Below, in pieces: positions 1 through 64,000 of a stretch of DNA of 64,000 nt (the stretch's first letter is position 1; the number at the start of each line of letters is the position of its first letter). The notes under the pieces were generated by a model, which was not told the DNA's origin, did no database searches, and saw only the letters and a list, made by a program, of their open reading frames with translations. Location: contig JAJYYO010000019.1 in NCBI GenBank assembly GCA_021800795.1, positions 1 to 64,000 on the forward strand, given 5' to 3'. The translations under genes were made by a program, and so were the position numbers. This stretch comes from Pseudomonadota bacterium (GTDB lineage Bacteria; Pseudomonadota; Gammaproteobacteria; Burkholderiales; Gallionellaceae).

Positions 1-1
1 T

Positions 2-172
2 CTGGGCTTGCCCATCCCGCAAGACGGCAGGTTGCTGGACAGGGTGGAATTAGGCGTCGGTGACAAGAACGGTGACGCGGCCCTGTATTGTGCGAGTCGG
101 CTGGTGTGGCGCTCATCGGTATTCATGTTGGTCGTGCTGTTCATGCTGACATTGGCAGGTTTGCTGGAGTAG
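2..172 (+). CDS. C-terminal fragment, probably CobD/CbiB-like membrane protein
   Basis: An open frame enters from the left edge and ends at a TAG, giving about 56 residues. The end is hydrophobic (SSVFMLVVLFMLTLAGLL) and looks like a final membrane helix. The stretch before it (LGVGDKNGDAAL, then RLVWR) resembles, from memory, the C-terminus of the betaproteobacterial CobD/CbiB family involved in cobamide side-chain assembly. Too little is visible to be sure; another membrane protein is possible. It is not in the ORF track because the start lies outside the window. Confidence 0.45.
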   Translation: MGLPIPQDGRLLDRVELGVGDKNGDAALYCASRLVWRSSVFMLVVLFMLTLAGLLE

Positions 173-287
173 GGGGTTCATGCCGCAATGCCGCATGGGC
201 ATTCCCACGGAGCTACGGAGCTGAAGCTCCTGCTCCTGAATGAAGGGCATTTCCCGCACAACGGCTGCGTCCAAGTTGTTGCGTAAA

Positions 288-309
288 GGATCGAGGACTG
301 AGGACTGAC
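288..309. repeat. heptanucleotide repeat, unit GAGGACT, before srkA
   Basis: GAGGACT occurs twice head-to-tail, preceded by a degenerate GGATC and followed by GAC, ending 10 nt before the srkA start. This is the shortest member of a family of 7-nt tandem repeats seen at several places in the window. The rest of the 173-319 interval holds no gene that I can support. Confidence 0.6.
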
Positions 310-319
310 TTGCCGTACA

Positions 320-1309
320 ATGTCGAGCATGGACATTCAACACCCCTTCAGTTTACTCACGCCGGATACCGTACTGGATGCGCTGGACAGTATCGGCCTG
401 CGCGGCGACGGCCGGCTGCTTGCGCTGAACAGTTATGAAAATCGCGTCTATCAGGCGGGCATGGAGGATGGCCCGCCGCTGGTCGTCAAGTTTTACCGCC
501 CCGGTCGCTGGACGGATGCGGCGATACTCGAAGAACACGCGTTCGTGGCAACGCTGTATGAGCGCGAAATTCCGGTGGTGCCCGCGCTGGATATCAACGG
601 AGATACGCTGCACGCTTTCGGGGATTTTCGTTTTGCCGTGTTCAGCAAACATGGCGGACGGGCGCCGGAACTGGATAACCGCGACACACTGCAATGGATG
701 GGTCGATTTATCGGGCGCATCCATGCGGTAGGCGCGCTGGAATCTTACCACCATCGCCCCACGCTGGATATGCAGACTTTTGGCGCTGAACCCGTCGAAT
801 TTCTGCTGGCTCACGACTTCATCCCGCGTGAATTGCTCGAAGTTTATCGCGGCGTGGCAGCCCTTGCACTGGACGGGGTGCGGCGCTGCTTTGAGCGCGC
901 GGGGAATGTGAAGAGCCTGCGCCTGCACGGCGACTGTCATGTCGGCAATGTGTTGTGGACCGATGCAGGCCCGCACTTCGTGGATTTTGACGACAGCCGC
1001 ATGGGGGCTGCGATACAGGACTTGTGGATGCTGCTGTCCGGTGATCGAGTCGAGCAGACCCGGCAGCTCGGCGACTTGCTGGCGGGTTATGAGGATTTTT
1101 ATGACTTCGATCCGCGCGAGCTGCACTTGCTTGAGGCGCTGCGCACCTTGCGTCTGATTCACTATGCGGCCTGGATCGCCAGGCGCTGGGACGATGCGGC
1201 GTTTCCGGCGGCCTTTCCGTGGTTTAATACTCAGCGTTACTGGCAAGACCGTATTCTGGAATTGCGCGAGCAGATCGCGCTGATGGACGAGCCGCCTTTG
1301 CATTGCTGA
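320..1309 (+). CDS. srkA: stress response serine/threonine protein kinase SrkA (YihE/RdoA)
   Basis: This 329-residue protein has the aminoglycoside-phosphotransferase-like kinase fold of the SrkA/YihE family, cytoplasmic Ser/Thr kinases that protect against envelope and oxidative stress in enterobacteria. Visible kinase features are the lysine in VVKFYRPGRW (about residue 57), the catalytic loop HGDCHVGN (about 203-210) and the metal-binding motif VDFDDS (about 221-226). The N-terminal HPFSLLTPDTVLDALDS is typical. Length matches the family (about 325-330). A second in-frame ATG lies three codons later (MDIQHPF), so the exact start is uncertain; no clear Shine-Dalgarno precedes either, other than the GAGG of a heptad repeat. 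It stands alone, followed at 43 bp by the DUF1415 gene. Confidence 0.93.
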   Translation: MSSMDIQHPFSLLTPDTVLDALDSIGLRGDGRLLALNSYENRVYQAGMEDGPPLVVKFYRPGRWTDAAILEEHAFVATLYEREIPVVPALDINGDTLHAFGDFRFAVFSKHGGRAPELDNRDTLQWMGRFIGRIHAVGALESYHHRPTLDMQTFGAEPVEFLLAHDFIPRELLEVYRGVAALALDGVRRCFERAGNVKSLRLHGDCHVGNVLWTDAGPHFVDFDDSRMGAAIQDLWMLLSGDRVEQTRQLGDLLAGYEDFYDFDPRELHLLEALRTLRLIHYAAWIARRWDDAAFPAAFPWFNTQRYWQDRILELREQIALMDEPPLHC

Positions 1310-1352
1310 AGATACCTTCACGCATCATGTACTACCCAAATGAAAGAATTGA

Positions 1353-1895
1353 ATGACTAACGAAACCATCATCGCGGACACGCAGGACTGGCTTGAAAAA
1401 GCCGTCATCGGCCTGAATCTGTGCCCGTTCGCCAAGGCGGTACATGTCAAGAAACAGATACGCTATGTGGTGAGTGCCGCCACGACGGAGGATGCCTTGC
1501 TGGAAGAGTTGCTGACCGAGCTTCGTCATCTGCAAGACACCGATCCTGATGTGCTGGATACCACGCTGCTGATCCATCCGCATGTGCTAAACGACTTTCT
1601 GGACTTTAACGATTTTCTGGATACGGTTGATGTCGCAACCGCAGAGCCCGAGTTCAACGATGCATTTCAGGTCGCCAGTCTGCATCCGCAGTACCAGTTT
1701 GCCGGCACGAAGCCGGATGACATCGAGAATTACTGCAACCGTGCGCCTTATCCGACGCTGCACCTGTTGCGCGAAGACAGCGTGGATAAAGCCGTGGATG
1801 CTTTTCCCGATGCGGACAAAATCGCCGACGTCAATGTCGAGACGCTGAAGAAGCTGGGGCATGAGGGGTGGAAAAAGCTGGGATTGACCGGGTAG
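1353..1895 (+). CDS. DUF1415 family protein
   Basis: The 180-residue protein begins with a TQDWLEKAVIGLNLCPFAKA motif characteristic of the DUF1415 family, a small cytoplasmic family common in Beta- and Gammaproteobacteria and of unknown function. The conserved Cys-Pro-Phe (about residues 24-26) and the later histidine-containing TLLIHPHVL and SLHPQYQFAG segments are visible. Length is normal. It follows srkA by 43 bp in the same direction and may be cotranscribed. No signal peptide or membrane segment is seen. Confidence 0.88.
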   Translation: MTNETIIADTQDWLEKAVIGLNLCPFAKAVHVKKQIRYVVSAATTEDALLEELLTELRHLQDTDPDVLDTTLLIHPHVLNDFLDFNDFLDTVDVATAEPEFNDAFQVASLHPQYQFAGTKPDDIENYCNRAPYPTLHLLREDSVDKAVDAFPDADKIADVNVETLKKLGHEGWKKLGLTG

Positions 1896-1940
1896 TCGTA
1901 CCGAAAAACAGAGCCGGGGCTGCCTGCCTTTACGAGTTGA

Positions 1941-2228
1941 TGCGAGTTGATGCGCACAGCGCATCATCCCTGCAGAAACAGATGGCTAAGTTTTAGGTTG
2001 TGTTTTTGATTCAGGAACAACATATGCAAACCACATGTTGTTCCTTTATTTGCTGCCTGCTTTTGCGAGTTGATGCGCACAGCGCATCATCCCTGCAGAA
2101 ACAGATGGCTAAGTTTTAGGTTGTGTTTTTGATTCAGGAACAACATATGCAAATCACATGTTGTTCCTTCATTTGCTGCCTGCTTTTGCGAGTTGATGCG
2201 CACAGCGCATCATCCCTGCAGAAACAGA
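1941..2228. repeat. 123-bp direct tandem repeat, about 2.3 copies
   Basis: Two nearly identical 123-bp units start at 1941 and 2064, and a third starts at 2187 but runs into the dksA 3' end after about 42 bp. The units differ at only a few positions (for example aaaccacatg versus aaatcacatg). Each unit carries two hairpins: GATGCGC-ACA-GCGCATC, and a longer one with arms GGAACAACAT and ATGTTGTTCC. Part of the unit end (gctgcctgc...gagttgatgc) also occurs just before copy 1. No coding capacity is evident. The unit contains CAGAAACAGATGGC, which is complementary to the last codons of dksA. Confidence 0.9.
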
Positions 2229-2257
2229 TGGCGAATACTATTTCGCCATCTGTTTCT
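2220..2257 (-). other. perfect 16-bp hairpin with the dksA stop codon in its loop
   Basis: AGAAACAGATGGCGAA and its exact reverse complement flank a 6-nt loop that contains the dksA TAG. One arm is the dksA coding end, the other is contributed by the 123-bp repeat. There is no U-run, so it is not a standard intrinsic terminator, but it could protect the mRNA 3' end. Confidence 0.75.
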
Positions 2258-2660
2258 CACGGATCTCGTCCAGCGACTTGCAGTCTATGCATTGCGTGGC
2301 AGTCGGGCGTGCTTCCAGGCGGCCCAGGCCGATTTCGATCCCGCAGTTTTCGCAATAGCCGTATTCATCGGCATTGATCTTGCCCAGCATTTCATCGATT
2401 TTCTTGATCAGTTTGCGCTCGCGGTCGCGGTTGCGCAATTCCAGGCTGATGTCGGATTCCTGTGTGGCGCGGTCATTCGGGTCGGCAAACACCGTGGCTT
2501 CATCCTGCATGGTATGTACGGTGCGGTCGATATCCTCACCCAGGCCTGATTTGATTTGTTGCAGAATCCGGCGAAAATGCTCGCGTTGCTGCGGGTTCAT
2601 ATAGGCCTCGCCTTCTTTTGCCTGATAGGGGGCGATCGGTTTTAGTGATAGTTGCGACAT
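2238..2660 (-). CDS. dksA: RNA polymerase-binding transcription factor DksA
   Basis: DksA binds in the secondary channel of RNA polymerase and, with ppGpp, controls stable RNA and amino-acid promoters. The 140-residue protein has the coiled coil with tip sequence FADPNDRATQ (Asp60, Asp63, Ala65, matching the family DxxDxA tip) and a four-cysteine zinc finger (Cys103, Cys106, Cys124, Cys127, in CENCG and CIDCK). It is about ten residues shorter than the E. coli protein, mainly at the N-terminus. Its 3' end is embedded in a repeat-derived hairpin. It is a single gene, transcribed leftward, 85 bp downstream of the RsmI-like gene. Confidence 0.96.
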   Translation of the reverse strand: MSQLSLKPIAPYQAKEGEAYMNPQQREHFRRILQQIKSGLGEDIDRTVHTMQDEATVFADPNDRATQESDISLELRNRDRERKLIKKIDEMLGKINADEYGYCENCGIEIGLGRLEARPTATQCIDCKSLDEIREKQMAK

Positions 2661-2676
2661 TGCAATTCTCCGGCAT

Positions 2677-2710
2677 AAAAAATCAAGTCCGCTTTAATAC
2701 CAGAAAGCGG
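2677..2710 (-). terminator. probable intrinsic terminator of the RsmI-like gene
   Basis: Read on the minus strand, CCGCTTT and AAAGCGG form a 7-bp stem with an 8-nt loop, followed a few bases later by a run of six T. It lies between the 2746-3468 gene and dksA. The gap between stem and T-run lowers confidence. Confidence 0.45.
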
Positions 2711-2745
2711 GGCTGGTGACAACTAAAAAACTGTAAAATTTGACA

Positions 2746-3468
2746 TTACCGCCTGGCGAGCAGTAAAAAAAGGCTGGGGCGCTTGTTCAGCAGGGGTGCG
2801 GGCCGGGTTTTCCACTGGGCGATGCTGTGCGTCTGTATCTGTTCGGAAACTAAGCTGACATCGGTTGCGACACATAGCTGGGTGTGAGCATGGCACTGTG
2901 CGAGCAGTGCTGCAAATAATTTGTCGTTGCGATACGGCGTCTCGATGAACATCTGAGTCTGGCTGCGCCTGGACGATTCCGCTTCCAGCGCGGCTATCGT
3001 CCTGTTTCTGTCAGCTTCTGCAATCGGCAGATAGCCGTGGAAGGCGAAGCACTGACCATTCAGTCCCGATGCCATCAAAGCCAGCAAAATGGAGGAGGGG
3101 CCGACCAGTGGAATGACGCGTATCCCCTTTTGATGTGCCAGATTGACCAGTTCTGCACCGGGATCGGCGATGCCTGGACAGCCCGCCTCGGAAATGATGC
3201 CAACATCGCGCCCTGCCAGCAGAGGCGCCAGCAGTTCCGGCAGTTCAGCGGTTGCCGTGTGTTCGTTGAGCGTGGCAAAGTGGAGCGACTGGATCGGGTG
3301 CGTGTGTCTGAGCGATGAGAGGAATTGCCGTGCGGTCTTGGGTTGTTCTACCACGTAATGCTGCAAGCTGCGCGCGATGTCGATCACATGCTGCGGGAGC
3401 ACCTGCGATGCTTCGGTGTCGCCCAGCGTGCAGGGAATGAGATACAGTGTGCCTGGTTGGATGGTCAT
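2746..3468 (-). CDS. SAM-dependent methyltransferase, RsmI/tetrapyrrole methylase family
   Basis: The 240-residue protein belongs to the tetrapyrrole-methylase superfamily, whose RsmI branch 2'-O-methylates C1402 of 16S rRNA. The start GTLYLIPCTLGD, the GIISEAGCPGIADPGAELV segment (about residues 93-112) and LVGPSSILLALMASGLNGQ fit the SAM-binding core of this group. It differs from canonical RsmI, which has ...TPLGN near the start and is longer (about 280), so it looks like the shorter paralogue often found beside maf in Betaproteobacteria. The substrate cannot be stated. It lies 2 bp downstream of maf and is very likely cotranscribed with it. Confidence 0.85.
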   Translation of the reverse strand: MTIQPGTLYLIPCTLGDTEASQVLPQHVIDIARSLQHYVVEQPKTARQFLSSLRHTHPIQSLHFATLNEHTATAELPELLAPLLAGRDVGIISEAGCPGIADPGAELVNLAHQKGIRVIPLVGPSSILLALMASGLNGQCFAFHGYLPIAEADRNRTIAALEAESSRRSQTQMFIETPYRNDKLFAALLAQCHAHTQLCVATDVSLVSEQIQTHSIAQWKTRPAPLLNKRPSLFLLLARR

Positions 3469-3470
3469 GA

Positions 3471-4055
3471 TCAGAAAAGCTGTACGTTTTCGCGGCGCAG
3501 CATGTCGGTGAGCAGGATCAGCGGCAGGCCGATCAGCGCGTTGGGATCGTCGCCGCTCATATTGCTCATCAGCGCAATGCCTAAACCCTCTGATTTTGCA
3601 CTGCCGGCGCAGTGGTAAGGCTGTTCTTTAAGCAAATAGCCTTCGATCTCCGCATCGTCAAGATTGCGCAGGGTGACGTAATTTTCCGCGACTTCGGTTT
3701 GCATGTGGCCGCTGCGGGTGTTGAGCAGCGTCAGTGCGGTATAAAAGCAGGTCGTCTTGCCGCGCATGGCGCGCAGTTGTCTGACTGCATTGTCGTGGTT
3801 GAGCGGCTTGCCGATTTGCAATCCGTCCAGCAGTGCAACCTGATCGGAACCGATAATCAGCGCGTCGGGATAAGCTGCCGCTACGGCAAGTGCTTTTTCC
3901 TGCGCAAGGCGCATGGAGGTGGCGCGCGCGGTCTCATCGGGCAGCGGCGTTTCGTCCACGTTGGGAGATGCGGTTGTAAAAGGGATTTGCAGTCTTTTAA
4001 GCAATTCGCTGCGATACGGGGAGGTGGAGGCTAAGACCAGCAAACGGGTATTCAA
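3471..4055 (-). CDS. maf: Maf family nucleoside triphosphate pyrophosphatase
   Basis: Maf/YceF proteins hydrolyse non-canonical or modified nucleoside triphosphates (m7GTP for the YceF branch). The family signature is clear: [14 protein letters not shown] at the N-terminus, SPNVDE in the middle and [12 protein letters not shown] with the catalytic Asp. I choose a TTG start (TTG AAT ACC CGT) because AAAGGA lies 6 nt upstream and the resulting 194 residues fit the family; the ORF-track start at 4154 adds about 33 unrelated residues that run through a repeat. The partner genes (RsmI-like downstream, yceD-rpmF-plsX divergent) match the usual neighbourhood. Confidence 0.92.
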
Positions 4056-4077
4056 TACAAATCCTTTAACATTGGAA

Positions 4078-4194
4078 GACAGTTGACAGTTGACAGTGGG
4101 CGAAGCTGCAATGTCGATTGCCGGCTGAAGTCTGTATTTGTCGTCAGTTATCAATTATTAATTATCAGCTATCGATTATTAACTATCAACTGTC
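4078..4194. repeat. heptanucleotide repeat element between maf and yceD
   Basis: The left arm is GACAGTT, GACAGTT, GACAGTG in exact 7-nt register. The right arm is seven consecutive 7-nt units of the form TCAGTTA, TCAATTA, TTAATTA ... TCAACTG. The outer ends (GACAGTTGA and TCAACTGTC) are complementary, so the two arms can pair. The element occupies most of the divergent maf-yceD spacer, ending 22 nt upstream of the maf start. Confidence 0.8.
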
Positions 4195-4258
4195 TTTTTA
4201 TAATATTTTCAGCGGGTTTTTTGACAGATCGCCGCGAAAAATATATTATGCGCGGCTC

Positions 4259-4780
4259 ATGTACGTTCGACCTTTCATAGACAGCCTGGATTTTGCCGGA
4301 AACGGCAGACAAATCACTGAACAAGTGCCGTTTGCAGAGCTGGCACGTCTTCATGATGTACTGGATAACCCGCAAGGATTCCTGCATTACAGTCTGCTAG
4401 GCGGACGGGATAGTCAGGGGCGTCCGGTACTGGATATCAGTATCAAGGGCGACTGTCAGTTGCGTTGTCAGCGTTGTCTGAATGCTCTGGATTATGCGGT
4501 ATGCCATGAGGCGCGCCTGTTGTTGTGCGATCAGGATACTCTGGATTTGTTGGACTCCGAAATGCATTTGGACGGGCAACCGGACGAAGAAGAGAGTTTC
4601 GACGGAATTCTGGCCGATGCGCATCTGGATGTGCTGGCGTTGCTGGAAGAAGAGATTTTGTTAAGCCTGCCAATCGCACCTAAGCATCAATCAGGTGTCT
4701 GTCAGGTGGCAGAGGGTGAAAGCAGACAAGAGGGTGATCGGCATCCTTTTGCGCTGTTAGAAAAGTTGAAACGTAATTAA
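4259..4780 (+). CDS. yceD: YceD/DUF177 family protein, 23S rRNA accumulation protein
   Basis: YceD is a cytoplasmic protein needed for normal 23S rRNA accumulation and is usually encoded immediately before rpmF. The 173-residue product contains the cysteine pair CQLRCQRCL (about residues 65-73), an acidic middle and the C-terminal HPFALLEKLK that closes this family. I choose the ATG at 4259 (MYVRPFIDSLDFA), since the ORF-track start at 4118 translates a heptad repeat. It is followed by rpmF after 25 bp, with which it is probably cotranscribed. Confidence 0.9.
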   Translation: MYVRPFIDSLDFAGNGRQITEQVPFAELARLHDVLDNPQGFLHYSLLGGRDSQGRPVLDISIKGDCQLRCQRCLNALDYAVCHEARLLLCDQDTLDLLDSEMHLDGQPDEEESFDGILADAHLDVLALLEEEILLSLPIAPKHQSGVCQVAEGESRQEGDRHPFALLEKLKRN

Positions 4781-4805
4781 TTAGATTTATCCAAGGAGTA
4801 ATAGC

Positions 4806-4985
4806 ATGGCAGTTCAGCAGAATAAAAAATCCCCTTCCAAGCGCGGCATGCATCGCGCCCATGATTTTCTGGCCGCTCCGGCGCTGGCGATCGAGCCTAC
4901 CACCGGCGAGAATCATTTGCGTCATCATATCAGTCCGACCGGTTACTACCGCGGCAAGAAAGTAGTCAAGACGAAGGGCGATTGA
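4806..4985 (+). CDS. rpmF: 50S ribosomal protein L32
   Basis: This 59-residue gene is too short for the ORF track. It begins [20 protein letters not shown], the standard start of L32, and continues with the conserved [14 protein letters not shown] end. L32 is a component of the large ribosomal subunit. An AAGGAG sequence lies about 8 nt before the ATG. The four-cysteine zinc ribbon of some L32 proteins is absent here. It sits between yceD and plsX, the conserved order that couples ribosome and membrane lipid genes. Confidence 0.97.
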
Positions 4986-5000
4986 GTCACTTTGAAGCGT

Positions 5001-5021
5001 AGTCGACCATTATGGTCGACT
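5001..5021 (+). other. hairpin in the rpmF-plsX spacer
   Basis: AGTCGACCA-TTA-TGGTCGACT is a perfect 9-bp stem with a 3-nt loop, 15 bp after the rpmF stop. The following sequence has only a weak T-run (ctttgtttt), so it may be a partial terminator or mRNA-stabilising hairpin that lowers read-through into plsX. Confidence 0.55.
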
Positions 5022-5161
5022 GTGGTCAGACTTTGTTTTATCCGAAACCCTGAGTTTTTTGTGAGCGGTTATCTGACCGGCAAGCCCTTCAAAGGGTGCG
5101 CTGATTTCAGTAACCGCTGCTCAAGCTGGTTTTGGAGCTTTCTCTCGCCAAGGATTACTTA

Positions 5162-6208
5162 GTGGATGTCACATTAGCTATAGATGCGATGGGGGGCGAT
5201 CATGGTACTGCGGTCACCATCCACGCTGCCGTTGAGTATCTGAAGCAGTATTCCCGCGATACCATCATTCTGGTGGGTAGCCCCGATCTGATTAATGCGG
5301 AACTGCGCGCGCTGCGTATCGATGCGGCAGGCGGCATGTTCGGCGCGCGTCTGCGCGTGCATCCCGCCTCGGAAGTGGTGGGTATGGATGAGCAGCCGCA
5401 ATCTGCGCTGCGCGGGAAAAAAGATTCTTCTATGCGCGTTTGTATCAACCTGGTTAAAAGCGGCGAGGCGTCGGCCTGTATCAGTGCGGGTAATACCGGC
5501 GCGCTGATGGCGACCGCGCGTTATGTGTTAAAAACCATACCCGGTATAGACAGACCGGCCATCGCTTCCTATCTGCCAACCAAAAACGGGCAGGTGTGTA
5601 TGCTCGATCTGGGCGCCAATACCGATTGCTCCGCCGAACATCTGCTGCAATTTGCCATGATGGGCGCAACGCTGGTTACGGCGCTTGAGCGCAAACCGGA
5701 TCCTAGCGTCGGACTGCTCAATATCGGCAGTGAAGACATCAAGGGCAACGAGGTGGTGAAGCAGGCCGCTATCCTGTTGCGCGACAGCGACCTGAATTTT
5801 TACGGCAACGTCGAGGGTAACGACATCTTCAAGGGGACGACCGATCTGGTGGTGTGCGATGGTTTTGTCGGCAATGTCGCGCTCAAGACAGCCGAAGGGG
5901 TGGCCAAGATGATGGGCGGTTTTCTGAAGGAAGGTTTCTCCACGAGTTTGTACACCAAAATGGCTGCCCTGGTCTCCATGCCGGTGCTCAAGGCGTTCAA
6001 GCACAGACTGGATCACAGGCGCTACAACGGCGCCAGCTTTCTCGGTTTGCGCGGCATTGTAGTGAAGAGTCATGGTTCGGCGGACGTGTTTGCCTTTAAA
6101 TGTGCGATAGAAAAAGCGGCAGAGGAAGTGCGTGCCGGAATGTGGCAGCAAATCAGCGTGCATATCGAAAAATGGCACCATGAGCGCCAACAGCTGGGAG
6201 TGTCCTGA
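5162..6208 (+). CDS. plsX: phosphate acyltransferase PlsX
   Basis: PlsX converts acyl-ACP to acyl-phosphate, the acyl donor for glycerol-3-phosphate acylation by PlsY, and acts at the inner membrane face. The N-terminal [11 protein letters not shown], the [12 protein letters not shown] segment, LDLGANTDC and [14 protein letters not shown] are all PlsX hallmarks. The GTG start at 5162 is preceded by AAGGA at 7 nt and gives 348 residues, the family length; the ORF-track start ten codons earlier (TTG) has no such signal. The stop overlaps the fabH start (TGATG), indicating translational coupling. Confidence 0.96.
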
Positions 6209-7167
6209 TGCACGCAAAGATTATCGGTACCGGCAGTTACCTGCCGGCCAGGGTGCTGACTAATTTCGATCTGGAAAAGATCGTCGATACGACAGACGAG
6301 TGGATCGTCTCGCGCAGCGGTATCCGTGAGCGGCATATCGCGGCAGACGGTGAAATGACCAGCGATCTGGCCTTGCAGGCAAGCCTCAAAGCCATCGAGG
6401 CGGCCGGCATTGTCGCAGATGATATCGATCTCATCATCGTTGCCACCACTTCGCCTGACAAGATGTTTCCCAGCACTGCCTGCATCTTGCAGGACAAGCT
6501 GGGCATCACCAACGGCGGTGCTGCCTTCGACTTGCAAGCGGTATGCGGCGGCTTTGTCTATGCACTGAATACCGCCGATCTGTACATACGCGGCGGCCAG
6601 GCTAAAACTGTGCTGGTGGTGGGCGCCGAGGTGATGTCGCGCATGCTGGATTGGACCGATCGCGCTACCTGCGTGTTGTTCGGCGACGGCGCCGGTGCGG
6701 TCATTTTGCAGGCAAGTGCTGAACCCGGCGTGCTGGCAGTCAAGCTGCATTCCGATGGGCGGCATCATGCGCAGCTTCGGGCCGATGGCAATATCTGCAA
6801 CGGGGCGGTTAAGGGCAATCCCTTCATCAAGATGGAAGGGCAGGCGGTGTTCAAGTTTGCCGTCACGGTGTTAAGCCGCGTAGTTGATGAAGTGCTGAGC
6901 GATGCCGGACTGTTGGGGGCTGATATCGACTGGCTGGTGCCTCATCAGGCGAATATCCGTATCATCGAAGCGACGGCAAAAAAACTTGGTTTGAGCATGG
7001 ATAACGTGGTTGTCACCGTCGCTTCTCACGGCAATACCTCGTCAGCCTCGATTCCGCTGGCGCTGGATGTTGCGGTGCGCGATGGCCGCATCCAGCCTGG
7101 GCAAAACATCCTTTTTGAAGCGATAGGCGGCGGCTTTACCTGGGGCGCGGTTTTACTCAAGTGGTAA
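6208..7167 (+). CDS. fabH: beta-ketoacyl-ACP synthase III
   Basis: FabH condenses acetyl-CoA with malonyl-ACP to start fatty acid synthesis. The catalytic triad is visible: Cys in [11 protein letters not shown] (about residue 112), His in [10 protein letters not shown] and Asn in SHGNTSSAS. The N-terminus [15 protein letters not shown] and [17 protein letters not shown] are typical. The length of 319 residues is normal. Its start overlaps the plsX stop by one base. The next gene, fabD, is separated by 120 bp of repeat sequence, which is unusual for this cluster. Confidence 0.97.
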
Positions 7168-7169
7168 GC

Positions 7170-7253
7170 GTAGGGTGGGTTAGCGTAACCCGACATCCTT
7201 TTAACGTTATGAATTAATTATTGTTGGGTTACGCTACGCTAACCCAACCTACC
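7170..7253. repeat. inverted repeat of the GTAGGGTGGGTTAGCGTAAC type
   Basis: A left arm (gtagggtgggttagcg...taacccgac) and a right arm (gttgggttacgctacgctaacccaacctac) are reverse complements apart from a 4-nt deletion and a few mismatches, separated by an AT-rich loop. This sequence type recurs in many proteobacterial genomes as a dispersed intergenic element. It lies between fabH and fabD and is followed directly by a heptad repeat. Confidence 0.75.
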
Positions 7254-7279
7254 GACTAGCGACTAACGACTAACGACTG
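7254..7279. repeat. heptanucleotide repeat, unit GACTAAC, before fabD
   Basis: GACTAGC, GACTAAC, GACTAAC, GACTG follow one another in 7-nt register and end only 8 nt before the fabD ATG, separated from it by a run of T. No Shine-Dalgarno sequence is left between repeat and start codon. Confidence 0.8.
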
Positions 7280-7287
7280 TTTTTTTT

Positions 7288-8229
7288 ATGACTAAATTCG
7301 CTTTCGTATTTCCCGGGCAAGGTTCGCAGTCGCGCGGCATGATGGACGGCTATGCCGATTTTTCAGCGGTGCGCGACACTTTCACTGAAGCCTCCGCTGT
7401 GCTGGGTCAGGATTTATGGCAACTGGCCAGCGAGGGTTCCGACGCAGAGCTCAACGCAACCGTCAACACGCAACCCCTCATGCTGACCGCAGGTATCGCG
7501 GTGTACCGCGCCTGGCAGTCGCAGAACGGTCCGCAACCTGCGATGATGGCGGGGCACAGTCTGGGCGAATACACGGCGCTGGTAGCCAGTGGCGCCCTGA
7601 GTTTTGCCGATGCCCTGCCGCTGGTGCGCTATCGTGCGCAGTGCATGCAACAGGCGGTGCCCGAAGGCGTGGGCGGCATCGCGGCGATTCTGGGTCTGGA
7701 CGATGAAGCCGTGCGCGCCGTGTGCACCGAAGGCGCGCAAGGCGATGTACTGGAAGCGGTGAATTACAATTCGCCGGGACAGGTGGTGATTGCAGGAGGC
7801 CGGGCCGCAGTTGAACGCGGCATGGAACTGGCCCGTGCCCGCGGCGCCAAGCGGGCCATCATGTTGCCGATGAGCGTGCCGTCGCATTGCTCCCTGCTCA
7901 AGGGTGCTGCGGGTCAGTTGCGCGAGTATTTGGGGAATATTACGGTTCACACGCCGCTCATTCCCGTGTTGCACAACGCCGATGTGGCGGCTTACAGCGA
8001 CGGCGATAAAATCCGCGATGCGCTGGTGCGCCAGCTGTATTCTCCGGTGCGCTGGGTCGAGACCGTGCTGGAATTCGGCAAACAGGGCATCACCCACAAC
8101 GTCGAATGCGCGCCGGGCCGCGTGCTGACCGGCTTGAACAAACGCATCGATACGAATCAGCTGTCTTTGGCGATCAGCGATGGCGCAGCGCTGACACAGA
8201 CCTTGACTACACTTGGAGGTATGGCATGA
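7288..8229 (+). CDS. fabD: malonyl-CoA:ACP transacylase
   Basis: FabD moves malonyl groups from CoA to acyl carrier protein. The protein of 313 residues begins FAFVFPGQGSQSRGM (oxyanion region QGSQ) and carries the active-site serine in AGHSLGEYTALV (about residue 92) and the partner histidine in SVPSHCSLL. The start at 7288 lacks an evident ribosome-binding site because a heptad repeat and a T-run fill the leader. The stop overlaps the fabG start by four bases (ATGA). Confidence 0.96.
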   Translation: MTKFAFVFPGQGSQSRGMMDGYADFSAVRDTFTEASAVLGQDLWQLASEGSDAELNATVNTQPLMLTAGIAVYRAWQSQNGPQPAMMAGHSLGEYTALVASGALSFADALPLVRYRAQCMQQAVPEGVGGIAAILGLDDEAVRAVCTEGAQGDVLEAVNYNSPGQVVIAGGRAAVERGMELARARGAKRAIMLPMSVPSHCSLLKGAAGQLREYLGNITVHTPLIPVLHNADVAAYSDGDKIRDALVRQLYSPVRWVETVLEFGKQGITHNVECAPGRVLTGLNKRIDTNQLSLAISDGAALTQTLTTLGGMA

Positions 8230-8969
8230 CACTACAGGGACAAATCGCACTGGTGACCGGCGCTTCGCGCGGCATCGGTCAGGCTATCGCACAGGAATTG
8301 GGCCGTCAGGGTGCGACGGTGGTCGGCACGGCCACCACTGAAAAAGGAGCTGCTGCGATCAGCGACTATCTGGCGGCGGCCGGCATCAAAGGACGGGGCT
8401 ATGCGCTGAACGTCAATGACGCAGCGCAGACCGAGCAGGTTTTGGCTGAGTTGCGCAAACAGTTCGGCGAAATCTCGATCCTGGTCAACAACGCCGGCAT
8501 TACCCGCGACAATCTGCTGGCACGCATGTCGGATGAGGAATGGGACGATGTGCTGGCAACCAACTTGAAATCGGTGTTCCGTTTATCACGCGCCGTATTG
8601 CGCGCGATGATGAAGGCCCGCGGCGGGCGCATCATCAGCATTTCCTCGGTGGTCGGCAGTATGGGTAACGCGGGGCAGGCCAACTATGCCGCCTCCAAGG
8701 CCGGCATGATCGGTTTTACCAAGTCGCTGGCGCAGGAAATCGGCAGCCGCAACATCACCGTGAACTGCGTGGCACCGGGATTTATCGATACCGACATGAC
8801 GCATGGACTTGGCGCAGAGCAGCGCGCCAAGCTGGTCGAGCATGTGCCCTTGAAACGCCTGGGTCAACCTGCCGATATCGCAGCAGCCGTGGCTTTTCTG
8901 GCAGGTCCGGGCGCCGCCTACATCACCGGCGTCACCTTGCATGTGAACGGCGGGATGTATATGGAATAA
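8226..8969 (+). CDS. fabG: 3-oxoacyl-ACP reductase
   Basis: FabG is the NADPH-dependent short-chain dehydrogenase that reduces beta-ketoacyl-ACP. The start MTLQGQIALVTGASRGIGQA (glycine-rich nucleotide site) at 8226 overlaps fabD by 4 bp; the ORF-track start at 8106 is inside fabD. The catalytic residues appear as NNAGITRDN, Ser in SISSVVGSMGN and YAASKAG (Tyr-x-x-x-Lys). The length of 247 residues is normal. The usual followers acpP and fabF are absent; the next gene is convergent. Confidence 0.96.
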   Translation: MTLQGQIALVTGASRGIGQAIAQELGRQGATVVGTATTEKGAAAISDYLAAAGIKGRGYALNVNDAAQTEQVLAELRKQFGEISILVNNAGITRDNLLARMSDEEWDDVLATNLKSVFRLSRAVLRAMMKARGGRIISISSVVGSMGNAGQANYAASKAGMIGFTKSLAQEIGSRNITVNCVAPGFIDTDMTHGLGAEQRAKLVEHVPLKRLGQPADIAAAVAFLAGPGAAYITGVTLHVNGGMYME

Positions 8970-8997
8970 GCGCTTCAGACGCAAACAGAAACTGCTT

Positions 8998-9534
8998 TCA
9001 GACCGGTTTTATCGCGACCGCGATCCGGTAACCATCCATCTGTTCGCAATCGACAAGCTTACAACCGGCGTAGGCAAGCTGGCGGGCTGCATCAATCTCG
9101 GACAGTGGCAATTTTAAGGCTTTGCAGCATGCCTCCATCTGCGCCCAGGCCAGCGCAAAGTCCGTACCATTGTTTGTCGGCAGATAGAGCCTGGCGAGTG
9201 TCTCGACATCATCCAGGCGTTCAATTTTGACGATATCCACGCCCAGCGCCCGTCCGCGGGCAAGGCCGATCAACGCCTTGTCACCCGCGTAACTCAGGCT
9301 GATCCGTATATCGCTACCTGTAATCAGCGGTCCGTGTACTCCTTCAACAAGCTCGAAATGAACTGCATGCAACAGGGAAGCTATGCATTCGCGTAACGTC
9401 GTCCTCGCCATTTGTCTTGCATCAGCTCTCTTCGTACCCGCAGGCAATGTCAGCAGAATCAGGGCGAGCCCGTGATGGTCAAAGCGGCTTGGGCGCTCCG
9501 GCCAGATCAGAAGTTTTAAAGGAAGGGCTTTCAT
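8998..9534 (-). CDS. 4'-phosphopantetheinyl transferase (Sfp/AcpT superfamily)
   Basis: PPTases transfer the phosphopantetheine arm of CoA to a serine of carrier proteins. The diagnostic motifs are present: ALGVDIVKIERLDD (magnesium-binding GVD) and AWAQMEACCKAL, corresponding to the family W-x-x-K-E-A-x-x-K motif, here with Met before Glu. I choose the ATG at 9534 (MKALPLKLLIWPERP), giving 178 residues; the ORF-track start adds 43 residues across the divergent promoter. It is divergent from potA and convergent with fabG. A carrier-bearing Pls-like synthetase is encoded 4 kb away, making it a plausible client; the fatty-acid ACP is another. Confidence 0.82.
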   Translation of the reverse strand: MKALPLKLLIWPERPSRFDHHGLALILLTLPAGTKRADARQMARTTLRECIASLLHAVHFELVEGVHGPLITGSDIRISLSYAGDKALIGLARGRALGVDIVKIERLDDVETLARLYLPTNNGTDFALAWAQMEACCKALKLPLSEIDAARQLAYAGCKLVDCEQMDGYRIAVAIKPV

Positions 9535-9654
9535 GCGGGCATCATGTACAGGTTGCAAGGTGGGGGTTGAATGAAAAATTTCGAGTGCACGAATTTTTGT
9601 TGAGCGATTATCGCTTATAGTATCGGCTGCTTCGACAATTTTGGTTAGTCCGAT

Positions 9655-10740
9655 ATGGCTCAACTCGAAATCAAGAACGTCACACGTCGCTTCGGCGATT
9701 TCGTTGCGCTGGACAATGTCAGCCTGAACATCGAGGCTGGTGAGTTCTTCACGCTGCTGGGGCCTTCCGGCTGCGGCAAGACCACACTGCTGCGCATGAT
9801 CGCCGGTTTCGATATGCCCGACGCCGGACAGATTTTACTCGATGGTAAAGATCTCGCCGATATTCCCCCGGAAAAACGCCCGATCCACACCGTGTTTCAG
9901 AGCTATGCGCTGTTTCCGCATCTGACGGTAGCACAGAACATCACGTTTTCGCTCAGGATGGCGCGTAATGCACTGAGTGAAGTAAATGCTCGTTTGCAGC
10001 AGTCGCTGGATCAGATGCGACTTGCAGGCCAGGCAGACAAATACCCGCACGAACTCTCCGGCGGACAGAAACAGCGTGTCGCGCTGGCACGCGCGCTGAT
10101 CAACCGCCCGCGCCTGCTGCTGCTCGATGAGTCGCTGGCAGCCCTTGATGCGAAGCTGCGCGAAGAGGTACAGGTCGAGCTGATCAATTTGCAGCGGGAT
10201 ATCGGGATCACCTTTGTGTTTGTCACGCATGCGCAGACCGAGGCGCTGGCATTGTCGCACCGCATCGCGGTGCTGAATCATGGCAGGCTCGAACAGGTGG
10301 ATGAGCCGTCCAAACTTTACGGATTTCCCGGAAATCGTTTTGTCGCCGATTTCATCGGCCATATCAACCAGCTCGAAGCCCAGGTGCTGGAATCGGTTCA
10401 CAGCCATCTGCATCTTTCGGTCGCAGGCTTGGGAGACATCATCGCGCCGCCGCTGCCCGGTGCGATACCCGGTCAGCGCGGGGTATTCTCGATCCGCCCC
10501 GAACAGGTGCGCATCGGCATGCATAACGAACTGGCCGAATTGAAAAATCATTTTTCCGGAACGATACAAAGCGTGCTGTATCAGGGCGATGTAAGCGTGT
10601 ACCGGGTCGGACTTGCCGATGGCGTGACGGTTGAGGCGTTGTTGCCGAATTCGGCACCGGGACGGGCGCAACTGTTCGAGGCAGGCGATACGGTAAAAGT
10701 CGGCTGGCGCCACGATGCCGGAATGTTATTTCATGACTAA
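9655..10740 (+). CDS. potA: polyamine ABC transporter, ATP-binding protein
   Basis: PotA is the ATPase of the spermidine/putrescine importer. Seen are Walker A GPSGCGKTTL (about residues 37-46), the Q-loop in VFQSYALFPH, signature LSGGQKQR, Walker B LLLLDESLAALD and the switch histidine in FVTHAQTEA. Walker B has Ser where most have Pro (LDES for LDEP). The C-terminal third is the TOBE regulatory domain (GVFSIRPEQVRIG). The 361-residue length is normal. It is the first gene of a tightly overlapping potABCD operon and is divergent from the PPTase gene. Confidence 0.94.
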   Translation: MAQLEIKNVTRRFGDFVALDNVSLNIEAGEFFTLLGPSGCGKTTLLRMIAGFDMPDAGQILLDGKDLADIPPEKRPIHTVFQSYALFPHLTVAQNITFSLRMARNALSEVNARLQQSLDQMRLAGQADKYPHELSGGQKQRVALARALINRPRLLLLDESLAALDAKLREEVQVELINLQRDIGITFVFVTHAQTEALALSHRIAVLNHGRLEQVDEPSKLYGFPGNRFVADFIGHINQLEAQVLESVHSHLHLSVAGLGDIIAPPLPGAIPGQRGVFSIRPEQVRIGMHNELAELKNHFSGTIQSVLYQGDVSVYRVGLADGVTVEALLPNSAPGRAQLFEAGDTVKVGWRHDAGMLFHD

Positions 10741-11629
10741 GCCCTATAACAGCGAAGCGCGCCTGGGCAAATATCTGGTCGGCGGTCCGCCGTTTTTATT
10801 CTTGCTGCTGATGTTCGCGGCCCCTGCCGTGATCACGGTGATCGCTTCATTGAGTTACCCCGGTGAATTCGGCGGACTCGCGCCGCTTGTTGCGAGAGAT
10901 CCGGGCACCCTGCACGGCGTGACGCTGGAAACCTACCGGTTCTTTTTCAGCGATTTTATCTATATCGAAATTTTTCTCAAGTCTGTTTTAATGGCGTCCG
11001 CCACCACGCTATTCTGCCTGAGTCTGGCTTATCCGCTGGCGCTGTTGATCGCACGCAGCCCCAAAAAGCGTCGTGACAGGCTGGTGCTGCTGGTGATACT
11101 GCCGTTCGCCAGCAACTTCCTGATCCGCATCTATGCCTGGATGATCGTGCTGGGACCGCAATCGGCATTGAGTCGGCTGATCAACGGCATACTGAGCTTG
11201 TTCGGGCTGGCACCGGTGCACTTGCTGTTCTCGTCGTTCGCCGTGCTGATCGCACTGGTGTATGTGCATTTGCCGTTCATGGTGCTGCCGCTCTATACCA
11301 ATCTGGAGAAGCACGACCCCAGCCTGCTGGATGCAGCGCAGGATCTGGGCGCCAACGCCTGGCAGAGGTTCTGGCGGGTGACTTTTCCGCTGTCGTTGCC
11401 GGGCGTGTTCGCAGGCACGGCGCTGGTGTTCATCCCTGCGCTTGGCATGTTCGCCATCCCGGAAATTCTGGGCGGCACAGGCGATATGCTGATCGGCAAT
11501 CTGATCAAGGAGCAATTTCTGGTCACGCGCGACTGGCCGTTCGGCGCCACCTTGTCCATCATGCTGACCATCGCGGTGCTGATGATCGCATGGCTCACCG
11601 CAAAGCTTGGCGCACGCAGATATGTATAG
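10733..11629 (+). CDS. potB: polyamine ABC transporter permease
   Basis: This is the first inner-membrane permease of the polyamine importer. It has about six hydrophobic segments, starting with FLFLLLMFAAPAVITVIASL, and the binding-protein-dependent permease loop DAAQDLGANAWQRFWRVTFP, which contacts PotA. I choose the ATG at 10733 (MTKPYNSEARLG), overlapping the end of potA by 8 bp; another ATG lies six codons upstream. The length, 298 residues, is in the PotB range. The stop overlaps potC. Confidence 0.92.
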   Translation: MTKPYNSEARLGKYLVGGPPFLFLLLMFAAPAVITVIASLSYPGEFGGLAPLVARDPGTLHGVTLETYRFFFSDFIYIEIFLKSVLMASATTLFCLSLAYPLALLIARSPKKRRDRLVLLVILPFASNFLIRIYAWMIVLGPQSALSRLINGILSLFGLAPVHLLFSSFAVLIALVYVHLPFMVLPLYTNLEKHDPSLLDAAQDLGANAWQRFWRVTFPLSLPGVFAGTALVFIPALGMFAIPEILGGTGDMLIGNLIKEQFLVTRDWPFGATLSIMLTIAVLMIAWLTAKLGARRYV

Positions 11630-12401
11630 CAGCCGCTACGGACTATGGGCGGCGGCACTGGCAGTATACGCCTTCCTGTATCTGCCGCTGGCGATTGTCG
11701 TCGCCTATTCGTTCAACGATTCGCGCCTGAATGCCGAATGGGTGGGTTTCACCTGGCACTGGTACCAGGTGCTGCTGCATGATGAGGACATGCTGATCGC
11801 CGCCGGGAATTCGCTGCTCATCGCGCTGGTGTCCAGCCTGATTTCCACCGTACTCGGCACCCTGGCCGGTATCGCGATCTATCGCTACGACTTCAAACTG
11901 CTGAATTTCCTGGTGATGGCGCCGGTGGCGATGCCGGAAATCCTGCTCGGTGTGTCATTGCTGCTGTTCTACATTCAGGTGCTCAATCTGACGCTCGGCA
12001 TGCTGTCCGTGCTGCTCGCCCATATTGTGTTTTCCATCGGCTTCGTCGCCATCGTGGTGCGCGCAGGCCTGGCGGCGCTGGACGTGAGCATCTTCGAGGC
12101 TGCGCGGGATCTGGGTGCGTCGCCGTGGCAGACATTCCGCCATGTCACCTACCCGCTGATCCTGCCCTGTATGATTGCAGGCGGGCTGATGGCGTTCACC
12201 CTGTCGATCGACGATTTCGTGGTCACCTTTTTCACCGCCGGGGTGGGCGTACAAACGCTGCCGCTGCATATCTACTCGATGATCAAGACCTCCGTGACGC
12301 CGGAAGTGAATGCGGTATCCACGCTGCTGATGCTGCTGACGCTGGCGCTGATTCTGGCAGCCGCAAGGTTTGCGCCCGATATGCTGAAGGGAAAATACTG
12401 A
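11622..12401 (+). CDS. potC: polyamine ABC transporter permease
   Basis: The second permease of the importer. The product of 259 residues has about six membrane segments (for example YAFLYLPLAIVVAYSF near the N-terminus) and the cytoplasmic coupling loop EAARDLGASPWQTFRHVTYP, followed by DDFVVTFFTAG, which is characteristic of PotC. The ATG at 11622 lies inside the end of potB (ATGTATAG overlap). The stop overlaps the potD start (TGATG). Confidence 0.93.
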   Translation: MYSSRYGLWAAALAVYAFLYLPLAIVVAYSFNDSRLNAEWVGFTWHWYQVLLHDEDMLIAAGNSLLIALVSSLISTVLGTLAGIAIYRYDFKLLNFLVMAPVAMPEILLGVSLLLFYIQVLNLTLGMLSVLLAHIVFSIGFVAIVVRAGLAALDVSIFEAARDLGASPWQTFRHVTYPLILPCMIAGGLMAFTLSIDDFVVTFFTAGVGVQTLPLHIYSMIKTSVTPEVNAVSTLLMLLTLALILAAARFAPDMLKGKY

Positions 12402-13447
12402 TGTGGCGCTGTCTGCTGATCCTGGCGTTGGCAGGCTCGGCACAGGCCGAAAACCTGCTGCATCTGTACAACTGGAACAACTACATCTCGGATACCACGA
12501 TTGCGCGTTTTGAGGCTGAATGCGCCTGCCGGGTGGTGCAGGACTATTACTCGGATAATGAGGAAATGTTGGCCAAACTGACTGCCGGGGCTGTCGGCTA
12601 CGATCTGATCATACCGACGGGCAATGCGGTGGAATCGCTGATACGGCAGCACGCGCTGCGCGAGCTTGACAAGAGTCAATTGCCGAATCTGAAGAACATA
12701 GATCCTGCCTACTTGAACACCGCGTTCGATCCCGGCAATCGATACTCGGTGCCCTACGCATATACCATCACACTGATCGGCTATAACCGCGAAAAAATCC
12801 GTGCACTGGGTCTGCCTGTCGACAGCTGGGCGGTGATTTTTGAACCGCGCTATCTTGAAAAAATCAAGGGGCGCGTCACGGTGCTCGATAGCCAGCGCGA
12901 ACTGCTCGCGGCAGCGCTCAAATACCTGGGCTATTCTGCCAACGATACCGAGGAGGCGCACTGGATGCAGGCGCGCGATCTGATCATCCGCGCAAAGCCG
13001 TACTGGGCGGCATTCAATGCCTCCAGCTACATCAAGGAATTGACCGTCGGCAATATCTGGCTGGTGCAAGGCTATTCCAGCGACATCTTTCAGGCCGATC
13101 TGGATGCCGTGACGGCCAAACGGGGATTCCGCATCCAGGCTGCCATTCCCGGGGAAGGCGCGGTGCTGTCGCTCGATTCGATGGTGCTGCACAAATCGGG
13201 CCCGCGTCCTGATCTCGCGCTTCGTTTTATCAATTTCATGCTGGACGGTAAGAATGCGGCCGAACTCACCAACCTGATCGGTTCCGGAAACCCAAACCGC
13301 GACGCATTGCGCTATATCAGGCCGGAAATCGTGCAGAATCCGGCCATTTTTCCGGTATCTGTACAGCATCTTGAGATGCTGCGCGAGCTTGACCGCCATC
13401 AGCGCCGCGTACTGTCGCGCATTTGGACCGAGATCAAACTCAGATGA
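12401..13447 (+). CDS. potD: polyamine ABC transporter, periplasmic substrate-binding protein
   Basis: PotD captures spermidine or putrescine in the periplasm and passes it to PotBC. The 348-residue product starts with a short signal peptide (MWRCLLILALAGSAQA, likely cleaved before ENLLHLYNW). LYNWNNYISD and the later DSMVLHKSG match the PotD/PotF family. The ORF-track start at 12125 is inside potC; the true start overlaps the potC stop (TGATG). Exact ligand preference cannot be told from sequence alone. The gene is convergent with the Pls-like synthetase. Confidence 0.92.
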   Translation: MWRCLLILALAGSAQAENLLHLYNWNNYISDTTIARFEAECACRVVQDYYSDNEEMLAKLTAGAVGYDLIIPTGNAVESLIRQHALRELDKSQLPNLKNIDPAYLNTAFDPGNRYSVPYAYTITLIGYNREKIRALGLPVDSWAVIFEPRYLEKIKGRVTVLDSQRELLAAALKYLGYSANDTEEAHWMQARDLIIRAKPYWAAFNASSYIKELTVGNIWLVQGYSSDIFQADLDAVTAKRGFRIQAAIPGEGAVLSLDSMVLHKSGPRPDLALRFINFMLDGKNAAELTNLIGSGNPNRDALRYIRPEIVQNPAIFPVSVQHLEMLRELDRHQRRVLSRIWTEIKLR

Positions 13448-13505
13448 GCGGTCAGCCGCCAAAAATCATGACACTGGCGGCGTGTCATTCAATGATGGTG
13501 AAGGA

Positions 13506-16500
13506 TCAGCCCGCCCAGGGTTCTGCGGGCGATCCTATCCATTTTGTTCCATCAGGGATGTTCTCGCCTTTCAGGATCAGGGTGAGCGGCCCGAGAGATG
13601 CCCCATCGCCGATATGGGCGCCATAAAGGATGGTGGTGCGTGCGCCGACGGTGACGCCACGGCCTATACTTACCGCGCCGATTTTCATGATGCGATCCTC
13701 GAACAGATGAGTCTGCGGGCCGCACCAGCTATTGAGCGCGGAGTAGTCGCCTACGCTTACGCAGTCGAACTCGGTCAGCTGGGTGGTGTCCATGTAAATG
13801 CCACGGCCCATCCTGCAGCCAAGCAGACGCAGGCAGGGCGGCAACATCGGCGTGCCGCGCAGGAAGTCTACAAAATTGGGTACGGCGATGGACTCATAGA
13901 GATTCGTGACCGCCTCGCTCCCCCATACAAAAGCCGTCCACATGGGCGCCGAGCGTGGCCGGTAGCGGCCAATCACCAGCCACTTGACGAGTACCACAAA
14001 TAAAAATGAACCTATGCCGTACAGAAAGCCTGCCAGCGACAGTGCCAGCAAGGTGTCCACAAGGAGCCCCGCGCCGGCCAGCGGCATCACCAGCGCAACG
14101 GTGAGATAACCCACCGCGATCACTACGGCCATCGGCATGACGATGCGCAAGGTTTCAACGGTTCCCCGGCTCAGGCGTCGCAACATGCGGGGATGAAAGG
14201 TGAGCGACGGATCAAACCCTTCAAATTGCTCGCGTGCAGGCAGGATGATGGGCGGGTTGCCGACCCAGGTGTCGCCCGGATGCATGCGCTCATTGGCAGG
14301 CACGCCCGATTGCACGCCGATCAGCACATCATCCGGCAAAATGCTGCCATCCGGCACAAAGGCGCCGTTCCCCAGAAAGGTGCGATTGCCGATGATCGTC
14401 GGGCGCAGGCTCATCCAGCCGCCCTCGATGCGCTCATCGCCCAGCATCACGCCGTCCGCCACGAAGCTGTCGGTGCCGATGGTCAACATGTCGGGCACGA
14501 CGCCCAGGGCTGTGGAAATTTCGGTGCCACGGCCTACCCGGGCGCCCAGCAGGCGGTACCACCAGGGCGCATACACGGTGGCATACAGGCCATGCAGGAC
14601 GAACAGGCTGGCTTCCTGTATCTGATTGCTCAGCCATTTGGAAAAATATACCGTGCTATGAACCGACCAGGAGCCTTCTTTTAATCGTGGCAGCACAAGA
14701 TAGCGGAAGCCTGCCGAGGCCAGTACGGTGACCAGCACCAGCACGGCGCTGGCAGGGATCGACAGGGTCAGATAGGTGAAAAACGCGCTTATCGGGGCCA
14801 CATGGGCATCGGCGATATTCAACCAGCGGCCATCCAGATAGTCGATCAGGATGAAGCTGGGGAATACCGGCAGGAAAAATACCACGGCAACCAGGTTGGC
14901 GCCCAGAAAGTAGAGCAAAATCTCCCACGCTGCGCGCAGGGCTGAAATGGCTACGCGCGGCCGACGGGCGGCGAGATCTGCTTCGGCTGCGAAATGCGCG
15001 GGTGCTCCTTCCCAGTGCTGTTTTTCGGGTACATGCCGCCCGGCGGGAAGGGAAGACAGTCCGCCCAGATGCGCATATTCGCCGAGTGCCGTGTCGCCTT
15101 CCATGACCGCATAAGAGTCCACTACGGCCTCGTTGCCGATGTTGATCGCGCCTAAAATCAGTTCGCCGCGTTCGACTCTGGCATTTTCCAGATTCACCGA
15201 AGAACCGATTGAGACGCCATTCCCGATAAAAAGCAGATCGGGGGCGCGTACCGACAGGGCGCCAATCAGTGCGTCACGACCGATGGTCGCCCCCAGTGCG
15301 CGCAGATACATCGCATTGAGCGACGAGCCGGACAGGAGGTGGCGCGGCGGTATTTCGGAAATGCGGTCTGCCAGCCACCAGCGGAAGTACATGACGCCCC
15401 ACAGCGGATAACGTCCTGCCCTGATTTTGCCTATTACCAGCCACTTCGCAGCGATGACGAACAAAAAGCTGCTGACATTGGCAAGCAGATAGACCAGCAG
15501 GGATGCGAGAATGGCGCGTGTCATGCTGTCACCGGGGTCGCCGGTGAAGTAGTGATAGGTGAAGAAAGGTGACAGCCATTGTGCCATCTTCAGGCATACC
15601 AGCGGCGGGATGACGGCGGCCTGGGCCATACCGCACAGGATGCGGCGCAGTCTGGGCGTTGTTACGATTTTTGTCTCGGCGGCAATATTCGACTGTTGTT
15701 TCTTGCTCAGTGCGCCGGCAATTAAATCCAGGCGGCGTTCGGAGTAAATGTCGTGTACCGTCACGTTGGCAAAACGAACGTCTTCGCGCAGCCGCGATAC
15801 CAGACGTGCCGCCAGCAGCGAATGGCCGCCTAGATCGGTAAAAAAATCCGCTGCGCGCAGCAGGGGTTGACCCGGGAACAGATGCTGCAAGGCGGAAAAC
15901 AGCGCCGCTTCCGCCTCGTTCTCCGGCGTGTCGGACTCATCATCGGGCAAGCCTGCGCCGGCCAGTGGCAGGGCGCGCAGCGCCTTGCGGTCTATCTTGC
16001 CGGAGGTCAGTCGCGGCATGATTTGCACGGCTTCAAAGCGCGCCGGTACCATGTAGGGCGGCAATTGATCGGCAAGGTTTTTACGCAACGCGGATGCGGT
16101 GGGTGCAGCATCGGCGCCGGCGACAAAATAGGCGACCAGTTGTTCCGCCTCGGCCACTTCCTTGAGTATAACGGCAGCCGTCGCGATGCCCGCTTCCCTG
16201 GAAAGCACGGCTTCGATCTCTCCCAGTTCGACGCGAAAGCCGCGGATTTTTACCTGATCATCGACGCGGCCCAGACACTGGACGTTGCCTGCCTCATCGA
16301 TGCGCGCCAGATCGCCGGTGCGATAGAGGCGGGCTTCGTGCTCACTGTCGGCATGGGGATTGGCTACGAATTTTTCGGAGGTCAAATCGGGGCGACCCAG
16401 ATAGCCTTGTGCCACGCCGGGACCGGTGATGCACAGCTCGCCCGTCTCTCCCGGCGGCAGCAGTTTAAGCTCGGCATCCACCACCAGCAGACCGTAGTTG

Positions 16501-17468
16501 GGCAGAGGTTTGCCGATGGTCACGGGTTCTGCCCGATGCAAGCGGGCAAGGCTCGCCGACACGGTGGCTTCGGTCGGACCATAGGTATTGAAGAGTTTCC
16601 GCTCAGGCGTTGCAAAGCGCTCGACCAGCGCCTGCGGACACATCTCGCCGCCGAGATTGATCAGCCTGAGACAGGGTACATCGTGCGGGAAAAGCGCCAG
16701 CAGGGTGGGTACGGCGTGCAGTACGCTGATCTGGTTGGCGTCGAGTGCGGAGGTCAATGCATCCGGATCGCCTGTGATTTCGCGAGGCGCCAGCCATAAC
16801 GTTGCGCCGACCAGGTAGGAAATCCAGATTTCCTCGAAAGACATGTCGAATGCAACGGAGAAACCCTGATAAACACGGTCATCGGTGCGCACCCCCAGCA
16901 CTTCGTTTTCGCTGCGCAAAAAATGACTGATGCTGCGATGATTTACCGCGATGCCCTTGGGTTTGCCTGTCGAACCGGAGGTGTAAATCACATAGGCCGG
17001 GCAATCCGGGCCGAAATCTGTACTGCGGCGGCGCAATGGCGCTGTTTCGATCAGGTCTTCGAATATCCACAAGGGGCGCGTGTAACCCTCAAGCAATGGC
17101 AAAAACGCGCGGCAGGTGAGCAGTCCGGGGCTGTTCGCATCGATCAGACAGACGTCTATGCGTGCCACAGGGGTATCGGCATCAAACGGTAGCCAGGCAG
17201 CCCCGGATTTGCTGATGCCCAGCTGCGCTGCCAACAGATCCAGCCCGCGCGGCAACCACAATCCCACCACCTGAGCGGTCTGCACGCCAAGTCCGATCAG
17301 GCAGGAGGCTACCTTGTCCGCCTCTGCATTTAATTGTGCATAGCTGAGTGTGCACCCGGCAAAAATCAGCGCCGTTTTATCCGGCAGATGAGTCGCGGTG
17401 GCTTCAAAAATGTCGGGTAAGGTTTCGTTCTTTAGAAGATCAGGGCGATGCGGGCCACGCAGAATCAT
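13506..17468 (-). CDS. Pls/PosA-family single-module non-ribosomal peptide synthetase
   Basis: The protein of 1320 residues has an adenylation domain (about 15-500) with motifs YTSGSTGKPKG, NTYGPTEATV, YRTGDLARID and the catalytic Lys491 in SGKIDRKAL; a carrier domain with Ser550 in DLGGHSL; and a C-terminal half of three tandem modules that each combine membrane helices, a KWLVIG or SKWLSNQ segment, and left-handed beta-helix hexapeptide repeats. There is no ordinary condensation or thioesterase domain. This is the layout of epsilon-poly-L-lysine synthetase (Pls) and relatives, inner-membrane enzymes that polymerise one amino acid. A hand alignment gives the pocket residues D-M-E-H-N-G-T-V-S-K, whose acidic pair suggests a basic substrate such as an ornithine-like diamino acid; this is inference. 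A PPTase and a polyamine importer are neighbours. Confidence 0.85.
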   Translation of the reverse strand: MILRGPHRPDLLKNETLPDIFEATATHLPDKTALIFAGCTLSYAQLNAEADKVASCLIGLGVQTAQVVGLWLPRGLDLLAAQLGISKSGAAWLPFDADTPVARIDVCLIDANSPGLLTCRAFLPLLEGYTRPLWIFEDLIETAPLRRRSTDFGPDCPAYVIYTSGSTGKPKGIAVNHRSISHFLRSENEVLGVRTDDRVYQGFSVAFDMSFEEIWISYLVGATLWLAPREITGDPDALTSALDANQISVLHAVPTLLALFPHDVPCLRLINLGGEMCPQALVERFATPERKLFNTYGPTEATVSASLARLHRAEPVTIGKPLPNYGLLVVDAELKLLPPGETGELCITGPGVAQGYLGRPDLTSEKFVANPHADSEHEARLYRTGDLARIDEAGNVQCLGRVDDQVKIRGFRVELGEIEAVLSREAGIATAAVILKEVAEAEQLVAYFVAGADAAPTASALRKNLADQLPPYMVPARFEAVQIMPRLTSGKIDRKALRALPLAGAGLPDDESDTPENEAEAALFSALQHLFPGQPLLRAADFFTDLGGHSLLAARLVSRLREDVRFANVTVHDIYSERRLDLIAGALSKKQQSNIAAETKIVTTPRLRRILCGMAQAAVIPPLVCLKMAQWLSPFFTYHYFTGDPGDSMTRAILASLLVYLLANVSSFLFVIAAKWLVIGKIRAGRYPLWGVMYFRWWLADRISEIPPRHLLSGSSLNAMYLRALGATIGRDALIGALSVRAPDLLFIGNGVSIGSSVNLENARVERGELILGAINIGNEAVVDSYAVMEGDTALGEYAHLGGLSSLPAGRHVPEKQHWEGAPAHFAAEADLAARRPRVAISALRAAWEILLYFLGANLVAVVFFLPVFPSFILIDYLDGRWLNIADAHVAPISAFFTYLTLSIPASAVLVLVTVLASAGFRYLVLPRLKEGSWSVHSTVYFSKWLSNQIQEASLFVLHGLYATVYAPWWYRLLGARVGRGTEISTALGVVPDMLTIGTDSFVADGVMLGDERIEGGWMSLRPTIIGNRTFLGNGAFVPDGSILPDDVLIGVQSGVPANERMHPGDTWVGNPPIILPAREQFEGFDPSLTFHPRMLRRLSRGTVETLRIVMPMAVVIAVGYLTVALVMPLAGAGLLVDTLLALSLAGFLYGIGSFLFVVLVKWLVIGRYRPRSAPMWTAFVWGSEAVTNLYESIAVPNFVDFLRGTPMLPPCLRLLGCRMGRGIYMDTTQLTEFDCVSVGDYSALNSWCGPQTHLFEDRIMKIGAVSIGRGVTVGARTTILYGAHIGDGASLGPLTLILKGENIPDGTKWIGSPAEPWAG

Positions 17469-17590
17469 AAATATCTCAAAATGGGCAGCGGATGTCGACC
17501 CGCCTTAACGGACGCAGCTTACCATGCCGGCATGCAGATTTCACTCCATGTATTATCTCTGAAAAGCAGTCGGTTATTGAGACGGCAGTT

Positions 17591-18043
17591 TTACAACGCC
17601 TTCCCGATCACCGCCACGCCTGTCGTCAGCAGCCCCAGTGTCAGATTGACCGCAATCAGTTTGCGTATTTTTCCCAGCATTTCGCCGGCTTCTTTCCAGT
17701 TCTGTTCTGCGACATGGCGGCTGAATTTCCGGTAGCAGGAGAAGAATACATGGCCGTAAACCGCGATCATCACAAGACCCAGTGTCAGCATGAAGTGCAC
17801 ATGACGGCCCACCTGAGCCATGCCGCCATACAGGTGGATCATGTAAAGGCCGCTGATCGGCAGCGCAGCGACGGTAAACCAAACCCAGGCGAAGAAACGG
17901 CGGAACACCGAATCCCACAGTCGCAGACGCAGCGGCGGTTCGAGAATTTCCACGGCTGCCGGACGCAGCACCACATAGGCGAAAAACATGCCGCCGACCC
18001 AGATCAGGACGGACAACAGATGAATAAATTTTAATGGCGCCAT
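17591..18043 (-). CDS. CopD-like integral membrane protein
   Basis: The 150-residue protein is very hydrophobic, with about four membrane segments. It starts MAPLKFIHLLSVLIWVGGMF, with the FxHxLxVxxWVGG pattern of the CopD/DUF2269-like membrane family, and contains histidines in helices (HLYGG, RHVHFML) that could bind haem or copper. Its function is not established. It lies 36 bp downstream of selO and 122 bp upstream of the Pls-like gene, all on the minus strand, so an operon is possible. Confidence 0.75.
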   Translation of the reverse strand: MAPLKFIHLLSVLIWVGGMFFAYVVLRPAAVEILEPPLRLRLWDSVFRRFFAWVWFTVAALPISGLYMIHLYGGMAQVGRHVHFMLTLGLVMIAVYGHVFFSCYRKFSRHVAEQNWKEAGEMLGKIRKLIAVNLTLGLLTTGVAVIGKAL

Positions 18044-18079
18044 AACAATCTCCAGTTTAAAAAAGTATCTCGGTTTTGA

Positions 18080-19630
18080 TCAGGAGCTGCAAGACAGCAT
18101 CGAGCAGCCGGGCTTGTTGATTGCCCAGTCCGGACGTTTGGCGGTCAGGTCTGCCGGAATGTCTTCATCATAAGGGTGGCGGGCCGCTTGCATCAGCCTG
18201 TCTATCAGGCTCAGATCGTCGTTCATGGCTGCATCGATTGCCTGCTGGGCCAGATAGTTGCGCAGCACGAATCTCGGATTCACAAGGTTCATGCGGTGTC
18301 GCCGCGCTTCGTCGGTATCCTGTTGCAGCGCAAGACGGGCAACATAACGCGCAAGCCAGGCCTCGAACAACTCACTGTGATCCTGGTAGAGCGCATCCTG
18401 ATAAAACGCGCTGCGCAAAGCGGACAACGCCGGACTCTGCTGTCTGATGTCGGCCAGGGCACGAAAGAATTCCGTCATATCCACCTGGGCGCGATGCATC
18501 AGTTCAAAAACCTCTTCGATCAGGCCGGCATCTTCATCCTTCAGTTGCAGCAGGCCGAATTTTGCGGTCAGCATGGCGGACAGGTTCGCCTGCAAGGTGG
18601 TGTCGAAATGGGCCAGTCCTTCGCCCAGTATGCTGCGGGAGGGCGCGACCGTTTCCAGTGCGTCGGCCAGACGCTCAAGGTTCCAGCGCGCCACGGAAGT
18701 TTGTTTTGCCAACGTATAGCGGCGCCAGTCTTCATCGGTGGTATTGGGCGTCCATCCCGGATCAAAGTTGTCCATCCAGCCGTATGGCCCATAGTCTATG
18801 GTCAGTCCGAGTATGGACATGTTGTCGGTATTCATCACGCCGTGCACGAATCCGACGCGCAGCCATTCCACGACGAGCTTAGCCGTCCTCTCGCAAACCA
18901 GTCTGAACCAGTCTGCAACGCGATTCGGCCCGCCGATCTGCGGGAAATCGCGCGCTATGGTCAAATCGAGCAGATTTTGCAGCAGTTCGCGTTCGCCACG
19001 CGAGGCCAGTATCTCGAAATTACCGAAGCGGATGAAGCTGGGCGCGACGCGGCATACGATTGCGCCGGGCTCCAGCGCAGGATTGCCATCATAAAACATG
19101 TCGCGCATGACGGTCTCGCCCGTTGCAATCAGGCTCAGGGCGCGTGTCGTGGGTATGCCCAGATGGTGCATCGCCTCGCTGCACAGGAACTCGCGCAAGG
19201 ACGAACGCAGCACCGCGCGGCCATCTGCGCGACGCGAGTACGGCGTCATGCCGGCTCCCTTGAGCTGCAACTCCCAGCGCTCACCGTTCTTGTTGATTGC
19301 TTCGCCCAGCGCAATGGCCCGTCCGTCACCCAGTTGTCCGGCCCAGTTGCCGAACTGGTGACCCCCATAGCAGGTGGCGTAGGATCGCATGCCGGGCAGC
19401 AGGCGATTTCCGCAGAAAGCCGCCAGAAAATCATCGGAGTGCACGTCTTGATCGGTCAGGTTAAGGAGTTGTGAGACTTCGCTCGAATAGGCCAGCAGTC
19501 TGGGACGGGCAACCGGGGTCGGATTGACGGCCGCCCAGCACACCCCCGGTGTATGTCGGGATTGCATGTTTCCCGTCTCGTCACCCGGCAAATCGCCGAT
19601 GAAACGGTTGTCAAATTTCAGTTGAAGCAC
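18080..19630 (-). CDS. selO: protein adenylyltransferase SelO (YdiU)
   Basis: SelO is a pseudokinase-fold enzyme that transfers AMP to Ser/Thr/Tyr of target proteins during redox stress. The 516-residue product shows the conserved YGGHQFGNWAGQLGDGRAI, the ELQLKGAGMTPYSRRADGRAVLRSS segment (quoted in part) with nucleotide-binding residues, and the DNMSILGLTIDYGPYG active-site region. It ends in CSMLSCSS, a cysteine pair at the position where eukaryotic homologues carry selenocysteine. Length is slightly above the 480-residue norm. Confidence 0.94.
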   Translation of the reverse strand: MLQLKFDNRFIGDLPGDETGNMQSRHTPGVCWAAVNPTPVARPRLLAYSSEVSQLLNLTDQDVHSDDFLAAFCGNRLLPGMRSYATCYGGHQFGNWAGQLGDGRAIALGEAINKNGERWELQLKGAGMTPYSRRADGRAVLRSSLREFLCSEAMHHLGIPTTRALSLIATGETVMRDMFYDGNPALEPGAIVCRVAPSFIRFGNFEILASRGERELLQNLLDLTIARDFPQIGGPNRVADWFRLVCERTAKLVVEWLRVGFVHGVMNTDNMSILGLTIDYGPYGWMDNFDPGWTPNTTDEDWRRYTLAKQTSVARWNLERLADALETVAPSRSILGEGLAHFDTTLQANLSAMLTAKFGLLQLKDEDAGLIEEVFELMHRAQVDMTEFFRALADIRQQSPALSALRSAFYQDALYQDHSELFEAWLARYVARLALQQDTDEARRHRMNLVNPRFVLRNYLAQQAIDAAMNDDLSLIDRLMQAARHPYDEDIPADLTAKRPDWAINKPGCSMLSCSS

Positions 19631-19798
19631 AGATAATTGCGATTAAATTTTTACAGAGGCATATCTTACCTGACAAATATTGTCAGGAATAGAGCGCACG
19701 GGATAAATTGTCTGCCGGATTTGTGGCGGCTTGAAACAGCCTGTGCAAGGTATATACTTATCAGCTTGCAGCTTTTGTAGTAATGAGGAGTATATAAA

Positions 19799-20353
19799 AT
19801 CAACCGATTGGCAGTGCAGCATAATGAACAGGACGATGACGACGATGAATTGTCATCGCCATTGCCGCTGGGCGTCAAGAACTACATCACGCCCGGCGGG
19901 CATCAAAAGTTGCAGGCCGAGTTGCAGCAGCTCTGGAAAGTCGAGCGTCCGGTGCTGGTCAATACCATTACCTGGGCGGCTTCCAATGGAGATCGTTCGG
20001 AAAATGGCGATTATATTTATGGAAAAAAACGCCTGCGTGAGATAGACAAGCGGGTGCGTTTCCTGCGCAAACGGCTGGATCAGGCCGAGGTGGTCGATCC
20101 GGCGCAGCGCGCAGCGTGTGAGCAGGTATTTTTTGGTGCGACGGTCACCGTTTGCGGTGAGGACGGCTGTGAGGCGACCTATGCCATCGTGGGTGTGGAT
20201 GAGGCGAACGTGTCGCGCGGCCATATCAGCTGGGTATCGCCTCTGGCGCGCGCCCTGCTCAAATTGCATGTGGGAGAGGTCGCGAAGTTGCAGACTCCGT
20301 CAGGTATCGTCGAGCTTGAGGTGGTGAAGGTTTGCTATCGGTCGTTAATGTGA
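19799..20353 (+). CDS. greB: transcription elongation factor GreB, apparent ATC start
   Basis: GreB enters the RNA polymerase secondary channel and stimulates cleavage of backtracked RNA. The coiled-coil N-terminal domain (KNYITPGGHQKLQAEL; WAASNGDRSENGDYIYGKKR with the acidic tip) and the FKBP-like C-terminal domain (SRGHISWVSPLARAL) are clear. The frame has no ATG. GAGGAG lies 8 nt before ATC AAC CGA TTG, and that N-terminus (x-N-R-L-A-V... then an Asp run) aligns with the family MNK-x-x-V plus acidic run. The ORF-track TTG at 19808 is 17 nt from the same Shine-Dalgarno, too far. I therefore favour ATC at 19799, giving 184 residues; a sequencing error for ATG is the alternative. Confidence 0.88.
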   Translation: MNRLAVQHNEQDDDDDELSSPLPLGVKNYITPGGHQKLQAELQQLWKVERPVLVNTITWAASNGDRSENGDYIYGKKRLREIDKRVRFLRKRLDQAEVVDPAQRAACEQVFFGATVTVCGEDGCEATYAIVGVDEANVSRGHISWVSPLARALLKLHVGEVAKLQTPSGIVELEVVKVCYRSLM

Positions 20354-20474
20354 AAATCGCCATGTTCGTTTGAGTGGTTTTATGGATTATCTGGCGTGCG
20401 TATTGGCTGTCTTGTTACAATGCACGTTGCCTAAACGAGATTGATGGCGTATCCGGGAATTGCCGGATTTTTGA

Positions 20475-20972
<498 letters not shown>

Positions 20973-21013
20973 ATGCAACAAACCCGATAATTTTACCCTG
21001 CGCGACGTGTCGA

Positions 21014-21042
21014 TTTACCGGTTCGTCCGGGATGCGTATAAT
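21014..21042 (+). promoter_or_regulatory. sigma-70 type promoter of guaB
   Basis: TTTACC and a consensus TATAAT are separated by exactly 17 bp, and the TATAAT lies 26 nt upstream of the guaB ATG, implying a short leader. Confidence 0.65.
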
Positions 21043-21068
21043 GCGCGCTTTGCCGAGGCCTGTTTCCC

Positions 21069-22529
21069 ATGCGCATTATCCAGAAAGCCCTGACCTTTGA
21101 CGACGTATTGCTCGTCCCAGCTTACTCCAACGTCATGCCTCGCGATGTCAGTCTGCGCACGCAGCTGACGCGCAATATCAGCCTGAATACGCCGCTGCTG
21201 TCCGCCGCGATGGATACCGTCACCGGTGCGCGCCTGGCGATTGCGCTGGCGCAGGAGGGCGGTATCGGCATCATTCATAAAAACATGACAGCCCGCGAGC
21301 AGGCCGCCAAGGTCGCCAAGGTCAAGCGTTTTGAAAGCGGTGTGGTCAAGGACCCGATCACCATTACGCCCGATATGTCGGTGCGCCATGTGTTGAATCT
21401 GACCCGTCAGTACAAGATTTCCGGCTTGCCGGTGGTGCAGGGCAGGCAACTGGTCGGCATCGTCACCAACCGCGATTTGCGTTTCGAGAGCAATCTGGAT
21501 CAGCCGGTGCAAAATATCATGACCCCGCGTGAGCGTCTGATTACCGTAAAGGAAAACACCAGTCTGGAAGAGGCGCGCAACCTGATGCACAAGCACCGGC
21601 TGGAGCGCGTGCTGGTGGTCAACGACGCGTTCGAGTTGTGCGGCTTGATGACGGTCAAGGATATTCTGAAATCCAGCGAACACCCCATGGCCAGCAAGGA
21701 TAGTCGCGGCCGTCTGCGCGCCGGTGCTGCGGTGGGTGTGGGTGAGGGCACCGAGGAGCGCGTGGCGCTGCTGGCCGAGGCGGGTGTGGACGTGATCGTG
21801 GTGGATACCGCGCACGGCCATTCGCAAGGCGTGCTGGATCGCGTCCGTTGGGTGAAAACCAACTTCCCGAATATCGAAGTGATCGGCGGCAATATCGCCA
21901 CGGGCGCAGCAGCCTTGGCCTTGATGGATCATGGCGCGGACGCCGTTAAGGTGGGTATCGGCCCCGGTTCGATCTGCACTACGCGCATTGTCGCGGGTGT
22001 CGGTGTGCCGCAGATCGCGGCGATTCAGAATGTCGCAAAAGCCTTGCTGGGGACCGGCGTGCCGCTGATTGCGGATGGCGGGATACGTTTTTCCGGTGAT
22101 ATCGCCAAAGCCATAGCGGCCGGTGCGCATACGGTGATGCTGGGCGGATTGTTCGCAGGGACTGAAGAAGCCCCGGGCGAAATCGAACTGTTTCAGGGCC
22201 GTTCCTACAAATCTTATCGCGGCATGGGCAGTCTGGGCGCCATGCAGCAGGGTTCCAGCGACCGCTATTTTCAGGAGGGCGAGAGCAATCAGGATAAGCT
22301 GGTGCCCGAAGGCGTGGAAGGTCGCGTACCCTACAAGGGCAGTGTGCTGGCGGTGATCCACCAGTTGATGGGCGGCTTGCGCGCCAGCATGGGTTATCTG
22401 GGCTGTGCCGATATTGCAATCATGCACGCCAAGGCCGAATTCGTCGAAATCAGCTCATCCGGTATCCGCGAGTCGCATGTGCACGATGTGCAGATCACCA
22501 AGGAAGCGCCGAATTACCATATAGACTAA
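21069..22529 (+). CDS. guaB: inosine-5'-monophosphate dehydrogenase
   Basis: GuaB oxidises IMP to XMP with NAD, the committed step of GMP synthesis. The 486-residue protein begins [20 protein letters not shown], contains two CBS domains (about residues 95-205, for example [11 protein letters not shown]), and the catalytic cysteine in GPGSICTTR. The flap region RGMGSLGAM and C-terminal [16 protein letters not shown] are intact. It is followed by guaA; the 108-bp spacer is filled by a heptad repeat pair. Confidence 0.97.
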
Positions 22530-22534
22530 ATGCA

Positions 22535-22633
22535 GGATTGAGGAACGGGGATTGTGGATTGAGGGCAACAAATCCGCCACATTACCAGTTCCTCATGTAA
22601 CTGCTCAATCCTCACTCCTCAATCCTCACTCCT
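22535..22633. repeat. heptanucleotide inverted repeat between guaB and guaA
   Basis: The left arm reads GGATTGA, GGAACGG, GGATTGT, GGATTGA in 7-nt steps; the right arm reads CAATCCT, CACTCCT, CAATCCT, CACTCCT. The arms are largely complementary and could form a long stem around a 40-nt loop. The right arm ends 4 nt before the guaA ATG, leaving no Shine-Dalgarno sequence. Confidence 0.85.
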
Positions 22634-22637
22634 AGCT

Positions 22638-24221
22638 ATGTCCCATAAAAAAATCCTCATTCTTGATTTCGGTTCCCAGTACACGCAACTCATCGCACGT
22701 CGCGTCCGCGAGGCGCATGTCTATTGCGAGCTGCACCCCTGCGACATGACAGACGCGGAGATACGCGCATTCGATCCGGCGGGCATCATTCTGTCGGGCG
22801 GGCCGAATTCGGTCACCGAGGGTGATACGCCGCGCGCGCCGCAAGTGGTGTTTGAACTGGGCGTACCGGTGCTGGGCATCTGCTACGGCATGCAGACCAT
22901 GGCAGAACAACTGGGCGGCAGGGTGGAGACGGGCCTGGTGCGTGAATTCGGCTATGCCGAAATCCGCGCGCAAGGTCATTCGGCGCTGCTTCGCGATATT
23001 CAGGACAGGGTCAATGTTCAGGGGCACGGTCTGATCGATGTGTGGATGAGCCACGGCGACAAGGTGACTTGTTTGCCGGCAGGTTTTTCAGTGATTGCCA
23101 GCAACCCGACCACGCCGATTGCCGGCATGGCGGACGAGGCGCGGCGTTTTTACGCGCTGCAATTCCACCCGGAAGTCACGCATACCCGTCAGGGCAGCGC
23201 GATGCTGTCGCGTTTTGTGCATGACATCTGCGGCTGCGGCCATGACTGGAACATGCCGGACTATGTGGCCGAGGCGGTCGAAAAAATTCGCGCGCAGGTA
23301 GGTGCTGAGGAGGTGATTCTCGGGCTGTCAGGCGGGGTGGATTCTTCGGTGGCAGCGGCATTGCTGCATCGCGCCATCGGCGATCAGCTGACCTGCGTAT
23401 TCGTCGACAACGGTTTGTTGCGCCTGAACGAAGCGGCTCAGGTGATGGAAACCTTTGCGCTGAACCTGGGCGTGAAGGTGATCCATGTCGATGCCAGCGT
23501 CGAGTTTCTGCATCATCTGGCAGGGGTTTCCGATCCCGAGCAGAAGCGCAAGATCATCGGTCGCGAATTCGTCGAAGTTTTTCAGCGCGAATCCGCCAAA
23601 CTCTCCAAAGCCAAATGGCTGGCACAGGGCACGATCTATCCCGATGTGATCGAGTCGGCGGGCGGCAAGAACAAGAAGGCGCATACCATCAAGTCGCACC
23701 ACAATGTCGGCGGATTGCCGGAAAGCCTGCATCTCAAACTGCTGGAGCCGTTGCGCGAACTGTTCAAGGACGAGGTGCGCGAGCTGGGCGTGGCGCTGGG
23801 CTTGCCGGCCGGCATGGTATATCGTCATCCGTTCCCGGGACCGGGGTTGGGCGTGCGCATCCTGGGTGAAGTCAAAAAAGAATATGCGGATTTGCTGCGT
23901 CGTGCGGACGCCATCTTCATCGAAGAATTGCATGCCACAAAAGATGAAGAGGGCAATTCCTGGTACGAGAAAACCTCGCAAGCCTTTGTGGTGTTCCTGC
24001 CGGTCAGGAGCGTCGGCGTGATGGGCGATGGCCGCACCTATGAGTGGGTGGTTGCCTTGCGCGCCGTGCAGACGCAGGATTTCATGACGGCGCACTGGGC
24101 CGAGTTGCCGCACGCGCTGCTGGGGCGCGTTTCCAATCGCATCATCAACGAAGTGCGTGGCATCAACCGCGTGGTTTACGATATTTCCGGAAAGCCGCCT
24201 GCTACCATCGAGTGGGAGTGA
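22638..24221 (+). CDS. guaA: GMP synthase, glutamine-hydrolysing
   Basis: GuaA aminates XMP to GMP. The N-terminal glutamine amidotransferase domain carries Cys in [11 protein letters not shown] and the partner His/Glu in [10 protein letters not shown]; the ATP-pyrophosphatase domain has the P-loop [15 protein letters not shown]; the dimerisation domain ends in the family signature PPATIEWE. The 527 residues are normal. The start codon is the only reasonable one ([17 protein letters not shown]), yet it abuts a heptad repeat with no ribosome-binding site visible. A strong terminator follows. Confidence 0.97.
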
Positions 24222-24256
24222 AAGGGCGTCCGGCAGTGACTGGAAAATTTTACTAT

Positions 24257-24282
24257 AAAACCCTGTTTTTACAGGGTTTTTT
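24257..24282 (+). terminator. intrinsic terminator after guaA
   Basis: AAAACCCTGT and ACAGGGTTTT form a 10-bp stem around four T, followed by further T. It lies 36 bp after the guaA stop and closes the guaBA unit. Confidence 0.88.
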
Positions 24283-24402
24283 ATGTATATTTCCATAACG
24301 GTCAGCGCGGTTATCCCCGATATTTGCTGCCAGGCTTATCAATAAGGAAAAACCGGATACAATCGGGCGTCACCAACTGGCAGATATGGACCGAGGGAAG
24401 TC

Positions 24403-24819
24403 ATGGCAATTTACACTTACTGGTTTTTACTGGCGTTAGTCCTGCTGGCTCTGGAAATGGCAACGGGCACCTTTTACCTGCTGATGTTATCCGTTGCGAT
24501 GACAGTAGGCGGCCTGGCAGCATGGCTTTCCGCGAGCATGGCATGGCAGTTGACACTTTGCGCGCTGGCGGTCGTTGCGGGCACGCTGATTTTACGGCGC
24601 TGGAAAAGCACACAACGCAACAAGACGACCGACACCAGCCTGGATGTCGGACAAGCCGTGCAGGTGCTGACCTGGCATGAAAACGGCACAGCACGGGTTT
24701 TATACCGCGGCGCAGAATGGGACGCGGAGCCGGAAGCTGCCGGCATGCCGCGTGACGGCAGCTTTTACATCAAGGCAATGCGCGGTTCCAGTCTGATTTT
24801 GACGCATCGCAAACCGTAA
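24403..24819 (+). CDS. NfeD-like membrane protein
   Basis: The 138-residue product has two or three N-terminal membrane segments (YWFLLALVLLALEMATGTFYLL; LTLCALAVVAGTLIL) and a C-terminal OB-fold-like domain (GTARVLYRGAEWDAE), the arrangement of short NfeD proteins. These partner with SPFH proteins in membrane microdomains; the neighbour 10 bp downstream is exactly such a protein, so the two form an operon. A specific substrate is not known. The start ATG has GAGGGAAGTC a few nucleotides upstream. Confidence 0.88.
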   Translation: MAIYTYWFLLALVLLALEMATGTFYLLMLSVAMTVGGLAAWLSASMAWQLTLCALAVVAGTLILRRWKSTQRNKTTDTSLDVGQAVQVLTWHENGTARVLYRGAEWDAEPEAAGMPRDGSFYIKAMRGSSLILTHRKP

Positions 24820-24829
24820 CGGAGGAAAC

Positions 24830-25741
24830 ATGGAAATCTCACTGTTCATACTGGCTGCGGCCATCGTTTTTATCGTCAAGGCGCTCAAAGTCGTGCCGCA
24901 GCAAAATTCCTGGGTGGTTGAGCGTCTGGGGCGTTTCCATGCCGCGCTGCTGCCGGGCCTCAACATTGTCATTCCGTTTATCGACCGCGTCGCCTACAAG
25001 CACATGCTCAAAGAAGTGCCGCTGGACGTGCCCAGTCAGGTCTGCATCACCCGCGACAACACGCAACTGACGGTGGACGGCATCCTGTATTTTCAGGTGA
25101 CCGATCCCAGGCTCGCCTCCTACGGCACCAGCAATTACATCATGGCGATTACCCAGCTCGCGCAGACCACGCTGCGTTCGGTAATCGGCAAGATGGAACT
25201 GGACAAAACCTTCGAGGAACGCGACGACATCAACCGCGCGGTGGTGGCCGCCCTCGATGAAGCCGCCACCAGCTGGGGCGTCAAGGTGCTGCGATACGAA
25301 ATCAAGGATCTCACGCCGCCTAAGGAAATCCTCCACGCCATGCAGGCGCAAATCACCGCCGAACGCGAAAAGCGCGCGCTGATCGCCGCCTCCGAAGGGC
25401 GCAAACAGGAACAGATCAACATCGCCACCGGCGAGCGCGAAGCGTTCATCCAGCGCTCGGAAGGCGAAAAACAGTCTGCCATCAACCGCGCACAGGGAGA
25501 AGCCGAAGCCATCAAGGCGGTGGCTGCCGCGACCGCTCAGGCGATCTCTCAGGTCGCGCAGGCGATCCAGTCGCCCGGCGGCATGGATGCGGTCAATCTC
25601 AAGGTGGCCGAAAAATATGTGGAAGCCTTCGGCAATGTCGCCAAGGCCGGCAACACCCTGATTCTGCCGGGCAACCTGTCGGACATAGGCGCCATGGTCG
25701 CCACCGCGATGAGCATCGTCAAATCCCAGAAGAGCAGCTGA
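24830..25741 (+). CDS. SPFH/stomatin-prohibitin family protein (QmcA-like)
   Basis: The 303-residue protein has an N-terminal membrane anchor (ISLFILAAAIVFIVKAL), the SPFH/band 7 domain (VVERLGRFHAALLPGLNIVIPFIDRV; quoted in parts elsewhere as PFIDRVAYKH), and a long Ala/Glu/Gln-rich helix (about 185-270) that drives oligomerisation. This matches paraslipin/QmcA proteins, which build large membrane-associated cages. It is paired with the NfeD-like gene 10 bp upstream and has GGAGG before its ATG. No protease partner is present here. Confidence 0.92.
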   Translation: MEISLFILAAAIVFIVKALKVVPQQNSWVVERLGRFHAALLPGLNIVIPFIDRVAYKHMLKEVPLDVPSQVCITRDNTQLTVDGILYFQVTDPRLASYGTSNYIMAITQLAQTTLRSVIGKMELDKTFEERDDINRAVVAALDEAATSWGVKVLRYEIKDLTPPKEILHAMQAQITAEREKRALIAASEGRKQEQINIATGEREAFIQRSEGEKQSAINRAQGEAEAIKAVAAATAQAISQVAQAIQSPGGMDAVNLKVAEKYVEAFGNVAKAGNTLILPGNLSDIGAMVATAMSIVKSQKSS

Positions 25742-25805
25742 CAGAACACTGTTTTCATCCAATTGTTTTGGATATTTAACGTTGGGCAAAAAAGGAGAAA
25801 ATTAC

Positions 25806-26045
25806 ATGGCGGAAACCAAGTCACTGAAAACATGCAGCATCACTGAAATCGAGGAGGCAATTGCAAAAGCGATTTCAGGCCTCACCGGCACCGAAGCAAG
25901 CTCAGAAATTAGTTCATTTATAATCAGCACCGCCGATGCTATGGCTCACTTTAACGGGCAGGATACCTTCAAGTTAGAGCTATCTTTGCGAGTTGGAAAG
26001 TCCTATGCAGGCCCCACCGACGAACCCAGTGGCATTCCATTCTGA
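25806..26045 (+). CDS. small protein of unknown function
   Basis: A 79-residue frame starts at an ATG preceded by AGGAG at 8 nt, a good ribosome-binding site, so it is probably translated. The product (MAETKSLKTCSITEIEEA start) has an N-terminal amphipathic region, an ISSFIISTADAMAHFNG middle, and a basic SLRVGKSYAG near the end. No signal peptide or membrane helix is seen. I do not recognise a family. It follows the SPFH gene after 64 bp and precedes the mqsRA locus in convergent orientation. Confidence 0.6.
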   Translation: MAETKSLKTCSITEIEEAIAKAISGLTGTEASSEISSFIISTADAMAHFNGQDTFKLELSLRVGKSYAGPTDEPSGIPF

Positions 26046-26140
26046 GCACCTACAGGCAAAAGGGGGTCTTGTCTTTTGCCTGCATCACAGTGCGGCAATG
26101 GCTCTTCAGTTTATCCAGTGTTTCCAGCAACCTGGGCGTC

Positions 26141-26551
26141 TTACGCCGCACGAATCTCGTCAAGCAATTCCGGGTGTCTGTCCAGTAATTTCAAAAGTAG
26201 CACTGTCGATTTGTGAGGCAGGGTTTTACCACGTTCGTATTCTGAGAACGCGGTTGCTCCGCCTCCAAATAACTTGCCTGCATCTGCTTGGCGCAAGCCG
26301 AGTTTTTTACGAATGACACGTAAGGAATCAGCGATCTCTTGATCAACAGATGCACAAAACGCATCAACAGAATCGCTGTATCTTTTTCCTTCACCATCAT
26401 CAAATTCGCACTCATGACACGACGGGCAATGCCAACCAGAAACTTGCGGCACTGTCATCGCATGATCACGGTACGCAAACGTTAAATCGCGTGTTGTATG
26501 TTCCAGTAATGTGCCATTGTCGCATTGCAAACAAAATCTTTTTTCGCTCAT
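26141..26551 (-). CDS. mqsA: MqsA-type antitoxin
   Basis: MqsA neutralises the MqsR RNase and represses the operon. The 136-residue protein has an N-terminal zinc-binding region with FCLQC and CPSCHEC cysteines and a C-terminal helix-turn-helix (RKKLGLRQADAGKLFGGGATAFSEYERGK, quoted in part), the MqsA/YgiT layout. It begins one base after the mqsR stop, in the toxin-first order usual for this system. Confidence 0.9.
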   Translation of the reverse strand: MSEKRFCLQCDNGTLLEHTTRDLTFAYRDHAMTVPQVSGWHCPSCHECEFDDGEGKRYSDSVDAFCASVDQEIADSLRVIRKKLGLRQADAGKLFGGGATAFSEYERGKTLPHKSTVLLLKLLDRHPELLDEIRAA

Positions 26552-26552
26552 T

Positions 26553-26849
26553 TTATTTTTCCTTGAATTGAATCACGGTTGCACCGACATTGATTGTTAC
26601 CTTGATGTAAGCAATTTTGCCGTTTGGGCAAGTCGCGTGATACACGTCTTGCCACACTTGGCTGTGCGTGGTCATGCTTTTGAACAACATTTTGCGCTGC
26701 AAGCTGAACACAACATCTAACGCTGCCTGCGCATCCAGTCCCATCAGTCTGGCATTGTTCTTCGCAGTACTGGTAAATGCATCCATTCCACGCTGAAGCA
26801 CAATAGATTTCACTTCGTCCAAGTTGTAGTGTGGTGTGCGTTTTTCCAT
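26553..26849 (-). CDS. mqsR: MqsR-type mRNA interferase toxin
   Basis: MqsR is a RelE-fold, ribosome-independent RNase that cuts mRNA, at GCU in E. coli. The 98-residue protein begins MEKRTPHYNLDEVKSIV and contains the family segments FTSTAKNNARLMGL and MTTHSQVWQDVYHA, with a C-terminal AYIKVTI strand. The length equals that of E. coli MqsR (98). It is the first gene of a two-gene operon, directly downstream of a palindrome. Confidence 0.9.
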   Translation of the reverse strand: MEKRTPHYNLDEVKSIVLQRGMDAFTSTAKNNARLMGLDAQAALDVVFSLQRKMLFKSMTTHSQVWQDVYHATCPNGKIAYIKVTINVGATVIQFKEK

Positions 26850-26854
26850 GCTAT

Positions 26855-26879
26855 TAATTATATGGATTCCATATAATTA
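26855..26879. promoter_or_regulatory. perfect palindrome upstream of mqsR, likely operator
   Basis: TAATTATATGGA-T-TCCATATAATTA is a 12-bp perfect inverted repeat with one central base, 5 nt upstream of the mqsR ATG. Its position suggests the binding site for MqsA or MqsRA. It does not match the AACCT-N3-AGGTT operator of E. coli. Confidence 0.65.
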
Positions 26880-26888
26880 TATCAACCA

Positions 26889-27155
26889 TTATTCGTTAAT
26901 CTCATCCAGCTTGACCCGGCGTGCGTGGCTCAACGTGGTGATGCGTGCTTTCGCGCGATTCTCGGCGATGCGGTCGGCAATGGAATCGAGCATTGCCTCC
27001 ATCATTCTGGGCGAGATGATGTATCCGGCAGGCTTGTTGTGATTGAGAATGGCGACCGCCTGATCTTCGTCTTCCGCAAGCTTGAGTATGCGCGTCGGCG
27101 AGTCGCGCAATTCGGTGACGCCGATGGTAATGTCTGCATGTATAGCGTTCATCAT
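26889..27155 (-). CDS. Phd/YefM (StbD-like) antitoxin without adjacent toxin
   Basis: The 88-residue protein has the Phd/YefM fold: an N-terminal DNA-binding part (ITIGVTELRDSPTRILKLAE) and the strand NHNKPAGYIISPRMMEAM, then a basic, flexible C-terminal toxin-wrapping region. StbD-type antitoxins normally sit beside a RelE/StbE toxin; here the next gene on the strand is mqsR after 39 bp, and no second toxin is seen. It may be an orphan, or a third regulator of mqsRA. Confidence 0.85.
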   Translation of the reverse strand: MMNAIHADITIGVTELRDSPTRILKLAEDEDQAVAILNHNKPAGYIISPRMMEAMLDSIADRIAENRAKARITTLSHARRVKLDEINE

Positions 27156-27322
27156 TCCGCCCTTAATAGGGTACGTGCGGGTGTATGTTTCTGTTCGCCT
27201 CAGGTCAACTAAAATCCTCTATGGACGCAGCCAAAGAAACCAGCTGCCGGTCGCGCCAAGACCGCCCGCATGGGCGAGTGTCAGGCGGCGTACCCATCAC
27301 GAGCACTGCCACCGGCAGGGAA

Positions 27323-30300
27323 TTACCCTACCCATTTCCTGGCGTTCTGGAACATTTTCAGCCATGCGCCGTTCTCCTGCCAGCCGGATGGATGCCAGGA
27401 ATTTTGCACGGCGCGGAACACGCGCTCGGGATGCGGCATCATGATGCTAAAACGCCCGTCCGGCGTGGTCAATCCGGTGATACCTTGCGGCGATCCGTTC
27501 GGGTTGAGCGGGTAGGTTTCAGTGGCTGCGCCGCGATTATCCACATAGCGTAGCGTGACCTTTGCCGCCGCTAGTTTTTCTGCGCTGCTAAAACGCAGTT
27601 TCAGTGACGACTCATGCCCGCTTGCGGGCGTGATGTCGGAACTAAAATCGGCATAGCCTTCACCATGCGCGACCACGATCGGCATGCGGCTGCCGGCCAT
27701 ACCCTCAAACAGAATGGAGGGGGATTCCTGCACTTCCACCATTACGAAACGCGCCTCGAACTGTTCGGACTGGTTGCGCGAAAAATGCGCCCAGTTTTCG
27801 GCCCCTGGGATGATTTCGTGCAGATTACTCATCATCTGACAGCCGTTGCATACGCCCAGCGCAAAAGTATCGGCACGACTGAAGAAGGCTTCGAATTCGT
27901 CGCGCGCCCTTGAGTTGAACAGGATGGATTTCGCCCAGCCTTCGCCCGCACCCAGCACGTCGCCGTAGGAAAAACCGCCACAGGCCGCCACCCCCTTGAA
28001 ATCGCTCAATTTGACGCGACCGCTGATCACATCGCTCATGTGCACGTCCACCGCCGCGAAACCTGCGCGGTCGAATGCTGCGGCCATTTCCACCTGACCG
28101 TTCACCCCCTGCTCGCGCAGGATGGCGATCTTCGGGCGTGCAACAGGATTGAGGATCGAGGATCGAGGATTAAGAAAAACAGGTGCTTCGTTCGGATCAT
28201 AGGTGAGCTTCGCATGCAGCCCGGGATCGTTCACGTCCAGCAGACGATCGAATTCGGACTGCGCGCAATCCGGATTGTCGCGCAGCTTCTGCATCTGATA
28301 GGTGGTCTCGGACCAGATGCGTTGCAGGTTGACGCCGCTGTCACTAAACAGCGTATCGCCGCCACGTCGAACTTCAATCAGGCCGGTCCGATTCAGGGTG
28401 GCGATCTTCTGCACGCTCAGCCCCGCTTTTTTCGCCTGCTTCATGACATGCGCGACATCGCTGTTTTTTACCTGAATCACTGCACCCAGTTCTTCGTTGA
28501 ACAGCGCGCTCAGCGTATCGCCATGCATTTCGTCGAGCTGCACGTTCAAACCGATATGCGAGGCGAAAGACATTTCGCACAAGCTGACGAACACACCGCC
28601 GTCCGAGCGGTCGTGATAGGCGAGCAGCTTGTCATCGAGATTAAGTATTTGAATAAATTCAAAAAATGATTTCAACGCAGCGGCAGAATCCACATCCGGC
28701 GCGATATCGCCTACCTGCTTGTACACCTGTGCCAGGGCCGAGCCGCCCATGCGGTTTTTGCCCTGTCCAAGATCGATCAAGAGCAGCGTGCTGTCAAGAT
28801 CGGCAGCCAGCTGAGGGGTCAGCGTATCGCGCACATCCGCGCAAGGCGCAAACGCGGTTACGATCAGCGACAGGGGGGATGTGACCGATTTATTTTCAGC
28901 ACCTTCAGTCCATGTAGACTTCATGCTCATGGAATCCTTGCCGACCGGAATGCCGATGCCCAATGCCGGGCACAGTTCCATGCCCACTGCCCTGACGGTA
29001 TCGAACAGCGCGGCATCTTCGCCGTGATGCCCGGCTGCCGCCATCCAGTTCGCCGACAGCTTGATGTCGCCGATCTTTGCGATGCGCGCTGCCGCGATAT
29101 TGGTGAGCGCCTCGCCTACCGCCATGCGTCCGGAAGCCGCCGCATTGACCAGCGCCAGCGGCGTGCGTTCGCCCAGTGCGAACGCCTCGCCCAGATAGGT
29201 GTTGAAGCCCATCAGGGTCACGGCAACGTCCGCCACCGGCGCCTGCCAGGGGCCGACCATCTGGTCGCGCGCGGTCATGCCGCCCACAGTGCGGTCGCCG
29301 ATGCTGATCAGAAAAGTCTTGTTGGCAACCGAGGGCAGGCGCAACACGCGCTCGACAGATTCCTGCAAGTCGAGCGTACCGGTATCGAATGCTGCCAGTT
29401 TCGGCGTTTCGCGCACCACGTTGCGGGTCATTTTAGGCGGCTTGCCCAGCAACACCGACAGCGGCATGTTCACCGGGTCGTTGTCGAACTCGGTGTCGTG
29501 CACGATGATCTGATCGTCCTCGATGGCCACACCCACCACCGCGAACGGACAGCGCTCGCGCTCGCAGAAAGCCTTAAATTCGTCCAGACGTTCCGGCGCG
29601 ATCGCCAGCACATAACGCTCCTGCGATTCATTGCACCAGATCTGCCTGGGCGACATGCCGGTTTCATCCAGCGGAATCTTGCGTAATCCAAATGCAGCAC
29701 CCCGTCCGCCGCCATGCACCAGTTCAGGCAGCGCATTGGACATGCCGCCCGCGCCCACGTCGTGAATCGACAGGATAGGATTATTCTCACCCAGCTGCCA
29801 GCAGCGGTCGATCACCTCCTGCGCGCGCCGCTGCATCTCGGGATTGCCGCGCTGCACCGAATCGAAGTCCAGATTCTCGGCATTGCTGCCGGTATCCATG
29901 CTGGAGGCTGCCCCTCCACCCAGACCGATCAGCATGCCGGGGCCGCCCAGATGCACCACGAGCGCGCCTATCGGCAGATCGTGCTTGTGAGTGTGTATCG
30001 CCGAGATGCTGCCCAGGCCGCCCGCCAGCATGATGGGCTTGTGATAGCCGCGCATCTCGCCGCCGACCTGCTCTTCAAAGGTGCGGAAATAGCCGGTCAG
30101 ATTCGGACGGCCGAACTCGTTGTTGAATGCCGCACCGCCCAACGGGCCGTCCAGCATGATCTGCAACGCGGTGACGATGCGCGAAGGTTTGCCGTAAGGC
30201 GTTTCCCACGGCTGCTCGAATCCGGGGATATTCAGGTTGGAAACGGAAAAACCGGTCAGACCCGCCTTGGGGCGTGAACCGATACCGGTCGCACCCTCGT

Positions 30301-31258
30301 CGCGGATCTCGCCGCCGGAACCGGTCGCAGCACCGGCAAAGGGCGCAATTGCGGTCGGATGGTTATGCGTCTCCACCTTCATCAGCGTATGCGTCAGCTC
30401 CTCGCTGAATGCGTAGGCGCCGCCGGCACGCGGATAAAAACGTTCAACTGATGCGCCCTCGATCACCGACGAATTGTCGGAATACGCCACTACCGTGCCC
30501 TTTGGGCTGACCTTATGGGTGTTGCGTATCATGCCGAACAGCGACATGTCCTGAACTTCGCCGTCGATCACCCAGTCTGCGTTGAAAATCTTGTGGCGGC
30601 AATGCTCGGAATTGGCCTGCGCGAACATCATCAGTTCGACATCGGTCGGATTGCGCTTGAGCTTCTTGAAATTTTCGACCAGATATTCGATCTCGTCGGT
30701 GGATAACGCCAGCCCCATCTCGCGGTTGGCAGCACTCAAAGCGTCAGCGCCGCCCAGCAGGATATCCACCGTTGCCAACGGCTGGGACTTGCCATGCCGG
30801 AAGATTTTTTCTGCCGCACCTTCAATCGAATCCAGCACAGATTCCGTCATTCTGTCATGCAGCAGGGGCAATACCGCCGTGCGTTCAGCCGCGCTCAATT
30901 GAGCGCCTGCTTTCAGGTAATACTGCACGCCGCGTTCGATGCGCTCAATCCCGTTCAGGCCGCAATGCTGCGCAATGTCAGTCGCCTTGGTGGACCAGGG
31001 AGAAATCGTGCCCAGACGCGGCACCACCAGCACGCGAATGAATTCGCCGGCAGGCTCACCCGTCGTTTTTCCCAGACCCAGCACCTGGTCCAGCAGGCCT
31101 GCCTGCACCTTGTCGAGTGTCTTGCTGCGCAGTGCACTGAAGTAGCAGTGGCGTGCATCGGCAATAACGACGTTGGGTGCGACCGCGTTCAATGCAACGC
31201 GCAATTTTTCCAGACGAAAGGCGGATAAGGCGGAACTGCCGACAGAGACTTTAAACAT
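27323..31258 (-). CDS. purL: phosphoribosylformylglycinamidine synthase
   Basis: PurL makes FGAM from FGAR, glutamine and ATP in purine synthesis. The single-chain form of 1311 residues is present: N-terminal PurS-like domain ([14 protein letters not shown]), the two synthetase halves ([32 protein letters not shown]), and the C-terminal glutaminase with [13 protein letters not shown] and Cys in [11 protein letters not shown] choose the ATG at 31258; the ORF-track start adds 20 residues in the divergent promoter. The linker before the glutaminase carries an extra [10 protein letters not shown] encoded by a heptad repeat. It is divergent from nnrD. Confidence 0.96.
28146..28171. repeat. heptanucleotide repeat inside purL
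   Basis: GGATT, GAGGATC, GAGGATC, GAGGATT lie in 7-nt register inside the coding region, encoding [10 protein letters not shown] with a 7-residue period in the linker between the synthetase and glutaminase domains. The reading frame is preserved. Confidence 0.85.
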
Positions 31259-31332
31259 GACGGTTGAGAATAAAATTCGGGACGCGATTATACTATGCGC
31301 CGCAGCAAAGCCGGCCATTCATCAAAGACATC

Positions 31333-32247
31333 ATGATTCCGCAAACCATAGAACAGAGCCAGGTCGCCAGATTTTTGCCAAAACGCCCGCACGACAGTCA
31401 CAAGGGCATGTTCGGCACGGTAGTTGTCATCGGCGGGGCATCCGGCATGACAGGCGCAGCACTGCTGGCCGCCCGCGCAGCGCTCAAACTGGGTGCCGGT
31501 TGCGTGCATGCGGTGCTGCTGGCGGAGAACGCGCCATCGGTTGATTTTGTCCAGCCGGAGCTGATGATTCATAAAGCTGGTTTTGTCATGCCCGCGCAGG
31601 CGGGCATCCAGTTCGATAAAAACACTGGGTTCCCGCTTGGCCGCGAGCTCGAAACTTCGCTACGCTCGTTTTCGCGAGAACGACAGGTTATAGTGGCCGG
31701 TTGCGGCATGGGCAGCGATGCAACTGCACATAAATTACTCACAGAAGTGTTACACAGCACGGCATCAATGGTGCTCGATGCCGACGCGCTGAACCTGATT
31801 GCAACACACCACGAACTGCGCGACCGGCTGATCGCCCGTAAAAATCCCACCGTGCTCACGCCGCATCCCGGCGAGGCCGCGCGCCTGCTCTCATGCAGCA
31901 CGAAGCAGATTCAGGAGGATCGCATCGCATCGGTGCAGCAATTGGCCGGAATGTTCAGCTGTTCGGTGGTATTAAAAGGCGCAAACAGCCTGTGCGCTAC
32001 CGGCAAAGGACTGTTCGTCAATCACACCGGCAATCCCGGCATGAGCGCGCCCGGCATGGGCGATGTGCTGGCCGGCATGATTGCATCCTTCATCGCCCAG
32101 GGGCTTAACGCGGATGACGCACTGCTTCTGGCGGTACACCTGCATGGCGCGGCGGGCGACGAACTGGCAAAACAGCGGGCCATCGGCATGACCGCGACGG
32201 AAGTCACCGATCAGGCCCGCAGCCTGCTGAATCAGTGGGGTTCATAA
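31333..32247 (+). CDS. nnrD: ADP/ATP-dependent NAD(P)H-hydrate dehydratase with inserted repeat peptide
   Basis: NnrD (YjeF C-terminal domain) restores damaged NAD(P)H hydrates. The ribokinase-like fold motifs are visible: MFGTVVVIGGASGMTGAALL, LDADALNLIA, LTPHPGEAARLL, VLKGANSL and the catalytic NPGMSAPGMGDVLAG (family GSGDVLAG, with Met replacing Ser in this protein). The N-terminal epimerase domain of full-length YjeF is absent. I choose the ATG at 31333 (MIPQTIEQSQVARFL), 304 residues. About 37 residues between VQPELMIH and VIVAGCGMG are encoded by a dispersed repeat (VMPAQAGIQ...) and interrupt the normal sequence. Confidence 0.9.
   Translation: MIPQTIEQSQVARFLPKRPHDSHKGMFGTVVVIGGASGMTGAALLAARAALKLGAGCVHAVLLAENAPSVDFVQPELMIHKAGFVMPAQAGIQFDKNTGFPLGRELETSLRSFSRERQVIVAGCGMGSDATAHKLLTEVLHSTASMVLDADALNLIATHHELRDRLIARKNPTVLTPHPGEAARLLSCSTKQIQEDRIASVQQLAGMFSCSVVLKGANSLCATGKGLFVNHTGNPGMSAPGMGDVLAGMIASFIAQGLNADDALLLAVHLHGAAGDELAKQRAIGMTATEVTDQARSLLNQWGS
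31575..31690. repeat. PAQAGIQ-type dispersed repeat inserted in frame in nnrD
   Basis: The insert begins gtcatgcccgcgcaggcggg, containing the hairpin GCCCGC/GCGGGC, and ends with arms around ttcgctacgctcgttttcgcgagaacga. In one frame it reads VMPAQAGIQ, a widely recurring translation of a repetitive element in proteobacterial genomes. The nnrD frame is kept across it. The exact boundaries are estimated from where homology to NnrD stops and resumes. Confidence 0.75.
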
Positions 32248-32398
32248 GGCAGCTAGCTGAGCCGGCGTCCGATTTCCTTGCTGTTTATGGAGTGGCTGTG
32301 GGACAATCCGCGGCTGCGCGCAGATTTTCGGCGCGCATTGTAATCACTTGTTTGCATAAAACAGATTTTGTCTTTAAAAGTTTATTGGAAGAAAATTA

Positions 32399-34312
32399 AT
32401 GCCTATTATTACTTTGCCTGATGGTTCACAGCGCACTTTTGATACGCCAGTTACGGTTGCCGGTGTGGCGCTCAGTATCGGTGCAGGTTTGGCGCGCGCA
32501 ACGCTGGCAGGCCGTGTGGATGGCAGGGAAGTGGACGCTTCGTATTTGATCGAACAGGATGCGCAGCTATCGATTATTACCGACAAGGATGCGGCCGGCG
32601 TGGAGATCATCCGTCACTCCACGGCGCACTTGCTGGCGCATGCGGTCAAGCAGCTGTTTCCCGATGCGCAGGTGACCATCGGTCCGGTGATCGAAGAGGG
32701 ATTTTTCTACGATTTTTCCTATCACCGCCCGTTTACCCCCGAGGATTTACAGGCAATTGAAAAGCGCATGAGCGAGCTGGCAAAAAGCGACATGCCAGTA
32801 ACACGCAAGGTTTTGCCGCGCGACGAAGCTGTTGAGTATTTCAAGGGCATCAACGAACACTATAAGGCGGAAATCATCGAATCCATCCCGGCCGATCAGG
32901 ATGTCTCGCTGTACACGGAAGGCGATTTCACCGACCTGTGTCGCGGCCCGCATGTGCCGTCCACCGGGAAACTCAAGGTCTTTAAATTAATGAAGCTGGC
33001 CGGCGCCTACTGGCGCGGCGATTCGAAGAACGAGATGTTGCAGCGCATATACGGCACGGCCTGGGCAAAAAAGGAAGAGCTGGAAGAATATCTGCACAGG
33101 CTGGAAGAAGCCGAGAAGCGCGATCATCGCAAGCTGGGCAAGTTGCTGGATCTGTTCCACATGCAGGATGAAGCGCCGGGCATGGTGTTCTGGCATCCCA
33201 AGGGCTGGGCCTTGTGGCAGGTGATCGAGCAGTACATGCGCCGTGTGTATTGCGACAACGGCTATCAGGAGATACGCTGCCCGCAGATCATCGATCGCGT
33301 GTTGTGGGAGAAATCCGGTCACTGGGAGCACTTCAAGGCGGGCATGTTCACCACCGAATCTGAAAAGCATGAATTTGCCATCAAGCCGATGAATTGTCCG
33401 GGGCATATCCAGGTTTTCAATTCCGATCTGCGCTCTTATCGCGAACTGCCGCTGCGTTACGGCGAGTTTGGTTCCTGTCACCGCAACGAACCCTCGGGCG
33501 GGTTGCATGGCTTGATGCGGGTGCGCGGCTTCGTGCAGGACGATGGTCATATTTTTTGTACCGAAGATCAGATCGAGGCGGAAGTCACTGCCTTTAATGC
33601 GCTGGTGCTGAAGGTCTACCGCGATTTCGGCTTTCATAATGTTTCGGTGAAGCTGGCGCTGCGTCCCGAGAGTCGGGTGGGTTCCGACGACATCTGGGAC
33701 AAGTCCGAGCTTGCCCTGCGTTCCGCGTTAAAGGCGTCGGGACTGGTCTGGGAGGAGTTGCCGGGCGAAGGCGCTTTCTATGGCCCGAAAATCGAATTTC
33801 ACATCAAGGATGCGATAGGACGTTCCTGGCAGTGCGGCACGATACAGGTGGATTTCTCGATGCCGGGCCGCCTGGGCGCTGAATTCGTCGATGAGGACAA
33901 CACCCGCAAGGTGCCGGTGATGTTGCACCGCGCGATCCTGGGATCGCTCGAACGATTCATCGGCATACTGGTGGAAAATCACGCCGGCGCCTTGCCGTTG
34001 TGGCTGGCGCCGGTGCAGTGCGTATTGCTGAATATTTCGCAGGCGCAGGAGGAATATGCCCGTGAAGTGAACCAATTGTTGCTCGATTCGGGCATACGCG
34101 TGCAATTGGATTTGCGTAATGAGAAGATTACCTATAAAATCCGCGAACATAGCTTGCAGAAACTTCCCTATCAACTCATCGTTGGTGATAAGGAGGTGTC
34201 TGGAAGATTGATTGCCGTGCGTACCCGTAGTGGTGAAGATCTCGGGCAGATGACGATCGACAGTTTAGTCGAGCGTTTCAAGGCTGAAATCAAATCGGGC
34301 AGCACGGTTTAA
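32399..34312 (+). CDS. thrS: threonine-tRNA ligase
   Basis: ThrS charges tRNA-Thr. The 637 residues include the TGS domain ([14 protein letters not shown]), the editing domain with [13 protein letters not shown], the class II catalytic core ([23 protein letters not shown]) and the anticodon-binding domain. GGAAG lies 7 nt before the ATG. Some ThrS genes autoregulate through the leader; I see no tRNA-like leader in the 150-bp spacer, which holds no gene. It heads the thrS-infC-rpmI-rplT-pheST-ihfA cluster. Confidence 0.97.
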
Positions 34313-34334
34313 TTTTTCATACGGAGACATTCCA

Positions 34335-34859
34335 ATAGCACAGAATAAACTACAGCGCCTCAATGAAATGATTACCGCACCGCAGGTGCGACTCATTGGA
34401 GCAGATAAAGAACCCTTGGGGATCGTGTCCAGCGCAGAAGCATTGCGTCTGGCGGGTGAAGCGGAGCTGGACCTGGTGGAAATCTCGCCTATGGCCGATC
34501 CCCCCGTATGCCGCATCATGGATTTTGGCAAGTTTAAATATGCCGAGAGCAAGAAGCAGCACGAAGCCAAGCTTAAACAGAAGCAGGTGCAGATCAAGGA
34601 AATCAAGTTTCGTCCGGGAACGGATGACGGCGATTACAACATCAAGTTGCGCAATTTGATCAAATTTTTGAATGACGGAGACAAGACCAAGATCACCCTG
34701 CGTTTTCGCGGTCGTGAAATGGCTCACCAGGAAATCGGCATGCGATTGATCGAACGCGTGAGAGCCGATCTGGAGGAATTCGGCATCGTCGAGCAATTCC
34801 CCAAGATGGAAGGCCGTCAGATGGTGATGGTGCTGTCGCCCAAGGGAGCAAAGAAATAA
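34335..34859 (+). CDS. infC: translation initiation factor IF-3, probable ATA start
   Basis: IF-3 keeps subunits apart and proofreads start codons. The coding frame extends upstream of the ORF-track ATG (34368) as [11 protein letters not shown], the conserved N-terminal part of the protein, with no ATG/GTG/TTG. GGAG lies 8 nt before an ATA codon at 34335, giving 174 residues, the family length; an ATT two codons further up is too near the GGAG. Rare start codons in infC are known (ATT in E. coli) and provide autoregulation, since IF-3 rejects them. The C-terminal domain ([17 protein letters not shown]) is intact. Confidence 0.95.
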
Positions 34860-34872
34860 GAAGCAGACGCTG

Positions 34873-34950
34873 GTCGTTAGTCGCCAGTCGTCAGTTGGCT
34901 TTGTCGCTACGCGGTTTTTGCTTTAACCAACGACTAGCGACTAGCAGCTG
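34873..34950. repeat. heptanucleotide inverted repeat in the rpmI leader
   Basis: The left arm GTCGTTA, GTCGCCA, GTCGTCA, GTTGG and the right arm CCAAC, GACTAGC, GACTAGC are in 7-nt register and complementary. The unit family (GACTAAC type) is the same as before fabD. It lies between infC and rpmI; the remaining 128 bp to rpmI hold no gene I can support. Confidence 0.8.
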
Positions 34951-35078
34951 ATTTTCTTTCTGATAGCAGGGGTCGATCAGGAAGATGTTTTATAAAGATC
35001 CCCGAAAAATAAGTGGTGTACGGGTTAACAAGTTTTTCCAGTCGGAAAACACCTTCCACCATAACTTAAGGAGCAGTC

Positions 35079-35276
35079 ATGCCTAAGATGAAAACCAAAA
35101 GCGGTGCAGCCAAGCGCTTCAAGATCCGCGCCGGTGGCAGTATCAAGCGTTCGCAAGCCTTCAAGCGTCACATCCTGACCTCGAAGACAACCAAGACCAA
35201 GCGTCAGCTGCGTGGTACGGCGGAAGTTCACTCAACCAATACAGCATCGGTTCGCGCCATGATGCCTTACGCGTAA
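35079..35276 (+). CDS. rpmI: 50S ribosomal protein L35
   Basis: L35 (65 residues, [20 protein letters not shown]) is a small basic large-subunit protein encoded between infC and rplT in most bacteria. AAGGAG lies 8 nt upstream of the ATG. In E. coli L20 represses rpmI-rplT by binding the leader; whether this long leader, interrupted by a heptad repeat, keeps that control is unknown. rplT follows after 10 bp. Confidence 0.97.
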
Positions 35277-35286
35277 GGAGTAGACC

Positions 35287-35646
35287 ATGCCAAGAGTAAA
35301 ACGTGGCGTCGTCGCCCGCGCAACGCACAAGAAACTGTTAGCCAAGGCTAAGGGTTATCGCGGTCGCCGCAAGAATGTCTACCGTATCGCCAAACAGGCG
35401 GTGATGAAGGCCGGGCAATATGCTTACCGCGATCGCCGTCAAAAGAAGCGTCAGTTCCGTACCCTGTGGATCGCGCGTATCAACGCAGCCGCACGTGAGT
35501 TCGGCATGCCGTACAGCGTATTCATGAATGGCCTGAAAAAGGCGGATATCCAGGTTGACCGCAAGGTATTGTCTGATATCGCTATTTTCGACAAGGCCGC
35601 ATTTGAGCAATTCGTTGTTCAAGCTCGCGCCAGCCTCGCTGTATAA
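35287..35646 (+). CDS. rplT: 50S ribosomal protein L20
   Basis: L20 is an early assembly protein binding 23S rRNA. The product of 119 residues begins [18 protein letters not shown] and has the long basic helix [20 protein letters not shown] followed by [12 protein letters not shown], all standard. AAGGAG precedes the ATG. It is cotranscribed with rpmI; pheST follows after a 221-bp spacer with three inverted repeats. Confidence 0.97.
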
Positions 35647-35698
35647 GTAGTCTCGCGGTCTTGTTTGATGTGAAACTCGCGTAAGCGTTCGTTTGCCT

Positions 35699-35717
35699 CC
35701 TCTCCCTCCGGGAGAGG
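35699..35717 (+). other. hairpin downstream of rplT
   Basis: CCTCTCCC-TCC-GGGAGAGG is a perfect 8-bp stem with 3-nt loop, about 50 bp after rplT. It lacks a T-run, so it could be a 3'-end stabilising structure. Confidence 0.5.
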
Positions 35718-35730
35718 ATTGAAGTGAGGG

Positions 35731-35814
35731 AAACGGGCATGGCGAGTTTGCGAGTTGATGCCAATTGGGCGTATCACTGCATTATCAGGGGCGGCATATT
35801 CGCCATGCCCGTTT
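35731..35814. repeat. 15-bp inverted repeat between rplT and pheS
   Basis: AAACGGGCATGGCGA and its perfect reverse complement TCGCCATGCCCGTTT are separated by 54 nt. No open reading frame lies in the loop. It may be an alternative RNA structure in the leader of pheST or a remnant of a mobile repeat. Confidence 0.65.
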
Positions 35815-35826
35815 GACTGCGTAATT

Positions 35827-36845
<1,019 letters not shown>

Positions 36846-36850
36846 AAATC

Positions 36851-39202
36851 ATGAAATTTTCAGAAAACTGGTTAAGAACCTGGGTAAACCCCGAACTGAC
36901 AAGCGATGAACTGGGCCATGTATTGACGATGGCAGGACTCGAAGTCGAGGACCTGGCGCCGGTCGCATCCGAATTCAACAACGTGGTGGTGGCTCAGGTG
37001 CTGTCGGTTGAAAAACATCCCGATGCGGATCGCCTGAACGTCTGTCAGGTGAATGTGGGGGACGCCGAGCCGCTGACTATCGTGTGCGGCGCAGCCAACG
37101 TGGCCGCAGGTTTAAAGGTGCCTTGTGCGCGCATCGGCGCGGTATTGCCCGGCGATTTCAGGATCAAACAGGCCAAGGTGCGCGGTGTTGCCTCGTTAGG
37201 TATGCTTTGTTCGGCTGTCGAGCTGGGGTTGGCAACGGAGAGCGAAGGTCTGTGGATTCTTCCTGTTGATGCGCCAGTGGGCATGAGTCTGCGCGAGTAT
37301 CTCGATCTGGATGACAAGCTATTTACCCTGAAGCTCACGCCGAATCGCAGCGATTGTTCCGGCATGAAGGGTATCGCTCGCGAAGTGGCGGCGCTGACCG
37401 GCAGCGAACTCAAGTCAATAACAATTGAAGCGCAGCCAGTCACGCTGGACGAACAGTTGCCGGTAATTGTGAAGGATGCACAGGCTTGTCCGCTGTATTG
37501 CGGTCGAAGGGTGACGGGGGTGAATGCAGCAGCAATTACGCCGGTCTGGATGCAGCGTCGCCTGGAGCGTAGCGGGCTGCGCACGATTAACGCCATAGTG
37601 GATATCACCAACTATGTGATGATGGAGCAGGGGCAACCGATGCATGCCTTTGATTCGGATAAACTCACAGGCGGCATCACGGTACGTCGCGCGCACAAGG
37701 ATGAGTCGCTGACCTTGCTTAACGATCAGGCCATCGTGCTGGACGAAGAAGTGCTGGTGATCGCCGATGATGCGAAGGTTTTGGCGCTGGCCGGTATCAT
37801 GGGCGGGCAGGGCAGTGGTGTGGATGCGAGCACAAAGGATGTGTTTCTGGAGGCGGCATTTTTTCATCCCGATGCGATTGCAGGCCGTGCGCGTCGATAT
37901 GGTCTGGCGACGGATTCTTCGTTCCGCTTCGAGCGCGGTGTGGATTTCGCGGCAACCCGTCAGGCTCTGGAGCGCGCCACGCAATTGCTCCTTGAAATCT
38001 GCGGCGGACAAGTCGGCGAGATTACAGAGGTTCGCGGTGAAATGCCTGTTCGTTCTGCGATCGCCTTGCGCGCCTCCCGTGTGGCCCGTGTGCTGGGCGT
38101 TGCACTTGATGTCGATAAAATTGCCGGTCTGCTCAGGCGTTTACAGTTTGAATTTACTTTAACTGGTGAAGAGTATAGCGTGACGCCCCCCGGTTTTCGC
38201 TTCGATTTGTCCATAGAGTCGGATCTGATCGAAGAAGTCGCCCGTCTGTATGGCTACGACAATATTCCGGCGCTGGCGCCATATGCGGCGTTGACCATGT
38301 TGCCGTGCAGCGAAGCAGAACGACCCCTGGCAAAAATTCAGCAAACACTGGTTGGGCGTGATTATCAGGAAATCGTAAGCCTGGCCTTTGTCGAAGAGCA
38401 GGTCGAGCGCGATTTATGCGGAAACGACAACCCGGTGGCCTTGCAAAATCCGCTTGCAAGCAATCTGGCGGTGATGCGCAGCTCTCTGATCGGCGGGCTG
38501 GTCGGCGCCTTGCGCTTCAATCTTAATCGCAAACAGGCGCGCGTGCGCTTGTTCGAAGCGGGGGCGTGTTTTGCCAAAGCAGGTAACAAATACCTGCAAA
38601 CCCAGCGTCTGTCAGGGATCGCCTATGGTGATCGTCTGCCTGAACAATGGGGTGCCAAAGCTGCACCGGTTGATTTCTACGATGTGAAGGCGGATGTGGA
38701 AGCCCTGTTTGCACCACGCGTGCTGCGTTTTGTCGCTGCGGCGCATCCGGCTTTGCACCCGGGGCGTTCGGCACAGATTTATTGCGCTGATAAAATGGCG
38801 GGGTGGATAGGCGAGTTGCATCCGCAATGGCAGCAGGATATGGCGCATGCGTGCATCTGGTTCGAGGTGGAGCTGGATGTGTTAATGCAAGCGCAGGTGC
38901 CGCGCATGAGCGAAATTGCCAGGTTTTTGCCTGTGCGTCGCGATCTGGCGGTGATGGTGGCGGAACAGGTCTCCGCGCAAAGTCTGACTGATGCCATGCT
39001 GAACGCTGCTGCGCCGTATGTGCAGGAAGTTGTTTTGTTTGATGTATATCGGGGGCAGGGCGTGATTCAGGGCAAAAAAAGTCTTGCATTCCGCGTGTCG
39101 TTACAAGATACTCAAAAAACGCTGACCGATGCAGAAATAGAACCGAGTATCGCGTTATTGGTGGATGTTTTGAACAGGCAAGGCGCGCAGTTGCGCATGT
39201 AA
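36851..39202 (+). CDS. pheT: phenylalanine-tRNA ligase, beta subunit
   Basis: PheT recognises tRNA-Phe and edits mischarged tyrosine. The 783 residues show the N-terminal MKFSENWLRTWVNP, the EMAP-II-like tRNA-binding domain (VEKHPDADRLNVCQV), the B3/B4 editing domain, the B5 domain, the catalytic-like core (SFRFERGVD; LARLYGYDNIPALAP-type segment) and the C-terminal ferredoxin-fold anticodon domain (RFLPVRRDLAVMV). Length is normal (about 790). It is followed by ihfA, the conserved order. Confidence 0.97.
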   Translation: MKFSENWLRTWVNPELTSDELGHVLTMAGLEVEDLAPVASEFNNVVVAQVLSVEKHPDADRLNVCQVNVGDAEPLTIVCGAANVAAGLKVPCARIGAVLPGDFRIKQAKVRGVASLGMLCSAVELGLATESEGLWILPVDAPVGMSLREYLDLDDKLFTLKLTPNRSDCSGMKGIAREVAALTGSELKSITIEAQPVTLDEQLPVIVKDAQACPLYCGRRVTGVNAAAITPVWMQRRLERSGLRTINAIVDITNYVMMEQGQPMHAFDSDKLTGGITVRRAHKDESLTLLNDQAIVLDEEVLVIADDAKVLALAGIMGGQGSGVDASTKDVFLEAAFFHPDAIAGRARRYGLATDSSFRFERGVDFAATRQALERATQLLLEICGGQVGEITEVRGEMPVRSAIALRASRVARVLGVALDVDKIAGLLRRLQFEFTLTGEEYSVTPPGFRFDLSIESDLIEEVARLYGYDNIPALAPYAALTMLPCSEAERPLAKIQQTLVGRDYQEIVSLAFVEEQVERDLCGNDNPVALQNPLASNLAVMRSSLIGGLVGALRFNLNRKQARVRLFEAGACFAKAGNKYLQTQRLSGIAYGDRLPEQWGAKAAPVDFYDVKADVEALFAPRVLRFVAAAHPALHPGRSAQIYCADKMAGWIGELHPQWQQDMAHACIWFEVELDVLMQAQVPRMSEIARFLPVRRDLAVMVAEQVSAQSLTDAMLNAAAPYVQEVVLFDVYRGQGVIQGKKSLAFRVSLQDTQKTLTDAEIEPSIALLVDVLNRQGAQLRM

Positions 39203-39208
39203 GGGGAG

Positions 39209-39523
39209 ATGATGGTAACAACATTAACAAAAGCTGAGTTGGCCGATTTGCTGTTTGCGAAGGTCGGACTGAATAAACGCGAAGCCAAGGATATGGTGGA
39301 GGCTTTTTTCGAAGAAATTCGTGTGCAACTGGAGTTAGGCGAGAGCGTAAAGCTGTCCGGTTTCGGTAATTTTCAGCTGCGTGACAAGCCGCAACGTCCC
39401 GGGCGCAATCCCAAGACGGGCAAGGAAATTCCGATTTCGGCACGCCGTGTGGTGACATTTCACCCCAGTCAGAAGCTGAAAACGATCGTGGAAAAGTCCT
39501 ATCATGGAACCCCACAAACCTGA
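39209..39523 (+). CDS. ihfA: integration host factor alpha subunit
   Basis: IHF bends DNA at specific sites and shapes nucleoid, promoters and recombination. The 104-residue product ([27 protein letters not shown]) has the IhfA DNA-binding arm [20 protein letters not shown]. Two ATG codons in a row allow a start at 39209 or 39212. The end overlaps the merR-type gene by 20 bp, so the pair is translationally linked. ihfA after pheT is the usual proteobacterial order. Confidence 0.96.
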
Positions 39524-39899
39524 TTCAGAACTTCCGCCTATTCCCGCCAAACGCTATTTCACCATCGGTGAGGTCAGCGAACTGTGCGGGGTGAAAGCGC
39601 ATGTGTTGCGTTACTGGGAGCAGGAATTTACCCAGCTTAACCCGGTCAAGCGCAGCGGCAATCGCAGATACTATCAGCATCATGAAGTGGTGCTGATACG
39701 GCGCATCCGCGAACTGCTGTACGAGCAGGGTTTTACCATCAGCGGCGCCCGCAACAAGCTGGACGGCGCTCGCGAACCTGCCAATCAGTCTGAACAGGTT
39801 GCAGCGGAAGCATCAGGTCGTGCTGATGTCGCATCGTGCCTCGATGTTGCCGCGTTAAAACGCGAAATTCGCGACATCATCGCTCTGCTGGACGCGTAA
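39504..39899 (+). CDS. MerR-family transcriptional regulator
   Basis: The product of 131 residues has an N-terminal winged helix-turn-helix typical of MerR ([25 protein letters not shown]) followed by a short dimerisation helix; no metal-binding cysteine cluster or effector domain is seen. The MerR protein after ihfA is conserved in Beta- and Gammaproteobacteria, with an unknown role. It overlaps ihfA by 20 bp. The last gene before the proline tRNA. Confidence 0.92.
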
Positions 39900-39942
39900 A
39901 AATCCTCCGTTCTTTGGCTTGCTCTGTTATAATGTCAAGCTT

Positions 39943-40019
<77 letters not shown>

Positions 40020-40194
40020 GTTAAATCAAGTGGTAAGTTGTTGTTCCTGCGGTGAGCGGGTGCTTGTGTTGCCAAACATTGAATCAGGTTTTCTCCACTT
40101 CAGATCGCAGCTGCCTGATTTTTTTATTCCATGGCCGTTCCCGAAGCAGGATTTTGAGCTATTCTGATCGCTTCTGCGTATAAGGATTAGAACA

Positions 40195-40977
40195 ATGATC
40201 ATGCCTGTCCTGTTTTTGTCGCATGGTGCGCCCAGCTTGCCGCTTGATGAGGGCGACACGGGGGCGGCCTGGCGACAAATTGCCGCAAGGCTCCCGCGCC
40301 CCTTGTCTATTCTGGCGATTTCCGCGCATTGGGAAACACGCATTCCGACTGTCGGCAGTGCCGTTCATCCGGAAACCATCCACGATTTCAGCGGTTTTCC
40401 GGAGGCGCTGTATGAACTTCGCTACCCCGCGCCCGGGGCGCCGCAACTGGCAACGGAGGTGGTGCAGCGTTTGCGGCAGGCGGGGATAGAAGCGGAACTC
40501 GATGAGACACGCGGTCTTGATCACGGCGCGTGGATACCCTTGAGTCTGATGTATCCGCACGGCGTTATTCCGGTCACGCAACTCTCAATCCAGCCGGAGC
40601 AGACCCCGGACTGGCACCTCGCTCTGGGTCGTGCGTTGCGCCCGTTGCGCGAGGCGGGCGTCCTGATCTTGGGCAGCGGTGCGATCACGCACAATCTGCG
40701 CGCTATTTTCGGGCATGCGCCGGGAGAGTCTGCGCCAGCGTGGGTTATTGAATTTTGCGACTGGATTGCAGACAGAATTAAGGCGGGTGATCTTGCCTCA
40801 CTCCTTGCTTATCGCACACTCGCTCCGTATGCCGTGCAGAACCATCCCAGCGATGAGCACTTGCTGCCGCTGTTCGTGGCGCTCGGTGCGGCGCATGACA
40901 TTGCCGATTCGCAGCACATGAATCGTGTGATGACCTATGGCATGCTGGCGATGGATGCGTTTGAATTTGCCGCTTGA
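40195..40977 (+). CDS. class III extradiol ring-cleavage dioxygenase (YgiD/DODA type)
   Basis: The 260-residue protein matches the LigB-superfamily DODA group, which cleave catecholic rings (4,5-DOPA for YgiD). Conserved metal-ligand histidines appear in LFLSHGAPSLPL (about residue 9), SAHWETRIP, LDHGAWIPLSLMYP and the C-terminal EHLLPLFVALGAA. Length is normal. The physiological substrate cannot be predicted. It stands alone between the tRNA and a convergent secreted-protein gene. Confidence 0.9.
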   Translation: MIMPVLFLSHGAPSLPLDEGDTGAAWRQIAARLPRPLSILAISAHWETRIPTVGSAVHPETIHDFSGFPEALYELRYPAPGAPQLATEVVQRLRQAGIEAELDETRGLDHGAWIPLSLMYPHGVIPVTQLSIQPEQTPDWHLALGRALRPLREAGVLILGSGAITHNLRAIFGHAPGESAPAWVIEFCDWIADRIKAGDLASLLAYRTLAPYAVQNHPSDEHLLPLFVALGAAHDIADSQHMNRVMTYGMLAMDAFEFAA

Positions 40978-41004
40978 TTCCGCCATCGAAAAATAAGCCG
41001 AAAA

Positions 41005-41490
41005 TCAGGGAGTCTCGGGCCTGTTTTCGATGAACAGTGCGTGGGCCGCATCATGTACCATTCCGGACAGCGCCTTGTCGTCGGGTTCGTCGCCTACCGA
41101 GGGGTGGGTATCCATGGTCATCTGGTAGTTCCCGTTAAGGTACAGCTTGACCTCGGCTCTGAGATACGTTTCCAGATTTGCAGGCGAAGGAAATCCGCTA
41201 TGGGAGCCGCCCTTCCATACTTTGCGCAAAGTCTTGAAAAACCAGACCGCCCGGTTGGGTGCGGTTTGCCCGGCAGGTTGCGATGCAACAAAATGCCAGG
41301 GAGCCGCAATTTCCTCCTGCATTCTGCTGGCCAAATAGCCGGCCAACTGCGCCTGCGTGTAGCCTGGAACTGTCCCCGATACCTCAACCACGATAGTGCT
41401 GGAATCAGGCGATGCAGAGGGTGTGGCGGCAGCCGCATCGGTTGCAAAAAATGCAAAAATAATCGCCGTTGTTAAAATTATTCCAGCCAT
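41005..41490 (-). CDS. secreted protein of unknown function
   Basis: With the ATG at 41490 the product has 161 residues and a signal peptide (MAGIILTTAIIFAFFATDAAAATPS, quoted in part), cleaved after an AxA. The mature part contains a WHFVASQPAG and NRAVWFFKTLRKVWKGG stretch and a conserved-looking YLRAEVKLYLNGNYQMTM segment; I do not recognise the family. The ORF-track start at 41655 adds 55 residues overlapping the porin end region. It lies 49 bp downstream of the porin on the same strand and may be in its operon. Confidence 0.65.
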   Translation of the reverse strand: MAGIILTTAIIFAFFATDAAAATPSASPDSSTIVVEVSGTVPGYTQAQLAGYLASRMQEEIAAPWHFVASQPAGQTAPNRAVWFFKTLRKVWKGGSHSGFPSPANLETYLRAEVKLYLNGNYQMTMDTHPSVGDEPDDKALSGMVHDAAHALFIENRPETP

Positions 41491-41539
41491 GGTGAGTTTG
41501 CCTTTCAAGCTTTGAAAGATGAGTGACAGACTTGCCTCG

Positions 41540-42898
41540 TTAAAATTCCTTGTGCACGCGGGCGCCGAAGAACGAGATCGGCCCGCGGTCGCGGTTATAA
41601 GCAGGATTGACGATATACTGGTAATCGAGTGTAAGCAATAAATGCTCAATCGCATCGACGGAATATGAGTAATAGGTTTCCATGATTTTTTCCAGACCGT
41701 AATGGGGTAGTTGTCCGTCTCCTATCAATATTCCCATTCCGCCGGCTGCAAAATAATTGCGGGCATTGCCGGACAAGCCATTGGCTACCACCGATAAACC
41801 GGCGGTGTCGTCGTGACGCCCCCAGCGATCACCCTTGAGAGACAGTCCCGCAGCGACTGACTGGTTGATCTCGGTAAATTCAAAAGCCTCCTTGCTGCCA
41901 TTGTTCATGCTGGCACGGGCAAAGGCGCCCAGATCGGCGGATAGCTCCTGTTCGACGTTGACCGCAGCGCCCGGACGCGAGCTATAACGCCGAACCAGTG
42001 CAGTGTCCGGCGTACTGTGGGTTTGCCTGGCCAGCAGCAAGGCATCCGCGTAACTTCCCATATTTCCCTGATTGACGAATCCCAGCAGCTTAACCTTGCC
42101 GGGATGCCCGTGCAATTGATGTCTCTCTTCCAGTTCGGCTACCCATTCGTGCTGGCTGAAGGTAGGATCCAGTACGGTGGTATTCGGAATGGTGGAGAGG
42201 TCGAAAAATCCGCCGCGCAAGGTCCATCTGGATTGTGTCCATTCAATTGAAGCGCCCTTGGTGAATCCCCATGCATCGGCCGCATAGTCGAATGCGCCTG
42301 AGTCCACAATTGACCAGTTCAAAAAATCCGAACGGGGATCATGCGCGTAGGTGTTGGTATCGAAAATATCCACGACGGAAAGTTTTCCTATCGTCAGAAT
42401 GACGTTGTCTGCCGATTGAGTGCGTCCCAGCTGATTGGCCGCCGGGGCGATGGTTTGCTCTTCCCCCCCCAGATTGACGACCTGGCGATAAAACGCTCTG
42501 GGCAGGCGCAGATAGGGCGTGTTGGCGCCTACCTTGTAGGCTTCGCCACTTGGAAAGCCGGCTACCCCAACGGTATTGCTCAGACCGAATCCCTGGTCTA
42601 TTTCCGGATTGACCCAAAGCTCGCCATTCCCTATACGCACGCCGGCAAATAGCGTGAGATCGGTTGTTTCGGCATCTCTGTTGGCCGGATTTAAACTGTT
42701 TTGCCCCTGATAAGGCGATGCGAATCCCGCGTGAGATTGGACAACGCCGGTAAATTGGCCGTACATGCCCCAGGATTGTTGTCCGCTTAGTGTGGCAACA
42801 GGGTCATCGGCGCCCGGAGTCTCCTGGGTTGGTGCGGCTATTGCGAGATGAGAAAAATAAAGCGCGGAAAACAAGGCTATCGGGATTTGTTTTGTCAT
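41540..42898 (-). CDS. OprB-type carbohydrate-selective outer membrane porin
   Basis: The ATG at 42898 gives 452 residues with a signal peptide (MTKQIPIALFSALYFSHLAIA). The mature protein resembles the OprB family: SWGMYGQFTGVVQSHAGFASPYQG near the start (in parts), ETTDLTLFAGVRI strands, GKLSVVDIFDTNTYAHDPRSDFLNW and a C-terminal phenylalanine (FFGARVHKEF), the usual outer-membrane signature. OprB porins pass sugars, but the group is diverse and the solute here is unknown. The ORF-track start at 43195 adds 99 untypical residues and is rejected. Confidence 0.87.
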   Translation of the reverse strand: MTKQIPIALFSALYFSHLAIAAPTQETPGADDPVATLSGQQSWGMYGQFTGVVQSHAGFASPYQGQNSLNPANRDAETTDLTLFAGVRIGNGELWVNPEIDQGFGLSNTVGVAGFPSGEAYKVGANTPYLRLPRAFYRQVVNLGGEEQTIAPAANQLGRTQSADNVILTIGKLSVVDIFDTNTYAHDPRSDFLNWSIVDSGAFDYAADAWGFTKGASIEWTQSRWTLRGGFFDLSTIPNTTVLDPTFSQHEWVAELEERHQLHGHPGKVKLLGFVNQGNMGSYADALLLARQTHSTPDTALVRRYSSRPGAAVNVEQELSADLGAFARASMNNGSKEAFEFTEINQSVAAGLSLKGDRWGRHDDTAGLSVVANGLSGNARNYFAAGGMGILIGDGQLPHYGLEKIMETYYSYSVDAIEHLLLTLDYQYIVNPAYNRDRGPISFFGARVHKEF

Positions 42899-43285
42899 AT
42901 TGCAGAACCTGACATGCCGCAGTAAGGCAATGTTTATTGTTGGATTTAACATCAATGAAATAATATGAAAGTAATGTTGCAGAAATGCTACGGTCTTTTG
43001 CGTTCTCCGGCGATTGGTTCGCTGACAGTCATGGTAGCATTCAGACACTGTCAGTGCGGGTAAAGCGTTAAAGCGAAAAAAAGTGCTCGGGCTGTTCCGG
43101 TTATCTAAAAGATGAATTCTATTCTCATGCTGCTTGTAGCGAGATGACTTGTGCAGGCTCGATATATACGGATTTGGCGCCAATAAACCATTCAAGTTCG
43201 ATGCTCATAAGGGCTATAGCCAACGAAAAGTCTGATAGACTTTCCATATTATCATGAACCGTTTTTTCGACGCTTACGACCCGGC
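42899..43285. other. 387-bp divergent spacer between porin and GGDEF/EAL gene
   Basis: No coding region is supported here. AT-rich sequences occur near both ends: a TATTAT-like -10 upstream of the plus-strand gene (ccatattatcatg) and attatttcattg upstream of the porin on the minus strand. No repeat of the heptad family is seen. Confidence 0.5.
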
Positions 43286-46048
43286 ATGAAGCCTTTCAAG
43301 AAACCGACCCTTAAAAAACTGGAACGCAGCAGACAACGCGCAGAGTTTCTGCTGAGCACCATCTTGCAGGCTATTCCCGATCTGATCTGGCTCAAGGATG
43401 AGGCGGGCGTTTATCTCGCCTGCAACCGGATGTTCGGGCGATTTTTTGGTGCGGCAGAAGTGGATATCGTCGGTAAGTCTGATTATGACTTTCTGGATCA
43501 TGATCAGGCCGACTCGTTTCGTGAACATGACCGCATGGCTATGATCGCAGAAAAACCCGACGTTAGCGAGAAATGGATCACCTTTGCCGATGACGGGCAC
43601 CGGGCCTATGTTGAAACCGTAAAATCGCCGATATTTGATATGGAAGGCGAGCTGATCGGGGTGCTGGGTATTGCTCGCGATATTACCGAACGGCACGAGG
43701 CTGCCGCGAAAATTCAGCGGCTCACCCAGCTTTATGCCGCGTTGAGCCAGTGTAATCAGGCCATCGTGCGCGCAACCTCAGAAGCGGAGTTGTTTGCACA
43801 GATATGTCTGGATGCCGTGCGGTTCGGCGGCATGAAAATGGCCTGGATAGGCTTGCTCGATGAGGCAGGCCGGCAGGTCAAAGCCGTGGCCTTTTACGGC
43901 GAGGGTGCAGAATATCTGCAAGACATACAGATTTCGGTGGATGCCGATCTGCCCGCCGGGCGCGGTCCGACGGGTGTTGCGATACGCGATAATCAACCGT
44001 ACTGGTGTCAGGATTTTCAGCATGATCCAATCACTGCACCCTGGCATGAACGCGGCGCGGATTTCGATTGGAGGGCATCGGCCTCGCTGCCGTTGCATCG
44101 AAATGGGGTGCCGGTCGGTGCTTTCACCCTCTATTCCGCTGAAGCTAACGCCTTCGATGAGGACTCGCGAAAGCTGCTGATCGAGATGGCGATGGACATC
44201 AGTTTCGCGCTGGACAATTTCGATCGCGAAGCGGTGCGCAAAAGGCTGGAATTGCAGAGTGAAAACGAGCGCTCTGTGCTGGAGTTGCTGGCCAGGGGCG
44301 AGTCCTTGACGGTGCTGTTGAGCCGCCTGGCCGGCAGTTATGAAGCAATGTATCCGGGGATGTTGTGTTCGGTGTTGCTGTTAAGCCCGGATGGCCGACA
44401 TCTTGAACACGGCGCGGCGCCCAGTTTGCCGCCAACTTATTGCAAAGCCATCGACGGTTCCCCCATAGGGGAGCGTGCATGCTCATGCGGCACGGCTGCC
44501 TACTTGGGAAAAACGGTCATTGTGCCGGACATCGCCCACGATCCGCTTTGGAAGGACTACAGGGATCTGGCGCTGAATCACGGGTTGGCGGCTTGCTGGT
44601 CCGTGCCGATTTTTTCCACACAACAGCAGGTGCTGGGTACCTTTGCGCTTTATTATTCGGCACCGCGCAGTCCGCAGCCCGCTGAAATGGCTAGCATGGA
44701 GCGTGGAGCGCATCTGGCAAGTTTGGCGATTGAGCGTGCGCAGACCGAGGCGCGCATCATGCAACTCTTCCACTTTGATTCACTGACCGGTCTGCCCAAC
44801 CAGATGCTGTTAAAGGAGCGCGTCGCTCAATCTGTGAGCCTTGCGCAGCAAACGGGCGCACAACTGGCGGTGCTGTTTCTGGATGTTGACCATTTCAAGA
44901 ATATCAACGATACCCTGGGCCATCGTGTCGGGGATGAATTATTGATCCAGTTGGCAGCGCGCCTGAAATCACTGATTCGCGAAGAGGATACCTTGTCGCG
45001 TCTGGGTGGCGATGAATTCATTCTGGTGTTGCCCGCTACGGATGTGGATGCCGCCGCTCAGGTAGCTAAAGCGTTGCTGGAGACGGTTGCACAGACCTAC
45101 CATATCGAACAATACGAACTGGTGGTGACGCCTTCCATAGGTATCGCCATGTACCCAACAGACGGCGCGGATTTCGACAAACTGTACCAAAGCGCCGATG
45201 TGGCGATGTATCGTGCCAAAAAAGACGGCCGCAACTGTTTTCGTTTTTTTACCAGCGAGATGCAGGCACGTTCGGCGCGACGTTTGCAGATAGAAAATGC
45301 ACTGCGCAACGCCTTGCTGCGCCAGCAGTTTCAACTCCACTACCAGCCCCAACTATCCATGCAGGACGGCAGGGTCACAGGCGCGGAGGCGCTGTTGCGC
45401 TGGCAACATCCGGAGCTTGGAATGGTATCGCCGGCGGAGTTTATTCCGATAGCCGAGGAAAGCGGGCAAATACTGGCGATAGGTGAATGGGTGCTGCGCA
45501 CAGCGGTACAACAAGCCAGGCGCTGGCTGGACAGCGGCCAGTCGCCGATCACGATATCGGTGAATCTGTCGGCAGTTCAGTTCAGGCATGTACACCTGAC
45601 GCAACTGGTGATGCAAATTCTTGAAGAAGCTCATCTGTCGCCTCAGTATATCGAGCTTGAACTGACTGAGAGCGTGGCGATGGATGCACCGCTGGCGGCC
45701 ATTGCAGTGATGGACGATTTGCATGCGCGTGGCATCCGCATGTCGATTGATGATTTCGGCACGGGCTACTCCAGCCTGAGTTACCTGAGAAAATTCAAGG
45801 TCGGCAAGCTCAAGATAGATCAATCCTTTGTGCGCGATATTTCAGACGACCCGGAGAGCCGGGCCATCGTGACGGCCATCATCACGCTTGCCAGCAGCAT
45901 GGGTTTTCAGACCATAGCAGAGGGTGTGGAAACTGCCGGGCAATTGGCATTTCTGCGCCTGCAAGGCTGTAACGAGGCGCAGGGTTATTACTTCAGCAAA
46001 CCGCTGTCCTCTGTGGAATTCGAGATGTTCATGCTCGATCAGAAATAA
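43286..46048 (+). CDS. PAS-GAF-GAF-GGDEF-EAL cyclic-di-GMP signalling protein
   Basis: The 920-residue protein has an N-terminal PAS domain (about 20-140; LLSTILQAIPDLIWLKDEAG), two GAF domains (about 155-310 and 335-485), a GGDEF diguanylate cyclase domain with an intact GGDEF at 574-578, and an EAL phosphodiesterase domain with EAL at 701-703 plus DDFGTGYSSLSYL and LKIDQSFV. Both catalytic motifs are intact, so it could make or degrade c-di-GMP. No membrane segment is seen, so it is probably cytosolic. The next gene, a giant coiled-coil protein, begins 127 bp downstream. Confidence 0.93.
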   Translation: MKPFKKPTLKKLERSRQRAEFLLSTILQAIPDLIWLKDEAGVYLACNRMFGRFFGAAEVDIVGKSDYDFLDHDQADSFREHDRMAMIAEKPDVSEKWITFADDGHRAYVETVKSPIFDMEGELIGVLGIARDITERHEAAAKIQRLTQLYAALSQCNQAIVRATSEAELFAQICLDAVRFGGMKMAWIGLLDEAGRQVKAVAFYGEGAEYLQDIQISVDADLPAGRGPTGVAIRDNQPYWCQDFQHDPITAPWHERGADFDWRASASLPLHRNGVPVGAFTLYSAEANAFDEDSRKLLIEMAMDISFALDNFDREAVRKRLELQSENERSVLELLARGESLTVLLSRLAGSYEAMYPGMLCSVLLLSPDGRHLEHGAAPSLPPTYCKAIDGSPIGERACSCGTAAYLGKTVIVPDIAHDPLWKDYRDLALNHGLAACWSVPIFSTQQQVLGTFALYYSAPRSPQPAEMASMERGAHLASLAIERAQTEARIMQLFHFDSLTGLPNQMLLKERVAQSVSLAQQTGAQLAVLFLDVDHFKNINDTLGHRVGDELLIQLAARLKSLIREEDTLSRLGGDEFILVLPATDVDAAAQVAKALLETVAQTYHIEQYELVVTPSIGIAMYPTDGADFDKLYQSADVAMYRAKKDGRNCFRFFTSEMQARSARRLQIENALRNALLRQQFQLHYQPQLSMQDGRVTGAEALLRWQHPELGMVSPAEFIPIAEESGQILAIGEWVLRTAVQQARRWLDSGQSPITISVNLSAVQFRHVHLTQLVMQILEEAHLSPQYIELELTESVAMDAPLAAIAVMDDLHARGIRMSIDDFGTGYSSLSYLRKFKVGKLKIDQSFVRDISDDPESRAIVTAIITLASSMGFQTIAEGVETAGQLAFLRLQGCNEAQGYYFSKPLSSVEFEMFMLDQK

Positions 46049-46175
46049 CTTCAATAAAACCCGGGATTTTTCGCATTCTGCTGAACTTCGCTTGTCAGCA
46101 TGAGTGCTATCTTGCTATTGTCGCGCAAGTTATATATATGTGAGCGCGTAGCGATCCACAAGATGAGGCAACAGC

Positions 46176-49100
46176 ATGTCACCACCTAACAAATTCCGCC
46201 TGGTTGGTAACGATAGCGAGGAGCATCGCGCCCAGTCTCAAGCCATACAGGAAGCCCGGGCACATCAGGAGGCCGAAACGCAGGCCGGATTTTCCGCGCA
46301 GGCGCGTGCGCGTGCCGAGGCCCATGCGCGCGCCATCGCACAAGCCCGTGTGAAAATGGAAATGGAGTTGATCGCTCAACTGGAAGCCAAGTGTCAGGAA
46401 GAGGCTCGGCTCTCAGAGCTTGCGCAGGCCCGCATGGAAGTGGAGAAGCAGCTGGCGGAGGAATTGCAGGAAAAGCTGCTGCTGGAAAAACGGCTGACAG
46501 AAGAAAATCAGGCCAGGGTGCTTGCCGAGCGCCGGGCTCAGGAGGAATTGACGCAACGTTTGCAGGCGGAACAGATTGTACGTGCGGCGGCTGACAACAA
46601 GATTCGTGCCGAAGGTGAGTTGCAGGAATTGGTCGAGCAACAATACCAGACGGAACTGGCGGCACAACAGCGTGCCGAAGCCGAAATTCGTGCCATCCGG
46701 GTTAAGGCAGACAGGTTGCAGGCGCAAATCGAGCAGGTTGTGAGTGAGCGCATGGCAAGGGAGCAATTGCTGCTGAGCCAGGCTGAGGAAAAGTTGCAAA
46801 TCGAGGCTCAGTTGAGTGCAGCTGCGAGTTTGCGCGTTGAAAGCGAGGCCGAGGTGTTGCGCCTTGCGCAGGAAAGAGCCGATAGCGAGCAATACGAGAT
46901 GGAGCAAATCGGCAAGCGGCTTGAGTCTGAGCGCGATGCGGCAAAAGCTGCAGAAAGTCGCAGCCGACTCGAACAGCAGGCTGCCGGCCTTGCTCGGGAA
47001 AAGACCAGCACTGATCTTACGATTGCACGACTGTTGCAGGAAAAGGTCAGGAAAGAGCAGGAAGCCATTGCGCTGCTCAGCGCAAGGCAACTGGCCGAGC
47101 AGGCAGTGGTTGAGGCGCATGCGGCGAGGGCTGAAGCCGAGTCATACGCGATTGCCGAACTCGAAGCCAGATTACAGGCCGAGCGTGACGCCGAACAGGC
47201 TGCGGTGGCGCGGGCGGAAGCAGAAAAAGCGGCAGTCGATCTGGCGATTCAGCGCAGTCATGCCGATGAGCAGGCAAAGGCCGCTGCCGATGCGCGCGTA
47301 CAGCATGAGCGCCTGGCCTATGAAGCAGCGAAACAACGGGTGCAAGTCGAGGCCAATGCGCGCATTGAGGCGGAACGCAAAATAACAGCCGAACAGGAAA
47401 CAGCCCAGTTATTGCGGGCGCGGATTGACGCCGATAAAAAAGCGGCCGAGCAGCATGAACAGACGCATGCTCTGTTGTTGCAGGAGGCGCATGATGCAAA
47501 TGAGCGAGTGGCAAGCGAAAGTCTGGCCTTGCAGGCGGCGGCCCAGAAAGTGTCGACCGGGCGAGATCAGCTGATTTTTGCACAGCAGCGCGCAGAACTC
47601 GAAATGCAGGCAACGCTGGCATTGGAATTGCAGTTGCAGGTCGAGGCGCAGGCGATAAGTGCGGCAAACGAGCGCATATTGGCGGCGCAACTGGCGCAGC
47701 GTGCGGCTGAAGAAAAGCTTCATATCGAGGCGGGATTGCTGGAAGCCGAGCAGCAGCGCGAGCAGGCGGAGCAATTGGCCCGCCAGCATCTGCTGGAAAA
47801 ATTGCAGCTCCAGAATGCAGCCTTGCAGGCTGCACAGTTGCGCGCCGAATCCCTGGCTAATGAAAAGTTGATCATCGAGCATGGCTTGCAGGCAGAGCAG
47901 GCCCTGATTGCCACAGCACAACAAAAAACATCGGTGATCGAACAGGCTGCTGAAGAGGCATTGCAGCGAATTGCGCTGGAAACCGAGGCGCTGCATGTTG
48001 CTCAGACGCAGCTTGAGGCGGAGACGCGTGCCATAGCGGCAATTGAAGCCAGGATGGCGGCCCAATTGCAGGCAATCGAATCGGACAATCAACGCATTGA
48101 AATGGAGGTGCGTGCGCAGGAAATCGCCGAAACAATGCGCCAGCTTAACGAACGTGCCAATCAGGATGCGAAAGAGCAGGAGCAGGCTGCAATTCGCGCC
48201 TTGAATATTGTCAAGCTGCGGGCCGGTACTGAGAGGCTGGCACTCAAACAAAAGGAAGACCAGATTCACGCCGAAGCCTTGGCGACGGCAGCCTTACAGA
48301 AGCAAATGAGCGAAGCCAGGCAGGCTCATGAGCAGGCTTTGTTGCGTGCCGAGAATATGGCCAAACTGCGAATTGCTGAAGTGCAAGAAGCGACCCGTCT
48401 GGAAGAGGAACGCATCCGCAGCGAAGCCGTCGCCGCTGTCGCAGCGCGTAAACAGGCCGAAGTCGCCAGAGCCGCTACCGGGGCAGCTGTTTTACGCGAA
48501 CAGCTGGCAGCGCAGTTGGATGAACAGGAAGCGTTGCGTCTGGCGAACGAACGTGAATTGCTGGAGCAGCTGGAGCAACGTGCAGCACTTGAAGAACAGG
48601 CGAGTGTGGCGGTGCAGGCCCGCCTTGAGGCGGAACAGCAGGCCTGTGAGGCCGAACAATTAAAAATTGCCGCTGAACAACAGGCAAGGCAGCTGGCTTT
48701 GTCGCATGAACAGGCGCAACGGCAGGCGGCTGAAGCCGAACAGGAAAAAATTCAAAGCGAAGAAGCGGCCATCATCGCGGTAAATCAGTTGGAACAGATT
48801 GGCAGAGAAGCCAGGCGGCTCGCTGAAGAGCGCGAACAGATGGCAAGACACCTGATTGAGCGCGAGCAGCAGCGTCTGGAAAATGAGCGCGAGTTGCAGG
48901 CACAGCAAGCGCTGCACGACGCCTTGATGGCTGAGGCGGCAGAGGCGCTGCAATCACGTCTGGCAGCGGAACATCAGGCTTGCGAGGCAGAACAGTTACG
49001 AATTGCCGCAGAGCAGCAGGCAAGCCAACTGGCTCTTGCACATGAGGCGACACAACGTCAGCTTGTTGAAGCAGCACAGGAAAAAATTCGCCTTGAAGAG

Positions 49101-51356
49101 TCTGCTCTGGCAGCCATACAGCAACAAGAGCAAATTGCCGAATCCGCCCGTCTGGTCGTTCTGGAACGCGAACAGATGGCATGGCAGCTGGCTGAACGGG
49201 AACAGGAACGACTGACCCATGAGCGCCGATTGCTTGAGCAACTGGCTCTGCGAGCTGCTTTGGAGGCCGAGGCGCTTGCCGCCGTGCAGGAACGTACGGC
49301 TGCCGAGCAACGGGCGTGCGATTCTGAGCAGGCGAAAATCCGCAGTGAAGAGCGGGCCTTGATTGCGACAGGGCAACGTGAGCAACTCGAAGAAGCCGCT
49401 CGTCAGATCGCCGTTGAAAATGAGCAAACGAGTTTGAAACTGGCTGAGCAAGCTCAGTTGCGCCTGACGCACGAGTCCGAGTTGCAGGCGCAGCAACTGC
49501 TTCGAGTATCGCTTGAGGCGGAGGCGAATGCAGCCTTGCAGGCGCGGGTTGCAGCGGAACAACAGGCGTGTGCGGCGGAACAGGCAAGAATAGCCGCTGA
49601 GCGGGAGGCCGAGCTGGCGGCGCGTGCGCATGAAGCGGCTCAGCTTGTGGCAGCCGAAGCTGAACAGGAACGGATGCTCCGCGAAAAATCGGCGATAACG
49701 GCCATGCAGCAACGCACACATGTTGCCGAACTCGCCCATCAGGCGGCTGTAGCGCGCGAACAGATGGAAAATCAGCTGGCTGGAGACGAGGGGAAAAAGT
49801 TTGAACTGGAGCGCACCTTGCAGGCTGCGTTGTCGGAAAAACAGTCGCGCCTGGACGAGTCGATGCGGGCGACCCAGGCGCGGATTAAGGCTGAAAATGC
49901 GGCGAGCGAGGCGGAACAGTTGAAAATTGTCGCTGAACAGCAGGCTCAGCGGTTGGCACGAGAACATGAAATGGTACTGCGTCAGTTGGCTCAGGTAGAG
50001 CAGGATAAAATTCGTCATGTAGAGTCTGCACTCGCTGCAACACAGCAAAGTGCGCAGATTGCCGAGGAAGTCCGCTTGTCAACTCGGGAGCGCGAGCAGA
50101 CGGCTTTGCAGTTGCTTGAACAGGAAAAGCTGCATCTGGTGCAGGAGCGCGAATTGCAGTTGCATCAGGAGCAGCGGGCAGCGCTTGAAAAGGAGGCGGT
50201 CGCTGTCATGCAGTCGCGCATCGCGGCTGAACAGCGGGCATGTGAGGCCGAGCAGGTAAAGATTGCCGCAGAGCAGCATGCGTTGAGCCTTGCCGTAGCG
50301 CATGAGGCGGCGTTGCGCAAAGCGGCGCTGGCCGAACAGGAGCGGATTCGTTGTGAAGAAGCCGCCATGTTCGCCACGCGTGAACGCGAAAAAATTGCCG
50401 AGGATGCCCGCATTGCAGCAGCTGAACGCGAGCGGATGGAAAATCAGCTGGCCAGGCAAACGCAGCAACTGACGGAGAGGGAGTGTACTCTGCAGGAAGC
50501 CCTGTCCTATAAGCTGACGATTGCGGAAAAAAACGCGCAATCCAGACAAGCCCGTATTGAGGCTGAGCAACGTGCGATTGATGCAGAGCAGGAAAAGTTG
50601 CGTTTTGAAGAATCCGCCCAACGCGAGGCGGATGAACGAATTGGCGAGATCGAGCGGCAAATCGAAGCAACCTCCGAGGAGATTGCCAAAACCGGCGCGC
50701 AACGCATGGCGGAGCAGCAGCGTGCTCTCGAAGCCGAGCAGGCGAGGCACCGGGCCCAGTTGCTGGAACTTCAGGCGGCGGCGGAATTGGCCGCTGCCGC
50801 AGAACAGGCAGAACAAGCGGCCTCGCAAAGGCTGATAGAACAGCAACAATTGCTCTCCCAGCAACAATTGAAGTTGGCGGCTGAACAACAACTGCTGGTT
50901 GCCACGGAGCAGCGCAGAAGGGCCGAGGAACAGGCCGGGGCGGCGGCTGCCGAACATATTTCAGCCGAGCAAATGGCGATCGTACAGGCTCAGGAAAAGT
51001 TGCTGCTGGAAAAACAGGCCGCACAACAGGCGCGGCAACTGGCCGAATTTGAAGAACAGGAAACCAGACGGTTAACTTCGTCAGTTGAGCAATCGCGCAT
51101 TGAACTGGCGCCGCTTCTGATGAGTGCGCGGCAGCGCAAAGTCTCGCGTCTGATCAAGACGGGCAAGGCGCTGGGATTGCTATCGATGGCGGTTCTGCTC
51201 GGCTATTACTGGATCAATGAGCGCTCTGTTCAATCAGTCAAACAGGCGGGCATCGCTGAACAGGTTGAACCGCCTGTATCGAAAGACGCTCAGGCAGATG
51301 AGTCACCGCACCAGTCAGGCATGTTAAAACTGTCAAAACAATTGAAACAGGATTAG
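46176..51356 (+). CDS. giant repetitive coiled-coil protein with C-terminal membrane anchor
   Basis: The 1726-residue protein is almost entirely Ala, Glu, Gln, Leu and Arg, with heptad periodicity throughout and no proline-rich breaks. Residues 815-1458 consist of exact-length 112-residue repeats. Near the C-terminus a basic RQRKVSRLIKTGK precedes one membrane helix (ALGLLSMAVLLGYYWI, about 1665-1680) and a 46-residue tail; the positive-inside rule puts the coil in the cytoplasm. There is no signal peptide. If it is one continuous helix it would reach roughly 240 nm (1.5 angstrom per residue, my estimate). No known family is recognised; TolA-like or cytoskeletal filament roles are guesses. 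Its stop codon overlaps that of glnD. Confidence 0.85.
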   Translation: MSPPNKFRLVGNDSEEHRAQSQAIQEARAHQEAETQAGFSAQARARAEAHARAIAQARVKMEMELIAQLEAKCQEEARLSELAQARMEVEKQLAEELQEKLLLEKRLTEENQARVLAERRAQEELTQRLQAEQIVRAAADNKIRAEGELQELVEQQYQTELAAQQRAEAEIRAIRVKADRLQAQIEQVVSERMAREQLLLSQAEEKLQIEAQLSAAASLRVESEAEVLRLAQERADSEQYEMEQIGKRLESERDAAKAAESRSRLEQQAAGLAREKTSTDLTIARLLQEKVRKEQEAIALLSARQLAEQAVVEAHAARAEAESYAIAELEARLQAERDAEQAAVARAEAEKAAVDLAIQRSHADEQAKAAADARVQHERLAYEAAKQRVQVEANARIEAERKITAEQETAQLLRARIDADKKAAEQHEQTHALLLQEAHDANERVASESLALQAAAQKVSTGRDQLIFAQQRAELEMQATLALELQLQVEAQAISAANERILAAQLAQRAAEEKLHIEAGLLEAEQQREQAEQLARQHLLEKLQLQNAALQAAQLRAESLANEKLIIEHGLQAEQALIATAQQKTSVIEQAAEEALQRIALETEALHVAQTQLEAETRAIAAIEARMAAQLQAIESDNQRIEMEVRAQEIAETMRQLNERANQDAKEQEQAAIRALNIVKLRAGTERLALKQKEDQIHAEALATAALQKQMSEARQAHEQALLRAENMAKLRIAEVQEATRLEEERIRSEAVAAVAARKQAEVARAATGAAVLREQLAAQLDEQEALRLANERELLEQLEQRAALEEQASVAVQARLEAEQQACEAEQLKIAAEQQARQLALSHEQAQRQAAEAEQEKIQSEEAAIIAVNQLEQIGREARRLAEEREQMARHLIEREQQRLENERELQAQQALHDALMAEAAEALQSRLAAEHQACEAEQLRIAAEQQASQLALAHEATQRQLVEAAQEKIRLEESALAAIQQQEQIAESARLVVLEREQMAWQLAEREQERLTHERRLLEQLALRAALEAEALAAVQERTAAEQRACDSEQAKIRSEERALIATGQREQLEEAARQIAVENEQTSLKLAEQAQLRLTHESELQAQQLLRVSLEAEANAALQARVAAEQQACAAEQARIAAEREAELAARAHEAAQLVAAEAEQERMLREKSAITAMQQRTHVAELAHQAAVAREQMENQLAGDEGKKFELERTLQAALSEKQSRLDESMRATQARIKAENAASEAEQLKIVAEQQAQRLAREHEMVLRQLAQVEQDKIRHVESALAATQQSAQIAEEVRLSTREREQTALQLLEQEKLHLVQERELQLHQEQRAALEKEAVAVMQSRIAAEQRACEAEQVKIAAEQHALSLAVAHEAALRKAALAEQERIRCEEAAMFATREREKIAEDARIAAAERERMENQLARQTQQLTERECTLQEALSYKLTIAEKNAQSRQARIEAEQRAIDAEQEKLRFEESAQREADERIGEIERQIEATSEEIAKTGAQRMAEQQRALEAEQARHRAQLLELQAAAELAAAAEQAEQAASQRLIEQQQLLSQQQLKLAAEQQLLVATEQRRRAEEQAGAAAAEHISAEQMAIVQAQEKLLLEKQAAQQARQLAEFEEQETRRLTSSVEQSRIELAPLLMSARQRKVSRLIKTGKALGLLSMAVLLGYYWINERSVQSVKQAGIAEQVEPPVSKDAQADESPHQSGMLKLSKQLKQD
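48618..50549 (+). repeat. 336-bp (112-residue) tandem repeats, six units
   Basis: Units start at 48618, 48954, 49290, 49542, 49878 and 50214; all are 336 bp except the third, which is 252 bp. Unit starts read ARLEAEQQACEAEQ, SRLAAEHQACEAEQ, ERTAAEQRACDSEQ, ARVAAEQQACAAEQ, ARIKAENAASEAEQ, SRIAAEQRACEAEQ. 112 residues are 16 heptads and the short unit lacks exactly 28 residues, four heptads, so the coil register is never broken. Sequence identity between units is moderate. A degenerate partial unit precedes (70 residues in register) and another follows at 50550. Confidence 0.93.
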
Positions 51357-53899
51357 AGTTTTTCCAGCAATTCGTTAAGGAATGCGCTGGATTCCTGCGG
51401 GTTGTCCAGAATTGCACCGCTGATCCAGAACACATCTTCGGCACGACTTCCCAGCGTGTTGATCTTGGCCCGGTGCAGGTGGATGTCGTGTTTGTCGAGC
51501 ATTTGTGCCAGGCGTGCCAGAAGCCCGGGGCGGTCGCCGGTAATCAGCGAGAGCACGTACATGCCGTGGCGGTCTTTTTCGATATTGATTTTGGTATTGA
51601 TCGGGAAATGCTTGAGTTGCCGGCTGACACGTCCTGCTGCGATGGGCTCTACCGGCTTGGCCTGTACGATTTTCTGGGTCAGCTCAAATTCGATATAGTT
51701 CATCAGGTCGCGGTAGGCCATTTCGCTGCGGGTGACTTCCATGATCTGAAAGCTGTTCAGCGCGTAACCATGCTGGGTGGTGTGGATCTTGGCCTCGACG
51801 ATGGTGTAGTGCATGCGTGAAAAAAACGCACAAATGCGCGCGAACAGATAACGCTGGTCCGGACAATATACCATCACCTGCAGGCCGGTTCCGGCGCGAC
51901 TCAGGCGCGTCTTGACGACAGGCGTGGTGTTGTTGACCCGGAAAGCAAGCAGTCGACTATGCCAGGCGATTTCCTGTGCTTCATGGTCGAGAAAATAGCT
52001 GTCATCGAGTTGCGCCCAAAGCAGACGGTAGGACTCGGGTGCAATGGCATATAAATTCAGTGTGGCGGCGGCCTGGGTGCGGATTTCCGCCAGATGGTTG
52101 GCGGAGGCGCCCACCTTCAGATAACGGCGCGTCAGATGGAACAGGTCTTCCATCAGTTTGGCCTTCCAGGCGTTCCATACTTTCGGGCTGGTACCCTGTA
52201 CGTCGGCCACGGTCAGCAGATACAGCGCGACCAGATAGCGCTCGTTTCTGATTTTCCCGGCAAATGAGGCAATGACTTCAGGGTCGCCCAGATCCTGTTT
52301 TTGCGCCGTGGCAGACAGGGTGAGATGCTGTTCGACCAGCCACACCACCAGATCGCTGTCGTCCCGGCTCAAACCGTGGTGCGTGCAAAACAGGCGCGCG
52401 TCCTTTTTACCCAGTTGCGAATGATCGCCGCCGCGCCCCTTGGCGATGTCGTGGAACAGTCCCGCGATATACAGCACTTCAGGTCTTGCAAACTCGCTCA
52501 TCAGTTTGTTGCACAGCGGGAGTTCGTGCGCGTGTTTGGGCAGCGCAAAACGGCGCAGATTGCGCACCACCATCAGGATATGTTCGTCCACCGTGAAGAC
52601 GTGAAACAGGTCGTGCTGCATCTGCCCTACGATGCGTCCGAAGGCGGGAATATAGCGTCCCAGTATGCCGTATTGGCGCATGCGGCGCAGTGCGTGGTTA
52701 ACCCCTTGCGGTTGGCGCAGGATTGCCATGAATTGCGCCCGGTTGTGCGGGTTGCGGCGAAACGCAGCGTCGATATGCGGTTGCGCACGCCACAAGGCAC
52801 GCAAGGTTTTCGCGGTGAGATCGGTCAGTTCGGGGTTGCGCTGCATGATTAAAAAAAGCTCGAAGATCGCCTCCGGATTGTGTTCGAACAGCTGTTCATC
52901 GCGTATTTCCAGCAAGTCGCCGATGATGCGGAATCGCTCGTTCAGTGCGCGCTGCGGAGGCGTTTCGCGGAACAGATAGTCATGCAGGTTTTGCAGCAAA
53001 ATGGTATTGAACTGGCGCACCGCAAGTTTGGTGCGGTAATAGCGCTGCATTAAATGCTCGCTGGCCCGCCGGTTTGCCGAGGCAACGATGCCCATTTGTT
53101 CTGCAAGGGCGGTCTGAAAGTCGAACATCAAACGGTCTTCACGGCGGTGGGCGAGATAATGCAGGCGCGTGCGCAGCGTCTGCAGCAAGGCGTCGTGCCG
53201 CGCGATCTGGCGTGCTTCCGAACGGCTTATCAGTCCGGCGCTGGCCAGGTCCGACCAGCCTGTACCCAGATCCGCCGCGCGGCTGATCCAGGTAATGGTT
53301 TGCAGATCGCGCAGGCCGCCCGGGCTTTCCTTGAGATTGGGCTCAAGATTGAAATCTGCGTCGTCAAAGCGGGCATGACGCACCTGTTGCTCGTGCAGTT
53401 TGGCTTTATAAAATTCGCGCGGATCAAGATTTTCCGCAACCGTTGTGTGCAACTGATCGAACAGGGGCGAATTTCCACACAGCAGACGCGCTTCGAGCAG
53501 ATTGGTCTGCACCGTGATATCTTTTGATTCCTCGGTGCATTCAGCGACGGTGCGGATGCTGTGGCCGACTTCCAGGCCGATGTCCCACAACAGCGCCACC
53601 AGTTCGTGCAGTTTGATCTGCAAGGCTTCATCGGGTTCGCCGCCCAGCAGGATCAGCAGGTCGATATCCGACTTGGGGTACAGCTCGCCACGCCCGTAAC
53701 CGCCGACCGCGATCAGCGCCAGGTTTTCCGGCAAATCCATCTGTTGCCAGATGAGGCGCAAGTGCCGGTCTATCAGTTCGCTGTGCGCTTTGAGCAGACG
53801 TGCCGCTTTGCCGTGTTGCAGAAAAGCTTGTTCAAGGGCCAGCCTGTCCCGGCGCAATGAATCGCGAAGCTCAATCATGTCACAGCGTTGATCCGGCAT
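51353..53899 (-). CDS. glnD: bifunctional [protein-PII] uridylyltransferase/uridylyl-removing enzyme
   Basis: GlnD senses glutamine and adds or removes UMP on P-II Tyr51. The 848 residues show the nucleotidyltransferase motif VGGYGRGELYPKSDIDLL (about 64-82), the HD hydrolase domain (YIAGLFHDIAKGRGGDHS) and two C-terminal ACT domains (VMVYCPDQRYLFARIC; VLSLITGDRPGLLARLAQ). Length matches the family. Its P-II substrate is encoded at 20634. It lies 10 bp downstream of map, so the two form an operon, and converges on the giant coiled-coil gene with overlapping stops. Confidence 0.96.
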   Translation of the reverse strand: MPDQRCDMIELRDSLRRDRLALEQAFLQHGKAARLLKAHSELIDRHLRLIWQQMDLPENLALIAVGGYGRGELYPKSDIDLLILLGGEPDEALQIKLHELVALLWDIGLEVGHSIRTVAECTEESKDITVQTNLLEARLLCGNSPLFDQLHTTVAENLDPREFYKAKLHEQQVRHARFDDADFNLEPNLKESPGGLRDLQTITWISRAADLGTGWSDLASAGLISRSEARQIARHDALLQTLRTRLHYLAHRREDRLMFDFQTALAEQMGIVASANRRASEHLMQRYYRTKLAVRQFNTILLQNLHDYLFRETPPQRALNERFRIIGDLLEIRDEQLFEHNPEAIFELFLIMQRNPELTDLTAKTLRALWRAQPHIDAAFRRNPHNRAQFMAILRQPQGVNHALRRMRQYGILGRYIPAFGRIVGQMQHDLFHVFTVDEHILMVVRNLRRFALPKHAHELPLCNKLMSEFARPEVLYIAGLFHDIAKGRGGDHSQLGKKDARLFCTHHGLSRDDSDLVVWLVEQHLTLSATAQKQDLGDPEVIASFAGKIRNERYLVALYLLTVADVQGTSPKVWNAWKAKLMEDLFHLTRRYLKVGASANHLAEIRTQAAATLNLYAIAPESYRLLWAQLDDSYFLDHEAQEIAWHSRLLAFRVNNTTPVVKTRLSRAGTGLQVMVYCPDQRYLFARICAFFSRMHYTIVEAKIHTTQHGYALNSFQIMEVTRSEMAYRDLMNYIEFELTQKIVQAKPVEPIAAGRVSRQLKHFPINTKINIEKDRHGMYVLSLITGDRPGLLARLAQMLDKHDIHLHRAKINTLGSRAEDVFWISGAILDNPQESSAFLNELLEKL

Positions 53900-53909
53900 G
53901 ACGGCTAAC

Positions 53910-54704
53910 CTACAACGGGGGCGGGGCGGGACAGCCGGCGGACAGGGTCAGCACTTCAAAGCCGGTCTCGGTCACCAGTATGGTGTGTTCGTATTGGGCT
54001 GACAGGCTATGGTCGCGCGTCACCACCGTCCAGCCATCATTCAGTTGCTTGATGTCTTTTTTTCCGGCATTGATCATCGGCTCGATGGTGAACACCATGC
54101 CGGCTTCCAGCTTTAAGCCGGTTTTCGGGCGACCGTAATGCAGCACTTGCGGCTCTTCATGGAAATTTGCGCCGATACCGTGACCGCAAAACTCGCGCAC
54201 TACGCTGTAGCCCAGCGGTTCGACGAAGCTCTGAATCGCGTGGCCTATATCGCCCAGATAGGCGCCCGCCCTGACCTTGCGGATGGCGCGCCACATGGAC
54301 TGATAAGTGGTCTCGCACAGGCGTTTTGCCTGGATCGAGGGTTCGCCGACATAGAACATGCGGCTGCTGTCGCCGTGATAACCGTCCTTGATCACGGTGA
54401 TGTCGAGATTGACGATGTCGCCGTTTTTCAGCACCTTGTCGCTCGGCACGCCGTGGCAGATCTGGTGATTGATCGAGGTGCAGATGGATTTCGGGTAAGG
54501 CGTGTGTCCTCCGGGCGCGTAGTTAAGCGGCGCGGGGATGGCCTGCTGCACATCGACGATCAGGTCGTGACACAGTCGGTCCAGCTCGTTGGTGGTGATG
54601 CCGGCCTTGACGAACGGGCCGATGTAATCGAGCACTTCGCTGGTCAGTCGGCCGGCGACGCGCATTTTCTCGATTTCCTGAGGGGTCTTGATGGAAACGG
54701 ACAT
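53910..54704 (-). CDS. map: type I methionine aminopeptidase
   Basis: Map removes the initiator methionine from new proteins. The 264-residue protein begins MSVSIKTPQEIEKMRVAGRL and has the five metal ligands in NLDITVIKDGYHGDSSRMF (two Asp), FCGHGIGANFHEEP (His) and MVFTIEPMIN (Glu), plus the DHSLSAQYEHTILVTETG end (Glu). Length is normal. The usual partner in many genomes is rpsB upstream; here map is followed by glnD and preceded by the Wadjet operon. Confidence 0.96.
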   Translation of the reverse strand: MSVSIKTPQEIEKMRVAGRLTSEVLDYIGPFVKAGITTNELDRLCHDLIVDVQQAIPAPLNYAPGGHTPYPKSICTSINHQICHGVPSDKVLKNGDIVNLDITVIKDGYHGDSSRMFYVGEPSIQAKRLCETTYQSMWRAIRKVRAGAYLGDIGHAIQSFVEPLGYSVVREFCGHGIGANFHEEPQVLHYGRPKTGLKLEAGMVFTIEPMINAGKKDIKQLNDGWTVVTRDHSLSAQYEHTILVTETGFEVLTLSAGCPAPPPL

Positions 54705-54935
54705 GTATATTCAATCTGTTAAAAGTTGCCGAGGATAGCACGGGAGCGATATTCCCGACAAATTCGTTTAACGTAAAACTCGCGCAGCAAGACCGTGTTC
54801 CTTTCCACCGCTTGCGGGGAGAGTAGGTAGGTCGGGTTTTCGTTCAGGAATAGCCTCATCGCTTATATTCTGTGGGATAAACAGAATCTTAGGCTTAGTT
54901 CTTTCAAGCCTTGGATAATGTTTAGTAGTTCCATC

Positions 54936-54952
54936 AATGCCCTTGCGGCATT
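54936..54952 (-). other. hairpin at the jetD stop codon
   Basis: AATGCC-CTTGC-GGCATT is a 6-bp stem that begins at the jetD stop and could form at the mRNA 3' end. A second hairpin, ATTCTGT/ACAGAAT, lies at 54867-54887. Neither is followed by a T-run. The 246-bp jetD-map spacer has no other feature I can support. Confidence 0.35.
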
Positions 54953-56120
54953 AACCCGACTTCGTGCGCAAGCAGGCTGCTATCTGCCCGAAGGGGATGC
55001 GCTCCTGTTCAAGTCGCAGTGCGATACCCTCGGGTGATAACAGTGCGGCGCAGGTGGCGCGTTCCGTGTCGGTCAAACAGGCCGGAATTTCTTTCACGGG
55101 AGAGGCTTCCGTGACACACAGGCTGCGATTGGCTGCCAGCGTCGCGCTATCCATCAGCATCGATTCAACATGCGGGAATATTTCGCGAAAACGGGACAGA
55201 ATCGCAAAACCGTGCGTGTCCAGGTCGCCCCAGTAAACGATGCGTTTGGTTTTTAACCAGTCCGCCTGGGCTAAGCTGCCTATACCGTAACCCAATGAAA
55301 AGATGACCATGCTTTTTGGCGCAGCCGGAAAGGCCAGCCCGTTCACTTTGTTTTCGGTGACATACACACAGTCCACGTCCAGTTCAAGGCGGCAAAAATC
55401 CGCCAAAGGCAACGTGAGGTCGGTAAGTCCTGACAGCGTAATCGCAGGATCAAGCAGCCGGAAGCGAATCAGGTGCTGGTCATAACGCAGGCCATAGCGT
55501 TGCTCGAATTTATTGGCTTCACATTCAATGGCGGACGGGGGCAGCAGGGCATCCAGCAAAACGGTCAGTTGCGTGGTGTGCTGCTCGATAAATTTGCTGT
55601 CGATGTCGGGCAGGTCAATCTGGCGGATATAAATATCCGGTCTCGGGTGTGCGATGAACCAGTCGACAACGTCCAGCAGCTTGTGCCAACTCGCCAGATT
55701 GTCCGCCAGATGGCGCGGCTTGTCGTGCAATATGCAGGCCAGGGCAGGGTGTCGCCCGACGGTTTGCAGCGCCAGTTGCTTGAATTGCGTTGCCTCGCGA
55801 AGTTTTCCGATGAAGCGTAAAAAATCCTGTTCTGTTTCAAAATAAATCCTGCCGGGCAAATGCTGCTCGCCCAATTGGCGATGCGACACAGGCTCGAAAT
55901 CAATCCGGTAGCCGTATCCCAGCGTGGCTTTGGATGAGGCCTTGAGTTCCTGCAAGGATTTGCCGATACTGGCGAATTCATTCAGCAATTCACGGCCGGC
56001 CGGCTTGCCGAACGGGATGTCGAGTGCCTGCCAGGGCGCGCCGGATAGGCACAGGCGGTGATAGGCATAACTGCTCCAGTACCGCTGCGCCTTGGCGCGT
56101 ATGTCTTGCGGGGTAATCAT
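54951..56120 (-). CDS. jetD: Wadjet anti-plasmid system nuclease subunit JetD
   Basis: JetD is the Toprim-type endonuclease of Wadjet, which cuts circular DNA that the SMC complex JetABC has extruded. The ATG at 56120 (MITPQDIRAKAQRYW) gives 389 residues: an N-terminal DUF3322 part and a C-terminal DUF2220 Toprim domain with a conserved Glu in CVYVTENKVNGLAF and the DxD-bearing YWGDLDTHGFAIL. The ORF-track start at 56192 runs through a heptad repeat. There is no Shine-Dalgarno; the ATG abuts that repeat. It is the last gene of the operon. Confidence 0.92.
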   Translation of the reverse strand: MITPQDIRAKAQRYWSSYAYHRLCLSGAPWQALDIPFGKPAGRELLNEFASIGKSLQELKASSKATLGYGYRIDFEPVSHRQLGEQHLPGRIYFETEQDFLRFIGKLREATQFKQLALQTVGRHPALACILHDKPRHLADNLASWHKLLDVVDWFIAHPRPDIYIRQIDLPDIDSKFIEQHTTQLTVLLDALLPPSAIECEANKFEQRYGLRYDQHLIRFRLLDPAITLSGLTDLTLPLADFCRLELDVDCVYVTENKVNGLAFPAAPKSMVIFSLGYGIGSLAQADWLKTKRIVYWGDLDTHGFAILSRFREIFPHVESMLMDSATLAANRSLCVTEASPVKEIPACLTDTERATCAALLSPEGIALRLEQERIPFGQIAACLRTKSG

Positions 56121-56259
56121 GTCAGATGACAGAAGACAGAAGACGGAAAACAGAAGACGGAAGACAGATCGTCGAGTGCCGCAAAGCGGCACACCAATTA
56201 TAGATGCGGCTGAGCCGCGACAAATCCTCTGTCATCTGTCTTCTGCCTTCTGTCCTCTG
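56121..56259. repeat. heptanucleotide inverted repeat at the jetC-jetD junction
   Basis: On the plus strand the left arm reads GACAGAA, GACAGAA, GACGGAA, AACAGAA, GACGGAA, GACAGAT in exact 7-nt register (56128-56169); the right arm reads CTGTCAT, CTGTCTT, CTGCCTT, CTGTCCT (56229-56256). The arms are complementary. The loop contains GTGCCGC-AAA-GCGGCAC and a second small hairpin. The right arm encodes the last residues of JetC (GQKAEDR), and the left arm adjoins the jetD start. Confidence 0.9.
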
Positions 56260-59200
56260 ATGCCGCTGCGCGCTTTTTCCTCGCGGTATTCGGCGATGGT
56301 CAGCGATCGGATCATGGAGTTTTTACCCTCCTGGTTGTGGACCAGATGAACCGAGCGCACGTAGTTTTCGATGACGTGGATTTTTTGCAGCGGCGTGACG
56401 ATGAGCAATTGCAGGCCCAGCTTGCCGAACAGTTCCAGGCCGTAGCGCGCAGATTCGTCCGAACCTCGCCCGAATGCCTCGTCTATCATCACAAAGCGGA
56501 AAGCTCGCGTGGCGCGGCTCTGCTGGTCTATGCCGTATTGATAGGCGAGCGCGGAGGCCAGTATGGTATAAGCCAGCTTTTCTTTCTGGCCGCCTGATTT
56601 GCCCGCCGAATCCGAGTAAAACTCTTTCTCCGTGCCGTCTTCCTTCCAGCGTTCGCTGGCCGAAAAACGATACCAGTTGCGCACATCCGTCACCTTGCGC
56701 ATCCAGCTGCGATCCGCATTGGTGGTGTCCTGCCGGCCATTGAAGCGGTCGATGATTTTTTTGACCAGGGCAAAACGGTGTTCGGTATAAAGCTCATCGT
56801 CGGCGCCCGTCAGCGTGTTGGCCAGACAGCCTTTCAAGTCTTCCTTGAACTGGCGGATTTCCATGTCCGGATCGGGATCGGGTATCAGTTGTATGTACGA
56901 TCCTGAATCGTACTCAATCTGCTTGAGCGAGCGGTTGATGGTGTCGATCTTGTTCTGGATGGTGCGCGATTCCTGGTCCAGCTTGTTTTGCAGCAGCGCG
57001 ACTTCGTTGATGGTGTTTTTGTTGAGCAGTTCCTTGAAGCGGCTTTTGAAGCGCGGCAAGTCCTCAGCCATCAGGTGTTTGAGCATGCGCTGAAATTCAG
57101 TTGCGGAATCCAGACTGGCATGCACCTCGCGGCAATCCGCAGGGTAGGCGGCGATATACTGTTGCATGGCAACGATGATCTGGCCGGAAGTTATTTCGGC
57201 TTTATCGCGCGTTTTTTTGATGCGATTGAGCAGCCAGTTACGCACTTGTGTTTCTGCGTCGGTACATTGTCTGGGTGTATTGAGCGGTTTGCCTTCCAGC
57301 GCTTCTGCGGGTAACTTGTCAAGACCGGCAAAACAGATGTCGCGCGCTTTTTCGGGCAGTTGCTCAAGAATATGGCCGGCATCGACTAAATCTGCTTGCG
57401 CGTTGACATGTTCGGTCTTTTTACCGCCGATTCTGCCTTGCAATTCAGCCAGTTTAAGGTTGGATTCCCTGATTTGCAGGATGACGGTCTCAAGGCGCTC
57501 GTTCAGCGAGCGCAGAATATCCGAGCTTTGCTCAAGCTCATGCATCTCCTCTTGCAATTGATGAATCTGCGCCACCGTCTGCGTCCAGTCGATCAGGGAA
57601 AACTCGGCGGGACGCAACAGTTCGAGCAGCGCGGCCTGGTGCTTGTCCAGAACCTTCAAAGCGGCATCGGTTTCTTCAAGCTGTTTGAGCAGCGCGTGCC
57701 CCTCGGTCTGGTGATCGCCAAGCTTCGCTTCCAGTGCGCGTATCTTCCCCTCGTTGCTCCAGCCCAACACGAAGCGACTGCGATCGTCAATGCGGTTGCG
57801 GTCATCTTTTTCGTGACGCACCCCGCCCGACTTGATCTGCCCCTGACGGGTCAGCGCTTTGGGATGGCGGCGGAATTCGTCCAGGTTATCGCTGCACAGA
57901 TAATCGTAGCCGCGCGCCAACTCAACCATCAGCCACTGATAGGACGAACTGTCCGCCTTGATCTCAAGTTTGTTGGCCAGACTTTGCGCTGCCAGCATCG
58001 GCGCCTGTCGTTCCTCGTCCGAGATGCGAAAGTACACCAGGCGTCCGGCCAGATGGGTGCGGTCCACATAGCTTGAGACGGCAGCATAATGCGCATCACC
58101 CACCAGCAGCGATAAACCGAAACCGTGCAGCACCCGCTCAATCGCGCCTTCCCATGCGCTTTCACGGCTTTGTACCTGGATCAATTCACCCGCAAAAGGC
58201 AGTTCGGTGTCAGCAATGGACAGCGCCTCGCAAAGCGTCTCACGCAGGCGCAGCATAGGGCTGGGGATGTTTGATTTGCGCAGCTTCAGCGAGTGGATTT
58301 CATCCACCAGTATCTTGCACTGGCTGTCTATGGCGTGGATGGCGACTTTGATCTGGTCGCGTTCTTCCGTCAGTTTCGCCTTGTTCGCATCGATATCCTG
58401 TTTGAGGGCTGCGGCACGGCGTCGATTGTCATGGAAAGTATCCAGGCACTGCGCACGCGGCAGTTCGAGTTGCTGGCAGGCACTGGCATATTCGTCGTAG
58501 GCCTTTTTGCGGCGTTCACGCTCTTTTTCCAGTTGCGAAATCAGCCCCTTGATTTCTTCGATGCGTCGTCCGCCGTTGTCGGCGATGGCCTGTTTAAGAT
58601 CGCTTTGTTGATCGTGAGATTGGTCTATTGCCGTTTGCTGTTGTCTCGCTTCATCTTCCAGCCGGAGAATGTCCAGATTGAAGCGGGCAATCATGTCCTC
58701 CAGCAGCCCCTGCTTTTTTTGTGCAATCCAGGCGGGGAGCGCGGCCCGCAGCCGTTCAGATTCAGCCGCGCTGGCCGTCAGTTGGGCGTGAGCGTTGCAG
58801 TTGTGCACCAGCGGCGTGAGTCGGGTGATTTGCCCTTCGGCTTTGAGGACGGATTCGTGCGCGGCGTTGAGATTGTCAAACAGGCGACACAGTTCGATGA
58901 TGCGCGGTTCGATGTCCGGGTCTTCCAGCATGTGGCAACGCACAAACTCGGTGATGTTGGACACGGCTTTCATCGACACGGTCTGATAGAACAAATCCAG
59001 CGCCTGTTCGCTGCCCAACCCCATGCGGCGGCGAAAATCATCCCCGTAAGCCGGGAAGTTGTCGTGCAGCGTGACCGCCTCCATCTTGCGCAGCCGTTTT
59101 TTGAGATCCTGAATGTCTGCGCCGAAGCCTGAAAAATCCGCATCGATGGAGAGTTCCCGTTCCGATACCAGATGAAAACGCTCAGGCTGCCCCTTGTCGT

Positions 59201-59615
59201 CCTTCATCCAGAACACTTGAGCCAGCGTCACGGTCTCGTTGAAATGGTCGTTGCGGAAACAGCCCAGAATCACCGAATAGCTGCCCAGTCCGCGCAGCGC
59301 CACGGACTTGGCGGCCAGGCGCTCATCGTCCTTTTCGCTCTTGTAATAGCCGCGCACATATGAGGCCAGGCTGCGTTCGCGCGTCTCGGCGCCGGCGGCC
59401 TTGTTGAACACCACCCGGTGTGCGGGAACCAGCAAGGTGGTTAACGCATCCACCAGCGTGGATTTGCCCGAGCCGATGTCGCCCGTCAGCAACGCATTTT
59501 CTCCGTTGGGTTCGATGCGCCAGACGCGCTGGTCAAAGGTGCCCCAGTTGAACACCTCGAAGCGTTCGAGGCGAAATCCCGGGGTTTTGAACATGTCGAA
59601 TTCAGTCGAGGGCAT
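56232..59615 (-). CDS. jetC: Wadjet SMC-like ATPase JetC
   Basis: JetC is the MukB-like SMC motor that extrudes DNA loops in the Wadjet complex. With the ATG at 59615 it has 1127 residues: Walker A ALLTGDIGSGKSTLVDAL near the N-terminus, long coiled-coil arms with a hinge region, the ABC signature DSAGKSGGQKEKLAYTI and Walker B FVMIDEAFGRGSDES near the C-terminus. An ATG seven codons later (MFKTPGFRLERFEVFNWGTF, 59594) is an alternative start. It overlaps jetB by 14 bp. The last residues (RSGIRGQKAEDR) come from a heptad repeat. Confidence 0.93.
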   Translation of the reverse strand: MPSTEFDMFKTPGFRLERFEVFNWGTFDQRVWRIEPNGENALLTGDIGSGKSTLVDALTTLLVPAHRVVFNKAAGAETRERSLASYVRGYYKSEKDDERLAAKSVALRGLGSYSVILGCFRNDHFNETVTLAQVFWMKDDKGQPERFHLVSERELSIDADFSGFGADIQDLKKRLRKMEAVTLHDNFPAYGDDFRRRMGLGSEQALDLFYQTVSMKAVSNITEFVRCHMLEDPDIEPRIIELCRLFDNLNAAHESVLKAEGQITRLTPLVHNCNAHAQLTASAAESERLRAALPAWIAQKKQGLLEDMIARFNLDILRLEDEARQQQTAIDQSHDQQSDLKQAIADNGGRRIEEIKGLISQLEKERERRKKAYDEYASACQQLELPRAQCLDTFHDNRRRAAALKQDIDANKAKLTEERDQIKVAIHAIDSQCKILVDEIHSLKLRKSNIPSPMLRLRETLCEALSIADTELPFAGELIQVQSRESAWEGAIERVLHGFGLSLLVGDAHYAAVSSYVDRTHLAGRLVYFRISDEERQAPMLAAQSLANKLEIKADSSSYQWLMVELARGYDYLCSDNLDEFRRHPKALTRQGQIKSGGVRHEKDDRNRIDDRSRFVLGWSNEGKIRALEAKLGDHQTEGHALLKQLEETDAALKVLDKHQAALLELLRPAEFSLIDWTQTVAQIHQLQEEMHELEQSSDILRSLNERLETVILQIRESNLKLAELQGRIGGKKTEHVNAQADLVDAGHILEQLPEKARDICFAGLDKLPAEALEGKPLNTPRQCTDAETQVRNWLLNRIKKTRDKAEITSGQIIVAMQQYIAAYPADCREVHASLDSATEFQRMLKHLMAEDLPRFKSRFKELLNKNTINEVALLQNKLDQESRTIQNKIDTINRSLKQIEYDSGSYIQLIPDPDPDMEIRQFKEDLKGCLANTLTGADDELYTEHRFALVKKIIDRFNGRQDTTNADRSWMRKVTDVRNWYRFSASERWKEDGTEKEFYSDSAGKSGGQKEKLAYTILASALAYQYGIDQQSRATRAFRFVMIDEAFGRGSDESARYGLELFGKLGLQLLIVTPLQKIHVIENYVRSVHLVHNQEGKNSMIRSLTIAEYREEKARSGIRGQKAEDR

Positions 59616-60174
59616 GGCTGCGGTACTCCTCCAGGCGTTCGTTGAAATTTTCCAGCCACTCGGCATCGACAAAGGCTTTCAGCACGCGGCGTATTTCATA
59701 GGTGTCGGGCTGATCGTTGAGTTCGCGCAGGAAACCCATTTCCACGACCCGGCGGATGTGGCTGTCGATCTGTTCTTCAATGCGTGCCTCGTTACTGCTT
59801 TCCGGCAGAAAAGTGCGCACCCGGTCGATGATTTCGCTGCGGGTAATCATGGTGCGCAATTCGCCATTGCCCGAATCGGCTTCGATCAACCGTTTGCGCA
59901 ACAGAATACACAGCAGGCTGACGGCGTAGCTCAGGGGGCGGCGGCTGACCAGTTTGGGCAGATCTTCATCGTCGCGTGCCTCGCGTTGACGCAGGTAGGC
60001 GTAGCCCTCGGCGTCATCCAGGTCGAGTTCCAGGCCGATCACCGACAAGTAGTCGCGAACCTGGCTCTCAAGGTGCAGCAATTCCTGCCAGCGATTGGGC
60101 ATCTGCTCGCGATACAGCACGCCCTTGAGCAGGTGGATCAACAGCGGCGGCAGGGATGGCGGATAGTCGGTCAT
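59602..60174 (-). CDS. jetB: Wadjet MukE-like subunit JetB (DUF4194)
   Basis: JetB is the winged-helix KITE subunit that bridges JetA and the SMC heads. The 190-residue protein (MTDYPPSLPPLLIHLLKGVLY) contains the DUF4194 features DAEGYAYLRQRE and VSRRPLSYAVSLLCILLRK, then a segment rich in acidic and basic residues ending in winged-helix sequence (RRVVEMGFLRELNDQPDTYEIRR). It overlaps jetC by 14 bp and the upstream 34-residue frame by four bases (ATGA). Normally jetA would precede it directly; here 3.5 kb intervenes. Confidence 0.9.
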   Translation of the reverse strand: MTDYPPSLPPLLIHLLKGVLYREQMPNRWQELLHLESQVRDYLSVIGLELDLDDAEGYAYLRQREARDDEDLPKLVSRRPLSYAVSLLCILLRKRLIEADSGNGELRTMITRSEIIDRVRTFLPESSNEARIEEQIDSHIRRVVEMGFLRELNDQPDTYEIRRVLKAFVDAEWLENFNERLEEYRSHALD

Positions 60175-60275
60175 ATTGATACTGTCCCCAGTGAAGCTGC
60201 AAATTTCACGCCAAGAAACTCATTCGGCAACCGCGTCGTCCATTCGGTCATCAACACAAGATCGCGCAATGACAT
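60171..60275 (-). CDS. possible 34-residue linker ORF between vapC-like gene and jetB
   Basis: A short frame (MSLRDLVLMTEWTTRLPNEF start) begins at TGATG, sharing a base with the stop of the PIN gene, and ends at the jetB start with an ATGA overlap. Both junctions are of the translational-coupling kind, so it may be translated as part of the operon, or these overlaps may be chance. The region contains ACTGTCCCC next to jetB, which resembles scars of REP-type repeats. No known family is recognised. Confidence 0.35.
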   Translation of the reverse strand: MSLRDLVLMTEWTTRLPNEFLGVKFAASLGTVSI

Positions 60276-60739
60276 CACAATGCGCTCAAGGTTTCGATCA
60301 AGAGCATTTTCATCAAGGCGTTACAGGCAGCCAGACGCTTGTCAGCGGTAATCATGGCATCGCAGCCGGATTCGATAGCAGTAGCCAGGTGAAGGGCATC
60401 CGCGAGACGAAGGTTGTGGCTGGCGCGAAGGTGTGCGGCGCGATCGACAACGGCGGATGATACCGCATCCATGCCGATCATTGCCGTTCCAGACAGCAAA
60501 TCCGAATATAGTGCGACAAGCGGTTTATTCCCTTGCCGCAAGGGGTGTACCAACACTTCCGCTCGCGTAATCTGACTGGTGCGCGCCCAGGTTTTCTCCT
60601 GCTGAATCAGATGAAAAACATCGCGTAGCGGCGAGAGCGGCCCGAATGGTGGGAGCGTACTTTCAAAAGCGTAAATAAAAACATTGGCATCAAGATAAAT
60701 TGTGCGATTGGTCACTGCATCCGGGAGCCACATGTTCAA
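60275..60739 (-). CDS. PIN-domain toxin (VapC-like)
   Basis: PIN-domain toxins are RNases that cut tRNA or rRNA. The 154-residue protein has the expected acidic residues: Asp in TIYLDANVFIYAFE, Glu in TRAEVLVHPL, Asp in RLADALHLATA and Asp in AMITADKRL. It overlaps the upstream antitoxin by 4 bp and is followed by a 34-residue frame and jetB. Its GC content looks like the chromosome, unlike the adjacent SIR2 gene. Confidence 0.88.
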   Translation of the reverse strand: MNMWLPDAVTNRTIYLDANVFIYAFESTLPPFGPLSPLRDVFHLIQQEKTWARTSQITRAEVLVHPLRQGNKPLVALYSDLLSGTAMIGMDAVSSAVVDRAAHLRASHNLRLADALHLATAIESGCDAMITADKRLAACNALMKMLLIETLSAL

Positions 60740-60954
60740 TCTTCCCTCAATTCGTCCACATAGCGATTGACCGCATCCACGCTGTCGAAACGGGCGAATT
60801 TTCCGAAATGCCGGGTCCAGTCAGGATTGATCTGGCTCGAACGCTGTCGCACAAGGACAATCACCTCTGCCACCGTACCCTCTGGAAGGTCGGGTGTCGG
60901 GATATGCAAAATATGATCGGCGCTCACCTTGGCTTCATAACGAATAGCTTGCAC
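60736..60954 (-). CDS. antitoxin partner of the PIN toxin
   Basis: The 72-residue protein (MQAIRYEAKVSADHILHIP) has the beta-strand-rich N-terminus of short VapB/DUF-type antitoxins and a C-terminal helical tail (DSVDAVNRYVDELRED) that would wrap the toxin. It precedes the PIN gene with a 4-bp overlap, the typical antitoxin-first arrangement. Family assignment is by context rather than by a strong motif. Confidence 0.75.
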   Translation of the reverse strand: MQAIRYEAKVSADHILHIPTPDLPEGTVAEVIVLVRQRSSQINPDWTRHFGKFARFDSVDAVNRYVDELRED

Positions 60955-61042
60955 GGTTACTCTCCTTCATTGACGTATCAATACGATACAGCGCAAAGGG
61001 CTGCGGTGCAAACGCCACCTGCAAGCCTGCCTTAATTCCTCT

Positions 61043-63529
61043 TTATTTTCTTAATGACAAATATTCCTTAAAAGTACGTTTAAAGTGTTCATCATCTTTA
61101 AAGTGTTCAATTCCAAAATTTATACAGTTTTTTAAACGGGGCAATGCATCTTTATGTTGAGGTTTGATTTTAATTATTGTTAAAAGCAATCTGCTCATCG
61201 TTGATGTTGGATACGCATCCGACGATCCTCTAGCAATTCTTTCCAAATCCAATATATTTACCCCCTCTTCATACACTAATTCATCAGCACAATTTGACTC
61301 AATATATTTGTCGAGCAAGGCAGTTCCCAACGAATGACGTGTTTGAAATGAATCATAGTGTGTCAACCCAGTTCTGAAACAGTCAATTGCATTGTCCAGC
61401 ATTCCAATTTTTCTATAATATCGACCAAAATGGAGCCAGAAGACACCATCTTTTCCAAATACTTTTTGCGCTTCGTGATAAGTTTTTTCCGTATCTTGTT
61501 TTTTGCTGGCAGCTGGGAAAAATTTATCGTACAAGAAATTGTTCGAAATAACATGCTTGTACATTTGATATGCAATCGGGTGATACTTAATATCATCAAT
61601 AGAAAACTGAGATGATAAATACTTAAGGATTCCAACGATAAAATCTACATCTCCTTTTCCTGCAATACAGTTCTCAAAATAATAAGTGGCAATAATTTGG
61701 TGCCTACAGCTGAGCCGCATCGATCCAAGCGGGCAAATTACCACCCCATCCAAATCAGAATTTAAACGATCGATAATTTTCTCTACAGCAATATTCAGAA
61801 AACCGGCGACGTATTTAATAGGGGTAGGAAAACCGAAAGAATTCATAATCGAGACAATGTCAAGAACTTGTCTTGCCAAAATATCTTTTACCGAGTGATA
61901 GTCCTGATAAATCTTTTCTTCAAGATTTTCATGCGTAGTCAATGAATATAAAGCTGACAGAAGATCCCCACCATAACCTGCTTCTTTATCGAGAATCAAA
62001 CCTGCTCGCTTTGCAACAGGAAGCGCAGAGAAGTTTTCAATATTCAGTCCGTGCTCTTCCATTTTTTGAGCTATAGCCATCGCATCAGGGAAAGTTAGTC
62101 TCCCTACTGTAAATGAGCTCAGAAACTCTTTACTTTCATCTAGCTGATGAAAATTTTTTTTATAATCGCTAAGTCTATCCTCAAGCAAGAACAAACAATG
62201 AGGAAGTTTTTTATCCTTTAATCGATTAACAATCAGATTCACAGCATAGTAATACTCAGCAGCCGAATAAAAAACTATTATTGAGGTTGATGTAAAACCA
62301 CTAATTATCTGGAATAACAAATCTGCATCGATTCCATTAGACGAATCGTATTCGTAAATATATGGATATGTTGTTACTAAACTCTGTAAAGAAGCACGAA
62401 TAGCTGTTGTTTTCCCTGAACCACTTGAGCCGACAACATTGATTATTGTTACACCTTCTGATTTATCTTGAAGACGCACGCTAATATAACTAATCAAGTC
62501 ACTTGTTTTTGATGTAATCGCATGAGTTGAATTAGCTATATAGAACCAATCTGGGTGTGCGCCAGCCAAAAAATGTCTTAATATTCCAGTCATCAACCTT
62601 GCTCTTTCGAGTTCTTGAAGAACTGGATTGAATGCCTCTTTGAACCAAACCTTTGCTTTTAGAGCAATTCTGGACCTTTGTATTAATGGCACTGATTCCG
62701 TAATTATCTCGTCTATAGATCGAGGGCGAAGACTTGAATATATCACGTTGAAAAATTCTTCAGCTTTCGCATCGATCACATCAAAGCCCGCTGCTATATA
62801 ATTTTCACGTTTGATGTCATCTGGGTTTGGCATTACTATCCAATTTTTTGCACCCAACGTATTACCGTAAACATTTTTTCTAGCCGCTAGGTGTGCGTCA
62901 ATATCTGCTTCGTCAAACTGATTACCAACAACTACGACTCCACCGGCCATAATTTTTGCTGCAAGTTCATTTTGCCAGTCGAGAGTTTTACTGGATGCAT
63001 TTCCATATTCTTCATTTGAAAAAATAAAACCATCTGCTTGTTTTTTAATAGTTCCATGAATACTTACTACAGGAATGGTGCCAATAGAATTATTGGCTAG
63101 CTGTGACTCAGTATAATTAAAAGCTTGAAACTCGGCACTTATAACGCCCCTTGCTTTAGCCTGCTGAATAGCCACGTCCAATACGTTGTCGATATTTGTT
63201 GTATAAATTCGACTCCACACATATTTAAAGATGCTTTCCTGCCATGAATTGACTACTGTGACTGTAAAGCATTTTTCCAAAAACTCATTGAAATTTGGTA
63301 AAGACCGTTCTGCAAAGTTATATGCGTCTTTAAGTGTTGTTCTAGGCCCCGCTTTTCTATTACATTCTTCTAAAAGCAGATCTCGCAGCCCATCGCCATT
63401 CGGTATTTTTAACAATGATGATGTAGTATTTCCTTGGCTAAAACCAGCCCCAAGAAGCAAAGACACCTGCCCACTATTTATAAGAGGACATATTGATTCC
63501 TTTATTTTTTTTTCATCATCAGAATTCAT
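61043..63529 (-). CDS. SIR2-NTPase-TPR protein, Avs5/SIR2-STAND-like defence protein
   Basis: The 828-residue protein has an N-terminal SIR2-like domain (about 15-265) with GAGFS (27-31), TTNID (110-114), the catalytic His in VSIHGT (158) and VVVGNQFDEADID; a P-loop NTPase with GSSGSGKTT (368-376), a STAND-like regulatory core (about 360-640); and a helical repeat C-terminus with TPR-like pairs (YYRKIGMLDNAIDCFRTGLTHY). SIR2 domains linked to such ATPases deplete NAD to abort phage infection (Avs5 and related systems); that role here is inferred. AAGGTGA lies before the ATG. The gene is strikingly AT-rich compared with its neighbours and sits inside the Wadjet operon. Confidence 0.85.
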   Translation of the reverse strand: MNSDDEKKIKESICPLINSGQVSLLLGAGFSQGNTTSSLLKIPNGDGLRDLLLEECNRKAGPRTTLKDAYNFAERSLPNFNEFLEKCFTVTVVNSWQESIFKYVWSRIYTTNIDNVLDVAIQQAKARGVISAEFQAFNYTESQLANNSIGTIPVVSIHGTIKKQADGFIFSNEEYGNASSKTLDWQNELAAKIMAGGVVVVGNQFDEADIDAHLAARKNVYGNTLGAKNWIVMPNPDDIKRENYIAAGFDVIDAKAEEFFNVIYSSLRPRSIDEIITESVPLIQRSRIALKAKVWFKEAFNPVLQELERARLMTGILRHFLAGAHPDWFYIANSTHAITSKTSDLISYISVRLQDKSEGVTIINVVGSSGSGKTTAIRASLQSLVTTYPYIYEYDSSNGIDADLLFQIISGFTSTSIIVFYSAAEYYYAVNLIVNRLKDKKLPHCLFLLEDRLSDYKKNFHQLDESKEFLSSFTVGRLTFPDAMAIAQKMEEHGLNIENFSALPVAKRAGLILDKEAGYGGDLLSALYSLTTHENLEEKIYQDYHSVKDILARQVLDIVSIMNSFGFPTPIKYVAGFLNIAVEKIIDRLNSDLDGVVICPLGSMRLSCRHQIIATYYFENCIAGKGDVDFIVGILKYLSSQFSIDDIKYHPIAYQMYKHVISNNFLYDKFFPAASKKQDTEKTYHEAQKVFGKDGVFWLHFGRYYRKIGMLDNAIDCFRTGLTHYDSFQTRHSLGTALLDKYIESNCADELVYEEGVNILDLERIARGSSDAYPTSTMSRLLLTIIKIKPQHKDALPRLKNCINFGIEHFKDDEHFKRTFKEYLSLRK

Positions 63530-63669
63530 GAATCACCTTTTTGAAAGTTGACTTTGCAGATTTAATAGTCAGAGTATAACTTCACTTAAAAAAATTGTAT
63601 TTTTTAATATTTCCTTGCTCCTGCGCAGCGCGTGGGAGCGAGGAAGATGAGGGCGGGTAATTTGTCAGG
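63530..63669 (-). promoter_or_regulatory. AT-rich spacer between jetA and the SIR2 gene, possible promoter
   Basis: On the minus strand a TATACT (63573-63578) lies 44 nt before the SIR2-gene start within AT-rich DNA, a plausible -10; no good -35 is seen. The part nearest jetA is GC-rich, so the composition changes around 63600, which may mark the insertion edge. Confidence 0.4.
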
Positions 63670-64000
63670 TCAGCGGGTAAAAATGACGAGCGGGATGTCG
63701 GCGTAGCGTTGTCTGCCGTCCGCATCACGCCACGGAATTTGCTGGCGTTGTTTTTCATCGAAGGTGGATTTTTCATCGCGATTGGCCAGGTTGAGGTAGG
63801 CGACGATTTCCGCCATACCGCGCGTGACGGGGTATTTTTCGACGATGTCGGACAAGGCTGCCTGGCCTTTTTCCGAGAGCATCCGCGCAATCTGGTTTTT
63901 CAGCAGCGCTTCATCCACGTAGTGTTGATTGAACAGGGCCTCGGCGGAAAACTCACTGGTTCCCAGCAGCGGCGCGGTATCAAGCATCTGGATTTTGCGC
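63670..64000 (-). CDS. jetA: Wadjet kleisin-like subunit JetA (DUF3375), C-terminal part
   Basis: The reading frame enters from the right edge; the visible 109 residues are the C-terminus of a DUF3375 protein (RKIQMLDTAPLLG start; ending in WRDADGRQRYADIPLVIFTR), the MukF/kleisin-like subunit of Wadjet. The segment TRGMAEIVAYLNLANRDEKSTF fits the winged-helix end of the family. It is the most upstream visible gene of the operon; the rest lies outside the window, and the ORF-track ATG at 63987 is internal. Confidence 0.85.
   Translation of the reverse strand, partial: RKIQMLDTAPLLGTSEFSAEALFNQHYVDEALLKNQIARMLSEKGQAALSDIVEKYPVTRGMAEIVAYLNLANRDEKSTFDEKQRQQIPWRDADGRQRYADIPLVIFTR

What the first reader, a model, noticed from the sequence alone, without database searches (positions are those of the whole stretch)
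31575..31690. PAQAGIQ repeat inserted in frame inside nnrD
About 37 residues (VMPAQAGIQ...) encoded by a palindromic dispersed repeat interrupt NnrD between VQPELMIH and VIVAGCGMG, with the frame intact on both sides. It resembles the palindromic elements that insert in frame in Rickettsia genes. The catalytic residues remain, so the enzyme may still work with a surface loop added.
Basis: partly seen in the sequence, partly recalled or inferred. Interest (0 to 1): 0.55.

Follow-up and report, generated by a model that had tools for sequence, protein, structure and literature searches.

The report
Repeat DNA translated inside NnrD loop
In a free-living iron-bacterium relative (Gallionellaceae) a scattered palindromic DNA repeat sits in frame inside the gene for the repair enzyme NnrD, adding a floppy surface loop; the insertion itself is of a known kind, but the same loop is filled by unrelated repeats in about a third of the genus, marking it as a recurrent landing place.

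Summary
Confirmed. nnrD is window 31333-32247 (+, 304 aa). Residues 84-118 (31582-31686) are encoded by a 102-bp dimer of a dispersed palindrome: [T]GTC, 8-bp stem, 4-nt loop, CCA tail, then a 13-nt spacer and a second, inverted, long-loop copy. The repeat matches the published CGTC-1 REP class (dRS3 in Neisseria, RPE-6 in Rickettsia conorii). 76 copies occur in this 3.2-Mb genome, none in a reversed-pattern control. Frame, conserved residues and fold are intact (AlphaFold pLDDT 92, insert the only disordered stretch). The insert replaces about 7 loop residues, net gain about 28.

Beyond the finding: of 64 congeners with complete nnrD, 20 carry repeat-derived inserts in this one loop, from at least three unrelated dispersed repeats. 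None lies elsewhere in NnrD, and AU tests reject a single origin for each type. Neighbouring PurL shows the same in several loops; ThrS does not. In this genome REPs also sit in frame in Mfd, HsdM, HsdS and a WbpP-like epimerase.

Best reading: near-random insertion of selfish palindromes, filtered for frame and tolerant loops. In-frame REP/RPE insertion is known; multi-family recurrence at one loop across a genus is the new part.

The parts
31333..32247 (+). nnrD, ADP-dependent NAD(P)H-hydrate dehydratase (304 aa), with insert
31582..31686 (+). codons 84-118: stretch foreign to the NnrD family (35 aa), replaces about 7 native loop residues
   Evidence: comparison with congeners lacking an insert; low pLDDT
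31584..31685 (.). REP dimer, 102 nt, two CGTC-1-type units with CCA tails facing each other
31584..31611 (+). REP1: TGTC tag, stem ATGCCCGC/GCGGGCAT, loop GCAG, tail CCAG
31612..31624 (+). 13-nt spacer TTCGATAAAAACA; same length and similar sequence in other short-spacer dimers of this genome and in G031 nnrD
31625..31685 (-). REP2, inverted: TGTC tag, stem GTTCTCGC/GCGGGAAC (one G-U), 37-nt loop, tail CCAG; long-loop variant with two other copies in the genome (L002, L003)

Best explanation
The insert is a dispersed CGTC-1-type REP dimer that entered the nnrD gene and replaced about seven codons of a variable surface loop between strand residues 78-81 and the GCGMG strand 118-124. Its length (102 nt = 34 codons) and the absence of a stop in the frame used let the gene be read through, giving an NnrD with an extra flexible loop (sequence: shown; protein: inferred). 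It works as selfish or neutral DNA. Such palindromes insert at many places, most in-gene insertions break genes and are lost, and those that land in frame in a tolerant loop survive. [quoted passage not shown] Shown: dispersed repeat, intact frame, purifying selection on nnrD, same-loop recurrence with three unrelated repeat families. Inferred: insertion by an unidentified mobilising enzyme, neutrality, and that the enzyme is active.
For: 76 genomic copies against 0 for the control pattern; anatomy fits CGTC-1; homology on both sides; insert disordered, rest of the model above pLDDT 90, matches NnrD crystal structures. Same loop carries inserts in 20 of 64 congeners: CGTC-1 in 2, GEG-type in 12, SKG-type in 5, a short GGGTGCGATAAATCGCACCC palindrome in 1. 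GEG and SKG sequences are themselves dispersed in those genomes, 0 in controls. Monophyly of the carriers is rejected on the nnrD tree built without the loop: REP p-AU 0.021, SKG 3.9e-5, GEG 8e-7. No insert over 5 columns elsewhere in NnrD, none over 9 in ThrS. PurL shows the same in several loops. dN/dS 0.16-0.33 in the pairs compared, several of which carry inserts. Precedent: Rickettsia guanylate kinase with an RPE is translated and active (PMC2229807).
Against: No mobilising enzyme was tied to the repeat: 5 Y1-transposase matches in the genome have none of the three repeats nearby. No target-site duplication or exact empty site from a near-identical strain was seen. Each repeat type could in part have spread between species by loop-scale gene conversion, since SKG loops share their edges in several genomes. 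Activity and expression are untested.
Confidence: 0.82

Rival explanations
1. The loop DNA is a true insertion hot spot: a sequence or secondary structure there attracts REP-like elements, and protein tolerance is secondary.
For: Inserts of the SKG and GEG types start and end at nearly the same codons in several genomes; nested insertions occur in G083 and G026.
Against: Repeats with unrelated ends land in the same loop, and several different loops of PurL are hit as well with no common target visible; the loop DNA differs between species.
Confidence: 0.2
2. Few old insertions, spread between species by recombination or kept by descent with repeated loss; the different loops are then not independent landings.
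For: SKG loops and their edges are alike in G012, G067, G099 and G083; GEG loops share a downstream NVKxNFN.
Against: The NVKxNFN part resembles the dispersed repeat itself at other places (AACG[TA]GAAA... in L212, and AACGAGAAAAGCAATCTTCAAT in L215). One origin per type is rejected on the nnrD tree; three unrelated repeat types need at least three events.
Confidence: 0.25
3. The insert is kept because it does something: a regulatory hairpin in the mRNA, or a binding loop on the enzyme.
For: REPs are hypothesised to act as RNA elements in other systems (PMC3733652); the insert RNA folds a little better than shuffles (z -2.05).
Against: Insert sequence, length (19 to 62 aa loop) and type vary freely between species and most congeners have none.
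Confidence: 0.06
4. Ordinary lineage-specific loop extension or an assembly artefact, not a repeat insertion.
For: Loop length varies naturally in the family: 28-30 aa in Firmicutes.
Against: Exact repeat anatomy and 76 dispersed copies; independent genomes with other repeats at the site; the place is deep inside a contig of at least 64 kb.
Confidence: 0.01

Closest known systems
CGTC-1 REPs (dRS3 of Neisseria; RPE-6 of Rickettsia conorii), PMC3733652
   Same: [C/T]GTC tag, 8-bp stem, 4-nt loop, CCA tail, dimers, dispersed, some in frame inside ORFs; no associated transposase found here or there. Sideroxydans lithotrophicus, a Gallionellaceae relative, is already listed as CGTC-positive in that paper.
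   Different: REP2 here has a 37-nt loop; stem of REP1 carries ATG/CAT in place of ATT/AAT; insertion in nnrD not reported in the passages read; here unrelated repeats share the same protein loop across a genus.
Rickettsia palindromic elements (RPE) in protein genes (Ogata et al., reviewed in PMC2229807)
   Same: Palindromic repeat of about 100 bp, open in a frame, inserted in conserved enzyme genes without loss of frame; one case shown active (guanylate kinase).
   Different: Free-living betaproteobacterial lineage, not an obligate intracellular one; several repeat families at one loop.
REPs at about the same site in recB of Xanthomonas campestris and X. oryzae (PMC3733652)
   Same: Different repeats at one site of one gene in related species.
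   Different: There one pair of species; here 20 of 64 species in nnrD, with several more loops in purL.
GTAG REPs with RAYT transposases (PMC8266576)
   Same: Short dispersed palindromes with a tetranucleotide tag.
   Different: No GTAG tag; no RAYT flanked by the repeat was found.

Membership tests
CGTC-1 REP | Terminal CGTC (often TGTC or CCTC) | tested here: met
   TGTC at 31584-31587 and, inverted, 31682-31685 (definition)
[quoted passage not shown]
   REP1 stem ATGCCCGC/GCGGGCAT meets it; REP2 stem GTTCTCGC/GCGGGAAC begins G-C then T-A, a departure also seen in other copies (GTCGTTCCC)
CGTC-1 REP | 4-nt loop | tested here: inconclusive
   REP1 loop GCAG meets it; REP2 has a 37-nt loop
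CGTC-1 REP | Unpaired CCA tail | tested here: met
   CCAG after both stems
CGTC-1 REP | Dispersed, multi-copy, mostly dimers | tested here: met
   76 places, many as facing pairs on opposite strands
CGTC-1 REP | No flanking tyrosine transposase | tested here: met
   5 Y1_Tnp matches, none with the repeat in the fetched flanks
In-frame protein-coding palindromic element (RPE-like) | Repeat lies inside a conserved gene, frame intact on both sides | tested here: met
In-frame protein-coding palindromic element (RPE-like) | Relatives lack the element (empty site) | tested here: met
   44 of 64 congeners have a loop without a recognised repeat (13-20 aa)
In-frame protein-coding palindromic element (RPE-like) | Protein is made and active with the insert | not testable with these tools
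   needs expression and enzyme assay
MITE | Terminal inverted repeats with target-site duplication | tested here: inconclusive
   Dimer ends are inverted repeats; no duplication visible. Other short-spacer dimers lie inside longer inverted repeats (AAGGAACCGCTGATTTATTCG, L005-L007), which are absent in nnrD
GTAG REP / RAYT system | GTAG tag and REP-flanked RAYT gene | tested here: not met
   Tag is TGTC, no REP beside any of five Y1_Tnp matches

The most novel reading that the evidence does not exclude
In this Gallionellaceae genus a set of protein loops (NnrD loop 81-122, PurL loops near 165, 372, 805 and 1050) act as recurrent sinks into which several unrelated families of dispersed palindromes are inserted, replaced and nested again and again, so that repeat DNA supplies a turnover of new loop sequence in housekeeping enzymes of free-living bacteria.
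Probability: 0.6. Interest if true: 0.65.

Novelty: new variant of a known kind. Interest (0 to 1): 0.5.

Why it matters
In-frame palindromic inserts were described mainly from Rickettsia and a scatter of REP-rich genomes, usually one gene and one repeat at a time. A genus in which the same loop is hit repeatedly by unrelated repeats gives natural replicates. It lets one separate target preference from selection on the protein, and gives ready-made maps of loops that tolerate 10-45 extra residues in NnrD and PurL.

Tried and rejected
Assembly artefact or simple loop expansion: rejected by exact repeat anatomy and independent genomes. RAYT-driven origin: five Y1-transposase matches but no repeat beside any, so not supported. 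NnrD as the only target: rejected, since PurL, Mfd, HsdM, HsdS and a WbpP-like epimerase carry in-frame repeats too. A single ancestral insertion: rejected per type by AU tests, with loop-scale conversion left open. Paper searches for the related peptide PAKAGIQ and for repeats in Gallionella gave nothing direct.

Full report
OBSERVATION. The window gene at 31333-32247 (+) encodes a 304-residue stand-alone NnrD (PF01256 1.9e-55; TIGR00196 2.8e-64) next to purL (minus strand) and thrS. Between QPELMIHKAG and VIVAGCGMG lie 35 residues, FVMPAQAGIQFDKNTGFPLGRELETSLRSFSRERQ (codons 84-118, 31582-31686), without a counterpart in relatives. The frame is open on both sides, and the residues invariant over 131 homologues are present.

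ANATOMY. The DNA is a 102-nt dimer (31584-31685, 34 codons). REP1 is TGTC-ATGCCCGC-GCAG-GCGGGCAT-CCAG. A 13-nt spacer (TTCGATAAAAACA) follows. REP2 is inverted, TGTC-GTTCTCGC-[37 nt]-GCGGGAAC-CCAG. BLAST with the element finds 46 places in the genome, including two other copies of the long-loop REP2. A pattern for the monomer finds 76 places at up to three mismatches, and none for the reversed control. In the frame used here the second unit ends GAACGAC (ERQ). The commoner GGAATGAC would give TGA in this same frame, so the variant present matters for read-through (sequences; reasoning mine). Other short-spacer dimers of this genome (L004-L006, L016) also end in GAACGAC.

COMPARISON WITH THE KNOWN CLASS. 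PMC3733652 defines CGTC-1 REPs by a CGTC (often TGTC) tag, an 8-bp stem, a 4-nt loop, a CCA tail and mostly dimers. It equates them with dRS3 in Neisseria and RPE-6 in Rickettsia conorii, reports intragenic copies in several species, and finds no dedicated transposase. Sideroxydans lithotrophicus ("S. lithotrophicus" in the text) is among its CGTC-positive species. REP1 meets all criteria; REP2 departs in loop length and in its first stem pair.

PROTEIN. AlphaFold with 131 homologues gives mean pLDDT 92. Only the insert region is low (blocks of 10 residues from 81: 64, 47, 61, 73), and all other blocks are above 90. Foldseek matches NnrD structures (3rss 6.8e-23, 3rph, 2r3b). The loop length varies in the family at large, with 28-30 residues in Firmicutes against 13-17 in most betaproteobacteria, which fits a tolerant site. 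Its distance to the active site was not measured.

THE LOOP IN THE GENUS. All 76 held genomes of the genus were searched; 65 have nnrD at E <= 1e-20, and 64 complete ones were compared. Twenty have repeat-derived inserts in exactly this loop. G000 (window) and G031 carry CGTC-1 dimers. Twelve carry a GEG-type repeat (PLPNPLPQAGEG-type, CCCTCTCCCCAACCCTCTCCCGCnnGCGGGAGAGGGGGCAAACG...). Five carry an SKG-type repeat (TPFALSLSKG, CCGTTCGCCCTGAGCnnGTCGAAGGGC). One (G032) has a short GGGTGCGATAAATCGCACCC palindrome, whose dispersal was not tested. Some of the twelve GEG-type loops (G028, G064, G066, G036, G088) have altered stems and are assigned by resemblance. GEG and SKG patterns are dispersed in most of these genomes, often in tens of copies, with zero in controls. 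Nested inserts occur in G083 and G026. No other place in NnrD has an insert longer than 5 columns.

INDEPENDENCE. On an nnrD tree built without the loop, the insert types need 17 changes together. At least 8 changes of the empty state are forced by well-supported branches. AU tests reject one clade for REP carriers (p 0.021), SKG (3.9e-5) and GEG (8e-7). Loop-scale gene conversion between species is not excluded, most of all for SKG, whose loop edges are alike. Three unrelated types need at least three landings in any case.

SELECTION. dN/dS between pairs is 0.16-0.33, including pairs where both carry inserts (G094-G073 0.19, G016-G066 0.23), so the genes are under purifying selection.

NOT ONLY NNRD. 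In this genome REPs also lie in frame in a WbpP-like epimerase (two inserts), Mfd, HsdM (one REP and one GEG-type insert), a second HsdM, and HsdS. HypD has a GEG-type insert. In the genus PurL has repeat-like inserts near residues 165, 372, 805 and 1050, the 372 loop in nearly all of the 20 genomes fetched because their matches were split. That sample was chosen for inserts, so it is not a frequency. ThrS shows no insert over 9 columns in the 30 sequences aligned, and its full-length matches in the genus are unbroken.

MECHANISM. The simplest account is mobile palindromes, near-random landing, and a filter on frame and protein tolerance. Unrelated ends at one site speak for protein tolerance over a DNA target. 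What moves CGTC repeats is unknown here as in the literature: none of five Y1-transposase matches has the repeat beside it. Precedent for activity is Rickettsia guanylate kinase with an RPE, which is translated and active with changed affinity (PMC2229807).

VERDICT. The single insert is a new member of a known kind. The multi-family recurrence at the same loops across a free-living genus is a new variant; the nearest precedent found is recB in two Xanthomonas species.

Noticed in passing
window 27323-31318 (-), PurL; relatives L269-L288: PurL of the genus carries repeat-like in-frame inserts in several loops (near residues 165, 372, 805, 1050), with many different repeat types; the window's own PurL has none of these.
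   Followed up: partly
L013 (own genome, C47 about 6.7 kb): WbpP-like UDP-sugar epimerase with two in-frame REP-containing inserts, of about 60 and 13 residues.
   Followed up: yes
L264 (own genome, C62 about 18.4 kb): Mfd transcription-repair coupling factor with an in-frame REP dimer (VAPAQAGAQSIEELDPRFRGDDG).
   Followed up: yes
L024, L027, L254 (own genome): Two HsdM genes and one HsdS gene of type I restriction systems carry in-frame repeat inserts; one HsdM carries two different repeat types.
   Followed up: partly
L257 (own genome, C46 about 50.3 kb): HypD with an in-frame GEG-type insert near its N-terminus; a REP dimer lies just upstream of the HypD start.
   Followed up: partly
L004-L007, L016 (own genome): Short-spacer (13-nt) REP dimers lie inside longer inverted repeats (AAGGAACCGCTGATTTATTCG), a MITE-like nested unit.
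   Followed up: no
L035 (G031 nnrD loop): Besides the REP dimer the loop carries about 13 further residues (QQVIDPDHNFKDS) of unknown origin.
   Followed up: no
L254 N-terminus, L017, L176 (G083 nnrD): A further dispersed palindrome-like repeat encoding MEPLAIRL...KSLVM, nested inside the SKG repeat in G083 nnrD.
   Followed up: no
L210 (G013 nnrD, partial): A 30-residue loop (WLKARNESRHYDDTQPHDKSILSSNVLVL) that matches none of the repeats recognised here.
   Followed up: no
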